Under the pieces are notes generated by a model. That model saw only the letters and a list, made by a program, of their open reading frames with translations, made no database searches and was not told where the DNA came from. Of a DNA stretch of 64,000 nt, positions 1 to 64,000 are shown in pieces (within the stretch, counting starts at the first letter, position 1; each line of letters begins with the position of its first letter). This DNA is from Candidatus Marinarcus aquaticus. Lineage in GTDB: Bacteria > Campylobacterota > Campylobacteria > Campylobacterales > Arcobacteraceae. Position numbers and translations under genes: made by a program. The stretch lies in NCBI RefSeq assembly GCF_004116335.1, contig NZ_PDKN01000002.1, positions 186,001 to 250,000 of the forward strand. Reading direction: 5' to 3'.

Positions 1-61
1 TATTGTAGTTATAAAATAAAGTAGCTAATATAACTAAATAAACTTTATAGGATGGTTAAGA

Positions 62-67
62 TATAAT
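62..67 (+). promoter_or_regulatory. Putative -10 element upstream of tyrA
   Basis: The hexamer TATAAT lies 35 bp before the GTG start of tyrA. No clear -35 hexamer is visible, which is usual for promoters of this phylum. The rest of the first 102 bases is AT-rich and holds no gene that I can see. Confidence 0.4.
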
Positions 68-102
68 ATTTTGAAATTTAATAGATTATTTAAAGGTTTA
101 CA

Positions 103-933
103 GTGAATATAGGAATTATTGGATTGGGTTTAATGGGAGGATCGATTGCTAAAGCAGTAAAAAAATACTCCATTGCAAAAAATGTATACGGTTACGTGAG
201 CAGAGAATCAACTAAAAAAGAGGTTTTAGAATTAGGTTTGGTTGATGAAATAATGGATTTAGATGCATTAAAAGAGCAATCGGATGTGATTATTTTGGCC
301 ATTCCAGTTGATGCAATCATTGAGATGTTCCCACAATTTTTAGATATATCAAAAAATACAACCATCATTGATTTGGGTTCAACCAAAGAGTTTATTATTG
401 AAAATGTACCAGAGAGTATCAGGGAGCAGTTTATTGCAGCACACCCTATGACTGGAACAGAAAAATCTGGACCAAAAGCAGCAATTGATGAGTTGTATGA
501 AGGTAAAACGGTTGTTTTATGTAATTTAGAAAAGAATGAAAACATACATGTCAATAAAGCTTTTAGGATTTTTCAAGGCATTGGTATGCGTATTGTGGTT
601 ATGGATGCAAAAGACCATGATATTCATGCGTGTTATATGTCACATCTGCCTCATGCCATCTCTTTTTCATTAGCCAATACGGTCATGGGACATGAAGATC
701 CAAAATCAATCATTGCCTTAGCTGCGGGTGGTTTTAAAGATATGAGTCGTATTGCTAAATCAAGCCCCGATATGTGGACCGATATTTTCAAACAAAACAA
801 AAAAAACTTACTCAGTTCCATTGAAGTGTTTGAAAAACAGATGCAAATGGTGAAAACAATGGTTGAAAATGATGATTATGAGCAATTAAAAAAGTGGATG
901 ATAAAGGCAAATTCTCTACACGAAATACTCTAA
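103..933 (+). CDS. tyrA: Prephenate dehydrogenase
   Basis: This enzyme oxidatively decarboxylates prephenate to 4-hydroxyphenylpyruvate in tyrosine biosynthesis, in the cytoplasm. The N-terminus has a Rossmann dinucleotide motif (GLGLMGGS, residues 7-14). The middle carries the family sequence AAHPMTGTEKSG and a later HLPHAISF segment, both typical of TyrA. The length of 276 residues fits a monofunctional enzyme with neither a chorismate mutase nor an ACT domain. The start is GTG, with AAAGG six bases upstream. The next gene follows after 14 bp, so the two may be cotranscribed, although no functional link is obvious. Confidence 0.93.
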   Translation: MNIGIIGLGLMGGSIAKAVKKYSIAKNVYGYVSRESTKKEVLELGLVDEIMDLDALKEQSDVIILAIPVDAIIEMFPQFLDISKNTTIIDLGSTKEFIIENVPESIREQFIAAHPMTGTEKSGPKAAIDELYEGKTVVLCNLEKNENIHVNKAFRIFQGIGMRIVVMDAKDHDIHACYMSHLPHAISFSLANTVMGHEDPKSIIALAAGGFKDMSRIAKSSPDMWTDIFKQNKKNLLSSIEVFEKQMQMVKTMVENDDYEQLKKWMIKANSLHEIL

Positions 934-947
934 CCAAAGGATAGGAC

Positions 948-2003
948 ATGCGTTATCTCATATTGATTTTTTTTTGTGTACTTCAGCTGAGTGCTAATGC
1001 GTATTGGACCATTGATGAATATGTTGAAAAAAATCCTGAACAAAAGTATTACATGCAACATTTCAATAAAATGGTTCAAGGTAACGCAGTTCCTTTAACA
1101 CAAACACACAAAAAAGTTAAAATTGCCTTGTTGTATCCGGGTAATCAAATTACAGATTATTGGAAACGAAGTCAAACCTCGTTTGAAGCACGTTTACAAG
1201 AGTTACATGTGAATTATGAAGTTATTCCTGTTTTTGTAGATGAGAATGATGTGAAAACAATGCAACAAAAATTGAAAGAGCTATTGGCTTTAAAGAGTGA
1301 TTATCTGGTTTTTACACTCAATATTGATGGGCATAAAAAACTCATTTCACAACTTATTACCAATAAAAAACCAAAACTGATTTTGCAAAATATTACGACA
1401 CCATTGAAACAATGGGGTGATACGCAACCTTTTATGTATGTTGGATTTGACCATGTAGAGGGTACAAAATTGTTAGCTAAGTATTATGCAAAAACACTTC
1501 CTAAACATTCTAATTATTTGATGTTGTATCATAACGAAGGGTACATCTCTCAGATGCGAGGCGACAGTTTTATTCATATTTTTAAAGATGATTACACTCT
1601 TAAAGGTGCTTATTACACTTATGTGAAGAAAGAGTTGGCAAAACGAATAGTCAAAGAGTATTCAGGACTTGATAACATAAGTTTTATTTACAACTGTTCA
1701 ACGGACATTGCTGTGGGTGCGAGTGAAGCTTTAGAAGAATTGGGCATGAAAGAAAAAATCATGATCAATGGTTGGGGTGGTGGAAGCTTAGAGCTTCAGA
1801 TGATTCAAGAAGGAAAACTTGACGTTACGGCGATGCGAATGAATGATGACAATGGTGTAGCTATGGCTGAAGCAATTAAGCTTGATATTATGAACAAAAG
1901 CGTTCCTACCATTTATTCAGGGCAGTTTGAGTTGGTGGATAAAAACAGTACCAAAGAGGAAATAGAATCATTCAAACAGCGAGCATTTAGGTACAGTCAT
2001 TGA
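948..2003 (+). CDS. luxP: LuxP-like periplasmic AI-2 binding protein
   Basis: This is a periplasmic binding protein with an N-terminal signal peptide (residues 1-18, ending SANA). It matches Vibrio LuxP, as I remember that sequence, along its whole length. Shared blocks include LILQNITTP, YVGFDH, CSTD, INGWGGGS and a C-terminal KRAFRYS. The positions that bind AI-2 in LuxP can be lined up here as Q67, T69 (Ser in LuxP), W72, N148, R204, T252, D253, W276 and R297. That makes a furanosyl borate diester or related AI-2 ligand plausible. Its stop codon overlaps the start of a LuxQ-like sensor kinase, so the pair probably works as a receptor complex. No ABC permease is nearby, which argues against a simple sugar importer. 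The assignment rests on remembered homology. Confidence 0.8.
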   Translation: MRYLILIFFCVLQLSANAYWTIDEYVEKNPEQKYYMQHFNKMVQGNAVPLTQTHKKVKIALLYPGNQITDYWKRSQTSFEARLQELHVNYEVIPVFVDENDVKTMQQKLKELLALKSDYLVFTLNIDGHKKLISQLITNKKPKLILQNITTPLKQWGDTQPFMYVGFDHVEGTKLLAKYYAKTLPKHSNYLMLYHNEGYISQMRGDSFIHIFKDDYTLKGAYYTYVKKELAKRIVKEYSGLDNISFIYNCSTDIAVGASEALEELGMKEKIMINGWGGGSLELQMIQEGKLDVTAMRMNDDNGVAMAEAIKLDIMNKSVPTIYSGQFELVDKNSTKEEIESFKQRAFRYSH

Positions 2004-3949
2004 AAAATCTTAAAATAAGTATTAAAACACTTTTTGTATTTTTAACACTTTTTACGGTCTCAATTATCATACTATTGACATATACGTTTTCAAAACGGGG
2101 GCTTAATGAACTTTTTATCAGTGAGTCAAAAAAGTATTTTGAACAAAGTATTCGCCTTTCTCAAACCATATTTGATTACGAAATTGAAAAAATACTTTCG
2201 GTTGTTAACTCCATTTTTTTATCTGCAAATGAACTGCAAGCGATAAAAGAGGGCAACACAGAGTTTTTAGAAAATCAACTTAATAAATCAATTGTAAAAT
2301 CATTAGATTTTATGGCTGTCATTCCTTCAAAAAAAGATGACATTGCATTGGCTGGATTTTTTTTATATGACATCACTCCTTTGGTTCATGAACTTAAACG
2401 TGTTAAAACCTCTTCCTCTAAAAAGCATTTGATTAAAGTAAAAAGCAATGATCAGACATTGGTTTTTATTGTCATTACTAAAGGAATTGTTGATCCTAAA
2501 ACAGGTGAAGTTATTGGTCTGTTTGCAGGTGGAGTTGAACTAAAAAACAACCTCAAGCTTTTAAATGATATTAAAAAAAATACCAAATTAGAAAAAATCA
2601 TGTTGTTGTATAATGATGATTTGATTTTAGAAGATAATGAGTATGGTAATGGCTTCGCTTCCATTGAACGTTTTGGAGCAATTGAACATTTCGCTGATGA
2701 CATGGATAAATTGGGATATAGAGCTGCTTTATATTTTGATGAACAAGAGAGTAGATTGAATATCAAAATGATTTTACAAAATGATGCATTAGAAAGCATC
2801 AAAAGAATCATCAAACGAGATTTACTGATCATCTCTATTTTTACACTTCTTGTGGTTATGTTATTTATTTATTTAATTAATCAACTGTTGATACGACCTA
2901 TTGAGAGTCTGAAAATCTATGCCAAAGAGTTTTTTGAAAACAGTAACAGTGAACAAAAGGAACTCTCACTGAAAATTGTAGAGTATCAAGAACTTGCAAA
3001 CTATTTAAAGAAACTATTTAAAGAGCTGTATAACAATCAACAAAAGCTTTTAAAAGCTAAAGAGAAGATGAGTAAAGATTATAAACTCATTCAAGAACTC
3101 AACGATAATTTAGAGATGAAAGTTGCCCAAAAAACGCGTGAATTGCAAGATTTAAATGAAAACTTGACACAAAAAGTGGGATTGGAAGTAGAGAATAACC
3201 GTAAAAAAGATCAACAAATGATGCAACAAGCACGTTATGCCGCATTAGGTGAAATGATTGCCAATATTGCTCACCAATGGCGACAGCCCTTGTGTGCCAT
3301 CACTGCAGCAATCAGTGCGATTAAACTGCAAAAAGATTTGAAAATGCTTAATGATGAAACGTTTGAATACTATTATAACATGATGCTTAATAATACTGAT
3401 TTTTTATCTGAAACCATCAATACGTTTAGAAGTTTCTTTAAAAATGATTTAGAAAAAAAACCCTTTAACCTGGTCAAATCAATGGAAGACACACTTATGA
3501 TTATCTCTTCTACATTTAAAGACAACAATATTGAAATTGTTACGGATTTTAATCAAAGAGATTTGATGGTTTTAGGAAGCAGTACGGAGCTTTCACAAGT
3601 ATTTATAAATATACTTAATAATGCAAAAGATGTGATGCTGGATAAAAAAGACCAAGAGCGAAAAGTTTTCATACGTTCAATGCAAATAGAGGATGAAAAC
3701 ATCATTTTTATCATAGATAATGGGGGTGGAATCCCTGAAGAGATCATTCAAAAAGTATTTGACCCATATTTTACAACCAAACATCAAAGTCAAGGTACGG
3801 GAATAGGTTTATATATGAGCAAAGAGATTGTTGAAAGAAAGTTTAATGGTCTTTTAAGTGTACAAAATACGCACTTTAAACATGGAACACAAACATTTAT
3901 GGGAGCATGTTTTCGAATTGCTTTGCCTGTTATAAAAGAGAAAGCGTAA
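2000..3949 (+). CDS. LuxQ-like membrane sensor histidine kinase
   Basis: This is an inner-membrane sensor kinase of 649 residues. It has a TM segment at about 10-28, a periplasmic domain to about 265, a second TM at about 273-293, a coiled coil at about 340-400 and a kinase core. The phosphoacceptor is H425 in IAHQWRQPL. The N box (NILNNAKD), the G1 box (DNGGGIPEE) and the G2 box (GTGIGLYMS) follow. The periplasmic stretch VDPKTGEVIGLFAGGVELKNN resembles the LuxQ sensor domain (DPSTGEVLG...DNN). The start is TTG and overlaps the luxP stop by 4 bp. Unlike Vibrio LuxQ there is no receiver domain and no response regulator nearby, so its output partner must be encoded elsewhere. Confidence 0.8.
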   Translation: MKNLKISIKTLFVFLTLFTVSIIILLTYTFSKRGLNELFISESKKYFEQSIRLSQTIFDYEIEKILSVVNSIFLSANELQAIKEGNTEFLENQLNKSIVKSLDFMAVIPSKKDDIALAGFFLYDITPLVHELKRVKTSSSKKHLIKVKSNDQTLVFIVITKGIVDPKTGEVIGLFAGGVELKNNLKLLNDIKKNTKLEKIMLLYNDDLILEDNEYGNGFASIERFGAIEHFADDMDKLGYRAALYFDEQESRLNIKMILQNDALESIKRIIKRDLLIISIFTLLVVMLFIYLINQLLIRPIESLKIYAKEFFENSNSEQKELSLKIVEYQELANYLKKLFKELYNNQQKLLKAKEKMSKDYKLIQELNDNLEMKVAQKTRELQDLNENLTQKVGLEVENNRKKDQQMMQQARYAALGEMIANIAHQWRQPLCAITAAISAIKLQKDLKMLNDETFEYYYNMMLNNTDFLSETINTFRSFFKNDLEKKPFNLVKSMEDTLMIISSTFKDNNIEIVTDFNQRDLMVLGSSTELSQVFINILNNAKDVMLDKKDQERKVFIRSMQIEDENIIFIIDNGGGIPEEIIQKVFDPYFTTKHQSQGTGIGLYMSKEIVERKFNGLLSVQNTHFKHGTQTFMGACFRIALPVIKEKA

Positions 3950-3950
3950 A

Positions 3951-5090
3951 TCAAAGATTACTTTGAATCGCCTCTTGTACTTTTATGGCTTGATGGTGCT
4001 CTTTAACGTCATGACAACGCACAATAGAAGCCCCGTTTTTAATCGCCTCTAAATGAATGGCAAGTGTCCCTGGAAGACGTTCAGAAATGTCTGAAGGTAC
4101 AATCTTATCAATCATCGATTTTCTGCTTGCACCAATTAAGAGTTCGTATCCAAAATATCTGAAGTGTTCATGATTCTTTAGAAGTTTCAGGTTGTGTTCG
4201 AGCGTTTTACCGAATCCAATACCTACATCTAAAATAATCTTTTTTACACCAAATGAGTGCGCTTTTTCGATTCGTTCTTGGAAAAAGTCATGCACTTCAC
4301 TGATAACGTCTTCGTAGTGTGGATCATCTTGCATGTTTCTTGGGTCATTTTGCATGTGCATGATCACAACTGTGGCATCATATTGTGCAGCTACTTTTGC
4401 CACTTCATTGTTGGCTAAACCAGTAATATCATTGATGATACTGAACCCACAATCCATGGCATATTTTAAAACATCTGGTGCATAAGAATCTAAAGAAAAA
4501 GTGGCCTTTTCATAGAGTTTTTCTATTTTAATCGTATCTAAAATAGGTTTGATTCGAGAAAGTTCTTCTTGAGCACTGACTGCAACACTACCGGGCCTAC
4601 TTGAAACAGCCCCTAAATCAATGATTTGGGCACCATCATGGATAAGCTTTTCCATACGTTTAACTGCATTTGATCCATTGAAACGACTATCTTTAAAAAA
4701 AGAGTCTTCGTTGGCATTGATAATACCCATAATTTTTGTGGGTGCTTGTTTTGTAAAAAGAAACGATTTTAACTCTTTAGCAATGGCCTTTAATCCAAAA
4801 GGTTGGGCTCTCTCTTTGACACTTAATACTTCAAGCTGTTTGCTATTGGCAATTAAAATAGCATCTACATAAGGCTCTCGTGCAACAATCACCCCCATAG
4901 GAACAGCTAAGTCTGCACCAATTGAGAGCGCATCTTGTTTTAAAATGTTTGCAGCTCCCACATGAAGGTTTTTGATATAAATGGTATGAACATCACATTT
5001 TTTAGCCAAGATTTTGGTTCCGGGCTTATCGCAACCCAGTTTTTCAAAAGCTTTGTTTACTTCATGCAAAGAGAGTTTGTACAGATTCAT
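3951..5090 (-). CDS. folP: Dihydropteroate synthase
   Basis: The enzyme condenses 6-hydroxymethyl-dihydropterin pyrophosphate with p-aminobenzoate in folate synthesis; it is the target of sulfonamides. The TIM-barrel domain starts near residue 121 with MGIINANEDSF, a variant of the usual MGILNvTPDSF motif. It continues with IDLGAVSSRPG, DVGIGFGKT and GASRKSMI, all pterin- or phosphate-binding segments. The first 120 residues are the N-terminal extension seen in Campylobacter and Helicobacter FolP. The gene is the last of rppH-lysC-hobA-holB-folP and follows holB by 2 bp. It ends 1 bp from the convergent sensor kinase. Confidence 0.93.
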   Translation of the reverse strand: MNLYKLSLHEVNKAFEKLGCDKPGTKILAKKCDVHTIYIKNLHVGAANILKQDALSIGADLAVPMGVIVAREPYVDAILIANSKQLEVLSVKERAQPFGLKAIAKELKSFLFTKQAPTKIMGIINANEDSFFKDSRFNGSNAVKRMEKLIHDGAQIIDLGAVSSRPGSVAVSAQEELSRIKPILDTIKIEKLYEKATFSLDSYAPDVLKYAMDCGFSIINDITGLANNEVAKVAAQYDATVVIMHMQNDPRNMQDDPHYEDVISEVHDFFQERIEKAHSFGVKKIILDVGIGFGKTLEHNLKLLKNHEHFRYFGYELLIGASRKSMIDKIVPSDISERLPGTLAIHLEAIKNGASIVRCHDVKEHHQAIKVQEAIQSNL

Positions 5091-5092
5091 TG

Positions 5093-5731
5093 TTAACTCT
5101 TATTTTTGTGTTTTAAATGCACTAAATTGAGCATCAGTGTGGTTATAACATGAATAGGGCGAGTATTAAGCTCTAAGAGTTTGATTGAGGTAGAAAAACT
5201 CTCTAACTCTTTTTTTGAGAGTTTGATGCGTTGCATATTGACTTTATAAAGCAATGACTCAACGAGTTGTTTGGCCTCTAGTTTTGAAATTTTTTGATTC
5301 TGTTTTAAAAAAGCATACGCCTCTTTTAAATCCAGTTTTGCAATATCAATGTTTGAAGGTTCAACGACACTGTGTTTTTTTAGATATTTCAAAGGCATTC
5401 TTGAAATAATGGTAGGCAACAGTGTTGATTTTGAGGTGGTGATGATAATAAAAACAATATTTTTAGGAGGTTCTTCTAAAACTTTCAGCAGAGAATTTTG
5501 AGCCTCTTTTCTAAAAGAGCTTCCACAAAGAATAATATATTTGGTTTCATTGGACGCAATATAAGCTTCTTTAATGGTTGCATTGGCTTGAGCAATTAAA
5601 AACTCATCCTTCTCTTCATTTCGAATAATACGTGTGAAGTGAGGAGGCAGTGTTTGTTTGAGTGTTTGCAGTGTTGCATCTATATCATTAATAATAAGAA
5701 TTGTTGATGTGTGTATGGTTGGAATGGCCAT
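5093..5731 (-). CDS. holB: DNA polymerase III subunit delta prime (short form)
   Basis: This is a clamp-loader component of the replicative polymerase. The recognisable part is NSLLKVLEEPPKNIVFI followed by TIISRM, the conserved sensor segment of delta prime and gamma/tau proteins. At 212 residues it is much shorter than the roughly 330-residue enterobacterial subunit, and no Walker A motif is visible. A reduced, non-ATPase delta prime is usual in this phylum. It lies directly between hobA, whose product acts at replication initiation, and folP, with gaps of 1-2 bp, as in Helicobacter pylori. Confidence 0.85.
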   Translation of the reverse strand: MAIPTIHTSTILIINDIDATLQTLKQTLPPHFTRIIRNEEKDEFLIAQANATIKEAYIASNETKYIILCGSSFRKEAQNSLLKVLEEPPKNIVFIIITTSKSTLLPTIISRMPLKYLKKHSVVEPSNIDIAKLDLKEAYAFLKQNQKISKLEAKQLVESLLYKVNMQRIKLSKKELESFSTSIKLLELNTRPIHVITTLMLNLVHLKHKNKS

Positions 5732-5732
5732 A

Positions 5733-6287
5733 TCAGTTCTCTACATTTACTTCTGCAAAGAGTGTTGCACTGAGGGTTTTATTATATAAACGGAACATTT
5801 GAAGCAGTTTCATATCCAAAGCTTCATCACTGCTTCTAAGATTGAACGCATCTTGTCTCTCTTCGTCCAATAACCAAAGAAATGAGTTTTTACTGATTTT
5901 AGGAATTGTTGCACGAATATCTTGGCTTCGTCCAATATACCAAAAACAGTATCCATGTGGAAATGAGATATTGAGCATATCTTTGATGAAATTAATATCA
6001 TCTTCAGACTGCTTTGGGTTATCAATTTGTCGATAAAAGGCTTTAAAGTCATAAAAGGGCAAGAAAGGACGATTGAGTTTGCTGTTATTGATATTGGTAA
6101 GAATGTACTCTAAAAACCATTCACGGTCTTTATCTGTGATGATAATAACAGAACGACCTTTGTCTAAAATATTGGTGATGGATTTTGCGACAATAGGTGT
6201 CCACTCATACTTTTTCTCTTCTAACCATGGCGAGATGAGTTTGTCATCTCGAATGGTGTCAATGGTCCAGTTTAAAAATTCTTGCAC
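5733..6287 (-). CDS. hobA: HobA, DnaA-binding initiation regulator
   Basis: HobA is a Campylobacterota protein that binds DnaA domain I as a tetramer and promotes orisome assembly; it is the functional counterpart of DiaA. The 184-residue length and the sequence pattern (TIRDDKLISPWLEE at residues 10-23, SVIIITDKDREWFLEYIL, RPFLPFYDFKAFYRQID) fit my memory of the HobA family. The position between lysC and holB matches H. pylori. Short ORFs on both strands inside this region are shadows. The gene supports the phylum assignment of the whole window. Confidence 0.9.
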   Translation of the reverse strand: MQEFLNWTIDTIRDDKLISPWLEEKKYEWTPIVAKSITNILDKGRSVIIITDKDREWFLEYILTNINNSKLNRPFLPFYDFKAFYRQIDNPKQSEDDINFIKDMLNISFPHGYCFWYIGRSQDIRATIPKISKNSFLWLLDEERQDAFNLRSSDEALDMKLLQMFRLYNKTLSATLFAEVNVEN

Positions 6288-6297
6288 TGTTTAAAAC

Positions 6298-7509
6298 CTA
6301 CTTATCTAAATCATATGCATCGTGAAGTGCTCTGACAGCAAGTTCTGCATACTTCTCTTCAATGATCATTGAGATTTTAATCTCACTTGTTGAGATGATT
6401 CTGATGTTGATGTTCTCATTGGCTAACGCGCTGAATGCTTTAGAAGCAACACCCGTGTGAGACTTCATCCCTACACCTACAATAGAGACTTTACAAATGG
6501 TGTCGTTATAATCAATTTTTTCTGCTTCTTCTTTGAATTGAGACATCACTTTTTTACATACTTCCCAATCGGTTCTTGGAATGGTAAAGTCCAAATCTGT
6601 TTTTCCATCAGCACCTCTGGTTTGAACAATCATATCTACGTTGATGTTTGCATCTGCAAGAGCAGTAAAGATAGTTGATGCAATACCTGGTCGGTCAATA
6701 ACACCATACATACCCACACGAATTTGGTTTTTATCCAATGCAATCCCACTTACAACTGGTTTTTCCATAATATTCTCTTCCTTTGTGATTAACGTACCTT
6801 CAACTTCTGGCGTAAAGCTGCTTCGTGATACTAAATTTACATTTAATTTTTTCGCCATTTCAACCGATCTGTTTTGTAAGACTTTTGCTCCTAAACTCGC
6901 AAGTTCTAGCATCTCATCATATGAGATTTTCTCCAGTTTTTTTGCTTTAGGTTCAATTCTTGGGTCGGTGGTATAAATCCCATCAACGTCTGTATAGATT
7001 TCACACACATCTGCTTGAATTGCTCCTGCAATAGCTACAGCTGTTAAATCTGACCCACCTCGACCAAGTGTTGAGACACGATGACCTTCTAAAGTTACCC
7101 CTTGGAAACCAGCAACAATGATGATATTTCCTTCATTGATGGCATTTTTCATATTGGTAGTGTCAATCTCTTCAATTCGAGCTTTTGTGTGCGAGTTATT
7201 GGTATAAATACCTGCTTCTCGACCACTCATCGATGTGGCTTTGTACCCTTGTTCATTCAATGCAATGGATAAAAGTGCAGAAGTAACTCTCTCTCCTGAA
7301 CTTAACAACATGTCCATCTCTCGTTCACTTGGTGTCTTTGAGTAGTGTTCTGCGTATTCAATGAGTTTATTGGTCTCACCACTCATTGCAGATACCACGG
7401 CAATGACATCATGGCCGTCATCTTTTATTTTTTTAATGATTTCTGCTACGTTTTGAATACGTTCCAGTGTACCTACACTGGTACCTCCAAATTTTAATAC
7501 TTTTAGCAT
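6298..7509 (-). CDS. lysC: Aspartate kinase
   Basis: The enzyme phosphorylates L-aspartate and opens the pathway to lysine and diaminopimelate, threonine and methionine. The N-terminus has the kinase motif KFGGTSVG (residues 6-13). Further motifs are GFQGVT, the Asp-binding segment STLGRGGSDLTAVA, and YTDVDGIYTTDPR. Two C-terminal ACT domains (about residues 265-400) suggest feedback control by lysine and/or threonine. The length of 403 residues is that of a monofunctional kinase without a homoserine dehydrogenase domain. The gene is 2 bp downstream of rppH and 10 bp upstream of hobA. Confidence 0.95.
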   Translation of the reverse strand: MLKVLKFGGTSVGTLERIQNVAEIIKKIKDDGHDVIAVVSAMSGETNKLIEYAEHYSKTPSEREMDMLLSSGERVTSALLSIALNEQGYKATSMSGREAGIYTNNSHTKARIEEIDTTNMKNAINEGNIIIVAGFQGVTLEGHRVSTLGRGGSDLTAVAIAGAIQADVCEIYTDVDGIYTTDPRIEPKAKKLEKISYDEMLELASLGAKVLQNRSVEMAKKLNVNLVSRSSFTPEVEGTLITKEENIMEKPVVSGIALDKNQIRVGMYGVIDRPGIASTIFTALADANINVDMIVQTRGADGKTDLDFTIPRTDWEVCKKVMSQFKEEAEKIDYNDTICKVSIVGVGMKSHTGVASKAFSALANENINIRIISTSEIKISMIIEEKYAELAVRALHDAYDLDK

Positions 7510-7511
7510 GA

Positions 7512-8015
7512 TTAAATATAACCCTCTTTTCTAAAATATTTCAATACTTGTTTATACACCGTTCGTTTAAAAAAGGTGATATAGTCGTATATGTTTTCAG
7601 TTGGTACAAATTTATATTCACTGAATTCTGGCGTATGGTGGGTATCAATATTGATTTTTGCACCGTGCTTGAGTTTCACCAAATAGTATTTTTGTATTTG
7701 TCCATCATAAGGTTTCATTTTTTCTGCAATGGCAGGAGGGAACTCGTAGCTTACCCACTCTGGGTATTCAGCAATGATTTCAATATGACTTGTCCCAATC
7801 TCTTCCTCTAATTCTCTGTAAAGGGCCTCTTTGGGATTCTCCCCCTCGTCAATTCCCCCTTGTGGAAACTGCCAAGCGTTCTCTACATCCGTTCTTGAAG
7901 CGATAAAAACTTCACATTTTTCAGGGTATTTGGCTGATAGTACGATTGCTGCAACATTGGGTCTATAGTTCTTATTATCTTTTTGTGTCGGTATCTCTTC
8001 CATTTTATCAGTCAT
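7512..8015 (-). CDS. rppH: RNA pyrophosphohydrolase (Nudix)
   Basis: This Nudix hydrolase removes pyrophosphate from the 5' end of mRNA, which starts decay. The Nudix box is complete: GGIDEGENPKEALYRELEEE followed by IG, matching Gx5Ex7REUxEExGU. The start YRPNVAAIVLS and the sequence WQFPQGGIDEGE are typical of RppH/NudH, formerly called invasion-associated InvA. The 167-residue length matches the family. It is the first gene of the operon that runs through lysC, hobA, holB and folP. Its divergent neighbour hemW starts 56 bp away. Confidence 0.9.
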   Translation of the reverse strand: MTDKMEEIPTQKDNKNYRPNVAAIVLSAKYPEKCEVFIASRTDVENAWQFPQGGIDEGENPKEALYRELEEEIGTSHIEIIAEYPEWVSYEFPPAIAEKMKPYDGQIQKYYLVKLKHGAKINIDTHHTPEFSEYKFVPTENIYDYITFFKRTVYKQVLKYFRKEGYI

Positions 8016-8070
8016 AAATAATTTTTTCCTTATAATTGAGGCTAGATTATATTAAAATTAGGATTAAAAA

Positions 8071-9126
8071 TTGCTTTTATATTTGCATATCCCCTTTTGT
8101 GACAGTAAATGTTTTTACTGCGCATTTAACTCCTATACAACCATGTTTCATCTCAAAGAAAATTATATGAAAGCGTTATATTTAGAGTTAAAAACATCGT
8201 TAGAAAAATACCAACCCACAATTGAAACACTCTTTATTGGCGGAGGTACGCCAAGTACGATTTTAGCCAAACATTTTGCACCTATTTTTGATCTTATTCA
8301 ACCATATTTGCTCGAAAATGCTGAAATAACCACTGAAGCTAATCCCAACAGTGCCACACTTCAATGGCAAAAAGAGATGTATGATTTGGGTGTGAATCGT
8401 ATCAGTTTTGGGGTACAAAGTTTTGATGATGACAAACTGAAGTTTTTAGGACGAGCACATAATGGGCAAAAAGCGATTCAAGCAGTTAATATTGCTTATA
8501 AGATTGGTTTTAAAAACATCAATTGTGATTTGATTTATGGGGTGGCAAACGATACCTTAAAGAGTGTGAAAAAAGACATTGATATCATGACAAGTTTGCC
8601 AATCAATCATATCAGTGCTTACAGTTTAACTCTGGAAGAGGGCACAAAATTCTTTGACCAAAAACGCGTTAAAATAGATGATGAAGAGTTGAGTGTTCAA
8701 CTCTTTGAGTATTTAGAAACAAAAGGATTTAAGCAGTATGAAATCTCTAACTTTGCTCTTTCAAACGAAGCACGTTCACAACACAATTTGGGTTATTGGA
8801 AATATAAAGAGTATTTGGGAATTGGTGCAGGCGCAGTAGGGTGTATTAATAACAAACGTTATTACGCTACCAGTGAGATTGACCAGTTTATTTCAGCACC
8901 CAACACCTATGAGATTGAAAATTTAAGTGAAGAAGATATTAAAACAGAGAGAATTCTCTTAGGACTTCGCAGTGTGGTAGGATTTGAGAAGAGTCTTTTA
9001 AATGAGGATGAATTTGAACGAGCAAAAGAGCTTATAGAGAATGGACAATTGGTTTTAAAAAATGAGCAATTTTTTGCACTTAACTACTTGCTTGCTGATG
9101 AAATAGCACTTTATGTTATCAATTAA
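8071..9126 (+). CDS. hemW: Radical SAM heme chaperone HemW
   Basis: This protein resembles oxygen-independent coproporphyrinogen oxidase but belongs to the shorter HemW group, which binds heme and delivers it to respiratory enzymes. The radical SAM cluster motif is CDSKCFYC at residues 10-17 (Cx3Cx2C), within YLHIPFCDSKC. The typical FIGGGTPS, EANP, NRISFGVQSF and YEISNFA segments follow. The start is TTG at 8071; it places the motif at the correct distance from the N-terminus. The length of 351 residues fits HemW rather than the roughly 450-residue HemN. Confidence 0.9.
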   Translation: MLLYLHIPFCDSKCFYCAFNSYTTMFHLKENYMKALYLELKTSLEKYQPTIETLFIGGGTPSTILAKHFAPIFDLIQPYLLENAEITTEANPNSATLQWQKEMYDLGVNRISFGVQSFDDDKLKFLGRAHNGQKAIQAVNIAYKIGFKNINCDLIYGVANDTLKSVKKDIDIMTSLPINHISAYSLTLEEGTKFFDQKRVKIDDEELSVQLFEYLETKGFKQYEISNFALSNEARSQHNLGYWKYKEYLGIGAGAVGCINNKRYYATSEIDQFISAPNTYEIENLSEEDIKTERILLGLRSVVGFEKSLLNEDEFERAKELIENGQLVLKNEQFFALNYLLADEIALYVIN

Positions 9127-9172
9127 TAACTTTTTTTGTCACTTTCTAACTTCTCTTTTACCTTTTTGAGTA

Positions 9173-9178
9173 TATAAT
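9173..9178 (+). promoter_or_regulatory. Putative -10 element upstream of the 9209 lipoprotein gene
   Basis: TATAAT lies 30 bp before the ATG, in the 82-bp gap after hemW, and is followed by the ribosome binding site AGAGAGGAAG. No convincing -35 element is visible. Confidence 0.4.
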
Positions 9179-9208
9179 AATCACATTTTAAGAACAGAGA
9201 GGAAGTTT

Positions 9209-11440
9209 ATGTTACGACGTTATGGTTTGTTGTTTATAGTAAGTATGGTGACGGTACTTATTCAAGGGTGTGGTTCACAAGGTTCGTATTCCGATTTTAA
9301 TCCTAAAGAGGTCGTTTTTGAAGAGATTAAAGTCGAAGTAGCTTCAAATGATTTAACAAAAAAAGCTGAATTAGAAAAGTTGTTAGAAGAGGGTACATTT
9401 GCAGATATCCCAAAAGAGATCGATGCTGCAAAAGCGATGCGTTATCAGCTTTTTAGTGCGATTGATGCAAAAATAACTCACTTGAATGAAACCCAAAAGA
9501 AACTTGAATTGGGTCTTCAAAAACTTAATTCTGAAAAACCATTTGCTTTTTCAAACTATAGTGTTTCAGAAACATATTTTCCTGCTGAATATTTTACAAT
9601 TGGTGAAAATAAACTTTATGGTTTTTCTGATAATGCAATCACAGTTATTGATAAGGACAGACTTAAAGAGATACAAACAATCAAAGTCAATAATATTGGA
9701 AGCATTCAAAAAGTTTTAATGAATAAAGATAAAATCTTTGTGGCAAGTTATAAAAACTATGAAAGAAAAGGGTATGATGATACTCTTCAAGTATTCAGTA
9801 AAAAAACACATAAAAGAGTGCAAGGACGACTTGAAAACAGCAGTATTTATGATATGAAACTAGTCAATGATAAATTGTATTACTACATTTTTGATACCGT
9901 TGTAGTACGAGATACAAAAAATCTAAAATCATTAAAAAGACTTTCTAAAAGAAGTACTGATGAGCTGATTGTAAGTGATAAATACTTGATAGTTTTAAAT
10001 GAATTAAGACTGGAAGTGTATGACAGCAATACAATGAATCTGCTCTATAAAGTTCGACGACCATTTAAAGAGCGAGTTACGGACAGTACCCTTATAGGGG
10101 ATAAACTATTTTTATCAACATCAAATCAGAAGAGCATTCAAGTGTTTGATTTGGTTCAAAAAAAGATTACAGACCGTGTTAAGTTGGAGTCACAAGTATA
10201 TAAGCTTGAAAGAGTGAATCAATTTATTTTGTATCGAAGTGCAAAAAACAAACTCTCTTTACTTGATTCTAAAACTCTAAAAAGTATACCTATTCTAAAA
10301 ACTAAAAAAAATATTGCAACTTTTTTTGCAAATGCAAATGAATTGTATATTGGAGATAGAATCCAGTTGACCAAATATAATTTTAAAGAGATTACAGATA
10401 ACTTAGAAAAATTGCAAGAGTACATGACTCAAAAAAGCTTTTTTGAAAACAGCTTGAATGATGTAGTTGCATTGAAAGCCTATTTGGAAAATTTAAAAAC
10501 TTCAAGAGATAATCAGTCATTTTTAAAGCTTGCCGGTTTGACCATGAAACAGAACTTTAAACATGGAACCATTGGAGAGCGATATGTACCATACACATCA
10601 ACATCTTACTCTTCTCCACAACACACAACGACTTATATCAATGGAAAAGCGTACAATCAAACCAAATATGAAGATAAGAGTTATTCAAGTGGTGGTTATG
10701 ATGAAAAAGTATATGGATATAAAGCAATTTATCGTATCGATAACACTTCAAAAAACTACTACTATGTAAAGCTTAAACAAGAGTGGACAGGGAAATACTC
10801 AAAATATGAAGTTTATGATAAAGGTGGAGCATGGAGCAGTGAGAGTGGTAGTGAAAGTAAATTGGTCTCAAAAAGACGAAGTTCAACACATGAAGAGGAG
10901 TTTGTATTAGCTCCCGAAGATAACTTCAAGTTTCAGTTTGAAGTAGGGGAAGATGAGCCTAGAATTGATTTGGCAGTTGTGGAGATTAAAGTGATTCCTC
11001 AAGAGTATTATGAGGCTTTAGATCATGCATTAGACGTTAAAAATGAAGAGTTGAGCTTGTTGGATAAGTTTTTAGAAGATGAAAAGTTAGTCAATTGGAA
11101 ACCAAAAATTCTAAGTGTGAAACAAGATATTGTCAAAGTGATTAACAAACGATTCAATGAAGCCAATATTAAAAATGCAGAAGTTGAACTTACATTTGAT
11201 GAAAAGACATACGACAAAGACTTTAACAGTGTCGTTACACTGAAAGCTTCGAGCAACGAACCAATGTGTATCTATGTGGATACACCATTTGGTGATAAAG
11301 TACTCAATACGTATGAAGGTAAAGAGACTGGGGCTCTTTTTTGGAAAGGGTATGAAATATCAAAAAACTATACCATTCAAGGACATGCAAAAGAGCGTCT
11401 GAAAGTAAGTGTTGAAAAAGTTGCTAAAATTTGTAACTGA
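9209..11440 (+). CDS. Large lipoprotein with propeller-like repeats, function unknown
   Basis: I do not recognise this 743-residue protein. It has a lipoprotein signal with the lipobox IQGC (C21), so it is probably anchored in the outer or inner membrane and faces the periplasm. Residues of about 110-400 contain repeated short beta-strand units (for example DKLFLSTSNQKSIQVFDL and DKLYYYIFDTVVVRD), which resembles a beta-propeller of WD40/PQQ type. A Tyr/Ser/Gly-rich stretch lies at about 450-500. The gene overlaps the next one, a UbiA-type membrane enzyme, by 32 bp, so the two are probably translationally coupled. Confidence 0.6.
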   Translation: MLRRYGLLFIVSMVTVLIQGCGSQGSYSDFNPKEVVFEEIKVEVASNDLTKKAELEKLLEEGTFADIPKEIDAAKAMRYQLFSAIDAKITHLNETQKKLELGLQKLNSEKPFAFSNYSVSETYFPAEYFTIGENKLYGFSDNAITVIDKDRLKEIQTIKVNNIGSIQKVLMNKDKIFVASYKNYERKGYDDTLQVFSKKTHKRVQGRLENSSIYDMKLVNDKLYYYIFDTVVVRDTKNLKSLKRLSKRSTDELIVSDKYLIVLNELRLEVYDSNTMNLLYKVRRPFKERVTDSTLIGDKLFLSTSNQKSIQVFDLVQKKITDRVKLESQVYKLERVNQFILYRSAKNKLSLLDSKTLKSIPILKTKKNIATFFANANELYIGDRIQLTKYNFKEITDNLEKLQEYMTQKSFFENSLNDVVALKAYLENLKTSRDNQSFLKLAGLTMKQNFKHGTIGERYVPYTSTSYSSPQHTTTYINGKAYNQTKYEDKSYSSGGYDEKVYGYKAIYRIDNTSKNYYYVKLKQEWTGKYSKYEVYDKGGAWSSESGSESKLVSKRRSSTHEEEFVLAPEDNFKFQFEVGEDEPRIDLAVVEIKVIPQEYYEALDHALDVKNEELSLLDKFLEDEKLVNWKPKILSVKQDIVKVINKRFNEANIKNAEVELTFDEKTYDKDFNSVVTLKASSNEPMCIYVDTPFGDKVLNTYEGKETGALFWKGYEISKNYTIQGHAKERLKVSVEKVAKICN

Positions 11441-12974
11441 GTATATAAACGACATAAAAAGAGGTGAGTTAACTCTTAACTCATTTCTTTTAACTTTTCT
11501 TTGTATTGTTATCATACGAACGGTTCTTGAGTTTGTATTTGAATCGGGTCATTTTCTAACGCTAAAGAGCTCATTTTACTACATCTTGGTTGATTATGTA
11601 CATATTTTTATCTCTTGGTTGACTCTTTATGCATTTATCTCTTTGATTCTTTTTTATCTCACACCTGTTAGTTTTATCAATACTTTCAAGGTAACTTTGC
11701 ACTTCTTTGGTATTATCATCATCGTGCCAATTTTAGACTACTTTGTATTTGAAAGTGGAACCATTGTTTATAACCACTCTTTTGATACTTTTTGGTTCTC
11801 CTTTCTAAACACATTTAACCCTTTTGTAGAGCTTGCTTTTGCAACCAAGGGTGTTAGAGTGGAGATTGCCTTGGTGTTAATCTTTGCTTATGCTTTTGTC
11901 TATATTGAGAGTAAAAAACATATGAAAGCTTTGTTGTCTGTACTCTTAATCTATACCATTATTTATATGTATGGGTATTTACCTGCTTTTTATAACTTTT
12001 TTTTAGATACTCGTTTTGAAGAGATTATAAATAACTCTTTTTTAAGAACAAAATCCGATGTGCAATTTAATCTCTATATCTATTTGCCATTGGTTTTATT
12101 GCTACTGGGAGTTATTTTTAAACAGTTTGACAAAAGTATGAGAGATACAATACGAGACAGCATTCGGATCGAACGCTTTACAATCTATTTGGGGCTTTTT
12201 CTTTTTGGGTTTGTCATGACACTGAAAAACAATACTATAGGGTGGGAAACAGTAAATCTCTTTGATGTACAAAAAGTGTGTATGGCTGCTTTGGCTTTAC
12301 TTTTTATGTTTGCTTACTCAACGGTTTTAAACAATATTTATGATGTAGAGATTGATAAAATATCCAATACTAAAAGACCTTTGGTGATGCAAGTTATTAC
12401 ATTTGAACACTGTATTGAACTCAAAAACTTTTATTTGTTTATGGCATTATTGATGGCTTTGAGTATTAATGAACACTTTTTTGTTCTTTCAATGTTGATT
12501 TTGTCATTAAGTTATCTCTATTCTGCAAAACCGTTACGATTGAAACGGCATTTTATTTTTGCAAACATGACATTATCTTGTATTGCAGTGAGTGTTTATT
12601 TGCTTGGAGTAACATTGTTTGAAGGGAATTTAACCTTTATTAACAGCGATAAAACCTTGTTGGTATTTATATTTGTTCTGTTTTTCATCAGTGCAAATAT
12701 CAAAGACATAAAAGATATTCGTGGCGATAAAAAAGAGGGAGTATGTACTCTTCCCATCCTTTTAGGTGAAGCTAAAACGATGCTTATCATCAAAGTGAGT
12801 GCTTTTTTGTGTATGGTGCTTTTTTTATATCTCTTGGGCTTTGGAGCCATAACCCTGACAGCTTTGTTGGGTCTGATGCTTTTCATGAGTCTGAAGCTTA
12901 AAAACTCTGAGTCCTATCTTTTAGGCTTACAACTCATTGCTTTAATGATTTATATTTTTATATTTCTAAGATAA
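11409..12974 (+). CDS. UbiA-family prenyltransferase with extra N-terminal membrane domain
   Basis: This is a polytopic membrane protein of 521 residues. The C-terminal half (about 255-521) is a UbiA-superfamily domain. Its first Asp-rich motif is N308xxxD312xxxD316 (NNIYDVEID) followed by TKRPL. The second is D436xxxD440 (DIRGD). These motifs bind Mg-diphosphate of an isoprenoid donor. The N-terminal 240 residues form about five or six further TM segments not found in classical UbiA, MenA or CyoE. The acceptor is unknown. The start is GTG inside the upstream lipoprotein gene; the TTG at 11412 is an alternative. The 3' end overlaps the convergent LysR gene by 25 bp. Confidence 0.7.
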   Translation: MLKKLLKFVTEYINDIKRGELTLNSFLLTFLCIVIIRTVLEFVFESGHFLTLKSSFYYILVDYVHIFISWLTLYAFISLILFYLTPVSFINTFKVTLHFFGIIIIVPILDYFVFESGTIVYNHSFDTFWFSFLNTFNPFVELAFATKGVRVEIALVLIFAYAFVYIESKKHMKALLSVLLIYTIIYMYGYLPAFYNFFLDTRFEEIINNSFLRTKSDVQFNLYIYLPLVLLLLGVIFKQFDKSMRDTIRDSIRIERFTIYLGLFLFGFVMTLKNNTIGWETVNLFDVQKVCMAALALLFMFAYSTVLNNIYDVEIDKISNTKRPLVMQVITFEHCIELKNFYLFMALLMALSINEHFFVLSMLILSLSYLYSAKPLRLKRHFIFANMTLSCIAVSVYLLGVTLFEGNLTFINSDKTLLVFIFVLFFISANIKDIKDIRGDKKEGVCTLPILLGEAKTMLIIKVSAFLCMVLFLYLLGFGAITLTALLGLMLFMSLKLKNSESYLLGLQLIALMIYIFIFLR

Positions 12975-13768
12975 TCCTCTATCATGGGCAAATAATCTTT
13001 TCTGCATATTAAATGAGAATCGAGATTTGAATCCACTTTTGTAAGTTTAACATCATTTAAATAACCAAATTTTTCAACTATTTTTTTAGAAAGCAAGGTG
13101 ACTCCATAACCTGCTTTTACACAACCCAGCATCAACTCATAGTTTTGTAAAGCAATGGTTTTATAGTTTTCAGGTTTTGTACGTTGCACATACTCTTTTA
13201 AATAGAGACAGTAACTGCAATTCTCTTTATACGATAAGATGTAGTTTTGTGCAGTTTGGTCTTTGGGTTCTATAAAATAGATTTCATCTTTAAAACTGTT
13301 GAGTATTTCGATATCTTTATTATAAGGGTTACCATTGATAAATGCAATATCAATCTCATAGTTAAGCAGTTTGTTGACCAACTCTTGACTGCTGTCAACG
13401 GTGAACTCTATTTTCATATCTTCAAAATCTTTTTTGAGCATCTCAATAATAGGAATAAGACGTATGGTTGCATTGGATTGGGTGGAGCCAATTTTCAGAA
13501 GCTCTTGATGATTGATATTTCTCATTTGTTGTGTTGCTTCTTCTACTTTTTTTGCAATTTCTATGGCATAAGGGTAGAACTTTTCACCTTCAAAGCTCAG
13601 AACCACACCTCTATTGGTTCTATGAAAGAGCTCATAACCCAAACTTTTTTCAAGCTGTTTTATACGCAAAGTAACATTTGATTGGGTAAATCCCAACTCT
13701 TTTGCTCCATTAGAGATGCTTTTTGTGTGAGCCACAGCAATAAAGACTTTCACCAAATTTAAATCCAT
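12950..13768 (-). CDS. LysR-family transcriptional regulator
   Basis: This regulator has an N-terminal winged helix-turn-helix (residues 1-60: FIAVAHTKSISNGAKELGFTQ..VTLRIKQLEKSLG..LFHR). The LysR effector-binding domain follows (about 90-270). The 272-residue length is slightly short for the family. It lies 9 bp downstream of a TauE/SafE-type exporter on the same strand, so it may regulate export of a sulfur-containing or other organic anion. The inducer cannot be read from the sequence. The CxxC pair at about residues 185-188 (NCSYCLYLK) is unusual for an effector domain. Confidence 0.85.
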   Translation of the reverse strand: MDLNLVKVFIAVAHTKSISNGAKELGFTQSNVTLRIKQLEKSLGYELFHRTNRGVVLSFEGEKFYPYAIEIAKKVEEATQQMRNINHQELLKIGSTQSNATIRLIPIIEMLKKDFEDMKIEFTVDSSQELVNKLLNYEIDIAFINGNPYNKDIEILNSFKDEIYFIEPKDQTAQNYILSYKENCSYCLYLKEYVQRTKPENYKTIALQNYELMLGCVKAGYGVTLLSKKIVEKFGYLNDVKLTKVDSNLDSHLICRKDYLPMIEDYLRNIKI

Positions 13769-13777
13769 TATAATCCT

Positions 13778-14521
13778 TTAAAAATGTATGGTTTGCACCA
13801 CCAGTGTGGTTGCAATAATAAAAAGTAGACCTTTGAGTATTTGTGCATAAAACTTCGCATCTATTTTTTTACTTATTTTAATACCCAAATACATCCCTAT
13901 ACTTCCAATAACGACACTTATCATCGATATATTGAAATCCTCCATGGTAAATGCACCATAATATAAAAATATAGAGAGTTGACCTATCTTAGTAAATAGA
14001 AAACATAAATTAGAGAGTTGAATGGTATCTTTGCGACTGTATTTAAGCTCCAAAGTGTACATGATCATCAAAGGTGCCACAATGTTCGTTAAACCCGAAA
14101 CAACTCCACCTATAATTCCCAATCCATAAGTTGAACTTTTTGGATATTTAGATACAAAGGTTGCTTCAATTTTTACCATTGACTGTAAAAGATACAAAAA
14201 GATAATGATTGCAAGCAAGAGTTTAAAGAGTTCAGAGTTGGTATAAATCAGTAAAATTGTACCTAAGGCACTTCCTAAAACCATGAGTGTGATGATAAAC
14301 CAAAATTTTTTAAGTGCTTGAAAAAAGTGACCTTCACTTGAAATACTGACAATATTAACTACCATGGTAGGTATGAGCATATACATGATGGTGGTTTGCA
14401 TGTCTGTAAAGAGTGCAACAATAGGAGTTGAAATCATTCCAAACCCAAAACCAATACTGCCATGTACTACTGAAGCAAAAAAGAGTGTCAATGCTAGTGC
14501 AATGATAAATTGAATCTCCAT
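13778..14521 (-). CDS. TauE/SafE (TSUP) family membrane transporter
   Basis: This is a membrane protein of 247 residues with about seven or eight TM segments. The N-terminal signature HGSIGFGFGM and the later GVVSGLTNIVAPLM form the two repeats typical of the TSUP family, which exports sulfite, sulfoacetate and related anions. It appears to form an operon with the LysR-type gene that starts 9 bp downstream. The substrate cannot be assigned from the sequence. Confidence 0.85.
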   Translation of the reverse strand: MEIQFIIALALTLFFASVVHGSIGFGFGMISTPIVALFTDMQTTIMYMLIPTMVVNIVSISSEGHFFQALKKFWFIITLMVLGSALGTILLIYTNSELFKLLLAIIIFLYLLQSMVKIEATFVSKYPKSSTYGLGIIGGVVSGLTNIVAPLMIMYTLELKYSRKDTIQLSNLCFLFTKIGQLSIFLYYGAFTMEDFNISMISVVIGSIGMYLGIKISKKIDAKFYAQILKGLLFIIATTLVVQTIHF

Positions 14522-14683
14522 ATGAGTATCCTTAATATTACATATAATGATTTGTAATACCTAAAGATATTACTGATAATTATATCAAAAGGGAATAAAA
14601 GTTGTATTAAAACAGAGTAATAGAAAAATATTTTATAAAAACAGTGATTGTAAATTAAAAAAAGTAAGAGTTGATTGTTTAGG

Positions 14684-14766
14684 TGGTACCCGTGGTCGGA
14701 CTCGAACCGACAAGCCGAAGCACCGGATTTTGAATCCGACGTGTTTACCAGTTTCACCACACGGGC
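14684..14766 (-). tRNA. tRNA-Leu (anticodon CAA)
   Basis: On the minus strand the acceptor stem GCCCGTG pairs with CACGGGT, followed by discriminator A and an encoded CCA. The anticodon arm is TCGGA-TTCAAAA-TCCGG, giving the anticodon CAA. There is a long variable arm (TGCTTCGGCTT), as expected for leucine, and a standard T arm GTCGG-TTCGAGT-CCGAC. An 88-codon ORF covering this stretch is a shadow. Confidence 0.95.
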
Positions 14767-14781
14767 ACATAAAATGAGACA

Positions 14782-14813
14782 TAAAAAAACCCATCTTAAA
14801 AATTAAGATGGGT
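14782..14813 (-). terminator. Intrinsic terminator after the HU gene
   Basis: ACCCATCTTA (14789-14798) is complementary to TAAGATGGGT (14804-14813), with a 5-base interval that can add one more pair. On the minus strand the stem is followed by seven T residues. It lies 25 bp past the HU stop codon and before tRNA-Leu. Confidence 0.8.
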
Positions 14814-14838
14814 ATTTTATTAAATAAATACTTAGTAT

Positions 14839-15114
14839 TTACTTAGCAACAGCGTCTTTTAAAGCTTTACCAACTTTAAATTTAGCTACTGTAGTTGCAG
14901 CAACTTCAACTGTTCTGTCAGTACCAGGAACTTTTGCAGTTCTAGCAGCTCTTTTTGCAGTTGAGAAAGTACCAAAACCAATAAAACTTACAGAATCACC
15001 TTTAACTAATGACTCAGTGATTGTTTCTAATGCAGCGTCAACTGCACCTTTTGCATCTTTTTTAGATAAACCAGCTTTTGCAGCTACAGCATCGATAAAT
15101 TCAGCCTTGTTCAT
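14839..15114 (-). CDS. hup: HU-family nucleoid DNA-binding protein
   Basis: This is a 91-residue histone-like protein that bends DNA as a dimer. It starts MNKAEFIDAVAAKAGLSKKDA and carries the beta-arm region FGTFSTAKRAARTAKVPGT. The usual arm Gly-Arg-Asn-Pro is replaced by KVPGTDRTVEVAA, as seen in Campylobacterota HU. An AAGGAG ribosome binding site precedes the ATG. A clear intrinsic terminator follows, so it is probably transcribed alone. Confidence 0.93.
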   Translation of the reverse strand: MNKAEFIDAVAAKAGLSKKDAKGAVDAALETITESLVKGDSVSFIGFGTFSTAKRAARTAKVPGTDRTVEVAATTVAKFKVGKALKDAVAK

Positions 15115-15238
15115 ATAAGAACTCCTTGTTAGTAAAATTAAACTTCCATAACTTTATAGTATCTAAGCTTTAAGAAAGCTAAAATTTAGGGGCTTGCGTA
15201 CAATTTTGTCAGTAAATTTTCACATTTTTGTATAATTT

Positions 15239-15817
15239 TTATTGAAATGAGGACCGAAGACTTAAAAGACGACAACTGTTCTCTAGAATGGCGACTTTTT
15301 TTACAAGTTCATTGATATCTCTTTCATATACATATGTCCCAATTCCTTTTATAACCATTACATTTGAATTTGTCTCTTTAAGATATTTTGTAATTTCTAA
15401 AGAGTTTCTGTCATACCATGTTGAGAATTTACCTGGGTCAATGACTGGTACCTCTCCAAATGTGGTTTTTCCAAAATAGTCACTGAACTCAATAACTTCA
15501 TGATCAAATGTATACGCTGTTGTATAAATAGGTACACCAAAGGCAATATATTTGGCTTCATGTATATGATTATAAATTGATGCAAAGATAGAGGACTCGA
15601 TACTGGCAATATTCCATCGGTAATCTTTTTTGTGCATGCTCAGTTGGCAAAAATATTTTTCACACATTTCATCAAAGATGGCATCAGCAGTATTTACAAT
15701 AAATGAGTTATGATCTACTTTTGCAGAGATTGCTCCATGATAAATACCAAAAAAGTTCTTTCGAAACATTGTTAAGGATAAGTCACTGAGAAGTTTGAGT
15801 GTTGCTTTGTCCATCAT
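15239..15817 (-). CDS. Class II aldolase/adducin-fold protein, probably without metal site
   Basis: The fold signature is recognisable. FFGIYHGAISAK stands where aldolases have the substrate loop, SIESSIFASIYNHI stands for the SSE..H..iY helix, and VMVIKGIGTYVY stands for the LLRNHGxxxxG strand. The His-x-His pair that binds zinc in fuculose-phosphate aldolase is replaced by Phe-x-Val (AFGVPIY), and the third His is not visible. A catalytic aldolase role is therefore doubtful, and a binding or structural role is possible. The protein has 192 residues. The gene is divergent from rsmH. Confidence 0.65.
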   Translation of the reverse strand: MMDKATLKLLSDLSLTMFRKNFFGIYHGAISAKVDHNSFIVNTADAIFDEMCEKYFCQLSMHKKDYRWNIASIESSIFASIYNHIHEAKYIAFGVPIYTTAYTFDHEVIEFSDYFGKTTFGEVPVIDPGKFSTWYDRNSLEITKYLKETNSNVMVIKGIGTYVYERDINELVKKVAILENSCRLLSLRSSFQ

Positions 15818-15878
15818 TTTAAAATGCCTTAAATAATTTTTTAGCTATTATACATAAAATTAACTAAGGACATTTTAA

Positions 15879-16781
15879 ATGGCTATTCCACACATCCCTG
15901 TACTTTACAATGAGGTATTAGAAGCTTTTCATGAAATTCATGAAGGTTATATCATTGATTGTACATTGGGATATGGAGGACACAGCGAAGGTTTACTTCA
16001 ACAAAACCCTGATGTGAAACTCATATGTAATGATCAAGACAATGAGGCTTTAGCGTTTTCACAAAAAAGATTAGAGCCTTTTTCAAAACGTATTACGTTT
16101 AATAAAGGAAACTTCGAGCACGTATTTGAAAAGTTTGAAACATACCCTGTTCGAGGAATATTAGCAGACATTGGTGTCTCTTCATTGCAATTAGATAAGT
16201 TGGAGCGTGGCTTTGGTTTTGAAAGCGATGTGCTAGATATGCGTATGAATCAAGAGCAAAGTTTGGATGCAAGCCAAGTGGTGAATAACTACTCTCAACA
16301 TGAATTAGAACATATATTTAAAGAGTATGGTGAAGTTCGTGAGTATAAAAAGGTGGCTTCACTCATTGTCAGTAATCGACCATTTTCATCAGCAAAACAA
16401 TTCTCAGAGTTTCTGGCTTCTAAAATGAGTAAAGGAAAGATTCATCCTGCAACACTTCCTTTTCAAGCCATACGAATTGAAGTTAATGATGAATTAGGAG
16501 TTCTTACACGACTTTTTGACTCCATTGAAAAAAGCCAACCTAAAAACTGTATTGTGGCAATTATCTCATTTCACTCATTAGAAGATAGAATTGTTAAAAA
16601 CTATTTTAAAAAATGGAGCAAGTCGTGTGTTTGTCCAGCCCATGTATTCAGGTGTGAATGTGGAAACAATAATGCTTTAGGTAAAGTAATTACCAAGAAA
16701 CCAATAGTACCAAACAAAGAAGAAATCAAGAATAATCCTAGAAGTAGGAGTTCAAAATTAAGGATTTTTAAATTTGATTAA
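15879..16781 (+). CDS. rsmH: 16S rRNA (cytosine(1402)-N(4))-methyltransferase
   Basis: RsmH (MraW) methylates C1402 in the decoding centre of 16S rRNA using S-adenosylmethionine. Signature segments are HIPVLYNEVLEAF, the SAM-binding IDCTLGYGGHSEGLL, ILADIGVSSLQLD, FQAIRIEVNDEL and the C-terminal SFHSLEDRIVKNYF. The length of 300 residues is standard. It is followed by a short FtsL-like gene that overlaps it by 8 bp, the usual arrangement in division and cell-wall clusters. Confidence 0.95.
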   Translation: MAIPHIPVLYNEVLEAFHEIHEGYIIDCTLGYGGHSEGLLQQNPDVKLICNDQDNEALAFSQKRLEPFSKRITFNKGNFEHVFEKFETYPVRGILADIGVSSLQLDKLERGFGFESDVLDMRMNQEQSLDASQVVNNYSQHELEHIFKEYGEVREYKKVASLIVSNRPFSSAKQFSEFLASKMSKGKIHPATLPFQAIRIEVNDELGVLTRLFDSIEKSQPKNCIVAIISFHSLEDRIVKNYFKKWSKSCVCPAHVFRCECGNNNALGKVITKKPIVPNKEEIKNNPRSRSSKLRIFKFD

Positions 16782-17025
16782 TCTGTCAGCAAAAAAAGCT
16801 TTATTGATTGTATTGACTATAACCACGGTAGTTTTAGCTCTTTTTATACCTAAAATCTACCTTCGAAATAACATCTATTATGTCAGTCGTGACATCAATA
16901 TCTTATATGCAGATTATATCTCTTTAAAAGAAGAGAATCGTTTTTTACAACAGCAACTTGAAGACATGAAGTTTAAAAATCAAATCATGGATTCCTTGAT
17001 TATCAATAAAATTGGAGAAAAATGA
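16774..17025 (+). CDS. FtsL-like small membrane protein
   Basis: This protein of 83 residues has a short cytoplasmic start, one TM helix (about residues 8-26) and a periplasmic coiled coil with a leucine/isoleucine heptad pattern (about 35-75). That topology, together with its place directly after rsmH, matches FtsL of the division complex. FtsL sequences are poorly conserved, so position and topology are the main evidence. The start is TTG inside the rsmH 3' end. Its stop overlaps the start of the RND gene (ATGA). Confidence 0.6.
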   Translation: MINLSAKKALLIVLTITTVVLALFIPKIYLRNNIYYVSRDINILYADYISLKEENRFLQQQLEDMKFKNQIMDSLIINKIGEK

Positions 17026-20000
17026 TACGATATATTATAGAGTTTGGTCTTCGAAAACCCATACTCAATCATTTTCTCTTACTCTTTTTGCTCACACTCT
17101 CTGTATTTGCTTATTTTAAAATCTCAAAAGAGATATTCCCTCCTTCAACTTTAGATGCAGTGATTATCAGTGGAAACTATGCAGGTGCAAGCAGTGATAT
17201 TTTAGATAAAATGGCGGTTGAAAACATTGAAGATGAGTTGATTTCTTTAAGTGAAGCCGATACGATCACAACAACCATTAAAAATGGCTTTTTCAATATT
17301 CAAGTCGATTTAAAAGATGGTTTCCAAGCCAGTGATGTATTGGATGATATCAAAGATATTGTAACCAAAACCAAACAAGATCTTCCTACAGATATGGATG
17401 AACCTACGGTTAAAGAACTGGAACACTCTTTTCCGTTAATCACCGTTGCTGTGTATGGCCAAAAAAGCAAAGAAGAGTTACTTGATATTGCCGATGATTT
17501 AAAAACACAACTTATGAAGTTTCAAGATTTAAGTAAAATTACGGTTTTCAGTGACAGCGACAAAGAGCTTTTAATCACATTTGATGAAAACAGAATCGAT
17601 GCGTATGGTTTGAATAAAATTGCAGTGATTGATGCTGTGAAATCCATCAGTACTATTTTCCCCGTAGGAATTGTTAAAGATACGACAAAACACTACTATT
17701 TAAGTACTTTTAATGGAGAGAAGAATATTGAAAACATTAAAAATATTCTTATTAAAATAGGAGATACCAAGCTTTATTTAAAAGATATTGCCAATATCAA
17801 ATATAAATTAGGGGATGTTGACACCATTTCACACTTCAATGGCGAACCTAATATCTCAATAGGGGTCAATAAAAGTGAAACGGGTGATGCCATTGAATTG
17901 GTTAAAAAAATCAAACAACTTATTAAAGAAAAAAAGAAAGAGTATCCTGAGTTAAAGTTCGATACATATACCGATACTTCTGTGTGGATTAAGAATCGTC
18001 TTAATACAGTAGTTTCGAATATCTTATTTGGAGTATTGCTGCTCTTTTTAGCACTCTTTTATTTTATCAATTCACGTATTGCAACTGTGGTTGCTATTGG
18101 TATTCCCACCTCTTTTATGATTGGGCTTATTTTTGCAGAGATTTTGGGATACAGTTTGAACATGCTCTCCTTGTTAGGTGCATTGATTGCTTTAGGTATG
18201 ATTGTGGATGAAGCAATTGTGGTGGGTGAAAATATCTATCGTCACATGGAAATGGGAAAAGATAAAATGCAAGCAGCCATTGATGGTGCACTGGAAGTCT
18301 ATCCTGCTGTGTTAACAGCCACAGCTACAACAGTATTTGCCTTTTTGCCTATTTTACTCATGTCGGGTGAGGTAGGGGTTTTCATGCGCATCTTGCCTAT
18401 TATGATTACTATTTTATTATTAAGTTCACTGCTTGAAGCTTTTTTCTTTTTGCCACTGCACGCAAAACAAATTTATAAAATCAATAAAGAAGAGAAACGT
18501 TCAGAGTCAATTTGGGCAGCAAATAAAAAGATTTATTACACCATTCTTTCGTTCATTTTAAAACATCGATATAAAAGTTTGGCTGCCATTTTAGCCTCAA
18601 TTATCACGTTGACTGCTTTTTTTATGGCCACATCAAAGTTTAAATTTATGCCCGATTTTGACACCACTCAAATATACATCACTGGATCTGTGGGTGTGGG
18701 AAAACGAATTGAGCAAACAGAGCAAAAGGTGTATGAAATAGAGCAACAACTTTTAGAAAACATCAATATGGAAAATGAAATCAGTTCCATTAGCTCTGTC
18801 ATTGGTATGAAACTTGATGGTAAAAATCAGCCTGAAAATGAGGAGTTCTACTTTCATATTTTTGTCAATTTATTTGAACGAGCTCCTCAAAACTTCTTTG
18901 ATAAGTATATTAATCCTTATTTGTCATTAAAATATGATGACACTGAGATGATTCGACATAAAAGTGCTCAAGAGATTGAGGGTGAACTCAAAACCATTTT
19001 AAAAGATAAAATAGAGAGCAATGAGTATGATGAATTGAAAGTCTTTACCGTGAAAGCAGGGATCATTAAAAACGACATTGAAATTTCTGTTTCTGGTAAT
19101 ACAGATGAAAAAGTTAAAGAAGCCATTATAAAAATCAAAGAGGGATTGGCTGCTATTGAAGGGGTATCCAATATTGCTGATGACTTACTTGAAGGCAATG
19201 AAGAACTCAAATTTAAAGTCAATGCTTATGGTTATGATTTGGGTATGAATGAAGAGTATATTATCTCCAGTTTGCGTCCGTATTACTTTAAAGGAGCATA
19301 CTCTAAGATGTTTGATGATAAAGGCATTGTAGAGATTGTATTTCAAAGCAAAAACAAAGATGAAGTGCAAAGTTTAGATAACTTTCGAGTACCCATTCCA
19401 AACTCTAATGAAAAAGTTCTTTTAAAAGAGGTCGCAACCATTGTTAAAAAGCCTGCTTATTCACAAATTTTTAAAGAGAACAATGAACGAATTCGAACCG
19501 TAACGGCCAGTATCAATCAAGTAACCTCTACAGAAGTATATGAAAAAATGAATCCTTTGCTTGAGAAGTTGCAAAAAAGTGTTGCGATTGATATTAAAGG
19601 GGAACAAAAAGAGAATGAAAAGGTTCAACGAGAGATGAGTGAGGCATTTATCATTGCTCTGATACTCATCTTTATTGCTTTGATTTGGATGTTTGATTCT
19701 GTTATTAAACCTTTGATTATCATTTCAACGATTCCATTATCTGTTTTAGGCGTACTTGTAGGGCACTTTTTATTGGGGATTAATATTACCATGCCAAGTC
19801 TGATTGGAATTGTTGGTTTAGCTGGGGTGGTTGTTAATGATGGAATTATTATGATGGACTTTATTAAGAAATCACAAACCATGGAAGAGCTGAAATCTCT
19901 TGCCATGCTTCGATTACGTCCTATTTTATTGACATCAGTGACGACGCTTTTAGGTCTGTTTACATTGATGTTTTTTGCCTCAGGACAAGCATTGATTCTG

Positions 20001-20108
20001 CAGCCTATGGCTGTATCCCTTGGGTTTGGAGTTTTATGGGCGACGGTGTTGAATTTATATTATGTGCCGTTGGTTTATACGCTTATTTATAAAAGAAAAG
20101 AGCGTTAA
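17022..20108 (+). CDS. RND-superfamily efflux permease
   Basis: This is a 1028-residue inner-membrane pump with two halves, each with one TM helix, a large periplasmic loop and further TM helices. The first-half TM4 motif is GMIVDEAIVVGEN (D396, E397), where AcrB has Asp-Asp. In the second half the region that holds K940 of AcrB reads VVVNDGIIMMDF, with no lysine, as in a separate RND subgroup. No membrane-fusion or outer-membrane partner gene lies nearby, so partners must be elsewhere. It overlaps the FtsL-like gene by 4 bp. It converges with the NlpC/P60 gene, overlapping by 4 bp. Confidence 0.85.
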   Translation: MIRYIIEFGLRKPILNHFLLLFLLTLSVFAYFKISKEIFPPSTLDAVIISGNYAGASSDILDKMAVENIEDELISLSEADTITTTIKNGFFNIQVDLKDGFQASDVLDDIKDIVTKTKQDLPTDMDEPTVKELEHSFPLITVAVYGQKSKEELLDIADDLKTQLMKFQDLSKITVFSDSDKELLITFDENRIDAYGLNKIAVIDAVKSISTIFPVGIVKDTTKHYYLSTFNGEKNIENIKNILIKIGDTKLYLKDIANIKYKLGDVDTISHFNGEPNISIGVNKSETGDAIELVKKIKQLIKEKKKEYPELKFDTYTDTSVWIKNRLNTVVSNILFGVLLLFLALFYFINSRIATVVAIGIPTSFMIGLIFAEILGYSLNMLSLLGALIALGMIVDEAIVVGENIYRHMEMGKDKMQAAIDGALEVYPAVLTATATTVFAFLPILLMSGEVGVFMRILPIMITILLLSSLLEAFFFLPLHAKQIYKINKEEKRSESIWAANKKIYYTILSFILKHRYKSLAAILASIITLTAFFMATSKFKFMPDFDTTQIYITGSVGVGKRIEQTEQKVYEIEQQLLENINMENEISSISSVIGMKLDGKNQPENEEFYFHIFVNLFERAPQNFFDKYINPYLSLKYDDTEMIRHKSAQEIEGELKTILKDKIESNEYDELKVFTVKAGIIKNDIEISVSGNTDEKVKEAIIKIKEGLAAIEGVSNIADDLLEGNEELKFKVNAYGYDLGMNEEYIISSLRPYYFKGAYSKMFDDKGIVEIVFQSKNKDEVQSLDNFRVPIPNSNEKVLLKEVATIVKKPAYSQIFKENNERIRTVTASINQVTSTEVYEKMNPLLEKLQKSVAIDIKGEQKENEKVQREMSEAFIIALILIFIALIWMFDSVIKPLIIISTIPLSVLGVLVGHFLLGINITMPSLIGIVGLAGVVVNDGIIMMDFIKKSQTMEELKSLAMLRLRPILLTSVTTLLGLFTLMFFASGQALILQPMAVSLGFGVLWATVLNLYYVPLVYTLIYKRKER

Positions 20109-21451
20109 GGATGTAAAATCACCATGCCCTTAATCTTACTTAAAATATTTGACTGGGGTGCATAATTTGGAAGCTCTTTGCCGGGTTCAAGTGTGGTAAT
20201 AGCAGCTTGACCAACCACAAACCGACCTTTTTCATTAAAAAGATTTTCTGTTTTTATACCCCAAAAGTTATGAAATACCAGCGGTTCATTATCTTTAATA
20301 CCTGCATAAATCATGATATGTCCAGGCAGGTAAATCAGTGTTGAAAAAGGTTCAGAGAGTGATTTTATCTGTTCTTTTTTCTCTTGATTACTGAGCTCTT
20401 TTAAAGAGATGTATTCACCATTTCTGGTTTGTTGTTTTGAGTTTCTGTTCAGATATAGCCCAAAGAGTGCAAAGAAGTCTTTGGTTAATGCAGAACAATC
20501 TCGTTTAGAAAAGGCTTCTCCCCATCCATACGGCTCTTGTATAAGTTCATTGACAACATGTTGTACCTTCTCTTTAGTAAAAGGAAGTGGCAGTGTATGC
20601 AGCTTCTCTTTTGGGTTTTGAATGGTCTGAATGTAGCCTTCTAAATTGTGATAATGATTAAATACAAAGAAGTTTCCTTGTCTGCTTTTAGGAAAAATGG
20701 TTCCCAGTTTGATTTGTTCAATAAACATACTATTTTTATAAATAGGAAAATTATCTTTAATTGCAATATAGAGTGTACTTTCCAGATAGGTTGTTTTTAT
20801 ACGTTCATTGACCAATGCAATATCACTTGTTTTTATCCAACCAAATGCAAATCCCGATTCAACAAAGACCCACTGTTTATCTGTTGAATAGTGAGAGATA
20901 AGAATAGGGGTATTGATTTTAATGCCTGAGTTTTGGTTGTAGTCAAAAGGGAAACCTTCTCCTGCTTTTTTAGGATTATAAAATATGGGCAATGTGCTTG
21001 GGAAGACACGTAGGTTACTGTTTTTTATGACTACTGCATCGGCTTTTAAATGGTTGTATTGTGCCCAATTGGCATTGTCATTGAGTTTTTTAAACCACTT
21101 CTTAGATAGAAGTTGGTGGTTCAAACCATACACTTTTTGAGTCATATAAATTTCTCCCCATGATGCCTTCTTTTGAGATATTGAGAGTTGTTTTTGGTTC
21201 CATGGACCGAAGAATCGTTCTTTAAAAAGTGTTAAGTTGTGTTGTGTGTTTTGTGCTGTTTGTGTTTTTAGTGTAAATTCATAGGCTAAGGCATTTTGTG
21301 GCAACGTTTGTAAATCATTAATCGAACTGACTTTATTTGAACAAGCTGAGAAAAAAAGTATTGAAAATGAAAGCAGGGTAGAAAAAAAGAGTTTATGATG
21401 TCCCAATGATACAACCTTCTTGTGTTTTGAAGATTGTACCATACTGGTCAT
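20105..21451 (-). CDS. NlpC/P60 family lipoprotein with SH3 domains
   Basis: This is a predicted cell-wall hydrolase of 448 residues. The N-terminal signal ends in the lipobox FFSAC (C37). A region of SH3-like modules follows (about residues 120-290, with segments such as KQWVFVESGFAFGWIKTSDI). The C-terminal C40 peptidase domain has the catalytic Cys in KRDCSALTKDFF and the His in LPGHIMIYAG, followed by VFHNFWG. Enzymes of this type cleave gamma-D-Glu-diaminopimelate bonds in murein stem peptides. It is preceded by a membrane-protein gene 10 bp away on the same strand. Confidence 0.85.
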   Translation of the reverse strand: MTSMVQSSKHKKVVSLGHHKLFFSTLLSFSILFFSACSNKVSSINDLQTLPQNALAYEFTLKTQTAQNTQHNLTLFKERFFGPWNQKQLSISQKKASWGEIYMTQKVYGLNHQLLSKKWFKKLNDNANWAQYNHLKADAVVIKNSNLRVFPSTLPIFYNPKKAGEGFPFDYNQNSGIKINTPILISHYSTDKQWVFVESGFAFGWIKTSDIALVNERIKTTYLESTLYIAIKDNFPIYKNSMFIEQIKLGTIFPKSRQGNFFVFNHYHNLEGYIQTIQNPKEKLHTLPLPFTKEKVQHVVNELIQEPYGWGEAFSKRDCSALTKDFFALFGLYLNRNSKQQTRNGEYISLKELSNQEKKEQIKSLSEPFSTLIYLPGHIMIYAGIKDNEPLVFHNFWGIKTENLFNEKGRFVVGQAAITTLEPGKELPNYAPQSNILSKIKGMVILHP

Positions 21452-21461
21452 TTATAACTAT

Positions 21462-22622
21462 TTAGAACTCAAATTTTCTTTTGAGTTTAAAGAAGTAGAC
21501 AATGGTTCTGTATTGAATGAACATGAATGGAATCATTAAAAGAAAATAGGCCAATGAGTATTTTGCAACTACGCCATTAAATGTCAATCCAAAGTTGATA
21601 AAGAACATTCCAAATACCATAAATGCTACTCCTGGGCAAATCAGTGCAAATGAGACAGGAGAACGATTTGGTCCTTCAACAAACTCTTCGAAGTATTTTA
21701 ACTCTTTCATAACTTTGTATCCTAAAATTCCAAATACAATTTGAATGGAAACAACCACTGATGTAAATGTAAACAAAGATGAGTTGGCAAGTGGTGCATT
21801 AAAGTGATGGTCTAAACCAAATGAAATACGTACAAAGGCAATTCCAAGTAGAGTTAAAATAGGAATAATAATCCATAAAGATGGCGAAGCCTCAATTGAA
21901 ATCCCTTTTTCAAACATATTCGTAAATCCAATGGTGATTTTAATTAATAATAACAATAATGCAATGGATGCAAAGAAAATTGAACCCATTATTCCAATGG
22001 CATTAATCGTCATATAGTGACTCATGGCCCCAGGAGCTGCAAAACCTACTGAAACCATTGCAAAAGCAAAGATAGAGATCATTTGAGAAAGATTGTTATT
22101 GGTTGTAAAATCAAAACCACCTTTTGCTAAAATTCGTGTGAAGTAGTTCATGAAAATTTTCAGTGCAAAATACCCTGCTAACATAAAAGCTGCAAGAGCC
22201 AATGGGAACATATACTCAACAATATTCCACAGCCCTGGAACAAACACCGCACCTAAAACAAAACAGACATTAATTGTCATGGTATAAGTTAATGGTATGG
22301 CCATCAAACTGACTTCTGCATTTGAATTTTTTAGATGGGTGTATTTTTCACTTTCTTTAAACATATTAAATTGTTTGGTGTTCCAAATCAAAAGTTTAAA
22401 GTGTAAAAAAGCAAACGCAATAATAAAAACCATTGAAAATGCACTTACAAATGATAACCAGTTTCCTTGCAATAAAACAGGATAAATAAAATCAAATGTT
22501 GCCATAGGTGCACCTTTATGCGGTACTAAAAACATTAAATACATAAAAAATGAAACCGACAGTCCACCAGCTCCTAGGGAACTTAGAAAGCACATCGGTG
22601 TAAATTTTTCTCTTAACTGCAT
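21462..22622 (-). CDS. Polytopic membrane protein, possibly SLAC1/TDT- or TsoY-like
   Basis: This integral membrane protein of 386 residues has about ten TM helices and short loops. The N-terminal segment MCFLSSLGAGGLSVSFFMYL recalls the TsoY family of (seleno)proteins from this phylum and, more loosely, TehA/SLAC1-type channels. This is from memory and weak. No in-frame TGA or selenocysteine site is needed, because the frame is open. It precedes the NlpC/P60 gene on the same strand by 10 bp. A 181-bp AT-rich gap separates it from the divergent GGDEF gene. Confidence 0.5.
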   Translation of the reverse strand: MQLREKFTPMCFLSSLGAGGLSVSFFMYLMFLVPHKGAPMATFDFIYPVLLQGNWLSFVSAFSMVFIIAFAFLHFKLLIWNTKQFNMFKESEKYTHLKNSNAEVSLMAIPLTYTMTINVCFVLGAVFVPGLWNIVEYMFPLALAAFMLAGYFALKIFMNYFTRILAKGGFDFTTNNNLSQMISIFAFAMVSVGFAAPGAMSHYMTINAIGIMGSIFFASIALLLLLIKITIGFTNMFEKGISIEASPSLWIIIPILTLLGIAFVRISFGLDHHFNAPLANSSLFTFTSVVVSIQIVFGILGYKVMKELKYFEEFVEGPNRSPVSFALICPGVAFMVFGMFFINFGLTFNGVVAKYSLAYFLLMIPFMFIQYRTIVYFFKLKRKFEF

Positions 22623-22803
22623 ATAATTTCCTCTTATAGTTAATTCTTATTTCCATGAAATGATACTCTAATAAACTTTAAAAAAAATTAAGACTATTTT
22701 ATTAAAAAAACTTATAATAAATAAAAGAGAATAGTTTGACTTTAGCTTTGTGTAATGGTAGTTATATTAATATACATAAAAATAAAAAGGTGCTATTTTT
22801 TCA

Positions 22804-23658
22804 ATGCTTACAATCTCTATTACAAAAGAATTATTTGATGATATTTTAGCAACCAAACGAAAAATAATTGAAAAAGAGGTGAGCTCTTATTGGAAAAAAG
22901 AGCTGCTTGAAATCTCTATTGTCGATGATAAAATCCATTATGATATAAAAAAAGTAAATAAAATATCCATATCCAATGGTTTAGGGGAAGACAAACCCAA
23001 CATCGTTGCTGTATGTGAAAAAATAGATTATAACCTTAAGAAAAATATTTTTGAGTTTCACTTGGGACGTATCGTAGAGCAACGAAATATTGTAATTGAA
23101 GATGACCATAAAGATATCTTAATACAAGAGTTGCTTAAAGAGAAAGAGATGCTTAAAGATTCGATTAATAAAGATCACCTGACACAAGTATTCAATCGAA
23201 GAAAAATGGATGAAGACCTCACTGCATTCATTCGACAAAACAATGCTCAGTTTTTAGCAGCAGCTTTTATTGATGCGGATCGTTTCAAAGGCATCAACGA
23301 TAATTTTGGACATGACACCGGAGACCGAGTTTTAAAAATGATTGCCAATAAACTTTTAACCCATGCAAACAGACTTAATGCAGAAGTGTATCGATACGGA
23401 GGGGAAGAGTTTTTAATGTTGTGTTTCTTGCCTCAGGAACAACTCATTCAAAGTTTGGAGTATCTGCAAAATGATATTCGTTCAGAGTACATTATACATG
23501 CTCAAAAACAGATCAGTGTAACAGTGAGCATTGGAGTATCGTTTTGGAAAAATTATTCATCCATTGAAAGATTTATAAAAGATGCGGACAGATGTGTTTA
23601 TAAAGCAAAAGAGAAAGGTCGAGATGCCATCGAAGTTGCGTATGAGAAGTTGTCTTAG
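22804..23658 (+). CDS. GGDEF-domain diguanylate cyclase
   Basis: The C-terminal half (about residues 125-284) is a GGDEF domain: KDHLTQVFNRRKMDEDL at the start, the active-site loop YRYGGEEFLML and a final VSIGVSF strand. The GGEEF motif is intact, so the protein should make cyclic di-GMP from two GTP. The inhibitory I-site is absent: RLNA stands where RxxD would be. The N-terminal 120 residues have no TM segment and no domain that I can name; they probably bind a signal. The gene stands alone, divergent from a membrane protein and convergent with a cytochrome gene. Confidence 0.85.
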   Translation: MLTISITKELFDDILATKRKIIEKEVSSYWKKELLEISIVDDKIHYDIKKVNKISISNGLGEDKPNIVAVCEKIDYNLKKNIFEFHLGRIVEQRNIVIEDDHKDILIQELLKEKEMLKDSINKDHLTQVFNRRKMDEDLTAFIRQNNAQFLAAAFIDADRFKGINDNFGHDTGDRVLKMIANKLLTHANRLNAEVYRYGGEEFLMLCFLPQEQLIQSLEYLQNDIRSEYIIHAQKQISVTVSIGVSFWKNYSSIERFIKDADRCVYKAKEKGRDAIEVAYEKLS

Positions 23659-23677
23659 AAGAGTAAAACTCTTCTAA
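23655..23677. terminator. Hairpin between convergent GGDEF and cytochrome genes
   Basis: TTAGAAGAGT (23655-23664) and ACTCTTCTAA (23668-23677) form a perfect 10-bp stem with a 3-base loop. The left arm covers the stop codon of the GGDEF gene. It could end transcription from both sides, although the T tracts are short. Confidence 0.5.
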
Positions 23678-23680
23678 AAC

Positions 23681-23956
23681 TTATTTTGCAATTTTATTTG
23701 CAATTGCTTCAATGTCAGCGTCGCTAAGACCTTTGACTTGTGCTTCCATTAAACCTTTAGTTGGTCCACCGTAAGTTCCATCTTGATACCCTTTCATCGC
23801 ACTGATGAAGTCAGCTTTACTCATATCTTTAATAACTTTTGATTTTCCTAATGCAACTTTTTCCCCACTTGCTCCATGACATGTGACACATTTTGCATAT
23901 GGATCTGCAAACGCTGCTAAGGCTAAAAGTGTTGTTAATAATGCTATTTTTTTCAT
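23681..23956 (-). CDS. Periplasmic cytochrome c553-like protein
   Basis: This is a small monoheme cytochrome c of 91 residues with a signal peptide ending at AFA (residues 15-17). The heme-binding motif is C23-V-T-C-H27, and the likely Met axial ligand is in GLMEAQ. It matches the c553 family that carries electrons from the bc1 complex to the cbb3 oxidase or to peroxidases in Campylobacterota. A close paralogue lies 171 bp upstream on the same strand; the shared core KSKxIKDM...MKGYxDG.YGGP.KGLM points to a tandem duplication. Confidence 0.9.
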   Translation of the reverse strand: MKKIALLTTLLALAAFADPYAKCVTCHGASGEKVALGKSKVIKDMSKADFISAMKGYQDGTYGGPTKGLMEAQVKGLSDADIEAIANKIAK

Positions 23957-24091
23957 TGATAATTCCTTTTTGATTGTTTAATCTTATTAATTTTAATATA
24001 TTTATTCTTGAATTTATCTATGAAAATAGGGATTTTATAAAATTTCTTTTAAAAGTATCAATAAGTAATAATTTTTATTTTTTTTTAAGAA

Positions 24092-24121
24092 AATCGGAAG
24101 AGGAGGAGGGAACTTCCGATT
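24092..24121 (-). terminator. Hairpin downstream of the second cytochrome gene
   Basis: AATCGGAAG (24092-24100) pairs with CTTCCGATT (24113-24121) around a purine-rich 12-base loop. It begins 7 bp past the stop codon of the 24128-24406 gene. The minus-strand T tract is broken (TTTTCTT), while the plus strand has a longer one, so it may act in both directions. Confidence 0.6.
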
Positions 24122-24127
24122 TTTTTC

Positions 24128-24406
24128 TTATTTTCCGATGAAATTTGCGATGGCTTCAATGTCTGCATCGCTTAATGGGTTGGCTTGACCTTTCATCAAT
24201 CCTTTCATTGGACCACCGTATGATCCATCTTTATACCCTTTCATGGCTGTTACAATTTCAGCTTTTGTCATATCTTTGATAATTTTAGATTTTCCTAAAG
24301 CTGCTTTTTCACCATTGGCACCGTGACATGCTGCGCACTTTTTGTACACTTCGGTTGCAAACACAGATGAAACCAATAAAGCAAAGATGATAATAGTTTT
24401 TTTCAT
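24128..24406 (-). CDS. Periplasmic cytochrome c553-like protein (paralogue)
   Basis: This is a monoheme cytochrome c of 92 residues with an N-terminal signal (residues 1-17, VFA) and the heme motif C24-A-A-C-H28. The Met ligand is in GLMKGQ, and the C-terminus DADIEAIANFI is shared with the downstream copy. Its own hairpin follows and a separate leader precedes the downstream copy, so the two paralogues may be transcribed independently and could serve different oxidases. Which partner each uses cannot be told from the sequence. Confidence 0.9.
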   Translation of the reverse strand: MKKTIIIFALLVSSVFATEVYKKCAACHGANGEKAALGKSKIIKDMTKAEIVTAMKGYKDGSYGGPMKGLMKGQANPLSDADIEAIANFIGK

Positions 24407-24510
24407 GTTATTCCTTTTTTTGGATTACTTAATTGTAATAAAAAAAACAGAAGAAGTATTTGATTTATATCAAGTGAACAAAGATGTTTTTTAACATCTT
24501 TGTTGAGGGG

Positions 24511-26085
24511 TTAGTTGTTGTTAAGAATCTCTTTTTTCAGCTCTTCTTTATTCACTTTGCTTTTATTTGAAGCAATCAATGGAAGTGATTTTTTAAAGAT
24601 GATTTGTGAAGGAATCATATAACTTGCCAAATGTTTTTTCAATTCAAACAGAATTTCGTTTTTAGCCAATTCGCTTCGCGCAGAGTAGACTAAGATAATC
24701 TCCTCTTCAATTTCATCATTTGGAATAGAGAAAACCGCACACTGTTCAATATCTTTGATGTTGTGATAAACAACCGATTCAACTTCTAAAGGAGAGACTC
24801 GAAAACCTCTGGTTTTAATCATGTCATCGGCTCGACTGACAAAGTATAAATATCCCTCTTCATCTTTGTAGACATAATCTCCACTTGCAACGACGATTTC
24901 ATCATTGAGTTGCCCTTCAAGATTGATCGCTTTTTCTAAGATTTTAATGGATTTGAATCGTTGTTGTGATTCAGTGGGTGCATTCCAGAACCCTTTATAG
25001 ATATAACCACCTCTGTGAATAAGTTCACCCACTTCTCTAGGTGCACACTCTTGTCCCTCTTTATTAATAACATAAAGCTCCACATCTGGAATGGCTTTAC
25101 CAATAGAGTTTGGTCGGATTTTGAGCTGACTTGGCTCTAAATACGTACTTCTAAATGCTTCTGTTAATCCATGCATAGAGAAGAACTGCACATTTTTAAA
25201 ATATTTTTCAATATCTGAAATCATTTTAGGGGTTACATTTCCTCCTGAAGAGGTGATGATACGCACATGTTCCAATAAGTTTGCACTTGGAAGTCGGTGC
25301 TCATCTTCATCAAACATCTGAGTGATGTTAATAGGCATTAAAGGTATTACTGTAACTTTATCATTGATTACATGGTTAAAGAAATCACCTGGTAAAACAA
25401 ATCGATGCAGTGCTAAGGTTGCTCGTTTGTATAAACTGCAGAAAATTTGGTTTAACCCATAATCAAGATTGAAAATTAACAGACCTGAAATAACGTCCTC
25501 TTCACTTAAACTCAAGTATTTAGATACCACTCGTGCACTGTCAATGAGGTTTCTGTGAGAAATTACAATCCCTTTTGGAAAACCACTGCTTCCAAAGCTG
25601 TATGTAATAACAGCATTGTCATGCCCTTTGATTTCACATGAATACTCTTTATGGTAGTATTTAAAAATCTCTTCAAAAGAGGCAATCTCTTTAGAAGTCG
25701 TTTCATAAGAGATGATATGACCATCAAATGCAATCTCTTCAATTGATTCAAGTTTCAGTCTGTCGGTGATAATACATTTGATATCACAATCTTTGATGAT
25801 ATACTCAACTTGCTCTGGTTTTAAGAGTTTGGTTAATGGTACTAAAACATAATCGGTTGATAAAATAGCCAAGATACCAATAACTTGCTCAATTCCTTTA
25901 TTTGAATAGACTCCAATACGGCTTCCTGCAGGAAGATTCAGTTCATTGAGATAAAAAGCAATTTGATTGACTTTGGTAAAAAGTTCCGCGTATGTCAAAC
26001 TTTTGTGGTCAAACGTAATGGCTGTTTTAGTTGGGTGAGAGATGTTTGCATCTTCAATCAGTGTTCGAATACAGTTAATAGACAT
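24511..26085 (-). CDS. AMP-forming acyl/aminoacyl ligase of the glutamate mutase operon
   Basis: This ANL-superfamily adenylating enzyme has about 524 residues. Core motifs are intact: the A3 phosphate loop YSFGSSGFPKG, GELIHRGGY.YKGFWN, ASGDYVYKDEEG, the hinge region RADDMIKTRGFRVSPLEVE and a C-terminal lysine in NKSKVNKEEL. It should activate a carboxylate as its adenylate and pass it to CoA or a carrier. No carrier-protein gene is next to it. I chose the ATG at 26085, five bases after AAGGAG; the in-frame GTG at 26091 is too close to it. It is the last gene of the operon, after GlmL, so it may act on 3-methylaspartate or a product of it. That substrate is inference only. Confidence 0.8.
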   Translation of the reverse strand: MSINCIRTLIEDANISHPTKTAITFDHKSLTYAELFTKVNQIAFYLNELNLPAGSRIGVYSNKGIEQVIGILAILSTDYVLVPLTKLLKPEQVEYIIKDCDIKCIITDRLKLESIEEIAFDGHIISYETTSKEIASFEEIFKYYHKEYSCEIKGHDNAVITYSFGSSGFPKGIVISHRNLIDSARVVSKYLSLSEEDVISGLLIFNLDYGLNQIFCSLYKRATLALHRFVLPGDFFNHVINDKVTVIPLMPINITQMFDEDEHRLPSANLLEHVRIITSSGGNVTPKMISDIEKYFKNVQFFSMHGLTEAFRSTYLEPSQLKIRPNSIGKAIPDVELYVINKEGQECAPREVGELIHRGGYIYKGFWNAPTESQQRFKSIKILEKAINLEGQLNDEIVVASGDYVYKDEEGYLYFVSRADDMIKTRGFRVSPLEVESVVYHNIKDIEQCAVFSIPNDEIEEEIILVYSARSELAKNEILFELKKHLASYMIPSQIIFKKSLPLIASNKSKVNKEELKKEILNNN

Positions 26086-26094
26086 GTGCACTCC

Positions 26095-27279
26095 TTAATC
26101 TCGTGTTGCCATCGTCCAAATATCGTAATTTGAATCCATTACGATAGATGGGTTATGGTTTGAGTTTAATATTTTTTTATAAAAAAATGAAACGATGTTT
26201 TCTATATCTTCTTGTTGTAATACTTTGGTGATACCACCAGTGAATACTAAAGAGTTTAGCGCATTTAGTTTTAATGTAACATAAGCTTTGTTGTAATTAG
26301 AGACTTTACAAAGCACTAAGAAAATAGCCAGTTGCATTAAGATTTTAAGTGCTTTTTCACTCTGTTCATCAAAGATATTTTCGGTTACTTTCAAATAGGC
26401 CAAAAGTTCATATACAAACTCATTGTTTTTTGCACTGAAAATCAAAGACTCTTTTGATTTGAAAACACCCAGTTTTTTGAAAACCAATCGGTCATATTCA
26501 TTGTCAATGACCATGTTATCATCAACCAAGTCTTTTGAGTAGTGAATATCGGTCGTTGCTCCACCAATATCAATTAAGATATATGGGTCTGCTACTTTAA
26601 ACTTTGAAACAAGTAGTGGCAGAGTTTGGTTCACAATATACGGTGTTGAAAAGATTTGATTGGCTGTAATATCGTAAAGGTGTTTGATGTCCTCTTTCCC
26701 GACAATATCTGCTTGATAAAGGTTGGTTAAATACTCTTTTAAAGGCTCCTCTTGAATATGAAGCTTCTCATCAATGATATTGGGTAATATCACCAATTTC
26801 TCAATGTTTTCCTTTAAATAAGGAGCATCATCTTTGTTTCCAACATAAACAATGTTTGAGTAGTTGATTTGACTTAAATAGTTTAAAAGTTTCTCATCAA
26901 ATACGCCACTTACACCATCAATTGCTCCAACAACAATCACAACATCGATTAAATCGCTGGGGATAGAGACTTCTTCAATTTGTGAATACAGTACGGTATC
27001 AATGATATTAATCCCAGAGTTATATGCCGTGTTAATTGCATATTTGAGTGAAAATGAGTGGGTGATACCAATAATCAGTGTGCTTAATCCACCGTTTGCA
27101 GATGAACAAATAAAAATATCCTCTTTTTGATATTTTGAGATAATATCTTCACATTTATATTTTAAATCATCAAAAATATTTTTATTGAAATCTCTGAAAT
27201 GTTGCTGTACATCGTTGTTTGCAGCAACTTTAAAGTAGGTACTTCCTACATCGATTAAAAGTCTGTTTTCGTTCATCAT
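26095..27279 (-). CDS. glmL: GlmL/MutL-type ATPase of the glutamate mutase system
   Basis: This protein of 394 residues belongs to the ASKHA ATPase fold. It has the first phosphate loop LLIDVGSTYFKV near the N-terminus and the second in YILIDIGGATTDIHY (about residue 230), followed by TGGITKVL. In glutamate mutase operons MutL/GlmL lies between the subunit genes and probably reactivates or protects the B12 enzyme, as diol dehydratase reactivases do. It overlaps glmE by 4 bp (ATGA) and ends 9 bp before the ligase start, so all four genes form one transcription unit. Confidence 0.85.
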   Translation of the reverse strand: MMNENRLLIDVGSTYFKVAANNDVQQHFRDFNKNIFDDLKYKCEDIISKYQKEDIFICSSANGGLSTLIIGITHSFSLKYAINTAYNSGINIIDTVLYSQIEEVSIPSDLIDVVIVVGAIDGVSGVFDEKLLNYLSQINYSNIVYVGNKDDAPYLKENIEKLVILPNIIDEKLHIQEEPLKEYLTNLYQADIVGKEDIKHLYDITANQIFSTPYIVNQTLPLLVSKFKVADPYILIDIGGATTDIHYSKDLVDDNMVIDNEYDRLVFKKLGVFKSKESLIFSAKNNEFVYELLAYLKVTENIFDEQSEKALKILMQLAIFLVLCKVSNYNKAYVTLKLNALNSLVFTGGITKVLQQEDIENIVSFFYKKILNSNHNPSIVMDSNYDIWTMATRD

Positions 27280-28640
27280 TGCATAATTCCTATGTCGTGG
27301 ATAATGTCATTTACAATAGAGGTGGTATCTTTGGTTAAATCACATTTAGATTTTTCATACTCATAACATCTATCCGAGATAGGTACTTTACCTCGTTTGA
27401 TGATTCGAATGTTTTTATTGGCATCTCGAATAGTGATCATCTCATTGTTATTGATGATATGTGGAGAGAACGGAACATCAATGATTCCATTTTTAATTGA
27501 GTTAAATACTTTTCTCCATAAGGTATCGGCTGGGTCATTAAACACCGCTTCCATGATACTCATAACCTCTTCAGTTAAAATCTCTTCTTCCTCTTCATCC
27601 ACAATGTTTGGAAGACCATTTAAAATTCTAAGCGTATATTGTGTGTTGGCTACGGTTTTAGCATTGGCTTCTTTAGTTGGAATACCACTTGCTTCTTCTC
27701 TGGTTTTCGTAATGATTTTATCTGCACCCACCATTGAAGCAATCACGGTACTCATATTAATTAGTTGCTCTGCAAAATCTTTGTTTTGTGGGAAAGCACC
27801 CATCCATTGATGGTAAACCAAATGCACTTTTGCATCTTCACAGTTGATCTCTTTGGCATAATGCTTTGCAAGTTTTTTAATCACAGCACCCATTACAATG
27901 TCTTGGTTCATTGATCCTGATTGTGAGAATGAAACTGAGAACGATTTTACTCCCTCTTCAAGTGAGAGTAACATCTCTAAAAGTTGTATGACAATTGTGA
28001 TACAAGGAGGTACAAGCGTAGCAGTGAGTGGTCCAAAAGACTCTCTGTTGATGGGTTCATTTAAACCAGAGTATTTTGCACAGACTCGCTCTACATATTT
28101 CCAGTATAAAAAGGCTTTATCCAGTGGAAAGTTCTTTGAATAAGGCAGTAAGTAGGTAATTGGTCCACCTTCGATTTCAAAGATTCCAGAAGCAATGGCT
28201 GTCTCAATTAAAAGCCTTGCATCAGGCGTTCCATGACGTAGTGAAATAGGTTTGTTAAAATGAGTCATCATCTTTCGAGTGGTTCTGTACCCGTGGTTAA
28301 CAAGTGGATAACCATTGAGCATGTCTACTTCATTCTCTTCTGATAGACGTAACATTTTTTTAGAAGTGGCATAGTCATTGAGTCGTGTATTTGAGTCAAT
28401 CGTACAAGGCAGAACATCTACATTTGCGTCCACAAAGAATTCATACAGGGCAAACATTTTATTATATGTTGGGAATCCACCTCGTGGTTGTACCAACATC
28501 TTGTTGCTTTTTGCAAAGTTGTACGAAATAAACAGGTCTTTACTGGCATTCTTAACGAACTCTTCTACTTCTGCAAAATCGAAGTTATCAACATATTCGT
28601 TGTTTAAGATAATTTCTCTCTCTTCTTGTAATAGACTCAT
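27276..28640 (-). CDS. glmE: Glutamate mutase epsilon (large) subunit
   Basis: This is the catalytic barrel subunit of B12-dependent glutamate mutase, which turns L-glutamate into (2S,3S)-3-methylaspartate. Compared with the clostridial enzyme as I recall it, the three arginines that hold the substrate carboxylates are present: R53 in VQPRGG, R86 in DSNTR and R135 in RHGTPDARLL. The catalytic Glu and the two Tyr are also present (E157, Y163, Y167). FGPLTATLVPP and HQWMGAFPQ are further matches. The 454-residue length is about 30 shorter than usual, mainly at the N-terminus. The full active site argues for true glutamate mutase activity. Confidence 0.9.
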   Translation of the reverse strand: MSLLQEEREIILNNEYVDNFDFAEVEEFVKNASKDLFISYNFAKSNKMLVQPRGGFPTYNKMFALYEFFVDANVDVLPCTIDSNTRLNDYATSKKMLRLSEENEVDMLNGYPLVNHGYRTTRKMMTHFNKPISLRHGTPDARLLIETAIASGIFEIEGGPITYLLPYSKNFPLDKAFLYWKYVERVCAKYSGLNEPINRESFGPLTATLVPPCITIVIQLLEMLLSLEEGVKSFSVSFSQSGSMNQDIVMGAVIKKLAKHYAKEINCEDAKVHLVYHQWMGAFPQNKDFAEQLINMSTVIASMVGADKIITKTREEASGIPTKEANAKTVANTQYTLRILNGLPNIVDEEEEEILTEEVMSIMEAVFNDPADTLWRKVFNSIKNGIIDVPFSPHIINNNEMITIRDANKNIRIIKRGKVPISDRCYEYEKSKCDLTKDTTSIVNDIIHDIGIMQ

Positions 28641-29047
28641 TTTCGCTCACTCATAAATTTTTCTAACTCATCCAGACCAGTATTTAAATCCACTTGGTGA
28701 AATACCAAATCAAATCCATAATTTTTAAATCGTGGAACAATGTCTTCAGCACTTCCCGTACCAACGACTAAATTCCCACCAATCATAAATACAACGTCAT
28801 CTAAGAGTTTTCCATATTTGTTTTTTAAAAAGTTGACTTCTCGACACCAACCCTCTGCTTCACCATTGAGCGAAGAGATTAAAAGAATATCCGCATCTGT
28901 TTCAATCACTGCATCAATAAACTCTTCTAAATAGGTATTTACACCTAAGTTAAACACTTCAAAACCTCTGGCTTTGAGTGAGAGTTCAATCAGTCTGTTT
29001 GCAACGACGTGAATATCGTTTCCTACTACACCTGTTACTACTTTCAT
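28637..29047 (-). CDS. glmS: Glutamate mutase sigma (cobalamin-binding) subunit
   Basis: This is the small B12-binding subunit of glutamate mutase (136 residues). The cobalamin motif DxHxxG reads D11-I-H13-V-V-A16: the base-off His and its Asp are present, but the glycine is alanine. Later cobalamin-contact segments are SSLNGEAE and GGNLVVGT, which match SSLYGQGE and GGNIVVG of the clostridial protein. It is the first gene of the operon and overlaps glmE by 4 bp. It starts 138 bp from the divergent RraA-like gene. Free-standing small cobalamin domains also occur in other mutases, but the large-subunit neighbour fixes the assignment. Confidence 0.87.
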   Translation of the reverse strand: MKVVTGVVGNDIHVVANRLIELSLKARGFEVFNLGVNTYLEEFIDAVIETDADILLISSLNGEAEGWCREVNFLKNKYGKLLDDVVFMIGGNLVVGTGSAEDIVPRFKNYGFDLVFHQVDLNTGLDELEKFMSERK

Positions 29048-29088
29048 ACCATTACCTAATTATATAAATTATTCTCATAAAGGGCGGT

Positions 29089-29094
29089 AGTATA
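29089..29094 (-). promoter_or_regulatory. Putative -10 element of the glutamate mutase operon
   Basis: On the minus strand TATACT lies about 40 bp upstream of the glmS ATG. No -35 element is evident. The 138-bp divergent region must also hold the promoter of the RraA-like gene. Confidence 0.35.
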
Positions 29095-29185
29095 GCTAAT
29101 ATTTGGTAAATCTAAGTTTATGTAAAATTAATAGCGAACATGCAATAATCTCTTTTGATTAACACAGAACAAATAGGATGATACA

Positions 29186-29665
29186 ATGAGTTTCAGTACA
29201 GCTGATTTATGCGATGAATTTTTTGATAAAGTACGTGTTTTAAACCCTGAGTTTAAACCATATGGTGGAAAAAGAAAAGTTGAAGGTACAATTGTGACCA
29301 TGCGATTGGACAAAAACAATTATGATTTGGCTTCTATGCTTAAAAATGAAGCAGGAGAGAACCGAATTGTTGTTGTGGATGTGGCACAAGAATATTACGC
29401 AGTTGTGGGTGATAACCTTATGAAGTTTGCACAAGACAATAATTGGCAAGCCATTTTAGTCAATGGCTATGTAAGAGACACGGATGAAACACAAAAATTT
29501 GATGTGGGTCTGTTTGCTATTGGAACGTGCCCGCGAAAATATATTCCACAAACATCAGGTCAAAGAGGCGTAGAGTTAAGCTTTGAAGGTGTTGTTTTTA
29601 AAGACGGTGATTATTTGTATGCGGATAATGATGGAATTATCATCACTGAAACGAAAATAGATTAA
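29186..29665 (+). CDS. RraA-fold protein with aldolase/decarboxylase motif
   Basis: This protein of 159 residues aligns along its length with E. coli RraA (STADLCDEF start, YGG, VVVD, VNG, ADNDGIII near the end). In the region where RraA has VRQVDDL it reads D76-x20-R97-D98-x2-E101. That is the metal and pyruvate binding motif of class II HMG/CHA aldolases and oxaloacetate decarboxylases of this fold. As far as I know Campylobacterota use RNase J and RNase Y rather than RNase E, so an RNase E inhibitor role would be odd. A small pyruvate-releasing aldolase or oxaloacetate decarboxylase is more likely. The usual product label, RraA, may mislead. Confidence 0.8.
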   Translation: MSFSTADLCDEFFDKVRVLNPEFKPYGGKRKVEGTIVTMRLDKNNYDLASMLKNEAGENRIVVVDVAQEYYAVVGDNLMKFAQDNNWQAILVNGYVRDTDETQKFDVGLFAIGTCPRKYIPQTSGQRGVELSFEGVVFKDGDYLYADNDGIIITETKID

Positions 29666-29722
29666 ATATAACTAAAAAGTGATATTTACTTAAACTTTGA
29701 TATTATTCATTAAAGGGTTTTA

Positions 29723-30967
29723 ATGAATAATTCAAAGCTGACACTTTTAAATCAACCAAGCGATTATGCTTTTTTTATAATAGCTTTACTGCTACTTTTT
29801 AGCCTCTCTATATTCAAACACTATCAAAACTATACCGTGTTCACACACAATGAAATAACACCCGTAGAAGCAATGGTTCAAAACATTTATGAAAAAGATG
29901 AGTACAATGTCATAAAGTTCTCAACAGACACCTTTACAGCTTTTACTTCTGTTTCAAAACATAAACAATTGCAACAACTTGATACCGTAAAACTCTACCT
30001 TATTTCAAAACAAGTAAGCTTTTTTGAATACTTAAAAGGTTTTTACACTTCCAACATTAAACTTTATAAACTTGAAGCAATAAAAGAGAAAAGGGCATTT
30101 GTGATGCAACACATTCATACGCAACATAACTCTTCATCTATGAAAGAGCTCTTTGGGGCTTTGTTTTTAGCTTTGCCTATTTCAAAAGAGCTGCGCGAAG
30201 TTTGTGCAAACTATGGCATTTCACATTTGATTGCAATATCCGGATTTCATTTGGGTTTGATTTCTCTGTTTTTATACGCTCTTTTGTATTTTCCTTATGG
30301 TTATGTGCATCAACGTTTTTTCCCTTTTAGAAATCGTAAATTGGATATTGCATTGATTACTTCAGTGGTACTCCTTTCATATTTGATATTTACAGACATG
30401 GTACCATCACTGTTGCGAGCGTTTGTGATGTTTGTATTGGCATTGATTTTTTTGCGTTCGAACATCAAACTCTTATCTTACATGACTCTGCTTTTGACGC
30501 TTCTTTTGATTTTATCTGTGTTTCCTGAGTATCTTTTTTCATTGGCTTTGTGGTTTTCTGTTGCAGGTGTGTTTTATATCTTTTTATTTATGCAGTATTT
30601 CAGCTCTTTACCTAAGACAGTACAGTTTATACTCTTTAATGCTTGGATATTTTTAGCCATGAACCCTATAACGCATGCATTTTTTGGAGCAACCTCTTTT
30701 TTGCAACTCTTTTCACCTTTCATAACAGTTGCTTTTACACTCTTTTATCCCTTGGTCGCACTGCTTCATTTAATAGGTCAGGGAGATTTGCTTGATGGAG
30801 TATTACAATGGAGTTTTAGCATTGAACCTCATGCTTATATGGTAATGACACCTTGGTGGTTTTTAATGCTTTATGTGCTTGTTTCATTTGCAGCCATAAA
30901 AAGCAGAACACTTTTTATGGCGCTGAATATTTTAATGTTGGGGTTTAATAGTTGGCTGTTTTATTAA
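29723..30967 (+). CDS. ComEC/Rec2-type DNA uptake membrane protein (short form)
   Basis: This is a polytopic membrane protein of 414 residues. It has the competence-domain core GISHLIAISGFHLGLISLFLY near the middle, with the conserved ISGFH, followed by several TM helices (DMVPSLLRAFVMF is a further family motif). ComEC forms the channel for single-stranded DNA entry in transformation. The long C-terminal metallo-beta-lactamase-like nuclease domain of Bacillus ComEC is absent, as is usual in this phylum. Only the N-terminal and channel parts remain. The stop overlaps the convergent exonuclease gene by 4 bp. Confidence 0.8.
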   Translation: MNNSKLTLLNQPSDYAFFIIALLLLFSLSIFKHYQNYTVFTHNEITPVEAMVQNIYEKDEYNVIKFSTDTFTAFTSVSKHKQLQQLDTVKLYLISKQVSFFEYLKGFYTSNIKLYKLEAIKEKRAFVMQHIHTQHNSSSMKELFGALFLALPISKELREVCANYGISHLIAISGFHLGLISLFLYALLYFPYGYVHQRFFPFRNRKLDIALITSVVLLSYLIFTDMVPSLLRAFVMFVLALIFLRSNIKLLSYMTLLLTLLLILSVFPEYLFSLALWFSVAGVFYIFLFMQYFSSLPKTVQFILFNAWIFLAMNPITHAFFGATSFLQLFSPFITVAFTLFYPLVALLHLIGQGDLLDGVLQWSFSIEPHAYMVMTPWWFLMLYVLVSFAAIKSRTLFMALNILMLGFNSWLFY

Positions 30968-31716
30968 TATTCTGCTGAAGATTGCGTGAGTTTATCAAGT
31001 GTGTAACGCATGTCTTCGTCAAGTTCAAGATTGTTTTTCATCCACATAAGGTATTGTTGATCTTGTTGAGCGACTTCTTGAGTGCTTTTCCCTTTGTATT
31101 TACCAAATTTAAAGGTTTGAACAAACACGGGTGTTTTGGTCAGTTCTACGAGTTTATCCATTGGGTTATAATCAGGGTAAACCTCTCTGCATTTAGAGAC
31201 AAGCTTCGATAAAAAAAGTTTCATCACTAAAACATCACCAATGGCATCATGTGCTTTAATCGTAATATTGTTTTTAGCAGCTTCTGCTTCTTCGGTTTTA
31301 TATAAATCTAACGCATATCTGAGGTATTGCAGTCGATGGTAAGGCAAATCAGCAAAAAGATGGCGTGCACATCGAAGGGTATCAATGAGTTGATAGGCAC
31401 ACTCAAATCCCTCTTTTTGTACCATTGCTAAATCAAAGCTGATATTATGAGCAATCAGATAGTTTTCAGTACTGTTGTACTCTTGCAGTTTGGCATAGAA
31501 GTTGGTTTCAACAGCCTTTGGTTTTCCTACAATCATATCTGGAGTGATATTGTGTACTTCCATGGCTTCAAGTTTAATTTCAACGTCCGTTGAACATAAC
31601 TCATCATAGACCTCTAAAGGAGCTTTTGCATCGACAATCATTCCACCAAATTGAATGATTTTATCCTCTTCTTGGTTTCCAGTTGTTTCTGTATCAAACA
31701 GTACATATTTGGGCAT
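30964..31716 (-). CDS. DnaQ-like 3'-5' exonuclease
   Basis: This is a DEDDh exonuclease. Motif I is LFDTETTG (residues 6-13), motif II is IAHNISFDLAMV and motif III includes HDAIGDVLV, so all four metal ligands and the His are in place. A C-terminal region (about 200-250) has FGKYKGKSTQEVAQQDQQYL, a small domain also found at the C-terminus of exodeoxyribonuclease X-type proteins. The protein has 250 residues. It could serve in proofreading, repair or RNA trimming, and the sequence does not decide. It sits 17 bp downstream of queA on the same strand. Confidence 0.82.
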   Translation of the reverse strand: MPKYVLFDTETTGNQEEDKIIQFGGMIVDAKAPLEVYDELCSTDVEIKLEAMEVHNITPDMIVGKPKAVETNFYAKLQEYNSTENYLIAHNISFDLAMVQKEGFECAYQLIDTLRCARHLFADLPYHRLQYLRYALDLYKTEEAEAAKNNITIKAHDAIGDVLVMKLFLSKLVSKCREVYPDYNPMDKLVELTKTPVFVQTFKFGKYKGKSTQEVAQQDQQYLMWMKNNLELDEDMRYTLDKLTQSSAEY

Positions 31717-31733
31717 AGTGTTCTCCTTTTATT

Positions 31734-32765
31734 TTATAGTATTAACATTCCGTCACCGTAAGAGTAAAAACGGTATTTCTCTTCAATGGCCAGGTTGTAA
31801 AGTTCCAATGTTTTTTCCAATCCCACAAACGATGCAATGAGCATAATCAGAGTAGATTTGGGTAAGTGGAAATTTGTAAGCAGATGATTGACTCTAAGTG
31901 GCTTATTTTCGGTGTTTAAGAATAAATCACACTCTCCAAGTTCTTGACTCGTTCTAAAATAATACTCGATTGTTCTTGTTACGGTTGTTCCTACTGCAAG
32001 CAGTGGTTTTTGTGAATCAATCATGGCTTTTGCATCACTGGAGACTTCATAATATTCGCTGTGCATAGGGTGGTCTAAAATCGCTTCTGCTTCTACGGGT
32101 TTAAACGTACCTGCACCCACATGAAGTGTCAAATAATCCACGTGATGTTGTTGTTTGAGTTGTTCAAAAAGTTCAGGTGTAAAGTGCAGTGAAGCTGTGG
32201 GTGCTGCTACTGCACCATAGTTTTTAGCAAAGAGTGTTTGATAGTGTGTTTCATCACTCTTTTCATCTTCACGGTTCATATAAGGAGGCAAAGGCAAATG
32301 CCCAATACTGTTGAGTATATCAACCAGTTCTAAAAAGTCCAGCTCTTGGTTTTGTTTGTAAAACTTAACAATACGCGAACCATCTCTGTTTTTTTCTAAA
32401 ACCGTGGCCTTTAACTCATGCTTAAAAAGCAGTTCACTGCCAATATTGACTTTTCCACCAATCAGACACAAGTAGGTATTATTGGGCATGGGTTTATTAA
32501 AAAGAAGTTCCACTTTTCCACCCGTTGTTTTTTGTCCAAAAATACGTGCTTTGATGACTTTGGTGTCATTTAAAAGTATGTTTAAATCCTTGGGTAAAAA
32601 CTCTAAAAGATGTTTAAAAGTGGTGTGAGTGATGGTATTGGTTTTTCTGTCATAAACAAGCAGTCTGGCTGCATCTGCAGGCTCAACGGGGTGGGTTGCT
32701 ATGAGCTCTTTGGGTAAAGAGTAGTCATAGCTTTGAGTTTTGAGTGGGTCTAAGATTTTACTCAT
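31734..32765 (-). CDS. queA: tRNA preQ1(34) S-adenosylmethionine ribosyltransferase-isomerase
   Basis: QueA transfers and isomerises the ribosyl group of SAM onto preQ1 in tRNA to form epoxyqueuosine. Conserved stretches are YDYSLPKELIATHPVEPADAARLLV at the start, LNDTKVIKARIFG, LTLHVGAGTFKPV and NHLLTNFHLPKSTLIML. The open frame extends to 32816, but the family alignment begins at the ATG at 32765 (MSKILDPLKTQ), which overlaps the tatC stop by 8 bp. The protein then has 343 residues, the normal length. It appears to be cotranscribed with tatB and tatC. Confidence 0.93.
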   Translation of the reverse strand: MSKILDPLKTQSYDYSLPKELIATHPVEPADAARLLVYDRKTNTITHTTFKHLLEFLPKDLNILLNDTKVIKARIFGQKTTGGKVELLFNKPMPNNTYLCLIGGKVNIGSELLFKHELKATVLEKNRDGSRIVKFYKQNQELDFLELVDILNSIGHLPLPPYMNREDEKSDETHYQTLFAKNYGAVAAPTASLHFTPELFEQLKQQHHVDYLTLHVGAGTFKPVEAEAILDHPMHSEYYEVSSDAKAMIDSQKPLLAVGTTVTRTIEYYFRTSQELGECDLFLNTENKPLRVNHLLTNFHLPKSTLIMLIASFVGLEKTLELYNLAIEEKYRFYSYGDGMLIL

Positions 32766-33483
32766 CCTCTTCCACAGTTGCTGGGTTGAATATTTTTGCA
32801 ATGTAAATGGATACACCGTAAAGTAAAATCAGTGGTCCTGCCATCAAGAACTGCGTTAATACATCCGGAGGGGTTAACAGCGCTGAGGCAATAAAAATCA
32901 ATACAATGGCGTATTTAAAAAAGTTTTTCAGCATTTGATCATCGACTAAACCAATCTTTGCTAAAAAGAATGTAATAACAGGCAATTCAAATGCCAATCC
33001 AAAACCAAACAGGATTTTTGTAAAGAATGTAACGTATTTACCGATACTTGGAAGTACGGACACAACCGTGTTACCAAAATTAATTAAGAATTCAAATCCA
33101 AAAGGTACAACTACATAGTATGAGAACGAAGCTCCAATTAAAAACATCAAGGTTGCGAAAAATACAAATGGCAAAGCCAGTTTTTTTTCATGGTCATACA
33201 ATCCTGGCGCTAAAAAGAGCCAAAGTTGCCAAAAAATGACAGGCAGTGAGATAATAAAACCTGAAAAGAATGAGACTTTTAAGGCAGTGAAGAAGGTCTC
33301 TTGTACTTCAATGGCCACCATGCTTGAACCAGCGGGTAAGACCTCTTTTGCTGGTTGCATCATCCACTCTAAAATTGGTTCATACACTGCAAAACAGACA
33401 AAAAACATTACAATGAGAGTAAGTCCCGATATAATTAATCTCTTTCTCAAATCCGCAATATGCGGTTTCAAATCTTCAAACAT
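32758..33483 (-). CDS. tatC: Sec-independent translocase subunit TatC
   Basis: TatC is the membrane receptor for twin-arginine signal peptides. The protein of 241 residues has six TM segments. Typical features are the N-terminal HIADLRKRLI, the periplasmic Pro-rich loop FLAPGLYDHEKKLALPFV, FGLAFELPVI and the final TPPDVLTQ segment. The gene follows tatB with a 1-bp overlap. tatA is not in the window. Confidence 0.95.
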   Translation of the reverse strand: MFEDLKPHIADLRKRLIISGLTLIVMFFVCFAVYEPILEWMMQPAKEVLPAGSSMVAIEVQETFFTALKVSFFSGFIISLPVIFWQLWLFLAPGLYDHEKKLALPFVFFATLMFLIGASFSYYVVVPFGFEFLINFGNTVVSVLPSIGKYVTFFTKILFGFGLAFELPVITFFLAKIGLVDDQMLKNFFKYAIVLIFIASALLTPPDVLTQFLMAGPLILLYGVSIYIAKIFNPATVEEDE

Positions 33484-33887
33484 TAAGCGTCTGCTCCTTT
33501 ATCTTGGTTGACTCTGAATTTTTCACTGGAGTCATCTTTTTTAGACTCTTTTTTCTTTTTGAAAGAGACTTTTTCATTGTCGGTTTTTGTTTCAGGTTTC
33601 TCTTTGGGGTCTTCATTTAAAATATCATTGACACCTAAGTCTAGATTGTCCATGCTCACCGATGATTTAGCGTTTTCAATTTGTGCTTTAAATTTATTCG
33701 CTTCTTCTTTCATGTCAGAGATTTGAAGTTCATTATCGAGTGTTGATTTCGCTTCATCTATACTGCTTTTAAACTTTTTAAAAAAACGCGCTACTTCGAC
33801 CATTGCCGTAGGCAGTTTTTCAGGCCCAAGTGCAATGATAGCAATCACTGCGATTAACATAATTTCAAAAAAACCCATTCCAAACAT
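33483..33887 (-). CDS. tatB: Sec-independent translocase subunit TatB
   Basis: This protein of 134 residues has one N-terminal TM helix (about 5-22), the hinge LGPEKLP and an amphipathic helix (AMVEVARFFKKFKSSID), followed by a charged, flexible C-terminus rich in Lys and Glu. That layout and the length distinguish TatB from the shorter TatA. It forms the receptor complex with TatC, whose gene directly follows. The divergent TerB-DnaJ gene starts 90 bp away. Confidence 0.9.
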   Translation of the reverse strand: MFGMGFFEIMLIAVIAIIALGPEKLPTAMVEVARFFKKFKSSIDEAKSTLDNELQISDMKEEANKFKAQIENAKSSVSMDNLDLGVNDILNEDPKEKPETKTDNEKVSFKKKKESKKDDSSEKFRVNQDKGADA

Positions 33888-33977
33888 ATCTGCTCCAAAA
33901 ACATTTATTAAAGGAGAGATTTTACCTTACTTTTGATAAAATCTTGCTATAAAAAAATCATATATTTTGGAGTAACG

Positions 33978-34733
33978 ATGAAACTTATTGTACTTTTAAT
34001 TGTTGGAGTAATTTTATACTTTATCGCAAAAAACTATAAAACGGAAAAATACCAAAACATTCAACTCAATATAAAAGAGCGTTTTGATGGTGATTTAATG
34101 AACCACGAAGCAGGATTGTTGGTTGCCCTTATGGCGAAAGTAGCCAAGGCAGATGGAAAAGTATGCGAATTGGAAGTGGAGCTTTTAAAACATACATTAA
34201 ATGATATTTCAAGCCATTTTCAAAACAGTGAAGAGATTCGAGAGAAATTAAAAACAATTTATTCAAAAGAGAAAGAGAGTTTTGACAACACCATTGCTAT
34301 TTGTGAAAAGGTCTTAAAGCTGACCAAACATGACTATAACAAACGTATAGGTATCATGCAATATCTTTTAAACTTAGCTTTTATTGATAAAGAGTTGTCT
34401 CAAACAGAGTATATGATCACTGAAGATATTGCCAATGCCTTGAAAATCAAACGAAGTGATTTTGAAGCACTGATCAATAAGTTTGAATCGTTCTATAAAA
34501 ACCAAGCACAATCCACGCAAGTGAGTTTAGAAGAGGCGTATAAAACGCTTGAAGCATCACAAGAAGATGATTTTTCAACGATTAAGAAAAAGTATCGGAA
34601 ACTGGTTAAACAACACCACCCTGATATCATTGCAGGGCAGGGGGCAAGTAAAGATATCATTGATGAAGCTACAGCAAAACTTCAAGAGGTCAATGAAGCA
34701 TACGAATTAATTAAAAAAGATAAAGGACAATGA
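33978..34733 (+). CDS. TerB/J-domain membrane protein (DjlA-like)
   Basis: The protein has one N-terminal TM helix (residues 1-17), a TerB-like helical domain (about 35-165, with MAKVAKADGKVCELEVELLKH and later LAFIDKELSQTEY) and a C-terminal J domain with the HPD motif (QHHPDII). The J domain should stimulate a DnaK-type ATPase at the inner membrane, as DjlA does. I chose the ATG at 33978, which has TTGGAG upstream; the open frame runs 15 codons further. The product has 251 residues. It heads a small operon with a BFD-like iron-sulfur protein and a 74-residue protein, with 1- to 4-bp overlaps. Confidence 0.8.
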   Translation: MKLIVLLIVGVILYFIAKNYKTEKYQNIQLNIKERFDGDLMNHEAGLLVALMAKVAKADGKVCELEVELLKHTLNDISSHFQNSEEIREKLKTIYSKEKESFDNTIAICEKVLKLTKHDYNKRIGIMQYLLNLAFIDKELSQTEYMITEDIANALKIKRSDFEALINKFESFYKNQAQSTQVSLEEAYKTLEASQEDDFSTIKKKYRKLVKQHHPDIIAGQGASKDIIDEATAKLQEVNEAYELIKKDKGQ

Positions 34734-34972
34734 TGTCAAGACGTTTTGATAACACGTATGAGGTGTGCTCATGCAGAAGTGTTACTTTAGGTGAGATTAT
34801 CTATGCCATCAAAGAGAAAAATGCCCAAACGTTAGGAGAAATACAGGAGATTACCGATGCAGGAACAGAGTGTCGATGTTGTATTTGCGAAGAGGGTGAT
34901 TATGGGAAAGTGAAGAAAAAACTCTATTGTAAAGAGATATTAGACAAGTTAGGAGAAAAAAGCAAAAAATGA
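34733..34972 (+). CDS. BFD-like [2Fe-2S]-binding protein
   Basis: This small protein of 79 residues has cysteines arranged as in bacterioferritin-associated ferredoxin: CSC near residue 13 and a second cluster TECRCCICEE about 33 residues later. The spacing CxC-x(30-35)-CxxC supports one [2Fe-2S] cluster. The ATG at 34733 lies five bases after AAAGGA and is preferred to the ATG at 34730. It overlaps the TerB-J gene and the next ORF. A role in iron release or redox relay is possible; the partner is unknown. Confidence 0.7.
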   Translation: MSRRFDNTYEVCSCRSVTLGEIIYAIKEKNAQTLGEIQEITDAGTECRCCICEEGDYGKVKKKLYCKEILDKLGEKSKK

Positions 34973-35193
34973 CTCAAGAAGAAAAAAAGATATTAATTCA
35001 AGATATTAAACTGCTTATAAACTCCAGTGATGAACCGTTGGTTGAAATAAATCCAAAATTTTTAGAATATTTTACAGATGACGAATTGATGGCACTTCGA
35101 GATGACTTGATTGTGAAAAAAAGAGACGTAATGAAAAATAATTCCGAATGGCTAAACGATATTTATGAAAAAACAAAAAAAGATGAGTTATAA
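34969..35193 (+). CDS. Small acidic protein, function unknown
   Basis: This is a predicted cytoplasmic protein of 74 residues, mostly helical, with many Asp, Glu and Lys. It has no TM segment and no cysteines. The frame overlaps the preceding BFD-like gene by 4 bp and precedes nadE by 32 bp, so it is very probably translated as part of the TerB-J operon. I do not recognise a family. Confidence 0.6.
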   Translation: MTQEEKKILIQDIKLLINSSDEPLVEINPKFLEYFTDDELMALRDDLIVKKRDVMKNNSEWLNDIYEKTKKDEL

Positions 35194-35225
35194 TAACCTT
35201 ATAAAGTATTTAAAGGAAAATATTA

Positions 35226-35984
35226 ATGAACTGGCAAAATATTAAAGAACAATTAATTACTTTTTTACAAGATGAATTACAAAAAACGGGTTTAAAAAGA
35301 GTTACTGTTGGTTTAAGTGGAGGATTAGACTCTGCTGTGGTTGCAGTACTATGTAAAGAGGCTTTTGGTGAAAACATGAAGTGTGCACTTTTGCCATCAC
35401 AATACTCAAGCGACAGCAGTATTGCAGATGCCAAAGAATTGTGTGCTAAATTTGATATAGATTATGAAGTCATTGAGATTGCTCCAATGGTCAATGCCTA
35501 CTTACCAAATATGGAACACAATAAATTACGTATTGGAAATTTTTCTGCACGTATGAGAATGTCTGTTCTGTATGATATCAGTGCACGAGACAACTCTATT
35601 GTAGTAGGAACGTCCAATAAAAGTGAATTGCTTTTAGGTTATGGAACTATTTTTGGAGACATTGCTTGTGCGATTAATCCAATTGGTGAGATTTATAAAA
35701 GCGATGAGTATGACTTTGCGAAATTTTTAGGTGTTCCTGCATCTATTTTACAAAAAAAACCAAGTGCAGACCTTTGGACAGGGCAAAGTGATGAAGAAGA
35801 GTTGGGCTATACATATAAACAACTTGATGATGCACTTAAATTGCTCGTAGATGAAAAAAAATCAAAAGAAGAGTTGGTCAAACTCGGATTTGATGATGAG
35901 ATGGTTAATACCATAGAATATCGAATAAAAGCCAATGCATTTAAAGGGAAACCACCTGTAATTGCACAAATCAACTGGAGTTAG
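35226..35984 (+). CDS. nadE: NH3-dependent NAD(+) synthetase
   Basis: NadE amidates nicotinic acid adenine dinucleotide to NAD. The PP-loop is VGLSGGLDSAVVAVL (about residues 28-42). Further family segments are RMRMSVLYDISA, VVGTSNKSELLLGYGTIFGD and KPSADLWTGQSDEEELGYTY. The length of 252 residues and the lack of a nitrilase domain indicate the ammonia-using form. The ribosome binding site is AAGGAAAA. It is followed within 3 bp by a DegT-family gene and then lpxK, probably as one operon. Confidence 0.94.
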   Translation: MNWQNIKEQLITFLQDELQKTGLKRVTVGLSGGLDSAVVAVLCKEAFGENMKCALLPSQYSSDSSIADAKELCAKFDIDYEVIEIAPMVNAYLPNMEHNKLRIGNFSARMRMSVLYDISARDNSIVVGTSNKSELLLGYGTIFGDIACAINPIGEIYKSDEYDFAKFLGVPASILQKKPSADLWTGQSDEEELGYTYKQLDDALKLLVDEKKSKEELVKLGFDDEMVNTIEYRIKANAFKGKPPVIAQINWS

Positions 35985-35987
35985 CAC

Positions 35988-37124
35988 ATGAAAGAAATAC
36001 CGTTTTACAAGCCTTCAATCGATGAGAATGAATTAGACCAAATCAAACAAGTTTTAGACATACGAAAAGATGTCTCTAAAGTGGTTGAATTTGAAGAAAG
36101 CATGGCCAACTTTGTAGGTGCCAATCATGCAATTGCAACATGCAATTCAACAGCAGCTGTTCACTTAGCTCTGAGTGCGATTGAGCTTAAACGTGGAGAT
36201 AAAATTCTTATGTCGGTTAACTCTTTTGTTAATATTCCTGAAGTGGTTCGACACTTTGATGCAGAGCCAATTTTTATTGATATCAATATCGATGATATGA
36301 ATATTGACTTAGTGAAGTTTGAAAAAGCGTTAGCAGAGAACAAAACGAAGAAACTGCGTGGTGCTATCATCACCTTTGTGGCAGGACAAACCCCTGATTT
36401 AAATAAATTATATGAGATTGCTAAAAAGTATGGGATTATTTTAATTGAAGATGCAACTTCTGCATTAGGAGTTACTTACAACGATGAAACAGTAGGCTCA
36501 CTTCAAGCGGATATGACGATTTTTTCAACCAATCCATCGAATGGTCGAAATGCAGTCAGTAGAAGTGGAGTTATTATTACAAACAATGAAGAGATTGCAA
36601 ACAGAGCTCGGCTTTTACGAACACATGCGATTACAACAACGTATGATGATTATGGAAACTTAGACTATATTTATGATGTTGTCGATATTGGACATAAATA
36701 TGATATAAGTGAATTGGATGCGGCATTTTCGCTTTCGCAATTGAAAAAAACCAATAAGTTTATCAAACGAAGAAAAGAGATTGCTAAGATTTATGAGCAA
36801 CGATTGGCCGATGTCAAACATGTTATTACCCCACCACATAAAAAAGAGCACATCTATACGCACTATATTATTAAAATCAATCGAAACCGAGATGCGTTTG
36901 CACGGGCATTAAAAGAACGAGGGATTTCAACAGGATTACACTATATTCCATTGCACCTTTTAAGTTATTATAAACATAAATACAACTTAAAAATTACGGC
37001 ATTTGGAAGTGCCTTATCTTCGTATCAACAAATCCTTTCTTTGCCAATGTATCCTGCTTTAAGTGATGAAGAGGTGAACTATATTTGTGACCAAATCATA
37101 GAAATAGCACAAACCTGGGTATAA
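35988..37124 (+). CDS. DegT/DnrJ/EryC1-family protein lacking the PLP lysine
   Basis: The 378 residues follow the fold-type I sugar aminotransferase pattern: NFVGANHAIATCNSTAAVHLAL, FVNIPEVVRHFDAEPIFIDI, IIEDATSALG-like (ILIEDATSALG) and IGHKYDISELDAAFSLSQL. Where catalytic members read FSFHPxKNITTGEGG, this protein reads FSTNPSNGRNAVSRSG, so the Schiff-base lysine is replaced by N185. The usual His after the Asp motif is also changed (EDATSA). It may be a non-aminotransferase relative, as ColD uses His at this site. The place between nadE and lpxK suggests envelope sugar metabolism, but no substrate can be named. Confidence 0.75.
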   Translation: MKEIPFYKPSIDENELDQIKQVLDIRKDVSKVVEFEESMANFVGANHAIATCNSTAAVHLALSAIELKRGDKILMSVNSFVNIPEVVRHFDAEPIFIDINIDDMNIDLVKFEKALAENKTKKLRGAIITFVAGQTPDLNKLYEIAKKYGIILIEDATSALGVTYNDETVGSLQADMTIFSTNPSNGRNAVSRSGVIITNNEEIANRARLLRTHAITTTYDDYGNLDYIYDVVDIGHKYDISELDAAFSLSQLKKTNKFIKRRKEIAKIYEQRLADVKHVITPPHKKEHIYTHYIIKINRNRDAFARALKERGISTGLHYIPLHLLSYYKHKYNLKITAFGSALSSYQQILSLPMYPALSDEEVNYICDQIIEIAQTWV

Positions 37125-37125
37125 T

Positions 37126-38079
37126 TTGAAGCAACAGTTTATTGCATGGGTAGAAGAGTATCTCTTCTTCCCAAACACTTTTCAACAAATCATCTCTGTT
37201 TTTTTACTCCCTTTTACTCTTTTATATACGCTTTTTACAATATTTAAAAGAATAATGGCGCGACCAGTTGATTATGGTATTCCTGTAATTTCTGTGGGGA
37301 ACTTAGTTGTAGGTGGAAGTGGTAAAACACCCATGACCATCTATCTTACACGTTATAAAGAGCATGTGGCTGTTATTTTAAGAGGCTATGGACGAGAATC
37401 ACAAGGCTTGTATGTGGTGAGTCATCACGGTCATATCTTAGAAGATGTTCAAACCAGTGGGGATGAAGCAATGCTGTTTGCTCAATCTCTGCCTAATGCT
37501 ACTGTAATTGTAAGTGAAAACAGAGTCAATGCCATTTTAAAAGCTAAAGAGTTGGGATGTAAAGTTATTTTTTTAGATGATGGTTTCAGCAAAGCCAATA
37601 TCTATAAATATGATATTTTGCTTCGACCCAAAGAGGAACCCACCAATCTTTTTTGTCTGCCAAGTGGCGGATACAGAGAACCTAAAATGATGTATAGTGT
37701 TGCAAATATGGTACTTCAAGAAGGCGTGGATTTTCAACGAGTGGTCAGTTATAAACTTTATGGTGAGAATATTGGAGTATTGCCCAATAAACTCTTACTG
37801 CTTACAGCCATTTCTAAACCCAAACGACTTTTAGAGTTTTTACCAGAAGGGGTAAAACTGGTTGCTTTTGAAGATCATCATCGCTTTAGTAACGAGGAAG
37901 TGCGAGCAGTGTTGCGAGAAAACAGAGAGTATTCTGTGATTACGACGCCTAAAGATATGGTCAAACTGCAAGGGTTTGGTCTTAAAAACCTTTATTTAAT
38001 GGATTTAGAACTTTCAATTTCTTCCAATGTCAATTTTGATGAGATGGAGAAGTTTATAAAAAACTATCCTAGGTTCTAA
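37126..38079 (+). CDS. lpxK: Tetraacyldisaccharide 4'-kinase
   Basis: LpxK phosphorylates the 4' position of the lipid A precursor at the inner membrane. The N-terminus has a membrane-associated helix (about residues 20-40). The Walker A motif is VGGSGKTPMTIYL (about 64-76). RGYGRESQG, GDEAMLFA, DDGF and the later FEDHHRFS are family signatures. The start is TTG, one base after the stop of the preceding gene. The length of 317 residues is normal. The 3' end overlaps the convergent membrane-protein gene by 11 bp. Confidence 0.92.
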   Translation: MKQQFIAWVEEYLFFPNTFQQIISVFLLPFTLLYTLFTIFKRIMARPVDYGIPVISVGNLVVGGSGKTPMTIYLTRYKEHVAVILRGYGRESQGLYVVSHHGHILEDVQTSGDEAMLFAQSLPNATVIVSENRVNAILKAKELGCKVIFLDDGFSKANIYKYDILLRPKEEPTNLFCLPSGGYREPKMMYSVANMVLQEGVDFQRVVSYKLYGENIGVLPNKLLLLTAISKPKRLLEFLPEGVKLVAFEDHHRFSNEEVRAVLRENREYSVITTPKDMVKLQGFGLKNLYLMDLELSISSNVNFDEMEKFIKNYPRF

Positions 38080-38722
38080 ACTTCTCAAAAAGTTCTGTTT
38101 TGTCTTTTTGAATTTCAACAAGATTGAGTAAGACACGTGTTTTAAACTTTAAATAGAGTTTGTACTGCAATGTAATGCCAATGAGCCCAATGACACTTAA
38201 GAATATAAGCAGATAATTCAATTGCGTTGTTGCGTAGTCAAATATCATGGCCGTGATACTTCCTAAAACAATGGCTAAAGAAATCATAAAAGAGCGTAAC
38301 ATCAAATAGTCTTTAAGTGTTATTTCTTCATCTTGCATAAAATCAACCGTATGAATACGTGCAATCTCAAAGGTAATGGCTTGAACAGTAAAGATTGTTA
38401 AAATCACATAAGTAAAAAGTAAGACAGAATAAGAAAAAAGAAAATAACTTGAAATCTGTATTAAATCTAATACAATCGTAAATAAATAGATATGATGGAT
38501 TTTAATATTTTTAAACAAAGGATGAATAAACCCATCCAATGAGCCTAAAAGCATATAAAAACTGATCATATAAACAGGCAGAAAAGTTCCTTCGAGTTTA
38601 GTCACAAAAGGAATCAGTACCCAATCAATATAAGTGGTTAAAAACAGTGTCCATGATTGTATTTTTAAAAATTTACTCTTTTGGACTTGGTGAAAGATGG
38701 TTGCATAGTATTTGTATGCCAT
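38069..38722 (-). CDS. Membrane protein of unknown function
   Basis: I do not recognise this 217-residue protein. It has about five or six hydrophobic helices between residues 25 and 190. A charged C-terminal tail (QKDKTELFEKFRT) probably lies in the cytoplasm. Base composition resembles its neighbours. It is monocistronic as far as spacing shows (77 bp from the next gene upstream) and converges on lpxK with an 11-bp overlap. A half-size transporter fold is possible but not shown. Confidence 0.55.
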   Translation of the reverse strand: MAYKYYATIFHQVQKSKFLKIQSWTLFLTTYIDWVLIPFVTKLEGTFLPVYMISFYMLLGSLDGFIHPLFKNIKIHHIYLFTIVLDLIQISSYFLFSYSVLLFTYVILTIFTVQAITFEIARIHTVDFMQDEEITLKDYLMLRSFMISLAIVLGSITAMIFDYATTQLNYLLIFLSVIGLIGITLQYKLYLKFKTRVLLNLVEIQKDKTELFEKFRT

Positions 38723-38799
38723 GGTTTTTCTTCAAAATAAAATCGATGTGGAAGTATACATCAAATTTTAAATTTTGAAGAAAAAAAGATAAAAATTTT

Positions 38800-39978
38800 T
38801 TAAGAGATAATATGCCCTACAAATTTTGAGCCATTATCTAAGATTTTTCCTCCTCGTCTGAAACCTAATGCACACGCTTCATAGGCATAAAAAACTCCTG
38901 CTTGGTAGTAATTCCCGTTGTTATCTTGTGGGAACTCAACATACTCTTGGAAAATCGATTTATGGTTTGTATACTCTCCACCATTTTCAAGTTCAATAGA
39001 GCCATCAGAATTAATGATTTTGATATTGGCACCTTCTCGTCCAAAACACTTTTTTTCGACCTGTTTTTTGCCTTGTAGGGGCTCAAATGAGGTTTCAAGA
39101 AGTAAGGGATGGTTTGGGTAAAGGTCCCATAAGATTTTCATGAACCCTTTACTTTGAAACATCAAAGTATAAGCAGGGTTAAAGACGATGGCCTTTTGAT
39201 TTTCAATGATGTCGGTTAGAAAAAGTGCTAATTCACTCTCTTCTATACCGATCTCTTCCCACGGTACAAGTTTAAACCAAAACTCAAAGTGGGTGTTCTC
39301 TTTAGCTATACCATCATCACTGAATTGAACTTGGTCCATATATTCAAAGTCTGTATTAAAACCAGCTTCATTGGCAATGTGCTGAAGCAGTTTGGTGGTA
39401 TTTTCATCTTCCGCACTGCCTTGAATTGATGAAAAAAGAATTTTCCAACCCAAATTGTTATAATACTCTTCAAATTTCTCTACATCACTGTCTAGAGTAA
39501 TGATACGTTTGAAGTTATCTTTAAGTGCTTCATACAAGTTGTTAAATTGACTTGCTTCATCCAGACCATTTTGTTTGAGCATTGCCCATTGAATGATGGC
39601 TGTTTCAAACAAAGAAGTAGGCGTATCAGCGTTAAACTCAATGAGCTTGATGGGTTGGTCATCAATCCCACCTGCAAGATCAAATCGACCATACAGATGC
39701 CAATGCACATCATTTTCCCACGATTTTTTAATCACATCAACAAGGTTAAATGGGATATTAAGCTCATGAAAGAGGTTATTTTCAATCACATATTCACCCG
39801 CTTCACAATACATTTCATAAAGTTCATTGCATGCTTGTGCATACGCGTGAGCCTCATCGAAGCTTACTTCAACAATTTCATTGGCAATATAAGAGCTGTT
39901 GTCTTCATCTGTGTGCCATACAAAGTCAATGCTCTCTAAATATTCAGTGGTTAATGCATTCAGTGTTTTCAGTTTCAT
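38800..39978 (-). CDS. Glutathionylspermidine synthase-like ATP-grasp ligase
   Basis: This protein of 392 residues matches the synthetase domain of glutathionylspermidine synthase: HLYGRFDLAGGID, KLIEFNADTPTSLFETAIIQW, FNPAYTLMFQSKGFMKILW and a C-terminal ATP-grasp part with VEKKCFGREGANI. The amidase half of E. coli Gsp is absent. In C. jejuni the same family sits next to the same UPF0323 lipoprotein (Cj0372-Cj0371), so the pair is conserved. The true acceptor and amino acid are not known for this branch. It directly follows the lipoprotein gene with no gap. Confidence 0.8.
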   Translation of the reverse strand: MKLKTLNALTTEYLESIDFVWHTDEDNSSYIANEIVEVSFDEAHAYAQACNELYEMYCEAGEYVIENNLFHELNIPFNLVDVIKKSWENDVHWHLYGRFDLAGGIDDQPIKLIEFNADTPTSLFETAIIQWAMLKQNGLDEASQFNNLYEALKDNFKRIITLDSDVEKFEEYYNNLGWKILFSSIQGSAEDENTTKLLQHIANEAGFNTDFEYMDQVQFSDDGIAKENTHFEFWFKLVPWEEIGIEESELALFLTDIIENQKAIVFNPAYTLMFQSKGFMKILWDLYPNHPLLLETSFEPLQGKKQVEKKCFGREGANIKIINSDGSIELENGGEYTNHKSIFQEYVEFPQDNNGNYYQAGVFYAYEACALGFRRGGKILDNGSKFVGHIIS

Positions 39979-40623
39979 TTAGCCACCAAAGGAAAAACCA
40001 GATTTTCTGCTTCCAAAGCTGCTGCTTGAAGATGAAGTTTTACTTTTGCTTCCAAAAAATCCAGATTTTTTGCTTGAACTGCTTGCTGTGGAAGCGGTTT
40101 TAGCTTTGTTAAATGAATCCACACTTCGTGAGAATGTTTGTGGAGATTTATATTGTGTCCGTCGTTGATTTTGGTAGTTTTGATTGTTAAAAAGTTTATT
40201 CCCAATCCATGATCCAATCATAGCTCCAGCAATAGATGAAAGAAGTACGCCTCCAAGACCCATATTTCCACTTGATACCTCTGGGTTGGTTAATCCCGAT
40301 GTTCCATTGTCTATTTTGATGGCTTCTTCTTTTACCAGTCTGTCAATCTCTTCTTGAGAGAGAATTCGCTCATTTCCATTAAGCTCTTTTAATACAATAC
40401 GTGTATCATTGCTTGGGTATTCATCGACAATGGTATAGCCTCCATTAGGCAATGCTTCAATGACAACAAAAGCGCCTTGTTTTTGGCTGGCATTGCTAAA
40501 AGCATTGTTTTGACCTTGTTGGTTGTTGCTGTTTGAATCTCCACATCCAACTAATCCTGTCACAAGCAGGGCACTGAGACCTCCTACTTTGGCATAGTCA
40601 GATATTTTTTTAATGTGTTTCAT
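39979..40623 (-). CDS. UPF0323 family lipoprotein
   Basis: This protein of 214 residues has a signal peptide and the lipobox GLVGC (about C27). It contains a conserved central part (GAFVVIEALPNGGYTIVDEYP, RIVLKELNGNERILSQEEID) and a Gly-rich hydrophobic segment like a glycine zipper (GNMGLGGVLLSSIAGAMIG). The C-terminus is a low-complexity tail of Ser, Lys, Gly and Phe repeats. The arrangement matches the UPF0323 lipoprotein Cj0371 of C. jejuni. Its role is not established. It is transcribed ahead of the ATP-grasp ligase. Confidence 0.8.
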   Translation of the reverse strand: MKHIKKISDYAKVGGLSALLVTGLVGCGDSNSNNQQGQNNAFSNASQKQGAFVVIEALPNGGYTIVDEYPSNDTRIVLKELNGNERILSQEEIDRLVKEEAIKIDNGTSGLTNPEVSSGNMGLGGVLLSSIAGAMIGSWIGNKLFNNQNYQNQRRTQYKSPQTFSRSVDSFNKAKTASTASSSSKKSGFFGSKSKTSSSSSSFGSRKSGFSFGG

Positions 40624-40697
40624 TTCGTTCCTTTAAAAAATGGTGAGTATCTTATATAATGCGCGTATTATAGCATAGGGGAGTTAATAGAAGGTGA

Positions 40698-40723
40698 ACA
40701 GACTCTAAAAGAACAGAGTCTGT
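40698..40723. terminator. Hairpin after the YqaE/Pmp3-like gene
   Basis: ACAGACTCT (40698-40706) pairs with AGAGTCTGT (40715-40723) across an 8-base loop. It lies 11 bp past the stop of the small membrane-protein gene at 40734. No T run follows, so it is a weak or Rho-assisted terminator at best. Confidence 0.4.
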
Positions 40724-40733
40724 CAGTGAAGTG

Positions 40734-40925
40734 TTACTCTTTGTTAAGAGCTTCTTTGATTTTCTTATCGGTATTGTATTGACTCAGTGCATATACTGAC
40801 CATAAAGCAGCTGGAAGCCACCCAATGAGTGTAAATTGAAGAACCAAACAGATAATACCAGCAATAGGGCGACCAATGGTAAAAAAGTTAAACCATGGAA
40901 GAAGTATAGCTAAAAGCAGTCTCAT
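40734..40925 (-). CDS. YqaE/Pmp3-like small membrane protein
   Basis: This protein of 63 residues has two hydrophobic helices (about 3-18 and 23-47) joined by a short turn and ends in a charged tail. The pattern LLAILLPWFNFF..G....I..LVLQFTLIGWLPAALWSVYAL resembles the Pmp3/YqaE family, which affects membrane potential and stress tolerance. The gene is isolated, with a hairpin after it and aroE upstream. Confidence 0.65.
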   Translation of the reverse strand: MRLLLAILLPWFNFFTIGRPIAGIICLVLQFTLIGWLPAALWSVYALSQYNTDKKIKEALNKE

Positions 40926-40980
40926 ATGATTTCCTTTGTCATCTTTTTGTTACTTATAGTTTACCCAATACTTATTTAAA

Positions 40981-41772
40981 CTATTTTTTAAGGCCTTCTC
41001 TCATGGCTTCAATAATTTCATCACTGCATTTTGAGTTTGTAAAGTATTCAAATGCCAAAACACCTTGGTATAAAAGCATATCTTCGCCATCTTTATACTC
41101 TAAGCCAAGTTCTTTTGCTAAACTTAAAAAAGGAGTGAGTTTCCCATAGATGCAATCAAAAGCGAATTTGCTTTTGTTTAAAACAGCTTCTAACACAGTT
41201 TTTTCAACAGGATAGTATTCATCCTTTAAACCTGCACTCGTTGAGTTAACCACCAAGTCATAACTTGATGGTTTAAAGTTATCCCAAGAATAGGTGTTGC
41301 AGCCCAACTCTTTAAAAAATGTGAGTTTATTTTCACTTCGATTTAACACCGATACCTTTTTACCTGCATCTAAAAGTGCCACAGCAATGGCTTTAGCCGT
41401 TCCTCCTGCACCTAAAATCAGCACATTTTGTATTTTACCAAAAGATTCAATCGCTTTTAAAAAGCCAGGAGCATCGGTATTATAAGCAGTAACTGAACCA
41501 TCTTTTTCTTTGATATAGGTATTCACTGCACCAATTTTTTGTGCCACACCTACTACATTGTCTGCTTGTGCAAATGCCTCTTCTTTATGAGGAACGGTGA
41601 TATTGGCACCACTGTAACCTTTATTTAAAAACACCTCTTTAATCTCTTTGCCGTTAAGCAGATGATGTTTTATATAGTGTGCATCAAAATTGAGTTGCTT
41701 AAACCCATTATTGTGCATGTTGGGTGATTTAGAGTGTTCTACTGGGTTTCCAAAAATTGCAAATTGTTTCAA
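40981..41772 (-). CDS. aroE: Shikimate dehydrogenase
   Basis: AroE reduces 3-dehydroshikimate with NADPH in the chorismate pathway. Conserved segments are FAIFGNPVEHSKSPNMHN with the substrate-binding Ser-x-Ser region, GANITVPHKEEA with the catalytic Lys, NTDAPGF, the nucleotide loop LGAGGTAKAIA and VVNSTSAGL. I place the start at the TTG at 41772, which has AAAGGAG six bases upstream and gives MKQFAIFGNP. The open frame extends to another TTG at 41796 that would overlap the upstream methyltransferase. The product has 263 residues. Confidence 0.93.
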   Translation of the reverse strand: MKQFAIFGNPVEHSKSPNMHNNGFKQLNFDAHYIKHHLLNGKEIKEVFLNKGYSGANITVPHKEEAFAQADNVVGVAQKIGAVNTYIKEKDGSVTAYNTDAPGFLKAIESFGKIQNVLILGAGGTAKAIAVALLDAGKKVSVLNRSENKLTFFKELGCNTYSWDNFKPSSYDLVVNSTSAGLKDEYYPVEKTVLEAVLNKSKFAFDCIYGKLTPFLSLAKELGLEYKDGEDMLLYQGVLAFEYFTNSKCSDEIIEAMREGLKK

Positions 41773-41782
41773 AAAAACTCCT

Positions 41783-42388
41783 TTAAATTTGACCAATGCT
41801 TAAAAAGATAGGAAAAGTTCCATTCTCTCTTTCCAGTTCGCAGATATTATCTAAAAATTGAAGGGTATAACCACTTTCTTCATAAAATGTTTTAATTTGT
41901 TGATGTGAAAATCCAAAATGGTGTACGCCATCATTGTTGTGTTTGGCATGAAATGTGCCGTCCTCTTCATCCAAATCGGAGATACAGAGATAACCATTGG
42001 GTTTGAGGGCTTCTTTACACTTTTGAAAAAAAGTATGGGGATGCTTGATATGGTGTAATGCCATACTGGTGACAATGACATCATAACGCTTTTGGGGTAA
42101 ATCTTCTATGTCAACGTTGTGTTTGACGGCTTTTGTATTTGAAAAACCAAATTTTTGTGCTTTTTCATTAAAGACAGCTACCATGCCCTGGCTGTTATCC
42201 ATGCCCGTCATACTCTTAACATCATCCGATAAACTGAATGCCAAAAGACCTGTACCACACCCATAATCTAAAATATCTTTATTGGTTAAATCAATATGTT
42301 GTGTGATTTTTGTTGATGTCTCTTTAGCAATCAAAATAGAGGTGGGTTTAGCATCCCAATCCTTTGCTGCTTGATCAAAACGATTCAT
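41783..42388 (-). CDS. Class I SAM-dependent methyltransferase
   Basis: This protein of 201 residues has the Rossmann SAM-binding motif DYGCGTGLLAFSL (about residues 40-52), a second acidic loop (TGMDNSQGMVAVF) and the post-motif segment DVIVTSMALHHIKHP. These are typical of small-molecule methyltransferases of the UbiE/Methyltransf_11 type. The substrate is not apparent. It lies directly upstream of aroE on the same strand. Confidence 0.82.
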   Translation of the reverse strand: MNRFDQAAKDWDAKPTSILIAKETSTKITQHIDLTNKDILDYGCGTGLLAFSLSDDVKSMTGMDNSQGMVAVFNEKAQKFGFSNTKAVKHNVDIEDLPQKRYDVIVTSMALHHIKHPHTFFQKCKEALKPNGYLCISDLDEEDGTFHAKHNNDGVHHFGFSHQQIKTFYEESGYTLQFLDNICELERENGTFPIFLSIGQI

Positions 42389-42445
42389 TTATTTATTCCT
42401 TTTTCCTAAAAGTTCAGGGGATTATACAACAAATTTATTTTCATT

Positions 42446-42454
42446 TGATATAAT
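42446..42454 (+). promoter_or_regulatory. Extended -10 promoter of pgeF, likely leaderless
   Basis: TGATATAAT combines an extended TGn with a perfect TATAAT at 42449-42454. The ATG of pgeF begins at 42461, only 6 bases later, where transcription would start. No ribosome binding site fits between them. Confidence 0.55.
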
Positions 42455-42460
42455 CATGGC

Positions 42461-43129
42461 ATGCAAATAGAACATTATTTTACAACTGCAAGCGATGGAA
42501 ACATTGCATTTCATGTGACCAATGACCATAACAGTGTTGAAAACAACAGGAGTAAATTGGCATTAAAATATGGATATAATGCCTATAAACTCTATTTTAT
42601 GGATCAAATACATAAAGACAATATTGTCATCATAGACGAAAAATCTCCTACGTTAACACAGGATTGTGATGCGCTTATTACACAACTTCCTGATACCACA
42701 TTAATGGTGATGGTTGCAGACTGTATCCCTATTTTATTAAAAGATGAGAAAAAAGGGGTGATTGCCGCAATTCATGCCGGGCGAAATTCCACCTTTTTAC
42801 AAATTGCACCTAAAACCGTACAAAAAATGATTAAACACTTTGCTTGTAATCCCAAAGATATCGAAGCCATTATGGGACCATCGATACAAAAATGTTGTTA
42901 TGAAGTGAGTGTAGAACTTGCCAATATTGTTCAAACAAGCTTTGGAGAGCAGTTTGAAAAGAACCGATATATTGATTTGCACGGAATTAATAAAAAGTTG
43001 CTTCAAGAAGTTGGTGTTCAAAATATTAGCATCTCACCTGTTTGTACACACTGTTCCAATGAGGATTATTTCTCATATCGTTTGGATAAAAAGTGTGGTC
43101 GATTTGCAGGGTTAATTCATAAGTCTTAA
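42461..43129 (+). CDS. pgeF: Peptidoglycan editing factor (multicopper polyphenol oxidase family)
   Basis: This protein of 222 residues belongs to the YfiH/PgeF family, which removes mis-incorporated amino acids from murein precursors. Metal and active-site segments are MVADCIPILL (Cys), AAIHAGRNST (His) and SIQKCCYEVS, followed by CTHCSNEDYFSYR. The length is slightly short for the family (about 240). The gene stands alone. A TATAAT box ends six bases before the ATG, so the mRNA may have no leader. Confidence 0.88.
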   Translation: MQIEHYFTTASDGNIAFHVTNDHNSVENNRSKLALKYGYNAYKLYFMDQIHKDNIVIIDEKSPTLTQDCDALITQLPDTTLMVMVADCIPILLKDEKKGVIAAIHAGRNSTFLQIAPKTVQKMIKHFACNPKDIEAIMGPSIQKCCYEVSVELANIVQTSFGEQFEKNRYIDLHGINKKLLQEVGVQNISISPVCTHCSNEDYFSYRLDKKCGRFAGLIHKS

Positions 43130-43594
43130 TATAATACCATCAATATAATATAAAAAATATTTTATTGTATAGATAATACTATGAATCACTTTAAGTTAAT
43201 TCATATAAATGTTTAATCAAGATAAAGCTTATACAAAACTCTACATATGACTTAAGAAATAGAACTTCTCTCTTTCTTCTTTAGTGTAATATAAATTGAT
43301 ATCAAGAGTATAACAAAATATAAAACCTCTTTAAACATTATACATTTATATTACTAAAATATTATTCTATGTTTTGTAACATAATTATATTGAAAATGAA
43401 TTAAAGATACTACTATGTATAAAAACATAATAAATAACTTTATTGAGATTTCTTGACATTTTTTCGACATTGAAATGTTAGATAAATGTTAAAGTTATGT
43501 AAAAATAGTGTATTTTTTCAAAAAAGGCTAAATTTTACAAAAAATTAAATTTAAATAAGATAATATAGTCCAAATTAAAAAAAAAGGGGAGAAA
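43130..43594. other. 465-bp AT-rich intergenic region upstream of the malic enzyme gene
   Basis: I see no ORF, tRNA or strong hairpin here. A TTGACA at 43453-43458 has only weak -10 candidates after it. A second candidate promoter has TTTACA at 43534 and GATAAT at 43559. AAGGGGAG at 43584-43591 is the ribosome binding site of the next gene. Such a long gap is unusual in this dense window, and it may hold an untranslated RNA or regulator sites. Confidence 0.5.
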
Positions 43595-44854
43595 TTGAGT
43601 ATTCTAGTAACAAAAGAAGAGAGCTTAGCTTATCACGAGTTTCCAAAAGCAGGGAAGTTATGTGTTGAGACGACGGTTCCTTTTATGACGCAAAAAGATT
43701 TAGCTTTAGCGTATACTCCTGGTGTAGCGAACCCTTGTATCGAGATTGAAGCGAACCCAGAAAATGCATTCAGATATACATCAAAAAGTAACTTGGTTGC
43801 TGTTATTTCAAACGGTACAGCAGTACTTGGACTTGGTGATATTGGTGCATTGGCATCAAAACCAGTAATGGAAGGGAAATCAATTTTATTTAAACGATTT
43901 TCTGCGATTGATTCATTTGATATTGAAGTGGATGAAAAAGATGTTGATAAATTTTGTGCGGTTGTAAAAGCAATTGCACCGACATTTGGTGGGATTAACT
44001 TAGAAGATATCTCTGCGCCAGCTTGTTTTGAAATTGAAAGAAGATTGGTAGAAGAGTTAGATATTCCTGTAATGCACGATGACCAACATGGTACTGCTAT
44101 TATCAGTAGTGCAGGTTTGATCAATGCGTGTGATATCATGAACAAAAAACTTGAAGAGGTTAAAATTGTCGTTGTTGGAGCAGGAGCTGCAGCAATTTCT
44201 TGTTCAAGAATGTACAAAAGTTTAGGTGTACAAAACATTATTATGATTGATTCTAAAGGGGTTATTCATGATGAAAGAACAGATTTAAATGAGTATAAAA
44301 AAGAGTTCTCTGCGCCAAAAGCAATGACAATGGAAGAGGCATTTTTTGATGCAGATATGGTACTTGGACTTTCTAAACCAGGTACATTTACTAAAGAACA
44401 TATTGCATTGATGAAAGAAGAGCCAATTGTATTTGCTCTTTCTAACCCAACCCCTGAGCTTTTCCCTGAAGAGATTCTAGAAGTAAAACCAAAAGCAGTT
44501 GTGGGAACAGGTCGAAGTGACTTTAATAACCAAATCAACAATGTGCTTGGATTCCCTTTTATTTTCAGAGGGGCTTTAGACGTTCGAGCTACATCTATTA
44601 ACATGGAGATGAAAGTAGCTGCAGCGCATGCAATTGCTGATTTAGCTAAGAAAGAAGTCACCGCTGAAGTGAAGGCAATTTTTGGTGAAAACATTGAGTA
44701 CGGAAGAGATTATATCATTCCAAAACCATTTGACAAACGACTGATGGTAGATGTTTCAAGTGCCGTGGCACAAGCCGCGATTGAATCAAGTGTAGCAAAA
44801 ATTACTGACTTAGATATAGTGGCGTATAAACTGCAACTATCTGAAATGATATAA
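43595..44854 (+). CDS. NAD(P)-dependent malic enzyme
   Basis: The enzyme oxidatively decarboxylates malate to pyruvate and CO2. The N-terminal domain has LAYTPGVANPC with the catalytic Tyr, the Lys region SKPVMEGKSILFK, the metal-binding NLEDISAPACFEIE and the signature PVMHDDQHGTAI. The NAD(P) domain has VVGAGAAAISC. The length of 419 residues is that of the short bacterial form without a phosphotransacetylase domain. The start is TTG with a strong AGGGGAG site upstream. It links the TCA cycle to pyruvate; the cofactor preference is not decided here. Confidence 0.92.
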   Translation: MSILVTKEESLAYHEFPKAGKLCVETTVPFMTQKDLALAYTPGVANPCIEIEANPENAFRYTSKSNLVAVISNGTAVLGLGDIGALASKPVMEGKSILFKRFSAIDSFDIEVDEKDVDKFCAVVKAIAPTFGGINLEDISAPACFEIERRLVEELDIPVMHDDQHGTAIISSAGLINACDIMNKKLEEVKIVVVGAGAAAISCSRMYKSLGVQNIIMIDSKGVIHDERTDLNEYKKEFSAPKAMTMEEAFFDADMVLGLSKPGTFTKEHIALMKEEPIVFALSNPTPELFPEEILEVKPKAVVGTGRSDFNNQINNVLGFPFIFRGALDVRATSINMEMKVAAAHAIADLAKKEVTAEVKAIFGENIEYGRDYIIPKPFDKRLMVDVSSAVAQAAIESSVAKITDLDIVAYKLQLSEMI

Positions 44855-44875
44855 ATTTTTATAATTAAACTATTT

Positions 44876-44905
44876 CATGGTATTATTCCACTCAATAATA
44901 CCATG
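44876..44905 (+). promoter_or_regulatory. Perfect 12-bp hairpin before the purU start
   Basis: CATGGTATTATT (44876-44887) pairs with AATAATACCATG (44894-44905) around a 6-base loop. No T run follows. The hairpin ends four bases before the ribosome binding site of purU and could act as an mRNA control element or as a Rho-type terminator of the malic enzyme gene. Confidence 0.55.
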
Positions 44906-44917
44906 GATAGGATAATG

Positions 44918-45751
44918 ATGAAAGAGTATATACTGTTAATTGACACAACGGATGCCAAAGGTTTGGTATACAATGTTTCAAAAATTCTTTTTGCAAACAA
45001 CTTAAATATTGAGCAAAATGCTGAGTATGTTGACGAAGAGACAAAAAAATTCTTTATGAGAAGTGTCATCTCAGGCGACTTAAATAAAGAAATATTACTA
45101 AAAGAGCTTAAAGAGGTTCTTCCCGCTGAATCTACAATTAAACTGACAACCAAAGAGAAAAAAGATATTGTTCTGCTTGCAACCAAAGAGTCTCATGTAT
45201 TAGGTGACTTATTGATTCGATACATTGATGGTGAACTCAATGCAAACATCAAAGCGGTTATTGCTAACCACGATTACTTACAAGATTTGGTTGAAAAATT
45301 TGATATTCCTTTTCATTGTATCAGTGCAGAAGATATGTCTCGAGAAGAGCATGAAGAGTTGGTGATCAATATAATCAATGAATACTCACCTGAGTTGATT
45401 GTTTTAGCAAAATACATGCGAATATTAACACCTAAATTTGTACAAGCCTATCCACAAAAAGTACTCAACATTCACCATTCATTCTTGCCTGCATTTATTG
45501 GAGCCAATCCATATAAGCAGGCACATCACAGAGGAGTTAAGATTATTGGTGCAACCGCACACTATGTTACAGACGATTTGGATGAAGGTCCAATTATTGC
45601 TCAAGATGTTGTTCGCGTGGATCACACTTACTCTTGGCAAGATATGAGACGAGCAGGGCGAAATGTAGAGAAAGTTGTTTTATCAAACGCTTTACAACTG
45701 ATGCTTGAAGACCGTGTTTTTGTGTACGGAAACAAAACGGTTATTTTGTGA
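44918..45751 (+). CDS. purU: Formyltetrahydrofolate deformylase
   Basis: PurU hydrolyses 10-formyl-THF to formate and THF. It has an N-terminal ACT domain (about residues 1-80) and a formyltransferase fold with NIHHSFLPAFIGANPYKQAHHRGVKI (catalytic Asn and His) and DLDEGPIIAQD (catalytic Asp). The open frame starts at 44903, but that ATG is inside a hairpin stem. I place the start at 44918, four bases after GGAT, with 44915 as the alternative. The product has 277 residues. It overlaps trmL. Confidence 0.92.
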   Translation: MKEYILLIDTTDAKGLVYNVSKILFANNLNIEQNAEYVDEETKKFFMRSVISGDLNKEILLKELKEVLPAESTIKLTTKEKKDIVLLATKESHVLGDLLIRYIDGELNANIKAVIANHDYLQDLVEKFDIPFHCISAEDMSREEHEELVINIINEYSPELIVLAKYMRILTPKFVQAYPQKVLNIHHSFLPAFIGANPYKQAHHRGVKIIGATAHYVTDDLDEGPIIAQDVVRVDHTYSWQDMRRAGRNVEKVVLSNALQLMLEDRVFVYGNKTVIL

Positions 45752-46218
45752 TGTTTAATCTTGTGTTACACGAACCAAGAATTCCTGGAAATGTGGGAAC
45801 TATTGGGCGATTGGCTTTTGCAATGAACTGTACACTGCACTTAATCAAACCGTATGGGTTTGGTGAGATTACTGAAAAAGAGGTACGACGAGCGGGGCTT
45901 GATTATTGGTTTGATTTGGATGTACGTGAGTATGAGAATATCGAAGATTTTTGGAGTAAACATCCGTTAAACGAACGGCATTTCTTTGCAACAACCAAAA
46001 CAAAACAACTCTATTTTGATATGAGATACCAAAAAGGGGATTATTTCTATTTTGGTCGAGAAGATGCAGGCTTACCTGAGTCTTTCTTGGCATTAAATGA
46101 GCAAGGGTGTATTACGATTCCTATGACCAATGACGCACGAAGTTTGAATATCGCAAATTCCGTCTCTATTGTGGCGTATGAAGCACTTCGACAAAACTTT
46201 AAAGAGTTTACTCTTTAA
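45751..46218 (+). CDS. trmL: tRNA (cytidine(34)-2'-O)-methyltransferase
   Basis: TrmL is a SPOUT methyltransferase that modifies the wobble ribose of tRNA-Leu. Knot motifs are VLHEPRIPGNVGTIGRLAFA near the start, FGREDAGLP and the C-terminal IPMTNDARSLNIANSVSI. The product has 155 residues, as usual. The GTG at 45748 just before the ATG is an alternative start. It is coupled to purU with a short overlap. Its substrate class fits the tRNA-Leu(CAA) elsewhere in the window. Confidence 0.92.
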   Translation: MFNLVLHEPRIPGNVGTIGRLAFAMNCTLHLIKPYGFGEITEKEVRRAGLDYWFDLDVREYENIEDFWSKHPLNERHFFATTKTKQLYFDMRYQKGDYFYFGREDAGLPESFLALNEQGCITIPMTNDARSLNIANSVSIVAYEALRQNFKEFTL

Positions 46219-46447
46219 GTTGCTTCTTCGCCTTTTTAATGAGCTTTTTAACTGCTTTGAGCTCATCTTTTAGCAGCTCCTCTTCCTCTTTTTTGTATTT
46301 TTTATCTTTGAGTCTGTTTTTGAGTTTGAGTTTTTTGAGTTTGAGTTTCTCAATGATTTCATTGACTTTATTGGTATAACGTGTTTGTTCTTTTTGAGCT
46401 TGACTAAACAGTGTATTGATTCTTGCTACAAATTTTTTAATTCCCAT
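46208..46447 (-). CDS. Lysine-rich coiled-coil protein, function unknown
   Basis: This is a 79-residue, strongly basic protein (Lys/Glu/Leu-rich), predicted to be a single long helix or coiled coil from about residue 15 to the end. It overlaps the end of the Na/Pi cotransporter gene by 11 bp on the same strand and the convergent trmL gene by 11 bp. That spacing suggests it is translated with the cotransporter. No family is recognised; low-complexity composition limits homology reasoning. Confidence 0.5.
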   Translation of the reverse strand: MGIKKFVARINTLFSQAQKEQTRYTNKVNEIIEKLKLKKLKLKNRLKDKKYKKEEEELLKDELKAVKKLIKKAKKQLKE

Positions 46448-48206
46448 TATCTTCTCCTATTTCAACTAACAGATCATCTTCCACCCATAATATCATAGTA
46501 ATGTCGATTAAACGTTTACAAATGTGAATTCCAAATGAAGAGTCGTTGATCAATGATGTCGCCATTTTGGTGTCTATTTTGTTGTTTCGGATCAATTCAT
46601 CAATTTTACCATTGCTGATAAAATCAAGAGTATCCAGACGTTGTTTGAGTGTCTCTACGCGTGAAATACGGTCAATATCATCGACATGGTGTTGTTGAAT
46701 GTACTCTATTTCTCGAAGTGTATTGGCGATAACCTCTCGTATGGCATCGTACTCATCTTTGATGTACTCATTTTTACTTTTAGAATAGATGTTGATATTG
46801 CGTTGTAACTCTTTAATATCTTTGACTGATTTAATGATTTTTCGTGAAGCGGTTTTGAGTTTCCCTACAATGATATTTTCTGTCTCATTCATATTTTGTT
46901 GTGAAAGTAGGGCATAACGAATGATTTCTCCGTATAAAAGTTTGAGGTTATTGTTATAAATTTCATCAATATTGGTCTCTATTTTACTTTTTGATTTTTT
47001 GACCACTTCTTGTAAAGGGTTTTGAGAAAAAACATCTTCTCTGTGCAAGTTCATCGCATGAGTGATGGTTTTAAGCGATTGAAAATAGAGGTTAATCACC
47101 TCTTTTCTTAAAGAAACAATCGCTGTTTTAGGAATCTCAATGACTTCATCATTTAAATATTGGGGTTTCGCTTTGGATTTAATTTTAGGGATAAACAAGG
47201 TGTTTAAAAATTGAACCATCTTTCCAATAAACGGAGAGACTAACGCAATACCAATGACATTAAACAAGGTGTGAAAGATGGCCAGTTTAATGACATAATT
47301 CTCTTTATCCACGCCAAAAGCATCTCCTATCCAGTTGACAACTTGTACAAATTGAAAGATAAAAATAAAGGCAAATGCGGCTGTGACAAAATTAAAAATA
47401 AAGTGAGCTACGGCCAGACGTTTTCCATTTTCATTGGAGGCAATGGATCCTACAATCGCTGTAATTGTCGTACCAATATTTGCACCAATGGCGATGGCTA
47501 AAGCATTGGCATAAATGATTTGACCACTGACCAAAGCAGCAATAACAATGGCCATGGTTGCCGCACTTGATTGAATAATAACGGTTGCTATCATTCCCAC
47601 GATAATAAAAACAAGTACACCCAAATAGCCTTCAATGGCATATTGTGAAAGATTAATAGTACTTTTTAAAGACTCAAAGCCATCCATCATATAAGAGATA
47701 CCCAGAAAAATAAAACCTAAACCTAAAAGAATATTGCCACTTCCTTGGTAGTGTCTGTTTGTAGAAAAACGAAGAGCAACCCCTAAGATGAGCATGGGCA
47801 TGGCATAGTGTGCAATACTGATTTTAACACCAAAGTATGAAACAATCCATGTGGTAGTCGTTGAGCCTAAGTTTGAACCAAAAATTACTCCAATGGCTTC
47901 ATTTAATCCAATTAAACCGGCACTTAAAAATGAAATCATAATCACACTGGTTAATGAAGAGCTTTGTACCAAGGTTGTTGAGACAGTACCCGTGGCAATG
48001 GCTTTAGGCAGTGTACAGGTAAAGCGTTCTAATACTTTTTCCAAAGCACCACCAGAGAAGAGTTTAAAGCCTTCTTCCATAAAGTACATACCCACTAAAA
48101 AGATAGCAATCCCCGCTACAATTGTCTTCGCATTGTCATTGGCAAAGATGAAATAAGCTAACAGCAAAAAGAGTGTGGGGAAGAGCACTTTTTTAAACAT
48201 TAACAA
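46437..48206 (-). CDS. Na/Pi cotransporter family protein with PhoU-like C-terminus
   Basis: This is a membrane protein of 589 residues. The transporter half has two inverted repeats with the motifs TTLVQSSSLTSVIMISF and TVIIQSSAATMAIVIAAL, the QSS signatures of sodium-phosphate symporters (NptA/YjbB type). The C-terminal 220 residues are helical and PhoU-like. Sodium-driven phosphate transport is likely; the direction is not certain, because E. coli YjbB exports phosphate. It is divergent from an OmpR-type response regulator gene. Confidence 0.88.
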   Translation of the reverse strand: MLMFKKVLFPTLFLLLAYFIFANDNAKTIVAGIAIFLVGMYFMEEGFKLFSGGALEKVLERFTCTLPKAIATGTVSTTLVQSSSLTSVIMISFLSAGLIGLNEAIGVIFGSNLGSTTTTWIVSYFGVKISIAHYAMPMLILGVALRFSTNRHYQGSGNILLGLGFIFLGISYMMDGFESLKSTINLSQYAIEGYLGVLVFIIVGMIATVIIQSSAATMAIVIAALVSGQIIYANALAIAIGANIGTTITAIVGSIASNENGKRLAVAHFIFNFVTAAFAFIFIFQFVQVVNWIGDAFGVDKENYVIKLAIFHTLFNVIGIALVSPFIGKMVQFLNTLFIPKIKSKAKPQYLNDEVIEIPKTAIVSLRKEVINLYFQSLKTITHAMNLHREDVFSQNPLQEVVKKSKSKIETNIDEIYNNNLKLLYGEIIRYALLSQQNMNETENIIVGKLKTASRKIIKSVKDIKELQRNINIYSKSKNEYIKDEYDAIREVIANTLREIEYIQQHHVDDIDRISRVETLKQRLDTLDFISNGKIDELIRNNKIDTKMATSLINDSSFGIHICKRLIDITMILWVEDDLLVEIGEDNGN

Positions 48207-48243
48207 CCTTTTTGTAGTAATGGTTCTATTATAGTATAAAAAA

Positions 48244-48295
48244 TGTTACAATTTCAAGATACGAAAAACTATAAGTTCTCATTTGTTACAATTTC
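48244..48295. repeat. 12-bp direct repeat between the Na/Pi gene and the response regulator gene
   Basis: TGTTACAATTTC occurs at 48244-48255 and again at 48284-48295, exactly 40 bp apart, which is about four helical turns. The second copy is 21 bp before the TTG start of the response regulator. It may be an operator. Confidence 0.6.
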
Positions 48296-48316
48296 CTCTT
48301 TATAAAAAGGTGTCCA

Positions 48317-48973
48317 TTGAAAGTATTATTGCTAGAAGATGATAAATTATTTGCTCAAACGGTTGAAGACTTCCTTGAAGAGGAGGGCTTTTGTGTTGAC
48401 TTGGCTTATGATGGTCAAGAGGCTTTGAATAAAAATTATGAAAACAATTACGATCTGTATTTATTGGATATCAATGTTCCTAAACTCAATGGTTTGGATT
48501 TTTTAAAAGAGTTGCGTGATATTCAAGACACTACTCCTGCTATCTTTTTAACTTCATATAAAGATAAAGAGACCTTAAAGAAGGGTTTTATTAATGGCGC
48601 GGATGATTATTTAACCAAACCAGTGGATTTGGATGAGTTACTTTTACGAATTCACTCTCTATTCAAACGCGTAGGAAAACAGTGGTGCATGGTAGAACTT
48701 TCAAATGGTATCTCTTTTAATCCTTCTACAAGAAGAGTGTTTGAACATGGGATAGATTTAAATGTGCCCATTAAAGTGGTGCAGCTTTTTGAATTGTGTT
48801 TAGAAAACAGAAACAATATCGTTACTAAAGATATGATTGTCTCTAGGTTATGGGCAACCAATGAAGAGTACAGTGAGGGAGCAATTCGTGTCTATATTAA
48901 TAACCTCAAAAAGTTATTAGGAAAAGATGCGATTACAAATATCAAAGGTGTAGGATATAAAGTTGAGTTCTAA
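48317..48973 (+). CDS. OmpR-family response regulator
   Basis: This protein of 218 residues has a receiver domain (1-118) with acidic pocket residues in LEDDK, phosphoacceptor Asp in YLLDINVPKLNG, Thr in FLTSYKD and Lys in DDYLTKPVD. A C-terminal winged-helix domain follows (about 125-218, ending NIKGVGYKVEF). It should bind direct repeats with 10- to 11-bp spacing. The start is TTG after AAAAAGG. It overlaps the kinase gene by 11 bp. A matching repeat lies before the TonB receptor gene at 49898. Confidence 0.92.
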   Translation: MKVLLLEDDKLFAQTVEDFLEEEGFCVDLAYDGQEALNKNYENNYDLYLLDINVPKLNGLDFLKELRDIQDTTPAIFLTSYKDKETLKKGFINGADDYLTKPVDLDELLLRIHSLFKRVGKQWCMVELSNGISFNPSTRRVFEHGIDLNVPIKVVQLFELCLENRNNIVTKDMIVSRLWATNEEYSEGAIRVYINNLKKLLGKDAITNIKGVGYKVEF

Positions 48974-49814
48974 AAAACGTAATTTTCTTATCTCTAACTC
49001 TATTTTAGTGGCGTTTATTACTATTTTAGTGCTCATTGCGAATTTTTATCTTGTCTCTCTTTTTGGTTTTAATCAAGAGAATTTTATGTTCATTACAGGA
49101 GTTTTGATTATTTTAGCTGTCTGTTTGAACCTTTTTTTGAGCAAACCTTTATTGGAACCTTTGTTTAAAAGTGATGCTAATTTACAAAAGACGATTAAAG
49201 AGACACTCCATGAACTGAATATCCCTGCTTCTACGATACAAGCCAATGCTCAAATGCTTGAAAAGAGCATCAAAGATGAAAAAAACATCAAACGTTTGGG
49301 GCGTATCAAACAAGCAACCAATGAGTTACTTAAACTCTATAACCAAATGGAGTATGAAATTAAAAAAGAAATTGATACCATTGAAAAACAAACGTTTGAT
49401 TTAAAAGAATCCATTCAAGAGTCTGTCTCAAAATTTGATGAGATTAAAAAAGAGATTATCATTGATCAAAAGGTTCCAGAAGTTCAACTTTACAGTGATA
49501 AAAATGGTTTTCAAAAAGTCATTGATAACTTACTTTCCAATGCAATTAAATATAATCATCCACAAGGTAACGTATGCATCAAATATATGCATTCCATATT
49601 AAGCATACACAACAGTGGAAAAGCCATAGAGACTAAAAATATTTTTATGGTCTTTGAACAATATTATCAAGAAGACACCAACAAAAAAGGCTTTGGTTTA
49701 GGTTTAACCATTGTCAAAGAGTTTTGTGATAAACATGCGATAGAGATTAAAATTGACTCTTTAGCCGAAGGAACTACCTTTTATTTAAATCTAAGTGGCA
49801 TTCTCTCTAAGTAA
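48963..49814 (+). CDS. Sensor histidine kinase
   Basis: This protein of 283 residues has two TM helices close together (about 9-33 and 38-58), so almost no periplasmic sensor domain. The phosphoacceptor region is LHELNIPASTIQANAQML, with N box NLLSNAIKYNHP and G2 box GFGLGLTIVKEF. A clear G1 DxGxG motif is not obvious (SIHNSGKAI stands there), as in some reduced kinases. It probably senses within the membrane or through partner proteins and phosphorylates the response regulator encoded just upstream. Confidence 0.87.
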   Translation: MSSKKRNFLISNSILVAFITILVLIANFYLVSLFGFNQENFMFITGVLIILAVCLNLFLSKPLLEPLFKSDANLQKTIKETLHELNIPASTIQANAQMLEKSIKDEKNIKRLGRIKQATNELLKLYNQMEYEIKKEIDTIEKQTFDLKESIQESVSKFDEIKKEIIIDQKVPEVQLYSDKNGFQKVIDNLLSNAIKYNHPQGNVCIKYMHSILSIHNSGKAIETKNIFMVFEQYYQEDTNKKGFGLGLTIVKEFCDKHAIEIKIDSLAEGTTFYLNLSGILSK

Positions 49815-49839
49815 CTTAAGATAAACTTAAAATATAAAA

Positions 49840-49857
49840 TTAACACTAAATTAACAC
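49840..49857 (+). promoter_or_regulatory. Direct-repeat box TTAACAC-N4-TTAACAC upstream of the TonB receptor gene
   Basis: TTAACAC occurs at 49840-49846 and 49851-49857, phased at 11 bp like PhoB/OmpR-type boxes. A related TTAACA follows at 49865. Two AACTTAA copies, also 11 bp apart, precede it at 49813 and 49824. The adjacent response regulator is the likely ligand. Confidence 0.5.
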
Positions 49858-49874
49858 AAATTCTTTAACATTTC

Positions 49875-49888
49875 CCCAAAATTTTGGG
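49875..49888 (+). promoter_or_regulatory. Palindrome containing the ribosome binding site of the TonB receptor gene
   Basis: CCCAAAATTTTGGG is a perfect 14-bp palindrome. Its right end begins the likely Shine-Dalgarno GGGAG (49886-49890), seven bases before the ATG. Folding or protein binding here could block translation. Confidence 0.45.
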
Positions 49889-49897
49889 AGCGCGCAA

Positions 49898-52081
49898 ATG
49901 AGAAGAGGGAGTTTTGTTTTATCGTCGTTGTTACTAGGAACAATGGCGTATGCAAACAGTGTCCAGTCATTGGATACAATCAGTGTAGAGTCATCCACTA
50001 TTGATGACAGATTTTCTACAAAAAGAACAGAAGTGTCGAATACTACGACTATCCGTGGTGAGATTATTGATGAGTCTCATACAGAGAACATTCAACAAAT
50101 TTTACAATCCATCCCCGGTATTACCACGGAAGTAAAAACAGGTGATTCGTTGAAGATTCATATCCGTGGGGTTGAAAATCAGATGTACATGGGTGAAAAA
50201 CCAGGTGTGGCCATTGTGATTGATGGGGTGCCTGTATTTGAGCGTACGGGGGCTGTGAATATTGACTTAGATAACATTGAGTCTATTAAAGTACTCAAAG
50301 GAGGAGCAAGTTATCTCTTTGGTGATGATGCCTTAAGTGGTGCAGTGATTATTACTACGAAAAAAGGGGCACACTATAATCATAACTTTGCCACGATTGA
50401 AAGAGGAAGTTTTGGTTACAGAAAATTGCTTGGTCGAACAGGGTATTCAAATGATGTGTTGAATTTTCATATTCAAGGAAGTCAACGAAAAGCGGATGGG
50501 TATCATGAAGATTCGGATTACAGTACTAAGTATTATAATGGAAAATTGCAATACTTTATTGATGATAGTTCCGATTTAACTTTTGGTGCTGAGTACTCTA
50601 AAAGAGCAAAAGATTCTCACGGTACAGTCGGTGGAGCAGATGAGGCTGATCATAATCCAGAGAGTATTTATGAAGGAGATCAGGAGAGTCGAGATTATAC
50701 AAGAATGTATGATGTTGAGTTGGAAAAATACTTTGTAACGTACTCTAAATATTTTACAGAGCAGACCAACTTATTGGTTAATGCTTACATGTACACTGAT
50801 GATACATCATTTTGGTCTGGTCCACAAACCAAAGATGGAAACAATGTTAAACAGCCCTCTTTGGATGACAGCGATTATATTTATGATAACTACTATGAAC
50901 AAACACAACGAGGAATTAAAAGTGAACTTAGAACCAGTTCACAGAAGTTTGCAGCACTTTTAGGAGTGGATTTAAGAGACAATGAATATAAAAACAAAGT
51001 GATTTATAAAACCAATCAAGCACTTGTACGATACATGCCTATGCCCGTTGTGACCGCTGATTATTTTAAGGCAGGCGATGAAAAAAGCAATGATACCACT
51101 GATGAGAAAGTTTATGCCATTTATGGAGAGTATAAACACGGGTTCAGCAAAGATTTAACGGCGACGATTAATGCACGGTATGACAAGATTAAGTTGGATT
51201 ATATGGATTCAGACGGGGAAGATTTAGAAAAAAACTTCAATGTGTATTCTTATCGTGTGGGTACGAACTATAATTTGGATGCAAAAAATACACTTTTTGT
51301 AAATTATTCAACGGGGTTTAGAGCACCTACTATTTCTCAACTTTTTGCTGGAAGTACCAGTGCTTGGGGGTATACTGAAAACAATTCTGATTTGGAACCT
51401 GAAAAGTCGTATAACTATGAGATTGGTTTAAGAGGATCATTGGATTGGTTCAATTATGAAGCAGCACTTTTTAGAATTGACAGAGATGATTTTATCATGA
51501 AAACCTCAGGAAATTATGGGGATACCAGTAACACTTCAGGAGATATGTGGGATAACATTGGAGGAGCACGACATCAAGGTTTGGAACTCTCAGTGTATGA
51601 TAAAATCACCGATAAACTCTCATATAATATTGCCTATACCTATTTGGATGCACGTTATACCAACTATCATAATTTGGCAATGGATTTAGGTGGAACCATG
51701 ACCTATTTTGATCCAAATGGCAATCGAATTCCACGAACATCAAAACATATGTTGAATGTAATTTTAGACTATTATGTGTTCCCATCATGGAAAATGCAAG
51801 CGGAGTGGGTGAAAAAATCAAGTTATTATGCGGATGATTTAAACCAAATGCAAATTGATGGACAAGATGCCGTAAACTTATTGACGCAATATAAATCCAA
51901 TTATCAAAACATTGAATACGCTTTTTTTGCACGAGTAGATAACCTGTTTGATAACCAATACTACAGTACAGCACGAGCCAGTGGTGACAGAGATGAAAAT
52001 GGAGTGTTTGACAGTGAAGACCTCTCTATTACAGTGAATCAAGGAAGAACGTTTACTGTTGGCTTCTCGATGAAGTTTTAA
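49898..52081 (+). CDS. TonB-dependent outer-membrane receptor
   Basis: This protein of 727 residues has a signal peptide (1-19, ending AYA), a TonB box-like DTISVES, a plug domain (about 45-160, with IQQILQSIPGI, IHIRGVENQ, VAIVIDGVPV and IKVLKGGASYLFG) and a beta-barrel ending in a C-terminal Phe (VGFSMKF). It resembles siderophore/catecholate receptors in plug sequence, but the ligand is not decided. It heads an operon with a membrane polyferredoxin, ExbB, ExbD and TonB. A direct-repeat box and a palindrome over the ribosome binding site lie in front of it. Confidence 0.9.
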   Translation: MRRGSFVLSSLLLGTMAYANSVQSLDTISVESSTIDDRFSTKRTEVSNTTTIRGEIIDESHTENIQQILQSIPGITTEVKTGDSLKIHIRGVENQMYMGEKPGVAIVIDGVPVFERTGAVNIDLDNIESIKVLKGGASYLFGDDALSGAVIITTKKGAHYNHNFATIERGSFGYRKLLGRTGYSNDVLNFHIQGSQRKADGYHEDSDYSTKYYNGKLQYFIDDSSDLTFGAEYSKRAKDSHGTVGGADEADHNPESIYEGDQESRDYTRMYDVELEKYFVTYSKYFTEQTNLLVNAYMYTDDTSFWSGPQTKDGNNVKQPSLDDSDYIYDNYYEQTQRGIKSELRTSSQKFAALLGVDLRDNEYKNKVIYKTNQALVRYMPMPVVTADYFKAGDEKSNDTTDEKVYAIYGEYKHGFSKDLTATINARYDKIKLDYMDSDGEDLEKNFNVYSYRVGTNYNLDAKNTLFVNYSTGFRAPTISQLFAGSTSAWGYTENNSDLEPEKSYNYEIGLRGSLDWFNYEAALFRIDRDDFIMKTSGNYGDTSNTSGDMWDNIGGARHQGLELSVYDKITDKLSYNIAYTYLDARYTNYHNLAMDLGGTMTYFDPNGNRIPRTSKHMLNVILDYYVFPSWKMQAEWVKKSSYYADDLNQMQIDGQDAVNLLTQYKSNYQNIEYAFFARVDNLFDNQYYSTARASGDRDENGVFDSEDLSITVNQGRTFTVGFSMKF

Positions 52082-52092
52082 GGAGGCAGATG

Positions 52093-53532
52093 ATGGTCAA
52101 TTTTATCAAACGAGACAAAAATGATATCTATGGTATGCCCATATTGGGATTTCTTTTTAAAAACAAATGGTTTTTACTGGTATTTAAACTCTTGATAGTG
52201 GCACTCTTTGTCTATGCTATTTGTTTGGGGTTTGTGGATCAAAGCAGTGAGAATATCTTTACAACCAAACTCTTTTGGGGTCTGTTTTGGCCCTTTTTTA
52301 TGGTGGTGAGTTTAGGAAGTTTAGGGCGTGTCTTTTGTGGGGTTTGCCCTCATGGTTTTCTAGGAAAGTATATCACGAAGTTGGGATTAAAAAAGAGTCT
52401 GCCTAAAAAACTTCAAAATCCAATGTTCGGTGGTTTGTTGTTGGTTATTGGCTGGTGGATGGTGTATTACATGTACCCAGCTGTTTATAAAACACCATAT
52501 GCAACAGCCTTGTTTTTCAGTGTGTTAACGATTTATGCGGTGCTGATTTTCTTTGTTTTTAACAACATGGAGTATTGTAAGAACTTTTGTCCCATTGGAG
52601 TACTGACGCGTGCGTATTCAAAAGTAGGGTTTACATGGTTGGGTACATATAAAAATGCATGCAGCAGTTGTAAAACGTTTGATTGTGCTAAAGTGTGCAG
52701 TTATAACTTAAAACCCTTTACCTTTGATAAGAAAAACTCCATGGAAGACTGTACGTTGTGTATGGATTGTGCCAATGCCTGTGAAGCAGTAAGCTTTAAA
52801 GCCAAAGCACCATCAAGCAGTCTGTTTAAACAATTTAAACCTTTTAAATCAGAAGTTTGGATTATTTTACTCATAACAGCTTCAATCAGTATTACTATGA
52901 GTTTTCACCATGCTTTGGGACGAAGTGCGATAGTTGAAGAGTTTCCTTGGGTTAAAACTGCGCGTTATTTTGAAAGCATATTTGATTTTGGTGGTATGGA
53001 CACCATAGGTTTATTTGCTTTTATTTATGCTATTATTTCAACCATTGTGATTGCAACGGGAGGGATTTATTTGGCTGCAAAAGTGTTAAAACAACCTTTT
53101 AAAGAGCTTTTTTACTCTTTAGGGTTTGCTTTTGCGCCACTTTTTATTATTGGTGGGCTCTCTCATTTATGGGAGTTTTTCTTTTATCACACAGCCAATG
53201 ATATTGTGAATGCCTTTATTTATGGTTTTTCACTCAATATGGAGTATATGAAACCTTTAGCAACACGACAAGACAGCTGGGTACATCTGTTTGCAATTTT
53301 TAACTATCTTGCAGCACTGTGGGCTTTTGTGATTATCATTGCGCGACTCAGACTCATTGAAGCCAGTAAAATACGTAAAGTGATTGCCTTTCCATTGGCC
53401 AGTGCTTTGATTGTGTTTTATTTGGGATTAAACTTTTATAAAATCTATGTGTTTAAAGAGTATGGTATGCTTCAAAGAGGCCATTCTCATAACACAAGCA
53501 TGAAAACAGAAGGAAGCCATAATGGACATTGA
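52093..53532 (+). CDS. Membrane-bound 4Fe-4S polyferredoxin
   Basis: This membrane protein of about 479 residues has roughly eleven TM segments. Cysteine motifs include CGVCPHG and CKNFCPIG in the membrane part, typical of NapH/NosR/CcoG relatives. A cytoplasmic domain has CSSCKTFDCAKVC and CTLCMDCANAC, enough for two 4Fe-4S clusters. The C-terminus is His-rich (GHSHN, SHNGH). Between a TonB receptor and ExbB it may pass electrons for reduction of an imported metal chelate. The ATG at 52093 lies six bases after AGGAGG; 52090 is an alternative start. Confidence 0.78.
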   Translation: MVNFIKRDKNDIYGMPILGFLFKNKWFLLVFKLLIVALFVYAICLGFVDQSSENIFTTKLFWGLFWPFFMVVSLGSLGRVFCGVCPHGFLGKYITKLGLKKSLPKKLQNPMFGGLLLVIGWWMVYYMYPAVYKTPYATALFFSVLTIYAVLIFFVFNNMEYCKNFCPIGVLTRAYSKVGFTWLGTYKNACSSCKTFDCAKVCSYNLKPFTFDKKNSMEDCTLCMDCANACEAVSFKAKAPSSSLFKQFKPFKSEVWIILLITASISITMSFHHALGRSAIVEEFPWVKTARYFESIFDFGGMDTIGLFAFIYAIISTIVIATGGIYLAAKVLKQPFKELFYSLGFAFAPLFIIGGLSHLWEFFFYHTANDIVNAFIYGFSLNMEYMKPLATRQDSWVHLFAIFNYLAALWAFVIIIARLRLIEASKIRKVIAFPLASALIVFYLGLNFYKIYVFKEYGMLQRGHSHNTSMKTEGSHNGH

Positions 53533-53950
53533 ATTATTAAAAAACTTGGTTGATTATGGAGTAATTGCCTTATTGGTATTTATGAGTTTTATCTCAGTGT
53601 GGTTCTTTTTTGAACGACTCTTTTTTTATAAAGCCATTGAGGTGCAAACGTTTAAAAATAAAAAAGCATTGGAAATTGCCTTGACCAAACACCTTTCAGT
53701 TATTGGGACTATTGCTTCTAATGCACCTTATATAGGTCTTTTAGGTACGGTTTTGGCAATTATGTTGACCTTTATAACCATGAGTACAGGTGAGATTGAA
53801 GCCACTAAAATCATGGCTTCATTGGCATTGGCACTCAAAGCCACAGCGGTAGGGTTGGTCGTTGCCATTATCTCGCAAATTTTTTACAACATATTAGCCC
53901 GATTTGCTGAGGTCATAGAGAGTCGATACGATGAAATTACAGAAGTTTAA
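53522..53950 (+). CDS. exbB: ExbB-like proton channel protein
   Basis: This short ExbB/TolQ-family protein of 142 residues has three TM helices. The conserved core is TIASNAPYIGLLGTVLAIMLTF, followed by MASLALALKATAVGLVVAI. Short ExbB forms of this size are usual in Campylobacterota. With ExbD it converts the proton gradient into TonB movement. It overlaps the polyferredoxin gene by 11 bp and exbD by 20 bp. Confidence 0.9.
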   Translation: MDIELLKNLVDYGVIALLVFMSFISVWFFFERLFFYKAIEVQTFKNKKALEIALTKHLSVIGTIASNAPYIGLLGTVLAIMLTFITMSTGEIEATKIMASLALALKATAVGLVVAIISQIFYNILARFAEVIESRYDEITEV

Positions 53951-54308
53951 CTCTATCAATGTCATACCTTTCATTGATGTATTATTGGTTCTTTTAGCCA
54001 TTGTGCTGCTTACATCAACTTTTATAGCCAAAGGAGATATTCCAGTGGCATTGGCTCAAGCACAAAGTTCAACTGACTTAAGCATGCAACAAGAGAGTGT
54101 GATTACCATAAAAGCAGATAACTCCATGTTTTTAAATAAATTGCACATCTCTTTAGAAGCATTGGAAGTGAAACTTCAAAGCATGAATAGCCAATCCCAT
54201 ATCTATATCAAATGTGATAAAAAAGCAGACTTTGAGAGTTTTGTAAAGGTGTTGGATTTGTTAAAGTCCAATGCTTTTGAGAATATTTCCATTATTACTA
54301 AGAAGTAG
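53931..54308 (+). CDS. exbD: ExbD-like proton channel protein
   Basis: This protein of 125 residues has one TM helix near the N-terminus with the essential Asp in NVIPFIDVLLVLLAIVLL, and a small periplasmic domain (about 45-125) typical of ExbD/TolR. It overlaps exbB by 20 bp, and its stop is 1 bp before the tonB ATG. It works with ExbB and TonB to energise the receptors encoded in this region. Confidence 0.9.
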   Translation: MKLQKFNSINVIPFIDVLLVLLAIVLLTSTFIAKGDIPVALAQAQSSTDLSMQQESVITIKADNSMFLNKLHISLEALEVKLQSMNSQSHIYIKCDKKADFESFVKVLDLLKSNAFENISIITKK

Positions 54309-54309
54309 T

Positions 54310-54960
54310 ATGAGCAACAAACGACGATATACGCACTCTTTTTTACTCACAGTTTTGCTTTATGCAGTGGTGGTTTCTGCTTTGGTTTGGGGATTTACAT
54401 TGACACCGGTGGTTAAATCTATTTCTAAAGAAAAGACACTTTCTTTAAAACATGTTTCACTCATTGAACAAGAAAAAAAGGTCATCAAACAAAAAAGTGA
54501 ACCCAAAGAGGTTCAAAAACCAAAAGAAAAAATAGAACCAAAACCTGCTATAAAACCTAAAAAAAAGAGACCTAAACCCATTGAAAAAAAACAGAAACAA
54601 CCCCAAGAAAAGGTGAAACAAAAGAGTAAAAAGGAAGAGAGAAAAGAACAAGAAGCAATCAAAAAGAGTCAAAAAAGTTATCAAGAACAGTTTGTGGATG
54701 AACACCTACGGCAAATAGTGATGCTCATACAAAAAAACATCAAATATCCCAAACGTGCCAGGGCGTTGAAAATTCAAGGCAAAGTAATCATAGAGTTTGT
54801 TCTGTTAACAAGTGGAGAAGTGCGTTCCATTAAAGCAATCTCTGGACATCGAATGCTTATAAAATCTTCCGTTTTAGCCATAGAGAATGCATCAACTGCT
54901 TTTCCAAAAGTTAAAGAACAGTTAACGCTGCGTGTGCCAATCGAGTATACGCTTAATTGA
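54310..54960 (+). CDS. tonB: TonB energy transducer
   Basis: The product has 216 residues: one N-terminal TM helix (about 12-30), a long periplasmic linker very rich in Lys, Pro, Glu and Gln (about 50-125), and a C-terminal TonB domain. That domain has IKYPKRARALKIQGKVIIEFVL, GEVRSIKAISG and a final VPIEYTL. I place the start at the ATG at 54310, 1 bp after exbD; the frame is open from 54271 but lies within exbD. The 3' end overlaps the convergent HAD gene by 8 bp. Confidence 0.9.
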   Translation: MSNKRRYTHSFLLTVLLYAVVVSALVWGFTLTPVVKSISKEKTLSLKHVSLIEQEKKVIKQKSEPKEVQKPKEKIEPKPAIKPKKKRPKPIEKKQKQPQEKVKQKSKKEERKEQEAIKKSQKSYQEQFVDEHLRQIVMLIQKNIKYPKRARALKIQGKVIIEFVLLTSGEVRSIKAISGHRMLIKSSVLAIENASTAFPKVKEQLTLRVPIEYTLN

Positions 54961-55576
54961 ACTTCTTAAAGATATGTTGTTTGAGTTCTTCTACGCTTTC
55001 AATGGCATTTTCACTGTGATCTGAAAACCCCCAATTGACTAAAATAGAATCCACGCCCGCACTGGTTGCGGCTTGGGTGTCTTTATGACTGTCTCCTACT
55101 AATAAAGAGCGTTCTTTGGTGGTTTTAATATCTTCAATGATTTTATACACCATTTCAGGATGCGGTTTAGGTTGGCTCACGCTGTCATAACCATATAACA
55201 AATCAAAATATTCTCGAAGTCCCAAATGGGTTAACATTTTATGCGCAAATATTGAAGAAGCATTGGTTGCAACTGCGAGTTTAAATTCACCTTTGAGCTC
55301 TTTTAAGAGTGTTTCAATGCCATCATAGATTTCAAGCTCTTTAAGACAGTTTTGATTGTAGTAATTCTCAAACAGTATCGTTTGTTCCTCGGTAAAGTGT
55401 TTTGTTCCATAAAAAAATTCTGCAGTATTAATCTTGGGATCATTCACATTGGTTAAAATATGATGTTTCTCTAAAATTTCTAAACCTATATTTTCTCGAA
55501 CATAATTAATGGTATTCGCAATCATGGTTCCACTGTTAACAAGTGTTCCATCCATGTCAAACATGATTAATTTCAT
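54953..55576 (-). CDS. HAD-superfamily phosphatase (phosphoglycolate phosphatase-like)
   Basis: This protein of 207 residues is a HAD hydrolase with motif I FDMDGTLVNSG (nucleophile Asp at residue 7), motif II in AVATNASS, the motif III Lys in QPKPHPEMV and motif IV LLVGDSHKDTQAA. A helical cap follows motif I. This pattern suits phosphoglycolate phosphatase or a related sugar phosphatase. It faces the TonB operon and is divergent from the TauE/SafE-like gene, with a 321-bp gap between them. Confidence 0.85.
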   Translation of the reverse strand: MKLIMFDMDGTLVNSGTMIANTINYVRENIGLEILEKHHILTNVNDPKINTAEFFYGTKHFTEEQTILFENYYNQNCLKELEIYDGIETLLKELKGEFKLAVATNASSIFAHKMLTHLGLREYFDLLYGYDSVSQPKPHPEMVYKIIEDIKTTKERSLLVGDSHKDTQAATSAGVDSILVNWGFSDHSENAIESVEELKQHIFKKFN

Positions 55577-55699
55577 TTATCATACCTTTATGATTTAATA
55601 CGCGGATTATACACAAAAGTTAAAAAAAGTGTGTTTAAAAAAAGAGTTACATTTTTTATCTAAGTAGAACTCTAAAAACAAAAAGTGTTTTTTTCAATT

Positions 55700-55728
55700 T
55701 TGACTTTCATTTAACACATACTTAACAG
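55700..55728 (+). promoter_or_regulatory. Direct-repeat box TTGACTT/TTAACAC/TTAACAG phased at 11 bp
   Basis: Three 7-mers, TTGACTT (55700), TTAACAC (55711) and TTAACAG (55722), are separated by 4 bases each. The last two match the box before the TonB receptor at 49840. This spacing suits an OmpR-type response regulator. Confidence 0.5.
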
Positions 55729-55800
55729 TAGCACTCTATACTTTCATTACAACAACTGGTATTTATCAAAGTTCTCCTAATACTTGATATATGTCACTGG

Positions 55801-55841
55801 GCTTTAACCGTACACTATTTGCCACATTTGTACGGTTAAGC
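55801..55841 (+). promoter_or_regulatory. Long hairpin upstream of the TauE/SafE-like gene
   Basis: TTAACCGTAC (55804-55813) pairs with GTACGGTTAA (55830-55839); a GC pair adds to it with one bulged T. The loop has 16 bases. No T run follows, so a 5' leader control element or an operator is as likely as a terminator. Confidence 0.45.
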
Positions 55842-55897
55842 TAAAGCAGATTTAATTAAACTTATATTAGTATCTTCATTATTTTTTAGGACTTCAT

Positions 55898-56575
55898 ATG
55901 GAAAACATCTCATTACTTTCTATTATTACTATTGCTATCTTGGGTTCATTTGGACACTGTGTAGGAATGTGTGGAGGTATTGTGATTGCATATTCCAGTA
56001 CAAAGGTGCAAACGGGTTGGTCTAAAGGTAAGCAGATGCTTTCGCATGTGCTGTACTCTTTTGGACGAGTGGTAACATATACGCTTTTAGGTGCACTCTT
56101 TGGTTTTGTAGGTTCAGTTGTAACGTTTAATAAAACCACCAATGGACTGCTACTTTTAATTACTGGAATTTTAATGATTCTTGTAGGACTTTCACTGCTT
56201 GGAAAATTAAAATTCTTAACAGCCATTGAACACTCAGTATCCAAACAAGCCTGGTATCAAAGAAGTTTTAAACGTCTGATTGCTTCTAATACACTGTTGA
56301 GTTTCTTTTTATTAGGAATGCTCAATGGTCTACTTCCTTGTGGATTTGTCTACTTCTTTGCCATAACGGCAGCAAGTACAGGAAGCATACTCTACGGTGC
56401 TTTGGTTATGCTTGTTTTTGGTTTAAGTACGATTCCTGCTCTTTTTTCATTGGGCTTTTTTGTAGGCTTGTTTAAACAGAGTGATTTTAGAAATCTGATG
56501 GTTAAATTTGCTTCTATCTTAGTTTTAGGCTATGGGGTATATATCATCTATTTAAGCCTTAAATACTTCTATTAA
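55898..56575 (+). CDS. TauE/SafE-DsbD-like membrane protein
   Basis: This protein of 225 residues has six TM helices. The N-terminal motif GSFGHCVGMCGG and the later GMLNGLLPCGFVYFF place it in the DsbD-transmembrane-like group, often called sulfite exporter TauE/SafE. Members near cytochrome oxidase or copper genes are linked to metal or thiol transport. The two Cys-containing motifs could handle electrons or copper. A response-regulator-type box in front is shared with the TonB receptor gene at 49898. Confidence 0.8.
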   Translation: MENISLLSIITIAILGSFGHCVGMCGGIVIAYSSTKVQTGWSKGKQMLSHVLYSFGRVVTYTLLGALFGFVGSVVTFNKTTNGLLLLITGILMILVGLSLLGKLKFLTAIEHSVSKQAWYQRSFKRLIASNTLLSFFLLGMLNGLLPCGFVYFFAITAASTGSILYGALVMLVFGLSTIPALFSLGFFVGLFKQSDFRNLMVKFASILVLGYGVYIIYLSLKYFY

Positions 56576-56611
56576 ACTTCCTGCTTTTCTCTATTTTTAT
56601 TAACATTAAAT

Positions 56612-56617
56612 TATAAT
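56612..56617 (+). promoter_or_regulatory. -10 element upstream of the 56-residue ORF and B12 locus
   Basis: TATAAT lies 29 bp before the ATG at 56647, which is preceded by AAAGGAGG. Upstream is TTAACAT (56600-56606), 11 bp before TTATAAT, similar to the repeat boxes elsewhere but weaker. Confidence 0.5.
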
Positions 56618-56646
56618 ACACGCTTTAATTTATAAAGGAGGACAAT

Positions 56647-56817
56647 ATGAGACGATACTTTACTCTTTTTGGCATTTTAGCTGCAACGATTATGCGTAAA
56701 ATGAATTCACTGTTCAGTTCAATTGACAGTATGCTTGATGTACAACCTAAAATCATCAGACGATTATTGGCATCACAGCTTAAACCAATCAAAACATATT
56801 CAACAAACAATATATAA
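56647..56817 (+). CDS. Small basic protein, 56 residues, function unknown
   Basis: This ORF has an ATG start, AAAGGAGG six bases upstream, and TATAAT 29 bp upstream. It runs 56 codons to a TAA. The product starts MRRYFTLFGILAATIMRKM, with one short hydrophobic stretch (residues 5-15). Its second half is basic (QPKIIRRLL.SQLKPIKTY). It lies 23 bp before the BtuB-like receptor gene and may be cotranscribed. I recognise no family. A leader-peptide or membrane-associated role is possible but not shown. Confidence 0.6.
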   Translation: MRRYFTLFGILAATIMRKMNSLFSSIDSMLDVQPKIIRRLLASQLKPIKTYSTNNI

Positions 56818-56840
56818 ACAATCATAGGAATACATAAAGA

Positions 56841-58664
56841 ATGAAAAATCTAAATACGATAAGCATCGTTGCAAGCTTTTTAATTGCAGCAAACCTACAC
56901 GCAACAGAACAACTCTCAACAATCACAGTTACAAGTGCAACCAATTCAGAACAATCCATTAAAGATGTTACATCAAATATTAAAGTCATTACAAAAGAAG
57001 AGATTCAAGAGCGACACTATACGACAGTATCTGAAGCATTAAACAGTGTTGCAGGTATCTCATTTACACAAAATGGAACTTTAGGATCAACCACCTCTTT
57101 ACTTTTAAGAGGAAATGCAACAGAACGAGTTTTGGTGTTAATTGACGGCGTTCGATTTAATGATGTTACCAGTGGAAGTGGTGCGCCATTTGAACACTTG
57201 ATGATGGAAAATATTGAACAAATTGAAGTGGTAAAAGGGGCACAAAGTGGTGTTTGGGGAGCAGATGCGAGTGCAGGTGTGATTAATATCATTACAAACA
57301 GCGCACAAAAAGGTACTCATGGAGGTGTCTCTTTAGAGTATGGTTCATTTAAAACCAAAAAGTATGGAGTCAATCTCTCTCATAAACAAGAGGATTATTA
57401 TCTCCAAGGAACGCTTTCACGAGTCAGCAGTGATGGTTTCAGTTCGTTTGAGGCCAAACGTTCATCTGACGATTATGGTAAACGTTGGGATGAGCTTGCG
57501 AGAGAGAAAGATGGGTATGAAAATACGACAGGGGCTTTTAAAGCAGGATATAACTTTGATGAAGCAAATAAAATGGATGTAGCGCATACTTTTATCAATG
57601 GCTATTTAGATTTTGATGGCACTTCATCCGATACAAAAAACAAATCTTATACCCATGATAAGTTTACCTCTGCTTCGTATGAAAATAAAAATGCATTCGC
57701 CACAACGACATTGAACGTCAGCCGATCTGATTTTAATAGAGAGTACTATTATGACTCGACAGATACAAGCTCTTTTTTTAATGGTGAAACCAGAGAGTAT
57801 GGTTTAAAGACGCTTATCCCATATGGAGAAGACTCATTTGTCTTAGTGGGCGCTGATTATAAAACTTTTGAACACAACAATGATATTAATGAAACCTTTA
57901 CGAATAAAGCGGCGTATATGACCAACAGTACCAAGTTCAATGATGGTCAAACCATTGTGACTCAATCACTGAGAAAAGATAACTATGATAAGTTTGATGA
58001 TAAAACCACAGGAAAAGTAGGAATTAAACACTTTTTTACTGAGGATCTTAATGCAAGCAGTAATTATGGAACGGCGTATAATGTACCTACACTTTATAAA
58101 CTTTTTTCAAATTATGGGAACCCCAACCTCTCACCTGAAACCATTAAATCATTTGATGTACAAGTAGCTTATAAAGATTTCTCTATTACCTATTTTAAAA
58201 CCGACATTACGGATATGATAGAGTATGACTTTGGAACAAGTAAGTATGCCAATATTGATGGAGAGTCAACACTGCAAGGAGTAGAGTTAGAATACACCCA
58301 AGAAGTGTATGAGGCAACGCTGTTGAGTTTAAACTATACACACTTACGAACCCGGGATAATAAAGGAGAACCTTTACGACGACAACCCAAACGTCAATTA
58401 GGGTTTGCCATAGATTATTATGGTTTTAATAAATGGCATTTAAATCTCAATGGTTCATATATAGGTGAGCGATATGATGACAGTGCACGACAAGTACAAA
58501 CAGGAAATTATACACTGTGGAACTCTGTAGTCAATTATGACATCAGCAAACATTTTAAGGCATATGTTAAAATAGAGAATATCTTTGACAAGTATTATCA
58601 AACAGTAGATGGTTATGCAACAGCAGAACGAAGTGCTTATGTTGGAATAAAGGCAAGCTTTTAA
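56841..58664 (+). CDS. btuB: BtuB-like TonB-dependent receptor, probably for cobalamin or cobinamide
   Basis: This protein of 607 residues has a signal peptide (1-21, ending LHA), the TonB-box sequence STITVTSA, a plug (about 35-150, with LLLRGNATERVLVLIDGVRFND and IEQIEVVKGAQSGVWG) and a 22-strand-type barrel ending in F. Length and plug sequence match BtuB (594 in E. coli). The four following genes encode a BtuFDC-type ABC importer and CbiA, which supports a corrinoid substrate. The stop overlaps btuF by 1 bp. I see no cobalamin riboswitch in front. Confidence 0.82.
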   Translation: MKNLNTISIVASFLIAANLHATEQLSTITVTSATNSEQSIKDVTSNIKVITKEEIQERHYTTVSEALNSVAGISFTQNGTLGSTTSLLLRGNATERVLVLIDGVRFNDVTSGSGAPFEHLMMENIEQIEVVKGAQSGVWGADASAGVINIITNSAQKGTHGGVSLEYGSFKTKKYGVNLSHKQEDYYLQGTLSRVSSDGFSSFEAKRSSDDYGKRWDELAREKDGYENTTGAFKAGYNFDEANKMDVAHTFINGYLDFDGTSSDTKNKSYTHDKFTSASYENKNAFATTTLNVSRSDFNREYYYDSTDTSSFFNGETREYGLKTLIPYGEDSFVLVGADYKTFEHNNDINETFTNKAAYMTNSTKFNDGQTIVTQSLRKDNYDKFDDKTTGKVGIKHFFTEDLNASSNYGTAYNVPTLYKLFSNYGNPNLSPETIKSFDVQVAYKDFSITYFKTDITDMIEYDFGTSKYANIDGESTLQGVELEYTQEVYEATLLSLNYTHLRTRDNKGEPLRRQPKRQLGFAIDYYGFNKWHLNLNGSYIGERYDDSARQVQTGNYTLWNSVVNYDISKHFKAYVKIENIFDKYYQTVDGYATAERSAYVGIKASF

Positions 58665-59500
58665 TGAAACAGTGGATTATTGTATTACTTCTTAGTATTC
58701 AATTGTTAGCCCAAGAGAGAGTCGTCACACTCTCTCCTTCAATCAATGAGATTGTATATGCATTGGGTGTAGGAGAAGACGTTGTAGGTAATACACGACA
58801 TTGCGATTTTCCTATTGAGTCTAAAAGTGTCCCTAAAGTAGGAGGCTATGCCAATATCTCTTTGGAAAAGATTATTCAGCTAAAACCCACTGTGGTCATT
58901 GGACAAGATTATGACCAAAAACTTCAATCCAATTTAAAAGAGCTGGGAATCAAAACAAAGATATATCAAACAGACAGTTTGACTACGATTAAAAATACCA
59001 TTCTCTCTTTGGGGGAGTATTTCAATAAAGAGCAAAAGGCTCAAAGCATTGTTTCAAGTATCACGCAAACCACTGAATCATTAAAGGGTATTGTACAAAA
59101 TAAGAAGATACTCATTGTGATCAGTCCACGGAAGAGTTTGAGTAATCAAATCTATGTGGCAGGAAACTTTATCTATTTTAATGATATGATAGAGCTTTCG
59201 GGAAACCAAAATGCGTTTCAATCTGAAAGTAAAACCCAACCTGTGATTAATACAGAAAAAGTTATACGAAGCAATCCAGACATTATTGTATTGCTTGCAC
59301 CATTTTTAGACGGCAAAGAGCAAGAGCAAGAGAAGATTAAAGATGCGTGGAGAGCTTTGCCCATTCATGCAGCAAAAGAAAATAACATATACACCATTCA
59401 TAAACTGTATGCAGGTATACCAAGTCAAAGAGTAGAGAACTTTATGAAAGATTTTAAAGCGATATTAGAAGATGTTAGAAGTAAAACAGTACACCAGTAA
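58664..59500 (+). CDS. btuF: Periplasmic corrinoid-binding protein of ABC importer
   Basis: This protein of 278 residues has a signal peptide (1-16) and the two-lobed metal-chelate binding fold: RVVTLSPSINEIVYALG at the mature N-terminus, VGNTRHCDFP, VGGYANISLEKIIQLKPTVVIG, and a C-terminal lobe after a long helix. The first segment matches BtuF. It should carry vitamin B12 or a precursor from BtuB to BtuCD. The start codon overlaps the btuB stop by 1 bp, and the 3' end overlaps the ATPase gene by 29 bp. Confidence 0.85.
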   Translation: MKQWIIVLLLSIQLLAQERVVTLSPSINEIVYALGVGEDVVGNTRHCDFPIESKSVPKVGGYANISLEKIIQLKPTVVIGQDYDQKLQSNLKELGIKTKIYQTDSLTTIKNTILSLGEYFNKEQKAQSIVSSITQTTESLKGIVQNKKILIVISPRKSLSNQIYVAGNFIYFNDMIELSGNQNAFQSESKTQPVINTEKVIRSNPDIIVLLAPFLDGKEQEQEKIKDAWRALPIHAAKENNIYTIHKLYAGIPSQRVENFMKDFKAILEDVRSKTVHQ

Positions 59501-60170
59501 CATACTGCATGAACTCTCTTTTGTATTACCCAAAGAGGAGAACCTTATTATTTTAGGACAAAATGGGGCAGGGAAGTCTACATTGGCTAAAGTACTCTCA
59601 CAACTCATTCCCAATGAGTCTGTTTACTTGGATTCAAAGAGAGTCGATGAATTAAGCAGTTTGCAACGCGCTTTAAAGATAAACTATATTCCACCCAAAC
59701 TTTCGATTTTTGACGACTATATGACACTTCAAGAGTTTTTAGAGCTCTCTTTTATTGATGAGGTTAATCCTGCAAAAATTGAAAAGGTGATAGAACTGCT
59801 TAAATTGCAGAAGTTACAACATCGATGTTGTAAAGAGTTCAGTTCAGGAGAGAAACAGCTCACACTCTTGGCTTCAGCACTCATACACAATGCCCAAATT
59901 ACAATTTTTGATGAACTCACTGCAAATTTGGATATTTCACGATTAAAAGAGGTGTTTGATATTTTCAACTCAGAGTGGTTGGCACAAAAAGTTATCATTA
60001 CCCACAATTTAGATTTAGCCTATGCGCTTAAATACAGAGTCATGTTCATAAAAGAGGGTAAGATTGCATTTTTTGGTGAGCATGAGGAATTTTTTAACAA
60101 CGAGAATCTGAAACGATTTTACAATGACACCATTATTAAACTTCAGAGTCATTTGGTGGTGAACTTATGA
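59472..60170 (+). CDS. btuD: ABC transporter ATPase (BtuD-like)
   Basis: This protein of 232 residues has Walker A GQNGAGKST (about 29-37), the signature FSSGEKQLTLLASAL, Walker B ITIFDELTANLD and a switch His in IITHNLDLAYAL. It belongs to the iron-siderophore/B12 importer class. The start is an ATG inside the btuF 3' end. The next gene starts 4 bp before its stop, so the importer genes are translationally coupled. Confidence 0.87.
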   Translation: MLEVKQYTSNILHELSFVLPKEENLIILGQNGAGKSTLAKVLSQLIPNESVYLDSKRVDELSSLQRALKINYIPPKLSIFDDYMTLQEFLELSFIDEVNPAKIEKVIELLKLQKLQHRCCKEFSSGEKQLTLLASALIHNAQITIFDELTANLDISRLKEVFDIFNSEWLAQKVIITHNLDLAYALKYRVMFIKEGKIAFFGEHEEFFNNENLKRFYNDTIIKLQSHLVVNL

Positions 60171-61132
60171 GAGTAGGGTTGTATACACTCAGTATGGTGT
60201 TACTTGTTATTGCCCCATTTTGGGGTGAAACCCATTTAAACTATCAAGAGCTTTTTAACTTTGACTCAACAACGGCTGTCGTTTTTTGGGATTTGCGTGT
60301 CTCTCGGGTGATATTAGCATTTTTTGTAGGTGGGATATTGGCTTTAAGTGGTTTGATTTTTCAAATCATTTTTAAAAATGAACTCATCACTCCATACACT
60401 TTAGGAATTGCAAGTGGTACCACACTGTTCACTGCAATTTCTATTGTCTTCTTTCCTGTGTTTTATATCACTTTTTCTTCGATGTTGGGTTCACTGTTGA
60501 CCGTATTTATTTTGTATTTTATTGCCAAACAAATCAACAAAAGCTCCATTGCTGTATCAACGAACTCCATACTGCTTATTGGTATTGCCTTATCTTATTT
60601 TTATGCTTCTGCATTGATGTTGGTCTTTTATGTCAGTAATCTACAAGAGAACTACTCGATTGTACGTTTCACCTTAGGAAGTTTAGATACCGTGGGATTT
60701 ACAATGGCATTTATTGCTATGGGAGTGAGTTTGGTTTTCTTAAGTATCATATTGGCATACAAAAGCAAAATCAAACTGCTTCTTATTTGTAATGATACCG
60801 CTTTTTTAAAAGGGTTAAATGTCCATAAAACCAACTTGATACTGCTCATTGTAGTATCATTAAGTGTAGGAGTGAGTATCAGTTTTGTAGGGCCCATTGG
60901 TTTTATAGGTTTGGTCATACCTCATATTATTCGTTTGATTTATAAAAGAAGTGCACATAACCTTTTTATTCCTGTCTTTTTCTTTGGCGGAATTTTCTTG
61001 GTCTTTTCAGATTTGATTGCTCGCAATCTAAACACTGATTCTGCACTGCCTATTGGTGTGGTGACAGCTTTTATAGGGGCACCATTTTTTGTCTATTTGC
61101 TCATAAAAAGAAACAAAAGGAACACTCATTAA
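60167..61132 (+). CDS. btuC: ABC transporter permease (BtuC-like, FecCD family)
   Basis: This protein of 321 residues has about nine or ten TM helices. Family motifs are LRVSRVILAFFVGGILALSG near the N-terminus and the coupling segment VGPIGFIGLVIPHIIRLIYKR, which contacts the ATPase. FecCD permeases take up siderophores, heme or B12, and the neighbouring btuB and cbiA point to B12. Its TAA stop at 61130-61132 overlaps the ATT that seems to start cbiA. Confidence 0.87.
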   Translation: MRVGLYTLSMVLLVIAPFWGETHLNYQELFNFDSTTAVVFWDLRVSRVILAFFVGGILALSGLIFQIIFKNELITPYTLGIASGTTLFTAISIVFFPVFYITFSSMLGSLLTVFILYFIAKQINKSSIAVSTNSILLIGIALSYFYASALMLVFYVSNLQENYSIVRFTLGSLDTVGFTMAFIAMGVSLVFLSIILAYKSKIKLLLICNDTAFLKGLNVHKTNLILLIVVSLSVGVSISFVGPIGFIGLVIPHIIRLIYKRSAHNLFIPVFFFGGIFLVFSDLIARNLNTDSALPIGVVTAFIGAPFFVYLLIKRNKRNTH

Positions 61133-62399
61133 CGCATTATGTATCTCAGCCATTGCTTCCAATCAAGGTAAAACCATATTAACAACAGCCTTGTTGTATC
61201 ACTTTAAAAAAAGTGTGCGTCCTTTTAAAATAGGTCCTGATTTTATTGACCCACAGTTTCATGAAAAGGTATGTGGTACGCCCAGTATCAACTTAGATAC
61301 ATGTATCATGAAGGAGGAACAAGTTCAATGGATGTTTGCACATTACAGCAACAAAGAGTATGCCATCTTAGAAGGAGTGATGGGGTTTTATGATGGGATG
61401 GATAAAGGAAGTTCTGCTTATGATGTATCTAAACTCTTAAAAGTGCCTACGGTGTTAGTGCTTGATGCCAGTGGTTCATATATCACTCTTAGTGCTGTTT
61501 TAAAAGGTCTTAAAGAGTACCGAAGTGATTGTACTATTAAAGGTGTGGTTTTTAATCATGTGGGCTCTCAAGGACACTTTGAACTCATTAAAAACCGTGT
61601 GGAGCAAGATTTTAAAGATATTGTTGTATTGGGTTGGATAAAAAAGGGCTTAGAAACTCTGCAGTCAACTCATTTGGGATTGGATTTAAAAGAGAGTGAA
61701 AAAGAGAAGCTAGAAGAGCTTTCACAAGAGGTGCTTGAACATATTGATTTAGGGGTATTAGAAAGAATGAGTCAAATAAAGAAGCTCAACATACAAGAGT
61801 ATCCGTTTGAAACCATTGAAAAAAGCAAACAACATCTTGCGGTTGTACATGATCAGAACTTCTCATTTTTATATCACGATAACTTAGAGTTTTTAAAAGA
61901 GCAGTTTGAAACGGTCACGCTTGTAAATGGTATAAACAATGAAGAGGTTCCAAAAGATTGTGATGTGCTGTACATACCGGGAGGATACATTGAGACCAAG
62001 GAAGCATATGAGCGCATCAAAGATGCAAATGCGTTTAAAAACTCAATTATTGCTCACGCAAAGAGGAAGAGGCCCATTTATGCAGAGTGTGCAGGATTGT
62101 TGTTTATCTCAAAATGTGTGGATGAAAAAAAGATGTTGGGTCTGCTTGATATAGAGTTTACCCTTTCCAATCGTTTTGTACGTATGGGATACTATGAAAA
62201 TGATTTGGGTATCACGGGTCACGCGTTTCACTATACCAAACCCAAAAATGAGAACATACAAGGGGAGTATACCTTGTATAAAGGGAACAAAGCTTTAGGA
62301 AAAGTTGCGGCATTTCAAAAAGGAACGGTCTTTGGTACCTATTTGCATACCATGTTTCGAAATAACTTCACAAAAATCCAAGATAAGTTCGGTTTTTAA
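61128..62399 (+). CDS. cbiA: Cobyrinate a,c-diamide synthase, apparent ATT start
   Basis: CbiA amidates the a and c side chains of cobyrinate with glutamine and ATP. The first ORF start that a standard search offers is TTG at 61191, but that would lose the ATP-binding loop. Reading upstream in frame gives INALCISAIASNQGKTILTT, a P-loop with GKT. No ATG, GTG or TTG lies between the stop at 61104 and 61191. ATT at 61128 has AAAAGGA six bases before it. The protein then has 423 residues. The C-terminal amidotransferase half has YAECAGLLF (Cys nucleophile) and a late His in YLHTMF. Confidence 0.82.
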   Translation: MNALCISAIASNQGKTILTTALLYHFKKSVRPFKIGPDFIDPQFHEKVCGTPSINLDTCIMKEEQVQWMFAHYSNKEYAILEGVMGFYDGMDKGSSAYDVSKLLKVPTVLVLDASGSYITLSAVLKGLKEYRSDCTIKGVVFNHVGSQGHFELIKNRVEQDFKDIVVLGWIKKGLETLQSTHLGLDLKESEKEKLEELSQEVLEHIDLGVLERMSQIKKLNIQEYPFETIEKSKQHLAVVHDQNFSFLYHDNLEFLKEQFETVTLVNGINNEEVPKDCDVLYIPGGYIETKEAYERIKDANAFKNSIIAHAKRKRPIYAECAGLLFISKCVDEKKMLGLLDIEFTLSNRFVRMGYYENDLGITGHAFHYTKPKNENIQGEYTLYKGNKALGKVAAFQKGTVFGTYLHTMFRNNFTKIQDKFGF

Positions 62400-62417
62400 T
62401 ATAAGTTGAACTTATAT
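62399..62417. repeat. 19-bp palindrome after cbiA
   Basis: ATATAAGTT-G-AACTTATAT is a perfect inverted repeat with one central base. It begins in the cbiA stop codon. The one-base centre makes a hairpin with a usable loop unlikely, so it may be a protein-binding site or chance in AT-rich DNA. Confidence 0.4.
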
Positions 62418-62460
62418 AATAACTAAAGAAAATTTAAAGTAAAAAGTACTATTATTCCGT

Positions 62461-62667
62461 CTACAAAGGATTTATTTTACTTTTTAAACTTTTTGGTATT
62501 TGTGCAAATGGTTTAAAATCATTTTTTAAAAATTTTTCTCCTTGAAAAACAGCCATTTCTATGTTCATTTTATCTCGTTTGAGAGTTAAAAGTTTATATG
62601 TCAGACCGTTTTCATCGTATGAAAAATTGTACGGTTTTAAATCAACTATCTTTTTTGTTTTTGCCAT
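62461..62667 (-). CDS. Small protein of unknown function
   Basis: This protein of 68 residues starts MAKTKKIVDLKPYNFSYDENG and ends in a Lys-rich stretch (FAQIPKSLKSKINPL). It has no TM helix, signal peptide or cysteine. It is convergent with cbiA and divergent from the SLAC1-like gene 36 bp away. Codon use resembles its neighbours, which supports a real gene. I recognise no family. Confidence 0.55.
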   Translation of the reverse strand: MAKTKKIVDLKPYNFSYDENGLTYKLLTLKRDKMNIEMAVFQGEKFLKNDFKPFAQIPKSLKSKINPL

Positions 62668-62703
62668 AAAGTATTATAAGGTAAATCCAATAAAGGATAC
62701 TAT

Positions 62704-63675
62704 ATGGAACAAGAGAATTTAAAGAAAATTCCAAACCGTCTTCAATTTTTCCCAGTAATGATGTTTGCTATTGTTATGGGGCTTAGTGGGCTTACGCTCG
62801 TATTTAGAAAAGCGCATGAGACACTGCATTTTAGTGCTCTTCTTGATCTAAGCTTATCTTTTTTAACTGTTGCTGTATTTATTGCAGTGTTGTTGACGTA
62901 TGGCATTAAAATCATAAAATATACCGCACAAGTCAAACAAGAGTTTAATCATCCTATTCGTATTAACTTTTTTGCCGCGATTTCAATTTCATTTATTTTG
63001 GTCTCTATGATTGTACACCCAATGCAAAAAGCATTGTCGTATGATTTATTTATCATTGGGGCTGTGTTACATGCTTTTTTTACTTTTTATACTTTGTCTT
63101 TTTGGATCAATAAAAGCTTAGAGATACAACATTCCAATCCTGCATGGTTCATCCCTATTGTAGGAAATTTGATTGTGCCAATTGGTGGGGTAGGGTTTGT
63201 TGATGATGCTGTGTTGCTCTATTTCTTTTCTATTGGTATTTTCTTTTGGATTATCATGTTGGCGATTATTTTAAATCGTATCATTTTTCATGTACAGTTT
63301 GCACAAAAGTTTATGCCTACGCTGTTTATTTTGATTGCTCCCCCTTCAATTGGACTGCTCTCATACTTTAAACTTACGCATGAGTTGGATATGTTTGCAT
63401 ACATTTTATTTAATTTGGGATTGTTTTTCACACTGCTGTTATTGTTTATGTATAAAAGTTTTTTAAATATCAAGTTTTTTATTTCTTGGTGGGCATTTAC
63501 ATTCCCTTTAGCTTCAATTGCATTGGCCAGTATGCTCATGTACGAGCAGACAAAAGTGGCGTTTTACAGTTACATTTCTTACTTTTTTATTTTGTTTGTA
63601 AGCTTAGTTGTGTTAATAGTAGCTTATAATACAATAAAACATATGTTTAAAAAAGAGATATGTATCATGGAGTAA
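62704..63675 (+). CDS. SLAC1/TehA-family membrane channel protein
   Basis: This protein of 323 residues has about ten TM helices. The N-terminal pattern NRLQFFPVMMFAIVMGLSGLTLVFRK and the repeated five-helix layout fit the TDT family, which includes the TehA anion channel and the plant SLAC1. Such proteins move nitrate, chloride, malate or sulfite. The substrate cannot be told here. The next gene begins 5 bp later and may be cotranscribed. Confidence 0.8.
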   Translation: MEQENLKKIPNRLQFFPVMMFAIVMGLSGLTLVFRKAHETLHFSALLDLSLSFLTVAVFIAVLLTYGIKIIKYTAQVKQEFNHPIRINFFAAISISFILVSMIVHPMQKALSYDLFIIGAVLHAFFTFYTLSFWINKSLEIQHSNPAWFIPIVGNLIVPIGGVGFVDDAVLLYFFSIGIFFWIIMLAIILNRIIFHVQFAQKFMPTLFILIAPPSIGLLSYFKLTHELDMFAYILFNLGLFFTLLLLFMYKSFLNIKFFISWWAFTFPLASIALASMLMYEQTKVAFYSYISYFFILFVSLVVLIVAYNTIKHMFKKEICIME

Positions 63676-63680
63676 ATTGA

Positions 63681-64000
63681 ATGAATTATAAATACATAGG
63701 ACGAACAGGACTACGAGTAACGGATATTTGTCTGGGTACGATGACGTTTGGTACGACGACAAGCAAACAAGAAGCATTTGAGATTTTAAATAAAGCGTAC
63801 GAAAAAGGGATCAACTTTTACGACACGGCTGAAATCTACCCAGTACCACCCACAGCGAAACTGGGTGGTCTTACTGAACAAATTGTTGGGGAGTGGTTAA
63901 AAACTAAACCCAGAGACTCTGTGATTTTAGCAACCAAAGTCTCAGGTGCTGCTTCAGGATGGTTTGTGCCTCCTACTCGACACGGTTTGACTGCTATTGA
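63681..64000 (+). CDS. Aldo-keto reductase, Tas-like (partial, runs off the window)
   Basis: The ORF starts with ATG at 63681 and stays open to the window edge (106 codons visible). The N-terminus MNYKYIGRTGLRVTDICLGTMTFG, the catalytic Asp and Tyr region YDTAEIYPVPP and the later SGWFVPPTRHGLTAI match the NADPH-dependent Tas/YeaE-like group of aldo-keto reductases. The substrate is unknown. Only about the first third of the roughly 340-residue protein is in the window. Confidence 0.85.
   Translation, partial: MNYKYIGRTGLRVTDICLGTMTFGTTTSKQEAFEILNKAYEKGINFYDTAEIYPVPPTAKLGGLTEQIVGEWLKTKPRDSVILATKVSGAASGWFVPPTRHGLTAI

Follow-up and report, generated by a model that had tools for sequence, protein, structure and literature searches.

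A candidate LuxPQ-type AI-2 receptor with a probably rewired output in Campylobacterota

TorT/TorS and NspS/MbaA place a membrane kinase (TorS) or a membrane cyclase/diesterase (MbaA) under the control of a periplasmic binding protein; the ligands of these systems are TMAO and polyamines, and both systems fall outside the LuxP branch. Closest to the locus described here is LuxP/LuxQ of Vibrio (PDB 1JX6, 1ZHH and 2HJ9), in which AI-2-loaded LuxP, seated on the periplasmic domain of LuxQ, changes the balance between kinase and phosphatase activity (PMC524169, PMC7584622). LuxP was reported to be confined to Vibrio in 2004 (PMC524169), a view restated in 2020 (PMC7584622) and 2025 (PMC12503165). 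In 2008, Rezzonico and Duffy described LuxP-like proteins in Oceanospirillales, Desulfuromonas and Desulfovibrio, from genomes in which luxS was reported absent; these proteins were reciprocal best hits outside Vibrio, several of them encoded beside genes for PAS-containing regulators (PMC2561040). According to the accessible portion of a 2025 survey, 267 LuxP proteins, mainly from Proteobacteria, were found by annotation keyword, and three sensory domains, one of them from Deferribacterota, bound AI-2 (PMC12268683). That portion of the survey contains no Campylobacterota LuxP and no analysis of LuxQ, and none of the exceptions to a Vibrio-only LuxP given there or in the 2008 survey comes from Campylobacterota.

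The sensor domain of LuxQ has been treated separately. A 2016 survey of Cache domains, as far as its available text goes, counted LuxQ-periplasm in 115 proteins, 112 of them kinases and one a c-di-GMP enzyme (PMC4822843); this is the same sensor domain as in the locus below, and the available text connects it neither with LuxP genes nor with Campylobacterota. Most bacteria that respond to AI-2 have no known receptor (PMC7584622, PMC12503165), and luxS mutants of Arcobacter butzleri show biofilm phenotypes (PMC9324650). luxS is common in Campylobacterota. In the open-access papers searched, no LuxP is named from this phylum, and a search for LuxP with Arcobacter returned none of relevance; annotated genomes from these genera may already use the name.

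The pair reported here lies in a window of 64,000 nucleotides from Candidatus Marinarcus aquaticus (Arcobacteraceae, Campylobacterota), which is the whole stretch of DNA that was analysed (contig NZ_PDKN01000002.1, positions 186,001 to 250,000). A luxP-like gene and a gene for a LuxQ-like histidine kinase, both on the forward strand, overlap by 4 bases (TTGA). The features of the locus, in window positions, are as follows.

103..933, + strand: prephenate dehydrogenase gene (NF006307, 410 bits; cut-off 295)
948..2003, + strand: luxP-like gene, periplasmic binding protein of 351 aa, ATG start (Peripla_BP_4, 75.5 bits; PDB LuxP, E 1e-105)
948..1001, + strand: predicted signal peptide, about residues 1–18, with a hydrophobic segment at residues 4–22 (hydropathy scan)
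1146..1838, + strand: AI-2 contact residues Q67, T69, W72, N148, R204, T252, D253, W276 and R297 (alignment to Vibrio LuxP)
2000..3949, + strand: LuxQ-like membrane histidine kinase of 649 aa, TTG start (open reading frame and domain matches)
2021..2077, + strand: first membrane helix of the kinase, residues 8–26 (hydropathy)
2123..2626, + strand: LuxQ-periplasm domain, PF09308, residues 42–209 (35.9 bits; cut-off 25.7)
2822..2878, + strand: second membrane helix, residues 275–293 (hydropathy)
3245..3448, + strand: HisKA dimerisation and phosphoacceptor part (PF00512, 24.8 bits, just below the cut-off of 26.9)
3581..3928, + strand: HATPase_c (PF02518, 65.2 bits)
3951..5090, − strand: folP-like gene, convergent, named by eye from its sequence

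The kinase gene starts with TTG in the window and with ATG at the equivalent place in a relative of the same genus, 'Epsilonproteobacteria bacterium UBA4036' (L014), the one locus returned by a single-protein search of genome contigs. The prephenate dehydrogenase gene ends 14 bases before luxP and is probably transcribed together with it; the order of this gene and of the convergent folP-like gene around the pair is the same in L014. No response regulator gene adjoins the pair, the nearest lying 44.7 kb from the kinase gene. Scanning the region for promoters and terminators produced no more matches than shuffled sequence did, and the base composition of the luxP region is close to that of the adjoining genes.

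Sequence comparison confirms the binding protein as a LuxP orthologue. It matches LuxP chains in the PDB over residues 16–350 (phmmer, four distinct LuxP sequences), whereas the solved relatives that come after LuxP are sugar-binding proteins with E values of 1e-9 or weaker. Its orthology to Vibrio LuxP extends over the full length, at 49% identity to the Vibrio campbellii protein, and it is 45–68% identical to 16 members from its own family, with the highest value for L014. The first 18 or so residues are probably a signal peptide, with a cleavage site guessed by eye between SANA and YW.

For the ligand pocket we used nine contacts, including D267 and W289, which we take to be AI-2 contacts from the work on 1JX6. 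With the numbering anchored on Q77, all nine land on the expected letters in Vibrio harveyi LuxP. Eight are identical in the window protein, where Q67, W72, N148, R204, T252, D253, W276 and R297 correspond to Vibrio Q77, W82, N159, R215, T266, D267, W289 and R310; the ninth, Vibrio Ser79, is Thr69, an exchange that we accepted as keeping the pocket. The set contains all seven residues that hydrogen-bond AI-2 in 1JX6 (Ser79, Arg310, Arg215, Thr266, Asn159, Trp82 and Gln77; PMC9687752). Across 19 LuxP sequences (17 from Campylobacterota that are not linked to a cyclase and 2 from Vibrio), eight of the nine contacts are invariant, whereas the alignment as a whole has 70 invariant columns out of 338 (hypergeometric p = 1.8e-5), and this invariance beyond the column background supports the same ligand without amounting to proof. 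The pocket signature is not wholly specific, because six or seven of the nine contacts are also present in distant alphaproteobacterial relatives (28% identical, encoded in ABC sugar operons), with D267 and mostly N159 lacking. AlphaFold2 models of LuxP and the kinase, built from two sequences only, reached a pLDDT of 42 each, and no structural claim is drawn from them. Separately, a LuxP-like protein from a Roseicitreum antarcticum plasmid (L074:1-9119; 28% identical, seven of nine contacts) is encoded in the same operon region as an ABC transporter and lsrK, annotated as an autoinducer-2 kinase gene, where it takes the place of LsrB.

The kinase shares with Vibrio LuxQ the adjacency to luxP, a LuxQ-periplasm domain between two membrane helices, and HisKA and HATPase_c domains, to which the AI-2 pocket of the partner protein can be added. 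The LuxQ-periplasm match, although above the cut-off, is low in absolute terms (35.9 bits versus 318 for Vibrio), and LuxQ periplasmic chains from the PDB match weakly (E 2e-4 to 3e-3). Besides the periplasmic domain and the kinase core, the protein contains a coiled stretch. Its putative phosphoacceptor is H425 (3272–3274) of the motif HQWRQPL, and all four ATPase boxes, N, G1, F and G2, are intact (NILNNAKD, DNGGG, FDPYFTTK and GTGIGL). In usual HisKA kinases the residue after the phospho-His is Glu or Asp; here it is Gln, and the switch therefore need not work as in Vibrio. A Pfam scan found no Response_reg domain in the window kinase, whereas the same scan gave 84.6 bits for V. campbellii LuxQ, so that the protein is not a hybrid kinase with a C-terminal receiver. 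Since the receiver is lacking, we call the kinase LuxQ-like and not LuxQ; against the NCBIfam model LuxQ_Vibrio (NF041947) it scores 87.9 bits, far from the cut-off of 1200. It is also shorter (649 versus 860 aa), and its HQWRQPL-type core is akin to those of resident kinases and unlike that of Vibrio LuxQ.

Most of this had been anticipated in the original prediction. Both reading frames, 948–2003 and 2000–3949, lie in the span that it gave (948–3949); the AI-2 contacts that it listed from Q67 to R297, with Thr for Ser at one site, were borne out by the alignment with Vibrio LuxP; and the LuxQ-like periplasmic segment and the absence of a receiver that it described were recovered by the domain scans. 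Its HWRQPL-type core calls for one small correction, in that the motif is HQWRQPL, with Gln next to the His.

The same genome carries luxS (G000:C3:83969-84424, 193.6 bits), as do 102 of the 104 genomes of the family. No LuxU-like single-domain Hpt protein was found in the genome, a further difference from Vibrio; the sole Hpt domain sits in a 713-aa CheA-like kinase. The genome lists 58 receiver domains; 18 response regulators are more than 4 kb from any kinase, and 30 kinases, that of the window among them, are likewise more than 4 kb from any regulator. A partner regulator was sought by position, and no receiver-bearing neighbour recurs at other LuxP loci; the kinase of the genome that is nearest in relatedness to the window kinase is likewise unlinked to a regulator. 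The same-genome kinase with the closest core (L105:6735-9566, minus strand of G000:C5) has as its direct neighbour the gene of a periplasmic binding protein of the ModA/phosphonate type and may be another binding-protein-coupled kinase.

We propose, with a probability of roughly 0.7, that the pair is a LuxPQ-type AI-2 receptor with a rewired output that leads directly to an unlinked response regulator. Judging from its sequence features, the pair is likely to sense AI-2. Secreted LuxP would bind AI-2 in the periplasm, most likely in the borated form as in Vibrio LuxP, and would rest against the periplasmic domain of the LuxQ-like kinase in the membrane; binding of the ligand would then shift the kinase/phosphatase balance of the cytoplasmic HQWRQPL kinase, and phosphate would pass straight from H425 to a separate, unlinked response regulator instead of through the LuxQ–LuxU–LuxO relay of Vibrio. 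Direct transfer from H425 is the simplest route because no receiver is attached and the sole Hpt domain lies in a CheA-like protein. Here we infer AI-2 binding, complex formation, the direction of the switch and the identity of the regulator. The original prediction had arrived at a similar interpretation, and each part of it that sequence could test agrees: LuxP orthology with the pocket, the LuxQ-like periplasmic part, the missing receiver, and the luxS gene and unlinked response regulators for which it had suggested searching the genome. It had also placed the DNA in an Arcobacter-like, AI-2-making group, which fits a luxS-bearing family of Campylobacterota.

LuxP is found in 19 of the 104 genomes of the family, in 8 of its 20 genera, and in a class sample of 397 genomes it occurs in two further families of the order, where it is rare (1/44 and 1/175). 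All 15 family genomes with LuxQ-periplasm also have LuxP, as do all 7 class-sample genomes with the domain above cut-off, and a LuxQ-like sensor gene directly follows LuxP wherever the contig continues, with one exception. Among the LuxP genomes in which LuxQ-periplasm was not detected, the LuxP gene of three lies at the end of a contig or close to it; the others are L025 and G456 (L076). An intact LuxP gene occupies the usual chromosomal site in L025 (7715-8818), where the sensor gene is missing and the next gene adjoins on the other strand; no LuxQ-periplasm was found elsewhere in this genome, which is 74% complete. In G456 the sensor is present, with a periplasmic part that scores below the Pfam cut-off. 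Another locus, L069:6000-6798 (G103:C27), has synteny as in L016 and a LuxP gene broken by stops and frame changes at a contig end, the result of decay or of poor assembly.

Fourteen loci share one chromosomal site, flanked on one side by genes resembling those for hydroxymethylbilane synthase and isochorismatase and on the other by genes resembling those for PrpF and aconitase (assigned by eye from sequence). The site in the window genus differs from this one, and that of L016 adjoins secDF. Among the LuxP-linked sensors of relatives that were scanned, none has a receiver domain. At the shared site the sensors are 703–721 aa long, with the periplasmic part followed by PAS and then kinase; the output is PAS plus kinase in L076 and a kinase without PAS in the window genus. 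In L016:4491-6431 (−) and L075:6139-7992 (−), LuxP is followed by a LuxQ-periplasm–PAS–GGDEF protein with its GGEEF and RxxD inhibition motifs intact, and the LuxP proteins carry Q77E and S265A. These pairs are possible direct switches from AI-2, or a related signal, to c-di-GMP. The one c-di-GMP enzyme among the LuxQ-periplasm proteins counted in the Cache survey (PMC4822843) is a partial precedent for the cyclase fusion.

In the LuxP tree, L075, L016, L076 and then the window with L014 form one clade of five (98/96). The tree of the sensor halves contains the same clade (100/100), again with the window and L014 innermost and with the order of L016 and L076 swapped. The kinase cores behave differently: those of the window and L014 group with L078, a kinase of the window's own genome with an unrelated sensor (98/96), away from the other LuxPQ-linked kinases. 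From this grouping with a resident kinase, set against trees of LuxP and of the sensor half that are in broad agreement, we conclude that the output was replaced. The two input parts move as a unit, with at least one replacement of the output by a resident kinase and at least one exchange between kinase and cyclase. The best tree separates the two cyclase-linked members, holding them together is not rejected (p-AU 0.113), and one or two cyclase exchanges are both possible. Two findings go beyond the original prediction: the pair is no isolated oddity, being present in 19 of the 104 family genomes with no receiver in any relative's sensor, and its output domain varies, with diguanylate cyclases in two genomes.

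Outside Vibrio, the receptor seems to serve as a plug-in module. More tentatively, and at slightly less than even odds, LuxP and the LuxQ periplasmic domain may form an exchangeable AI-2 input cassette in Campylobacterota, inherited as a pair while the cytoplasmic output is swapped; this would yield AI-2-controlled kinases and, in at least two species, a diguanylate cyclase under AI-2 control, through which AI-2 would act on c-di-GMP directly, with no phosphorelay in between.

Other readings of the window pair have to be weighed. The LuxP homologue could detect another furanose-like ligand, such as a pentose or a host or algal metabolite, which would make the pair a sensor of nutrients or niche instead of a receptor for quorum sensing. 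LuxP does belong to the sugar-binding Peripla_BP_4 family, its alphaproteobacterial relatives, in which the pocket is similar in part, are encoded in operons for sugar uptake, the exchanges in the cyclase-linked members show that the pocket drifts within the family, and 85 of the 104 genomes of this luxS-bearing family manage without LuxP. We nevertheless consider this reading unlikely, given that the nine contacts, with one Ser/Thr exchange, are kept in members 41–49% identical to Vibrio LuxP, as a conserved ligand predicts, and that luxS is present in the same genome. It is less probable still, and we would give it little weight, that LuxP binds AI-2 but reports the AI-2 of other species or a metabolic by-product instead of the cell's own density, with a general stress or lifestyle kinase branch as output; the patchiness of LuxP against near-universal luxS would fit, and the differing genomic places and exchanged outputs suggest no fixed regulon, while nothing speaks directly against it except that the genome has its own LuxS. 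Finally, although LuxP is best known from Vibrio and is patchy in this phylum, a recent capture from Vibrio, or assembly contamination, without function in the host is highly improbable, and recent transfer was rejected as contradicted by identity (most members are only 44–49% identical to Vibrio LuxP), tree (the Campylobacterota sequences split from Vibrio at 100/100) and synteny (kept with the genus relative at 68% identity), with intact kinase motifs and a base composition near that of the adjoining genes.

The LuxPQ kind of receptor is itself known; new here, as far as the papers searched go, is a LuxP orthologue with a LuxQ-like kinase without a receiver in Campylobacterota. Unlike the earlier cases outside Vibrio (PMC2561040), the genome that contains the window belongs to another phylum and has luxS and a recognised LuxQ-periplasm domain. 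If the pair is a LuxPQ-type receptor that binds AI-2, a luxS-bearing group gains a concrete candidate receptor, and deleting it would tell the signalling effects of luxS apart from the metabolic ones. That outputs have been exchanged in nature on a single input pair illustrates how sensors coupled to a binding protein are rewired.

Two LuxP loci lie in unusual surroundings. In G456, the LuxP pair has as neighbours a repeat array and Cas9-, Cas1- and Cas2-like proteins, recognised by eye (L076:10796-15419), which as far as seen is a coincidence of place. In Vibrio fluvialis, luxP and luxQ are found on plasmid pIDH5335-3 (L073), an 83-kb record typed as a mobilizable plasmid, beside an annotated conjugal transfer protein, TraF; luxPQ would be mobile if this record is not a chromosomal fragment.

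Follow-up and report, generated by a model that had tools for sequence, protein, structure and literature searches.

What becomes of 3-methylaspartate, the expected product of glutamate mutase, in a genome that encodes no methylaspartase and in which the mutase genes are followed by the gene of a ligase-like protein? The question is raised by an operon of Candidatus Marinarcus aquaticus, located within a 64,000-nt stretch of contig NZ_PDKN01000002.1 (the window; Table 1). A previous sequence-only reading had described overlaps of 4 bp among GlmS, GlmE and GlmL and a ligase within 9 bp, and the coordinates agree: GlmS/GlmE and GlmE/GlmL each overlap by 4 bp, and the gap between GlmL and LIG is 9 bp with the ATG start, which is used by most orthologues. 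The divergent arrangement of the operon and the RraA gene was kept in most loci. The intergenic region contained one promoter-like site per strand, and these two sites against 2.3 expected correspond to chance level; no Rfam family matched between positions 23500 and 31000.

Table 1. Features of the glutamate mutase cassette in the window
Feature	Position	Strand	Length	Assignment
GlmS	28637-29047	-	136 aa	B12-binding subunit of glutamate mutase; NF002612 157.7 bits (cut-off 110)
GlmE	27276-28640	-	454 aa	Catalytic subunit of glutamate mutase; PF06368 383.5 bits
GlmL	26095-27279	-	394 aa (short)	MutL-type ATP-dependent reactivase; PF13941
LIG	24511-26085 (ATG) or 24511-26091 (GTG)	-	524 aa (from ATG)	PF00501/PF13193
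Intergenic region	29048-29185	none	138 bp	Between the divergent units (operon and RraA2)
RraA2	29186-29665	+	159 aa	RraA/HMG-aldolase family; TIGR01935 136.8 bits

The equivalents of C. cochlearium Arg66, Arg100, Arg149, Glu171, Tyr177, Tyr181, Lys326 and Glu330 were all present in GlmE of the window and in 110 of 110 cassette GlmE proteins, which confirmed the substrate arginines and the catalytic Glu and Tyr residues noted previously. Arg66, Arg100 and Arg149 form the arginine claw of the solved structures. Cassette GlmE is by its sequence a divergent subfamily, with ~34-38% identity to the plasmid-borne GlmE of Escherichia, Salmonella, Rhizobium and Peptoclostridium and a TIGR01503 score of 369.2 bits, below the cut-off of 390.1; the PF06368 cut-off was passed. 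GlmS matched GlmS structures in the PDB and kept the Asp and His of the cobalamin motif D-x-H-x-x-G, the Gly being replaced with Ala (DIHVVA; D-x-H-x-x-A in 104/104 orthologues), and the nucleotide-binding motifs of GlmL were retained in its homologues (D-x-GSTY in 78/78, [LIV]D[IV]GGATTD in 77/78). The mutase looks competent by its active-site residues and should convert glutamate to 3-methylaspartate. Its subunit set and all tested GlmE active-site residues are like those of the C. cochlearium enzyme GlmS/GlmE/GlmL (PDB 1CB7/6H9E), from which the cassette differs in the short GlmL, the Gly-to-Ala change in GlmS and the presence of LIG in place of methylaspartase.

The GlmS-GlmE-GlmL-LIG set was found in 31 of 298 Campylobacterota genomes, with LIG present in each of the 31 GlmE-positive genomes and absent from the remaining 267. 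The survey of gene order in related genomes, suggested by the sequence-only reading, recovered the four-gene order in all 31 GlmE-positive genomes, which excluded a chance association. Apparent gaps in the order corresponded to an ORF-calling artefact (L044), an insertion between GlmE and GlmL (L056) and a contig end (L064). The cassette was also present, with varying neighbours, in ~50 marine Gammaproteobacteria; in 17 of 20 gammaproteobacterial genomes an AspC-type aminotransferase gene was close to it, usually in addition to a second AspC, and no aminotransferase was linked to the cassette in the Campylobacterota loci. Pairwise identities were correlated between the cassette proteins (GlmE-LIG, 0.94; GlmE-RraA2, 0.81; LIG-RraA2, 0.82), and GlmE of Arcobacteraceae and Sulfurimonas was 85% identical to the gammaproteobacterial protein compared to 74% for other Campylobacterota. 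Judged by these comparisons, the operon and the divergent RraA gene are one horizontally transferred metabolic module. A search of plasmids did not recover the cassette, its matches being GlmE proteins of other types and the exosortase ligase, and none of the papers searched dealt relevantly with a glutamate mutase from Sulfurospirillum or Campylobacterota. The notion that the gene set fits no described pathway was borne out: it combines the mutase, LIG and RraA2 without the known breakdown enzymes, suggesting an undescribed pathway. The RraA-family partner, the AspC-type aminotransferase of Gammaproteobacteria and the wide horizontal spread had not been part of the sequence-only reading.

RraA2 was present in 31 of 31 GlmE-positive and 3 of 267 GlmE-negative Campylobacterota (hypergeometric p ~5e-39 by genome and 4e-12 by genus). 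The co-occurrence held where RraA was unlinked to the operon (genomes G131, G234, G235 and G291), and an RraA-only genome (G207) had retained an RraA gene at the site where related genomes have the operon. The motif [DE]-x20-R-D was found in all 89 cassette RraA proteins, starting with Asp in 22, the window copy included (D76-x20-R97-D98), and with Glu in 67, at a place where E. coli RraA has R-Q instead of R-D; the second RraA metal motif, R-D-x2-E/D, was usually unmet, position 101 being Gln in 62/89. The metal-binding motif reportedly takes the form D-X20-R-D (Mazurkewich, 2014). C-C lyase and oxaloacetate decarboxylase activities are known for RraA-family proteins with the metal motif, and the metal-binding motifs of the family are cited in the same study (PMC5065237). 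RraA2 has the fold family and [DE]-x20-R-D in common with the RraA/4-hydroxy-4-methyl-2-oxoglutarate aldolase family (PF03737); in contrast to canonical RraA, it constitutes, by sequence comparison, a separate cassette-linked subfamily distinct from the housekeeping protein. Second RraA copies in Arcobacteraceae sit elsewhere, in some genomes beside carbonic-anhydrase-like and biotin-carboxylase-like genes, neighbours that suggest, not decisively, work on C3/C4 keto acids.

The AlphaFold model of LIG (pLDDT 80.5) was assigned to the ANL fold by Foldseek (E from 3e-39, TM ~0.65-0.8), and its closest families were NRPS adenylation domains and the exosortase-A ligase TIGR03098, the latter scoring 438.7 bits, below the cut-off of 592.35. 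The fold residues A5 Glu, A7 Asp and A8 Arg/Lys were conserved in 103-104 of 104 orthologues, and the amino-binding Asp210 (numbered from the GTG at 26091; GrsA D235) in 104/104. The A3 P-loop, YSFGSSGFPKG in the window, read S-F-G-[LIMVS]-[TS]-G among the 104 orthologues versus the consensus [ST][SG]G[ST][ST]GxPK, with Ser changed to Phe in every orthologue and Thr/Ser replaced with Leu, Ile, Met or Val in 94, whereas 17 of 17 nearest relatives keep the consensus. The A5 Tyr was His in 104/104, and the A10 position, where the alignment is ambiguous by one or two residues, was Lys in 48, Gln in 26, Arg in 14 and other residues in the rest. These motifs indicate that LIG has probably lost normal ATP-dependent adenylation and that it retains the amino-acid pocket, the AMP-ribose Asp and the hinge motif. 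The nearest relatives, exosortase A-associated ligases (TIGR03098, ~34-37% identity), share the FDYGxxQ pocket motif; LIG differs from them in its altered catalytic motifs and in having glutamate mutase as partner rather than the decarboxylase TIGR03099 and an acyl carrier protein.

The sequence-only reading had taken the ligase to activate methylaspartate or a derivative, by analogy with some peptide antibiotic pathways. In that case LIG would adenylate 3-methylaspartate and transfer it to CoA or to a carrier protein encoded elsewhere, on the way to a peptide, polyketide, lipid or surface sugar, consistent with its nearest families, the invariant amino-binding Asp, the three acyl-carrier genes that the genome has besides a housekeeping-like one, and the precedent of VinN/VinL/VinO, which perform such chemistry in macrolactam clusters (PMC5785472). 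The proposal is weakened by the deviant P-loop, the A5 His, the seemingly unconserved A10 lysine and the lack of a linked carrier: an ACP profile matched no ORF of any GlmE locus, compared to 13 matches from 12 of the 17 relatives' loci. Likewise, a LysA-like decarboxylase lies beside nearly all LIG relatives but was not seen at cassette loci, among whose conserved genes no PLP decarboxylase was seen. The genome-wide carrier search did find carriers, four acyl-carrier matches in all, but none linked to the operon; their housekeeping-like, aryl-polyene-like and FkbH-type surroundings, the latter two holding the three extra copies, speak against a dedicated carrier, with a distant one still conceivable. 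A TIGR03099-type decarboxylase was set aside as well, since the genome gave two weak matches, which scored at most 235 bits where the cut-off is 478 and were read as LysA and SpeA. The vicenistatin starter pathway (VinH/VinI-VinN-VinL-VinO) shares with the cassette a glutamate mutase and an adenylation-fold protein with the amino-binding Asp; the cassette is unlike it in the deviant P-loop and A10 region of LIG, and neither a carrier nor a PLP decarboxylase was seen linked to it. We consider activation of methylaspartate by LIG unlikely, though the most probable of the alternatives weighed here.

Ordinary degradation, for which the genes of methylaspartase and mesaconase would have to lie at other sites, has its model in the classic clusters glmS-glmE-methylaspartase-CoA-transferase-CoA ester lyase-hydratase, which Gemmobacter and Rhizobium carry on plasmids; those inspected carry neither LIG nor RraA. 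The methylaspartate pathway of Clostridia, E. coli O157:H7 and alphaproteobacterial clusters has the first step in common with the cassette, which lacks CoA-transferase, lyase and mesaconase. The absence of methylaspartase claimed earlier held genome-wide, with 0 matches to PF07476 in the 2.53-Mb genome (99.98% complete), and among 50 other cassette genomes PF05034 gave a clear match in one, a weak match in another and nothing in the remaining 48. This refuted degradation via the known methylaspartase family; absence of mesaconase would be hard to prove because substrate promiscuity occurs among class I fumarases (PMC4682846), and degradation as a whole is scarcely credible. Almost as improbable is that RraA is a mere neighbour, an RNA-decay regulator without relation to the operon: the ribonuclease E regulator model NF006875 gave 149.5 bits on RraA2 (cut-off 136), but the co-occurrence with GlmE is near-perfect even without linkage, and Gammaproteobacteria with canonical RraA carry the cassette RraA as a second, divergent copy. 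Somewhat less remote, and still improbable, is a mutase that has another C5/C6 acid as its substrate or supplies one, with RraA2 as a true 4-hydroxy-4-methyl-2-oxoglutarate-type aldolase whose keto acid the aminotransferase connects to a glutamate analogue rearranged by GlmSE. The HMG-aldolase fold family and metal motif of RraA2 (PMC5065237) and the aminotransferase of the gammaproteobacterial cassette would fit, whereas the residues binding unsubstituted glutamate, unchanged in 110 GlmE proteins, leave little room for a changed substrate.

The reading that we favour, tentatively, is a transferred module leading from glutamate to 2-oxobutyrate with LIG repurposed. It builds on the observed module membership, co-inheritance, residue conservation and lack of methylaspartase and linked carriers. 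With GlmL as their reactivase, GlmS and GlmE would convert L-glutamate to (2S,3S)-3-methylaspartate, as full active-site conservation suggests; 3-methylaspartate would be converted to 3-methyloxaloacetate, most likely by aspartate aminotransferase, which is module-linked in Gammaproteobacteria; RraA2, as a putative metal-dependent beta-keto-acid decarboxylase, would release CO2 to give 2-oxobutyrate, which may feed isoleucine or propionyl metabolism. LIG may have been kept for another step, such as handling of a preformed adenylate or thioester or amino-acid sensing, and this is the least certain part. A 'glutamate mutase pathway' to 2-oxobutyrate is cited as real in a passage of PMC7476758 (citing Abramsky 1962), and the mutase, aminotransferase and keto-acid decarboxylase candidates fit the expected steps; no genes assigned to a glutamate mutase route to isoleucine were found in the literature searched. 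The cassette departs from this route in two respects. LIG has no job there, yet is never missing, which counts against the 2-oxobutyrate route, and all 31 cassette-bearing Campylobacterota encode the threonine deaminase IlvA, so that the route would be at most supplementary. The lack of a linked aminotransferase in Campylobacterota and the frequent Gln at position 101 of cassette RraA also speak against it. Rescue of isoleucine auxotrophy as the sole purpose was ruled out by the same IlvA distribution. In a more speculative extension, to which we give rather low odds, the module would supply the genes so far lacking for a route by which glutamate yields 2-oxobutyrate, or a similar keto acid, independently of threonine; it would have spread among marine bacteria by horizontal transfer, and LIG would have been repurposed for a reaction or control step new to its superfamily.

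Glutamate mutase, a B12 enzyme usually associated with fermentation and the synthesis of antibiotics, here belongs to a stable five- or six-gene module shared by two phyla, whose other members match no pathway described so far. The cassette also includes a conserved ANL-fold protein in which normal ATP activation seems, from its motifs, to have been lost. If 2-oxobutyrate is the product of the module, a route known from a 1962 report would gain its genes; otherwise, the module would point to a new fate of 3-methylaspartate and to a need for cobalamin among marine and vent bacteria.

The gene coordinates bore out the tight operon described in the sequence-only reading, in which GlmS, GlmE and GlmL (B12-binding subunit, catalytic subunit and reactivase of glutamate mutase) overlap by 4 bp and the ANL-fold AMP-binding ligase-like protein LIG follows. 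However, that reading missed RraA2, an RraA-family partner gene divergent from the operon.

Genes of the glutamate mutase cassette in the window
Gene	Position	Strand	Remark
RraA2 (RraA family)	29186-29665	+	divergent from operon
GlmS	28637-29047	-	4-bp overlap with GlmE
GlmE	27276-28640	-	4-bp overlap with GlmS and with GlmL
GlmL	26095-27279	-	4-bp overlap with GlmE
LIG (AMP-binding ligase)	24511-26085, or to 26091 from upstream GTG	-	after GlmL

Two tandem small cytochrome c genes lie directly downstream of the operon (23681-24406), a position kept in Arcobacteraceae. The window's GlmE could be aligned with the solved C. cochlearium enzyme, and none of the fifteen active-site positions checked, including the predicted substrate arginines (three) and catalytic Glu and Tyr residues (Glu171, Tyr177, Tyr181) as well as Lys326 and Glu330, varied among the 110 GlmE proteins of the cassette. 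The reported absence of methylaspartase also held genome-wide, a search of the 2.53-Mb, 99.98% complete assembly having found none; the core observation was confirmed. The GlmE encoded on Rhizobium and Gemmobacter plasmids differs: only about 34-36% identical to cassette GlmE, it lies beside methylaspartase, CoA-transferase and CoA ester lyase. On a Roseibium aggregatum plasmid (L279), GlmE adjoins an amino acid adenylation protein, an aromatic amino acid lyase and an amino acid racemase, possibly a true biosynthetic use of methylaspartate. Elsewhere, the genome holding the window contains an aryl-polyene/dialkylresorcinol-like cluster (L065 and L066, contig C3, 16000-48000) with two acyl carrier proteins, ketosynthases, an aromatic ammonia-lyase-like gene and a flavoprotein, and a locus (L067, contig C10, 4000-23500) in which genes for an FkbH-like protein and a carrier protein belonging to it stand among DegT-type aminotransferase-like genes and others of surface-polysaccharide type.

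GlmE was found in 31 of 298 Campylobacterota genomes, LIG in the same 31 and in no others, and the four-gene order was kept in all 31 (one with an insertion between GlmE and GlmL, one cut by a contig end), a larger extent than previously described. In L056 (G234, about 10.7-15.1 kb) several genes separate GlmE from GlmL, with GlmL and LIG still downstream. Scanning 84,980 species genomes gave 227 GlmE relatives, and about 50 of the best 80 belonged to Gammaproteobacteria (Colwellia, Thalassotalea, Amphritea, Neptuniibacter, Reinekea, Vibrio, Granulosicoccus, Seongchinamella and others); of these 80 loci, some clipped by contig ends, 76 had a LIG call, 77 a GlmL call and 65 an RraA call. Median identities of the Arcobacteraceae/Sulfurimonas copies to those of Gammaproteobacteria (GlmE 85%, LIG 73%) exceeded those to Sulfurospirillaceae-type Campylobacterota (74% and 63%), and GlmE and LIG pairwise identities correlated at 0.94, which together show that the cassette was transferred between phyla as one unit.

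Strong RraA matches occurred in 31/31 GlmE-positive Campylobacterota versus only 3/267 others (p about 5e-39 by genome, 4e-12 by genus), and RraA was retained even where moved away from the operon (G131, G234, G235, G291). G207 lacks GlmE and LIG but carries an RraA copy at the site holding the operon in related genomes. Among 20 gammaproteobacterial cassette genomes, canonical RraA (168-230 bits) was present in 17 and cassette RraA (117-131 bits) in 19; in the twentieth, Colwellia maritima, cassette RraA appears broken. There (G299, contig C3:347586-348034) the match is split into two pieces that overlap and include a stop codon, and the GlmSEL-LIG operon remains (L074). All 89 cassette RraA proteins carry the motif [DE]76-x20-R97-D98, where E. 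coli RraA aligns R-Q; family members with such metal motifs are regarded as class II pyruvate aldolases with oxaloacetate decarboxylase activity (PMC5065237). Arcobacteraceae also have a second copy of RraA (L157, L158, L161, L162; G241, G207, G256, G273), which adjoins a carbonic-anhydrase-like gene and a gene for a biotin-carboxylase-like subunit, surroundings compatible with a function in oxaloacetate/pyruvate metabolism.

Of the 20 gammaproteobacterial genomes, 17 encode an AspC-type aminotransferase, whose best solved relative is E. coli AspC, beside the cassette or within about 10 kb of it. The other neighbours of the cassette differ from locus to locus, and most of these genomes have a second AspC-like gene. 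We propose that glutamate would be converted to 3-methylaspartate, the step supported by sequence, that an AspC-type enzyme may transaminate this to 3-methyloxaloacetate, and that RraA2 may decarboxylate the latter to 2-oxobutyrate. These steps match the 'glutamate mutase pathway' that PMC7476758 credits to Abramsky and colleagues (1962), to which the literature searched assigned no genes. The route is weakened because IlvA is kept in 31/31 cassette-bearing Campylobacterota, the aminotransferase is unlinked at their cassette loci and the scheme leaves LIG without a function.

The main rival is activation of methylaspartate by LIG, an idea advanced in the sequence-only reading and paralleled in vicenistatin-type clusters (PMC5785472). 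Among characterised proteins LIG is closest to NRPS adenylation domains, and among families to the exosortase-A ligase TIGR03098, whose cut-off of 592 bits it misses with a score of 438.7. Within the order that includes Neptuniibacter, orthologues at 72-76% identity are followed by a clear gap to a next tier, mostly at 37% or less. We compared 104 LIG orthologues with 17 next-tier loci. A LysA-like decarboxylase adjoins the ligase in nearly all 17 and an acyl-carrier protein occurs in 12, whereas the ORFs of cassette loci gave no carrier match and their conserved genes included no decarboxylase. The P-loop TSGSTG, kept in 17/17 relatives, reads S-F-G-[LIMVS]-[TS]-G in LIG, with serine replaced by Phe in 104/104 and the next Ser/Thr by a hydrophobic residue in 94; His takes the place of the A5 tyrosine in all 104. 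The ANL fold is seen in the AlphaFold model (pLDDT 80.5), and 103-104 of the 104 orthologues retain the amino-binding Asp210, A5 Glu, A7 Asp and A8 Arg/Lys. Judged from these residues, LIG is under strong selection but probably no ordinary adenylating enzyme, a probability and not a proof because the A10 region, with its lysine present in 48/104, is hard to align. Activation of methylaspartate is not well supported and appears unlikely, though the intact amino-binding pocket leaves it some weight. What emerges is a mobile and conserved module in which a distinct glutamate mutase subfamily is joined by a ligase-fold protein with altered motifs and by an RraA-family protein as its dedicated partner.
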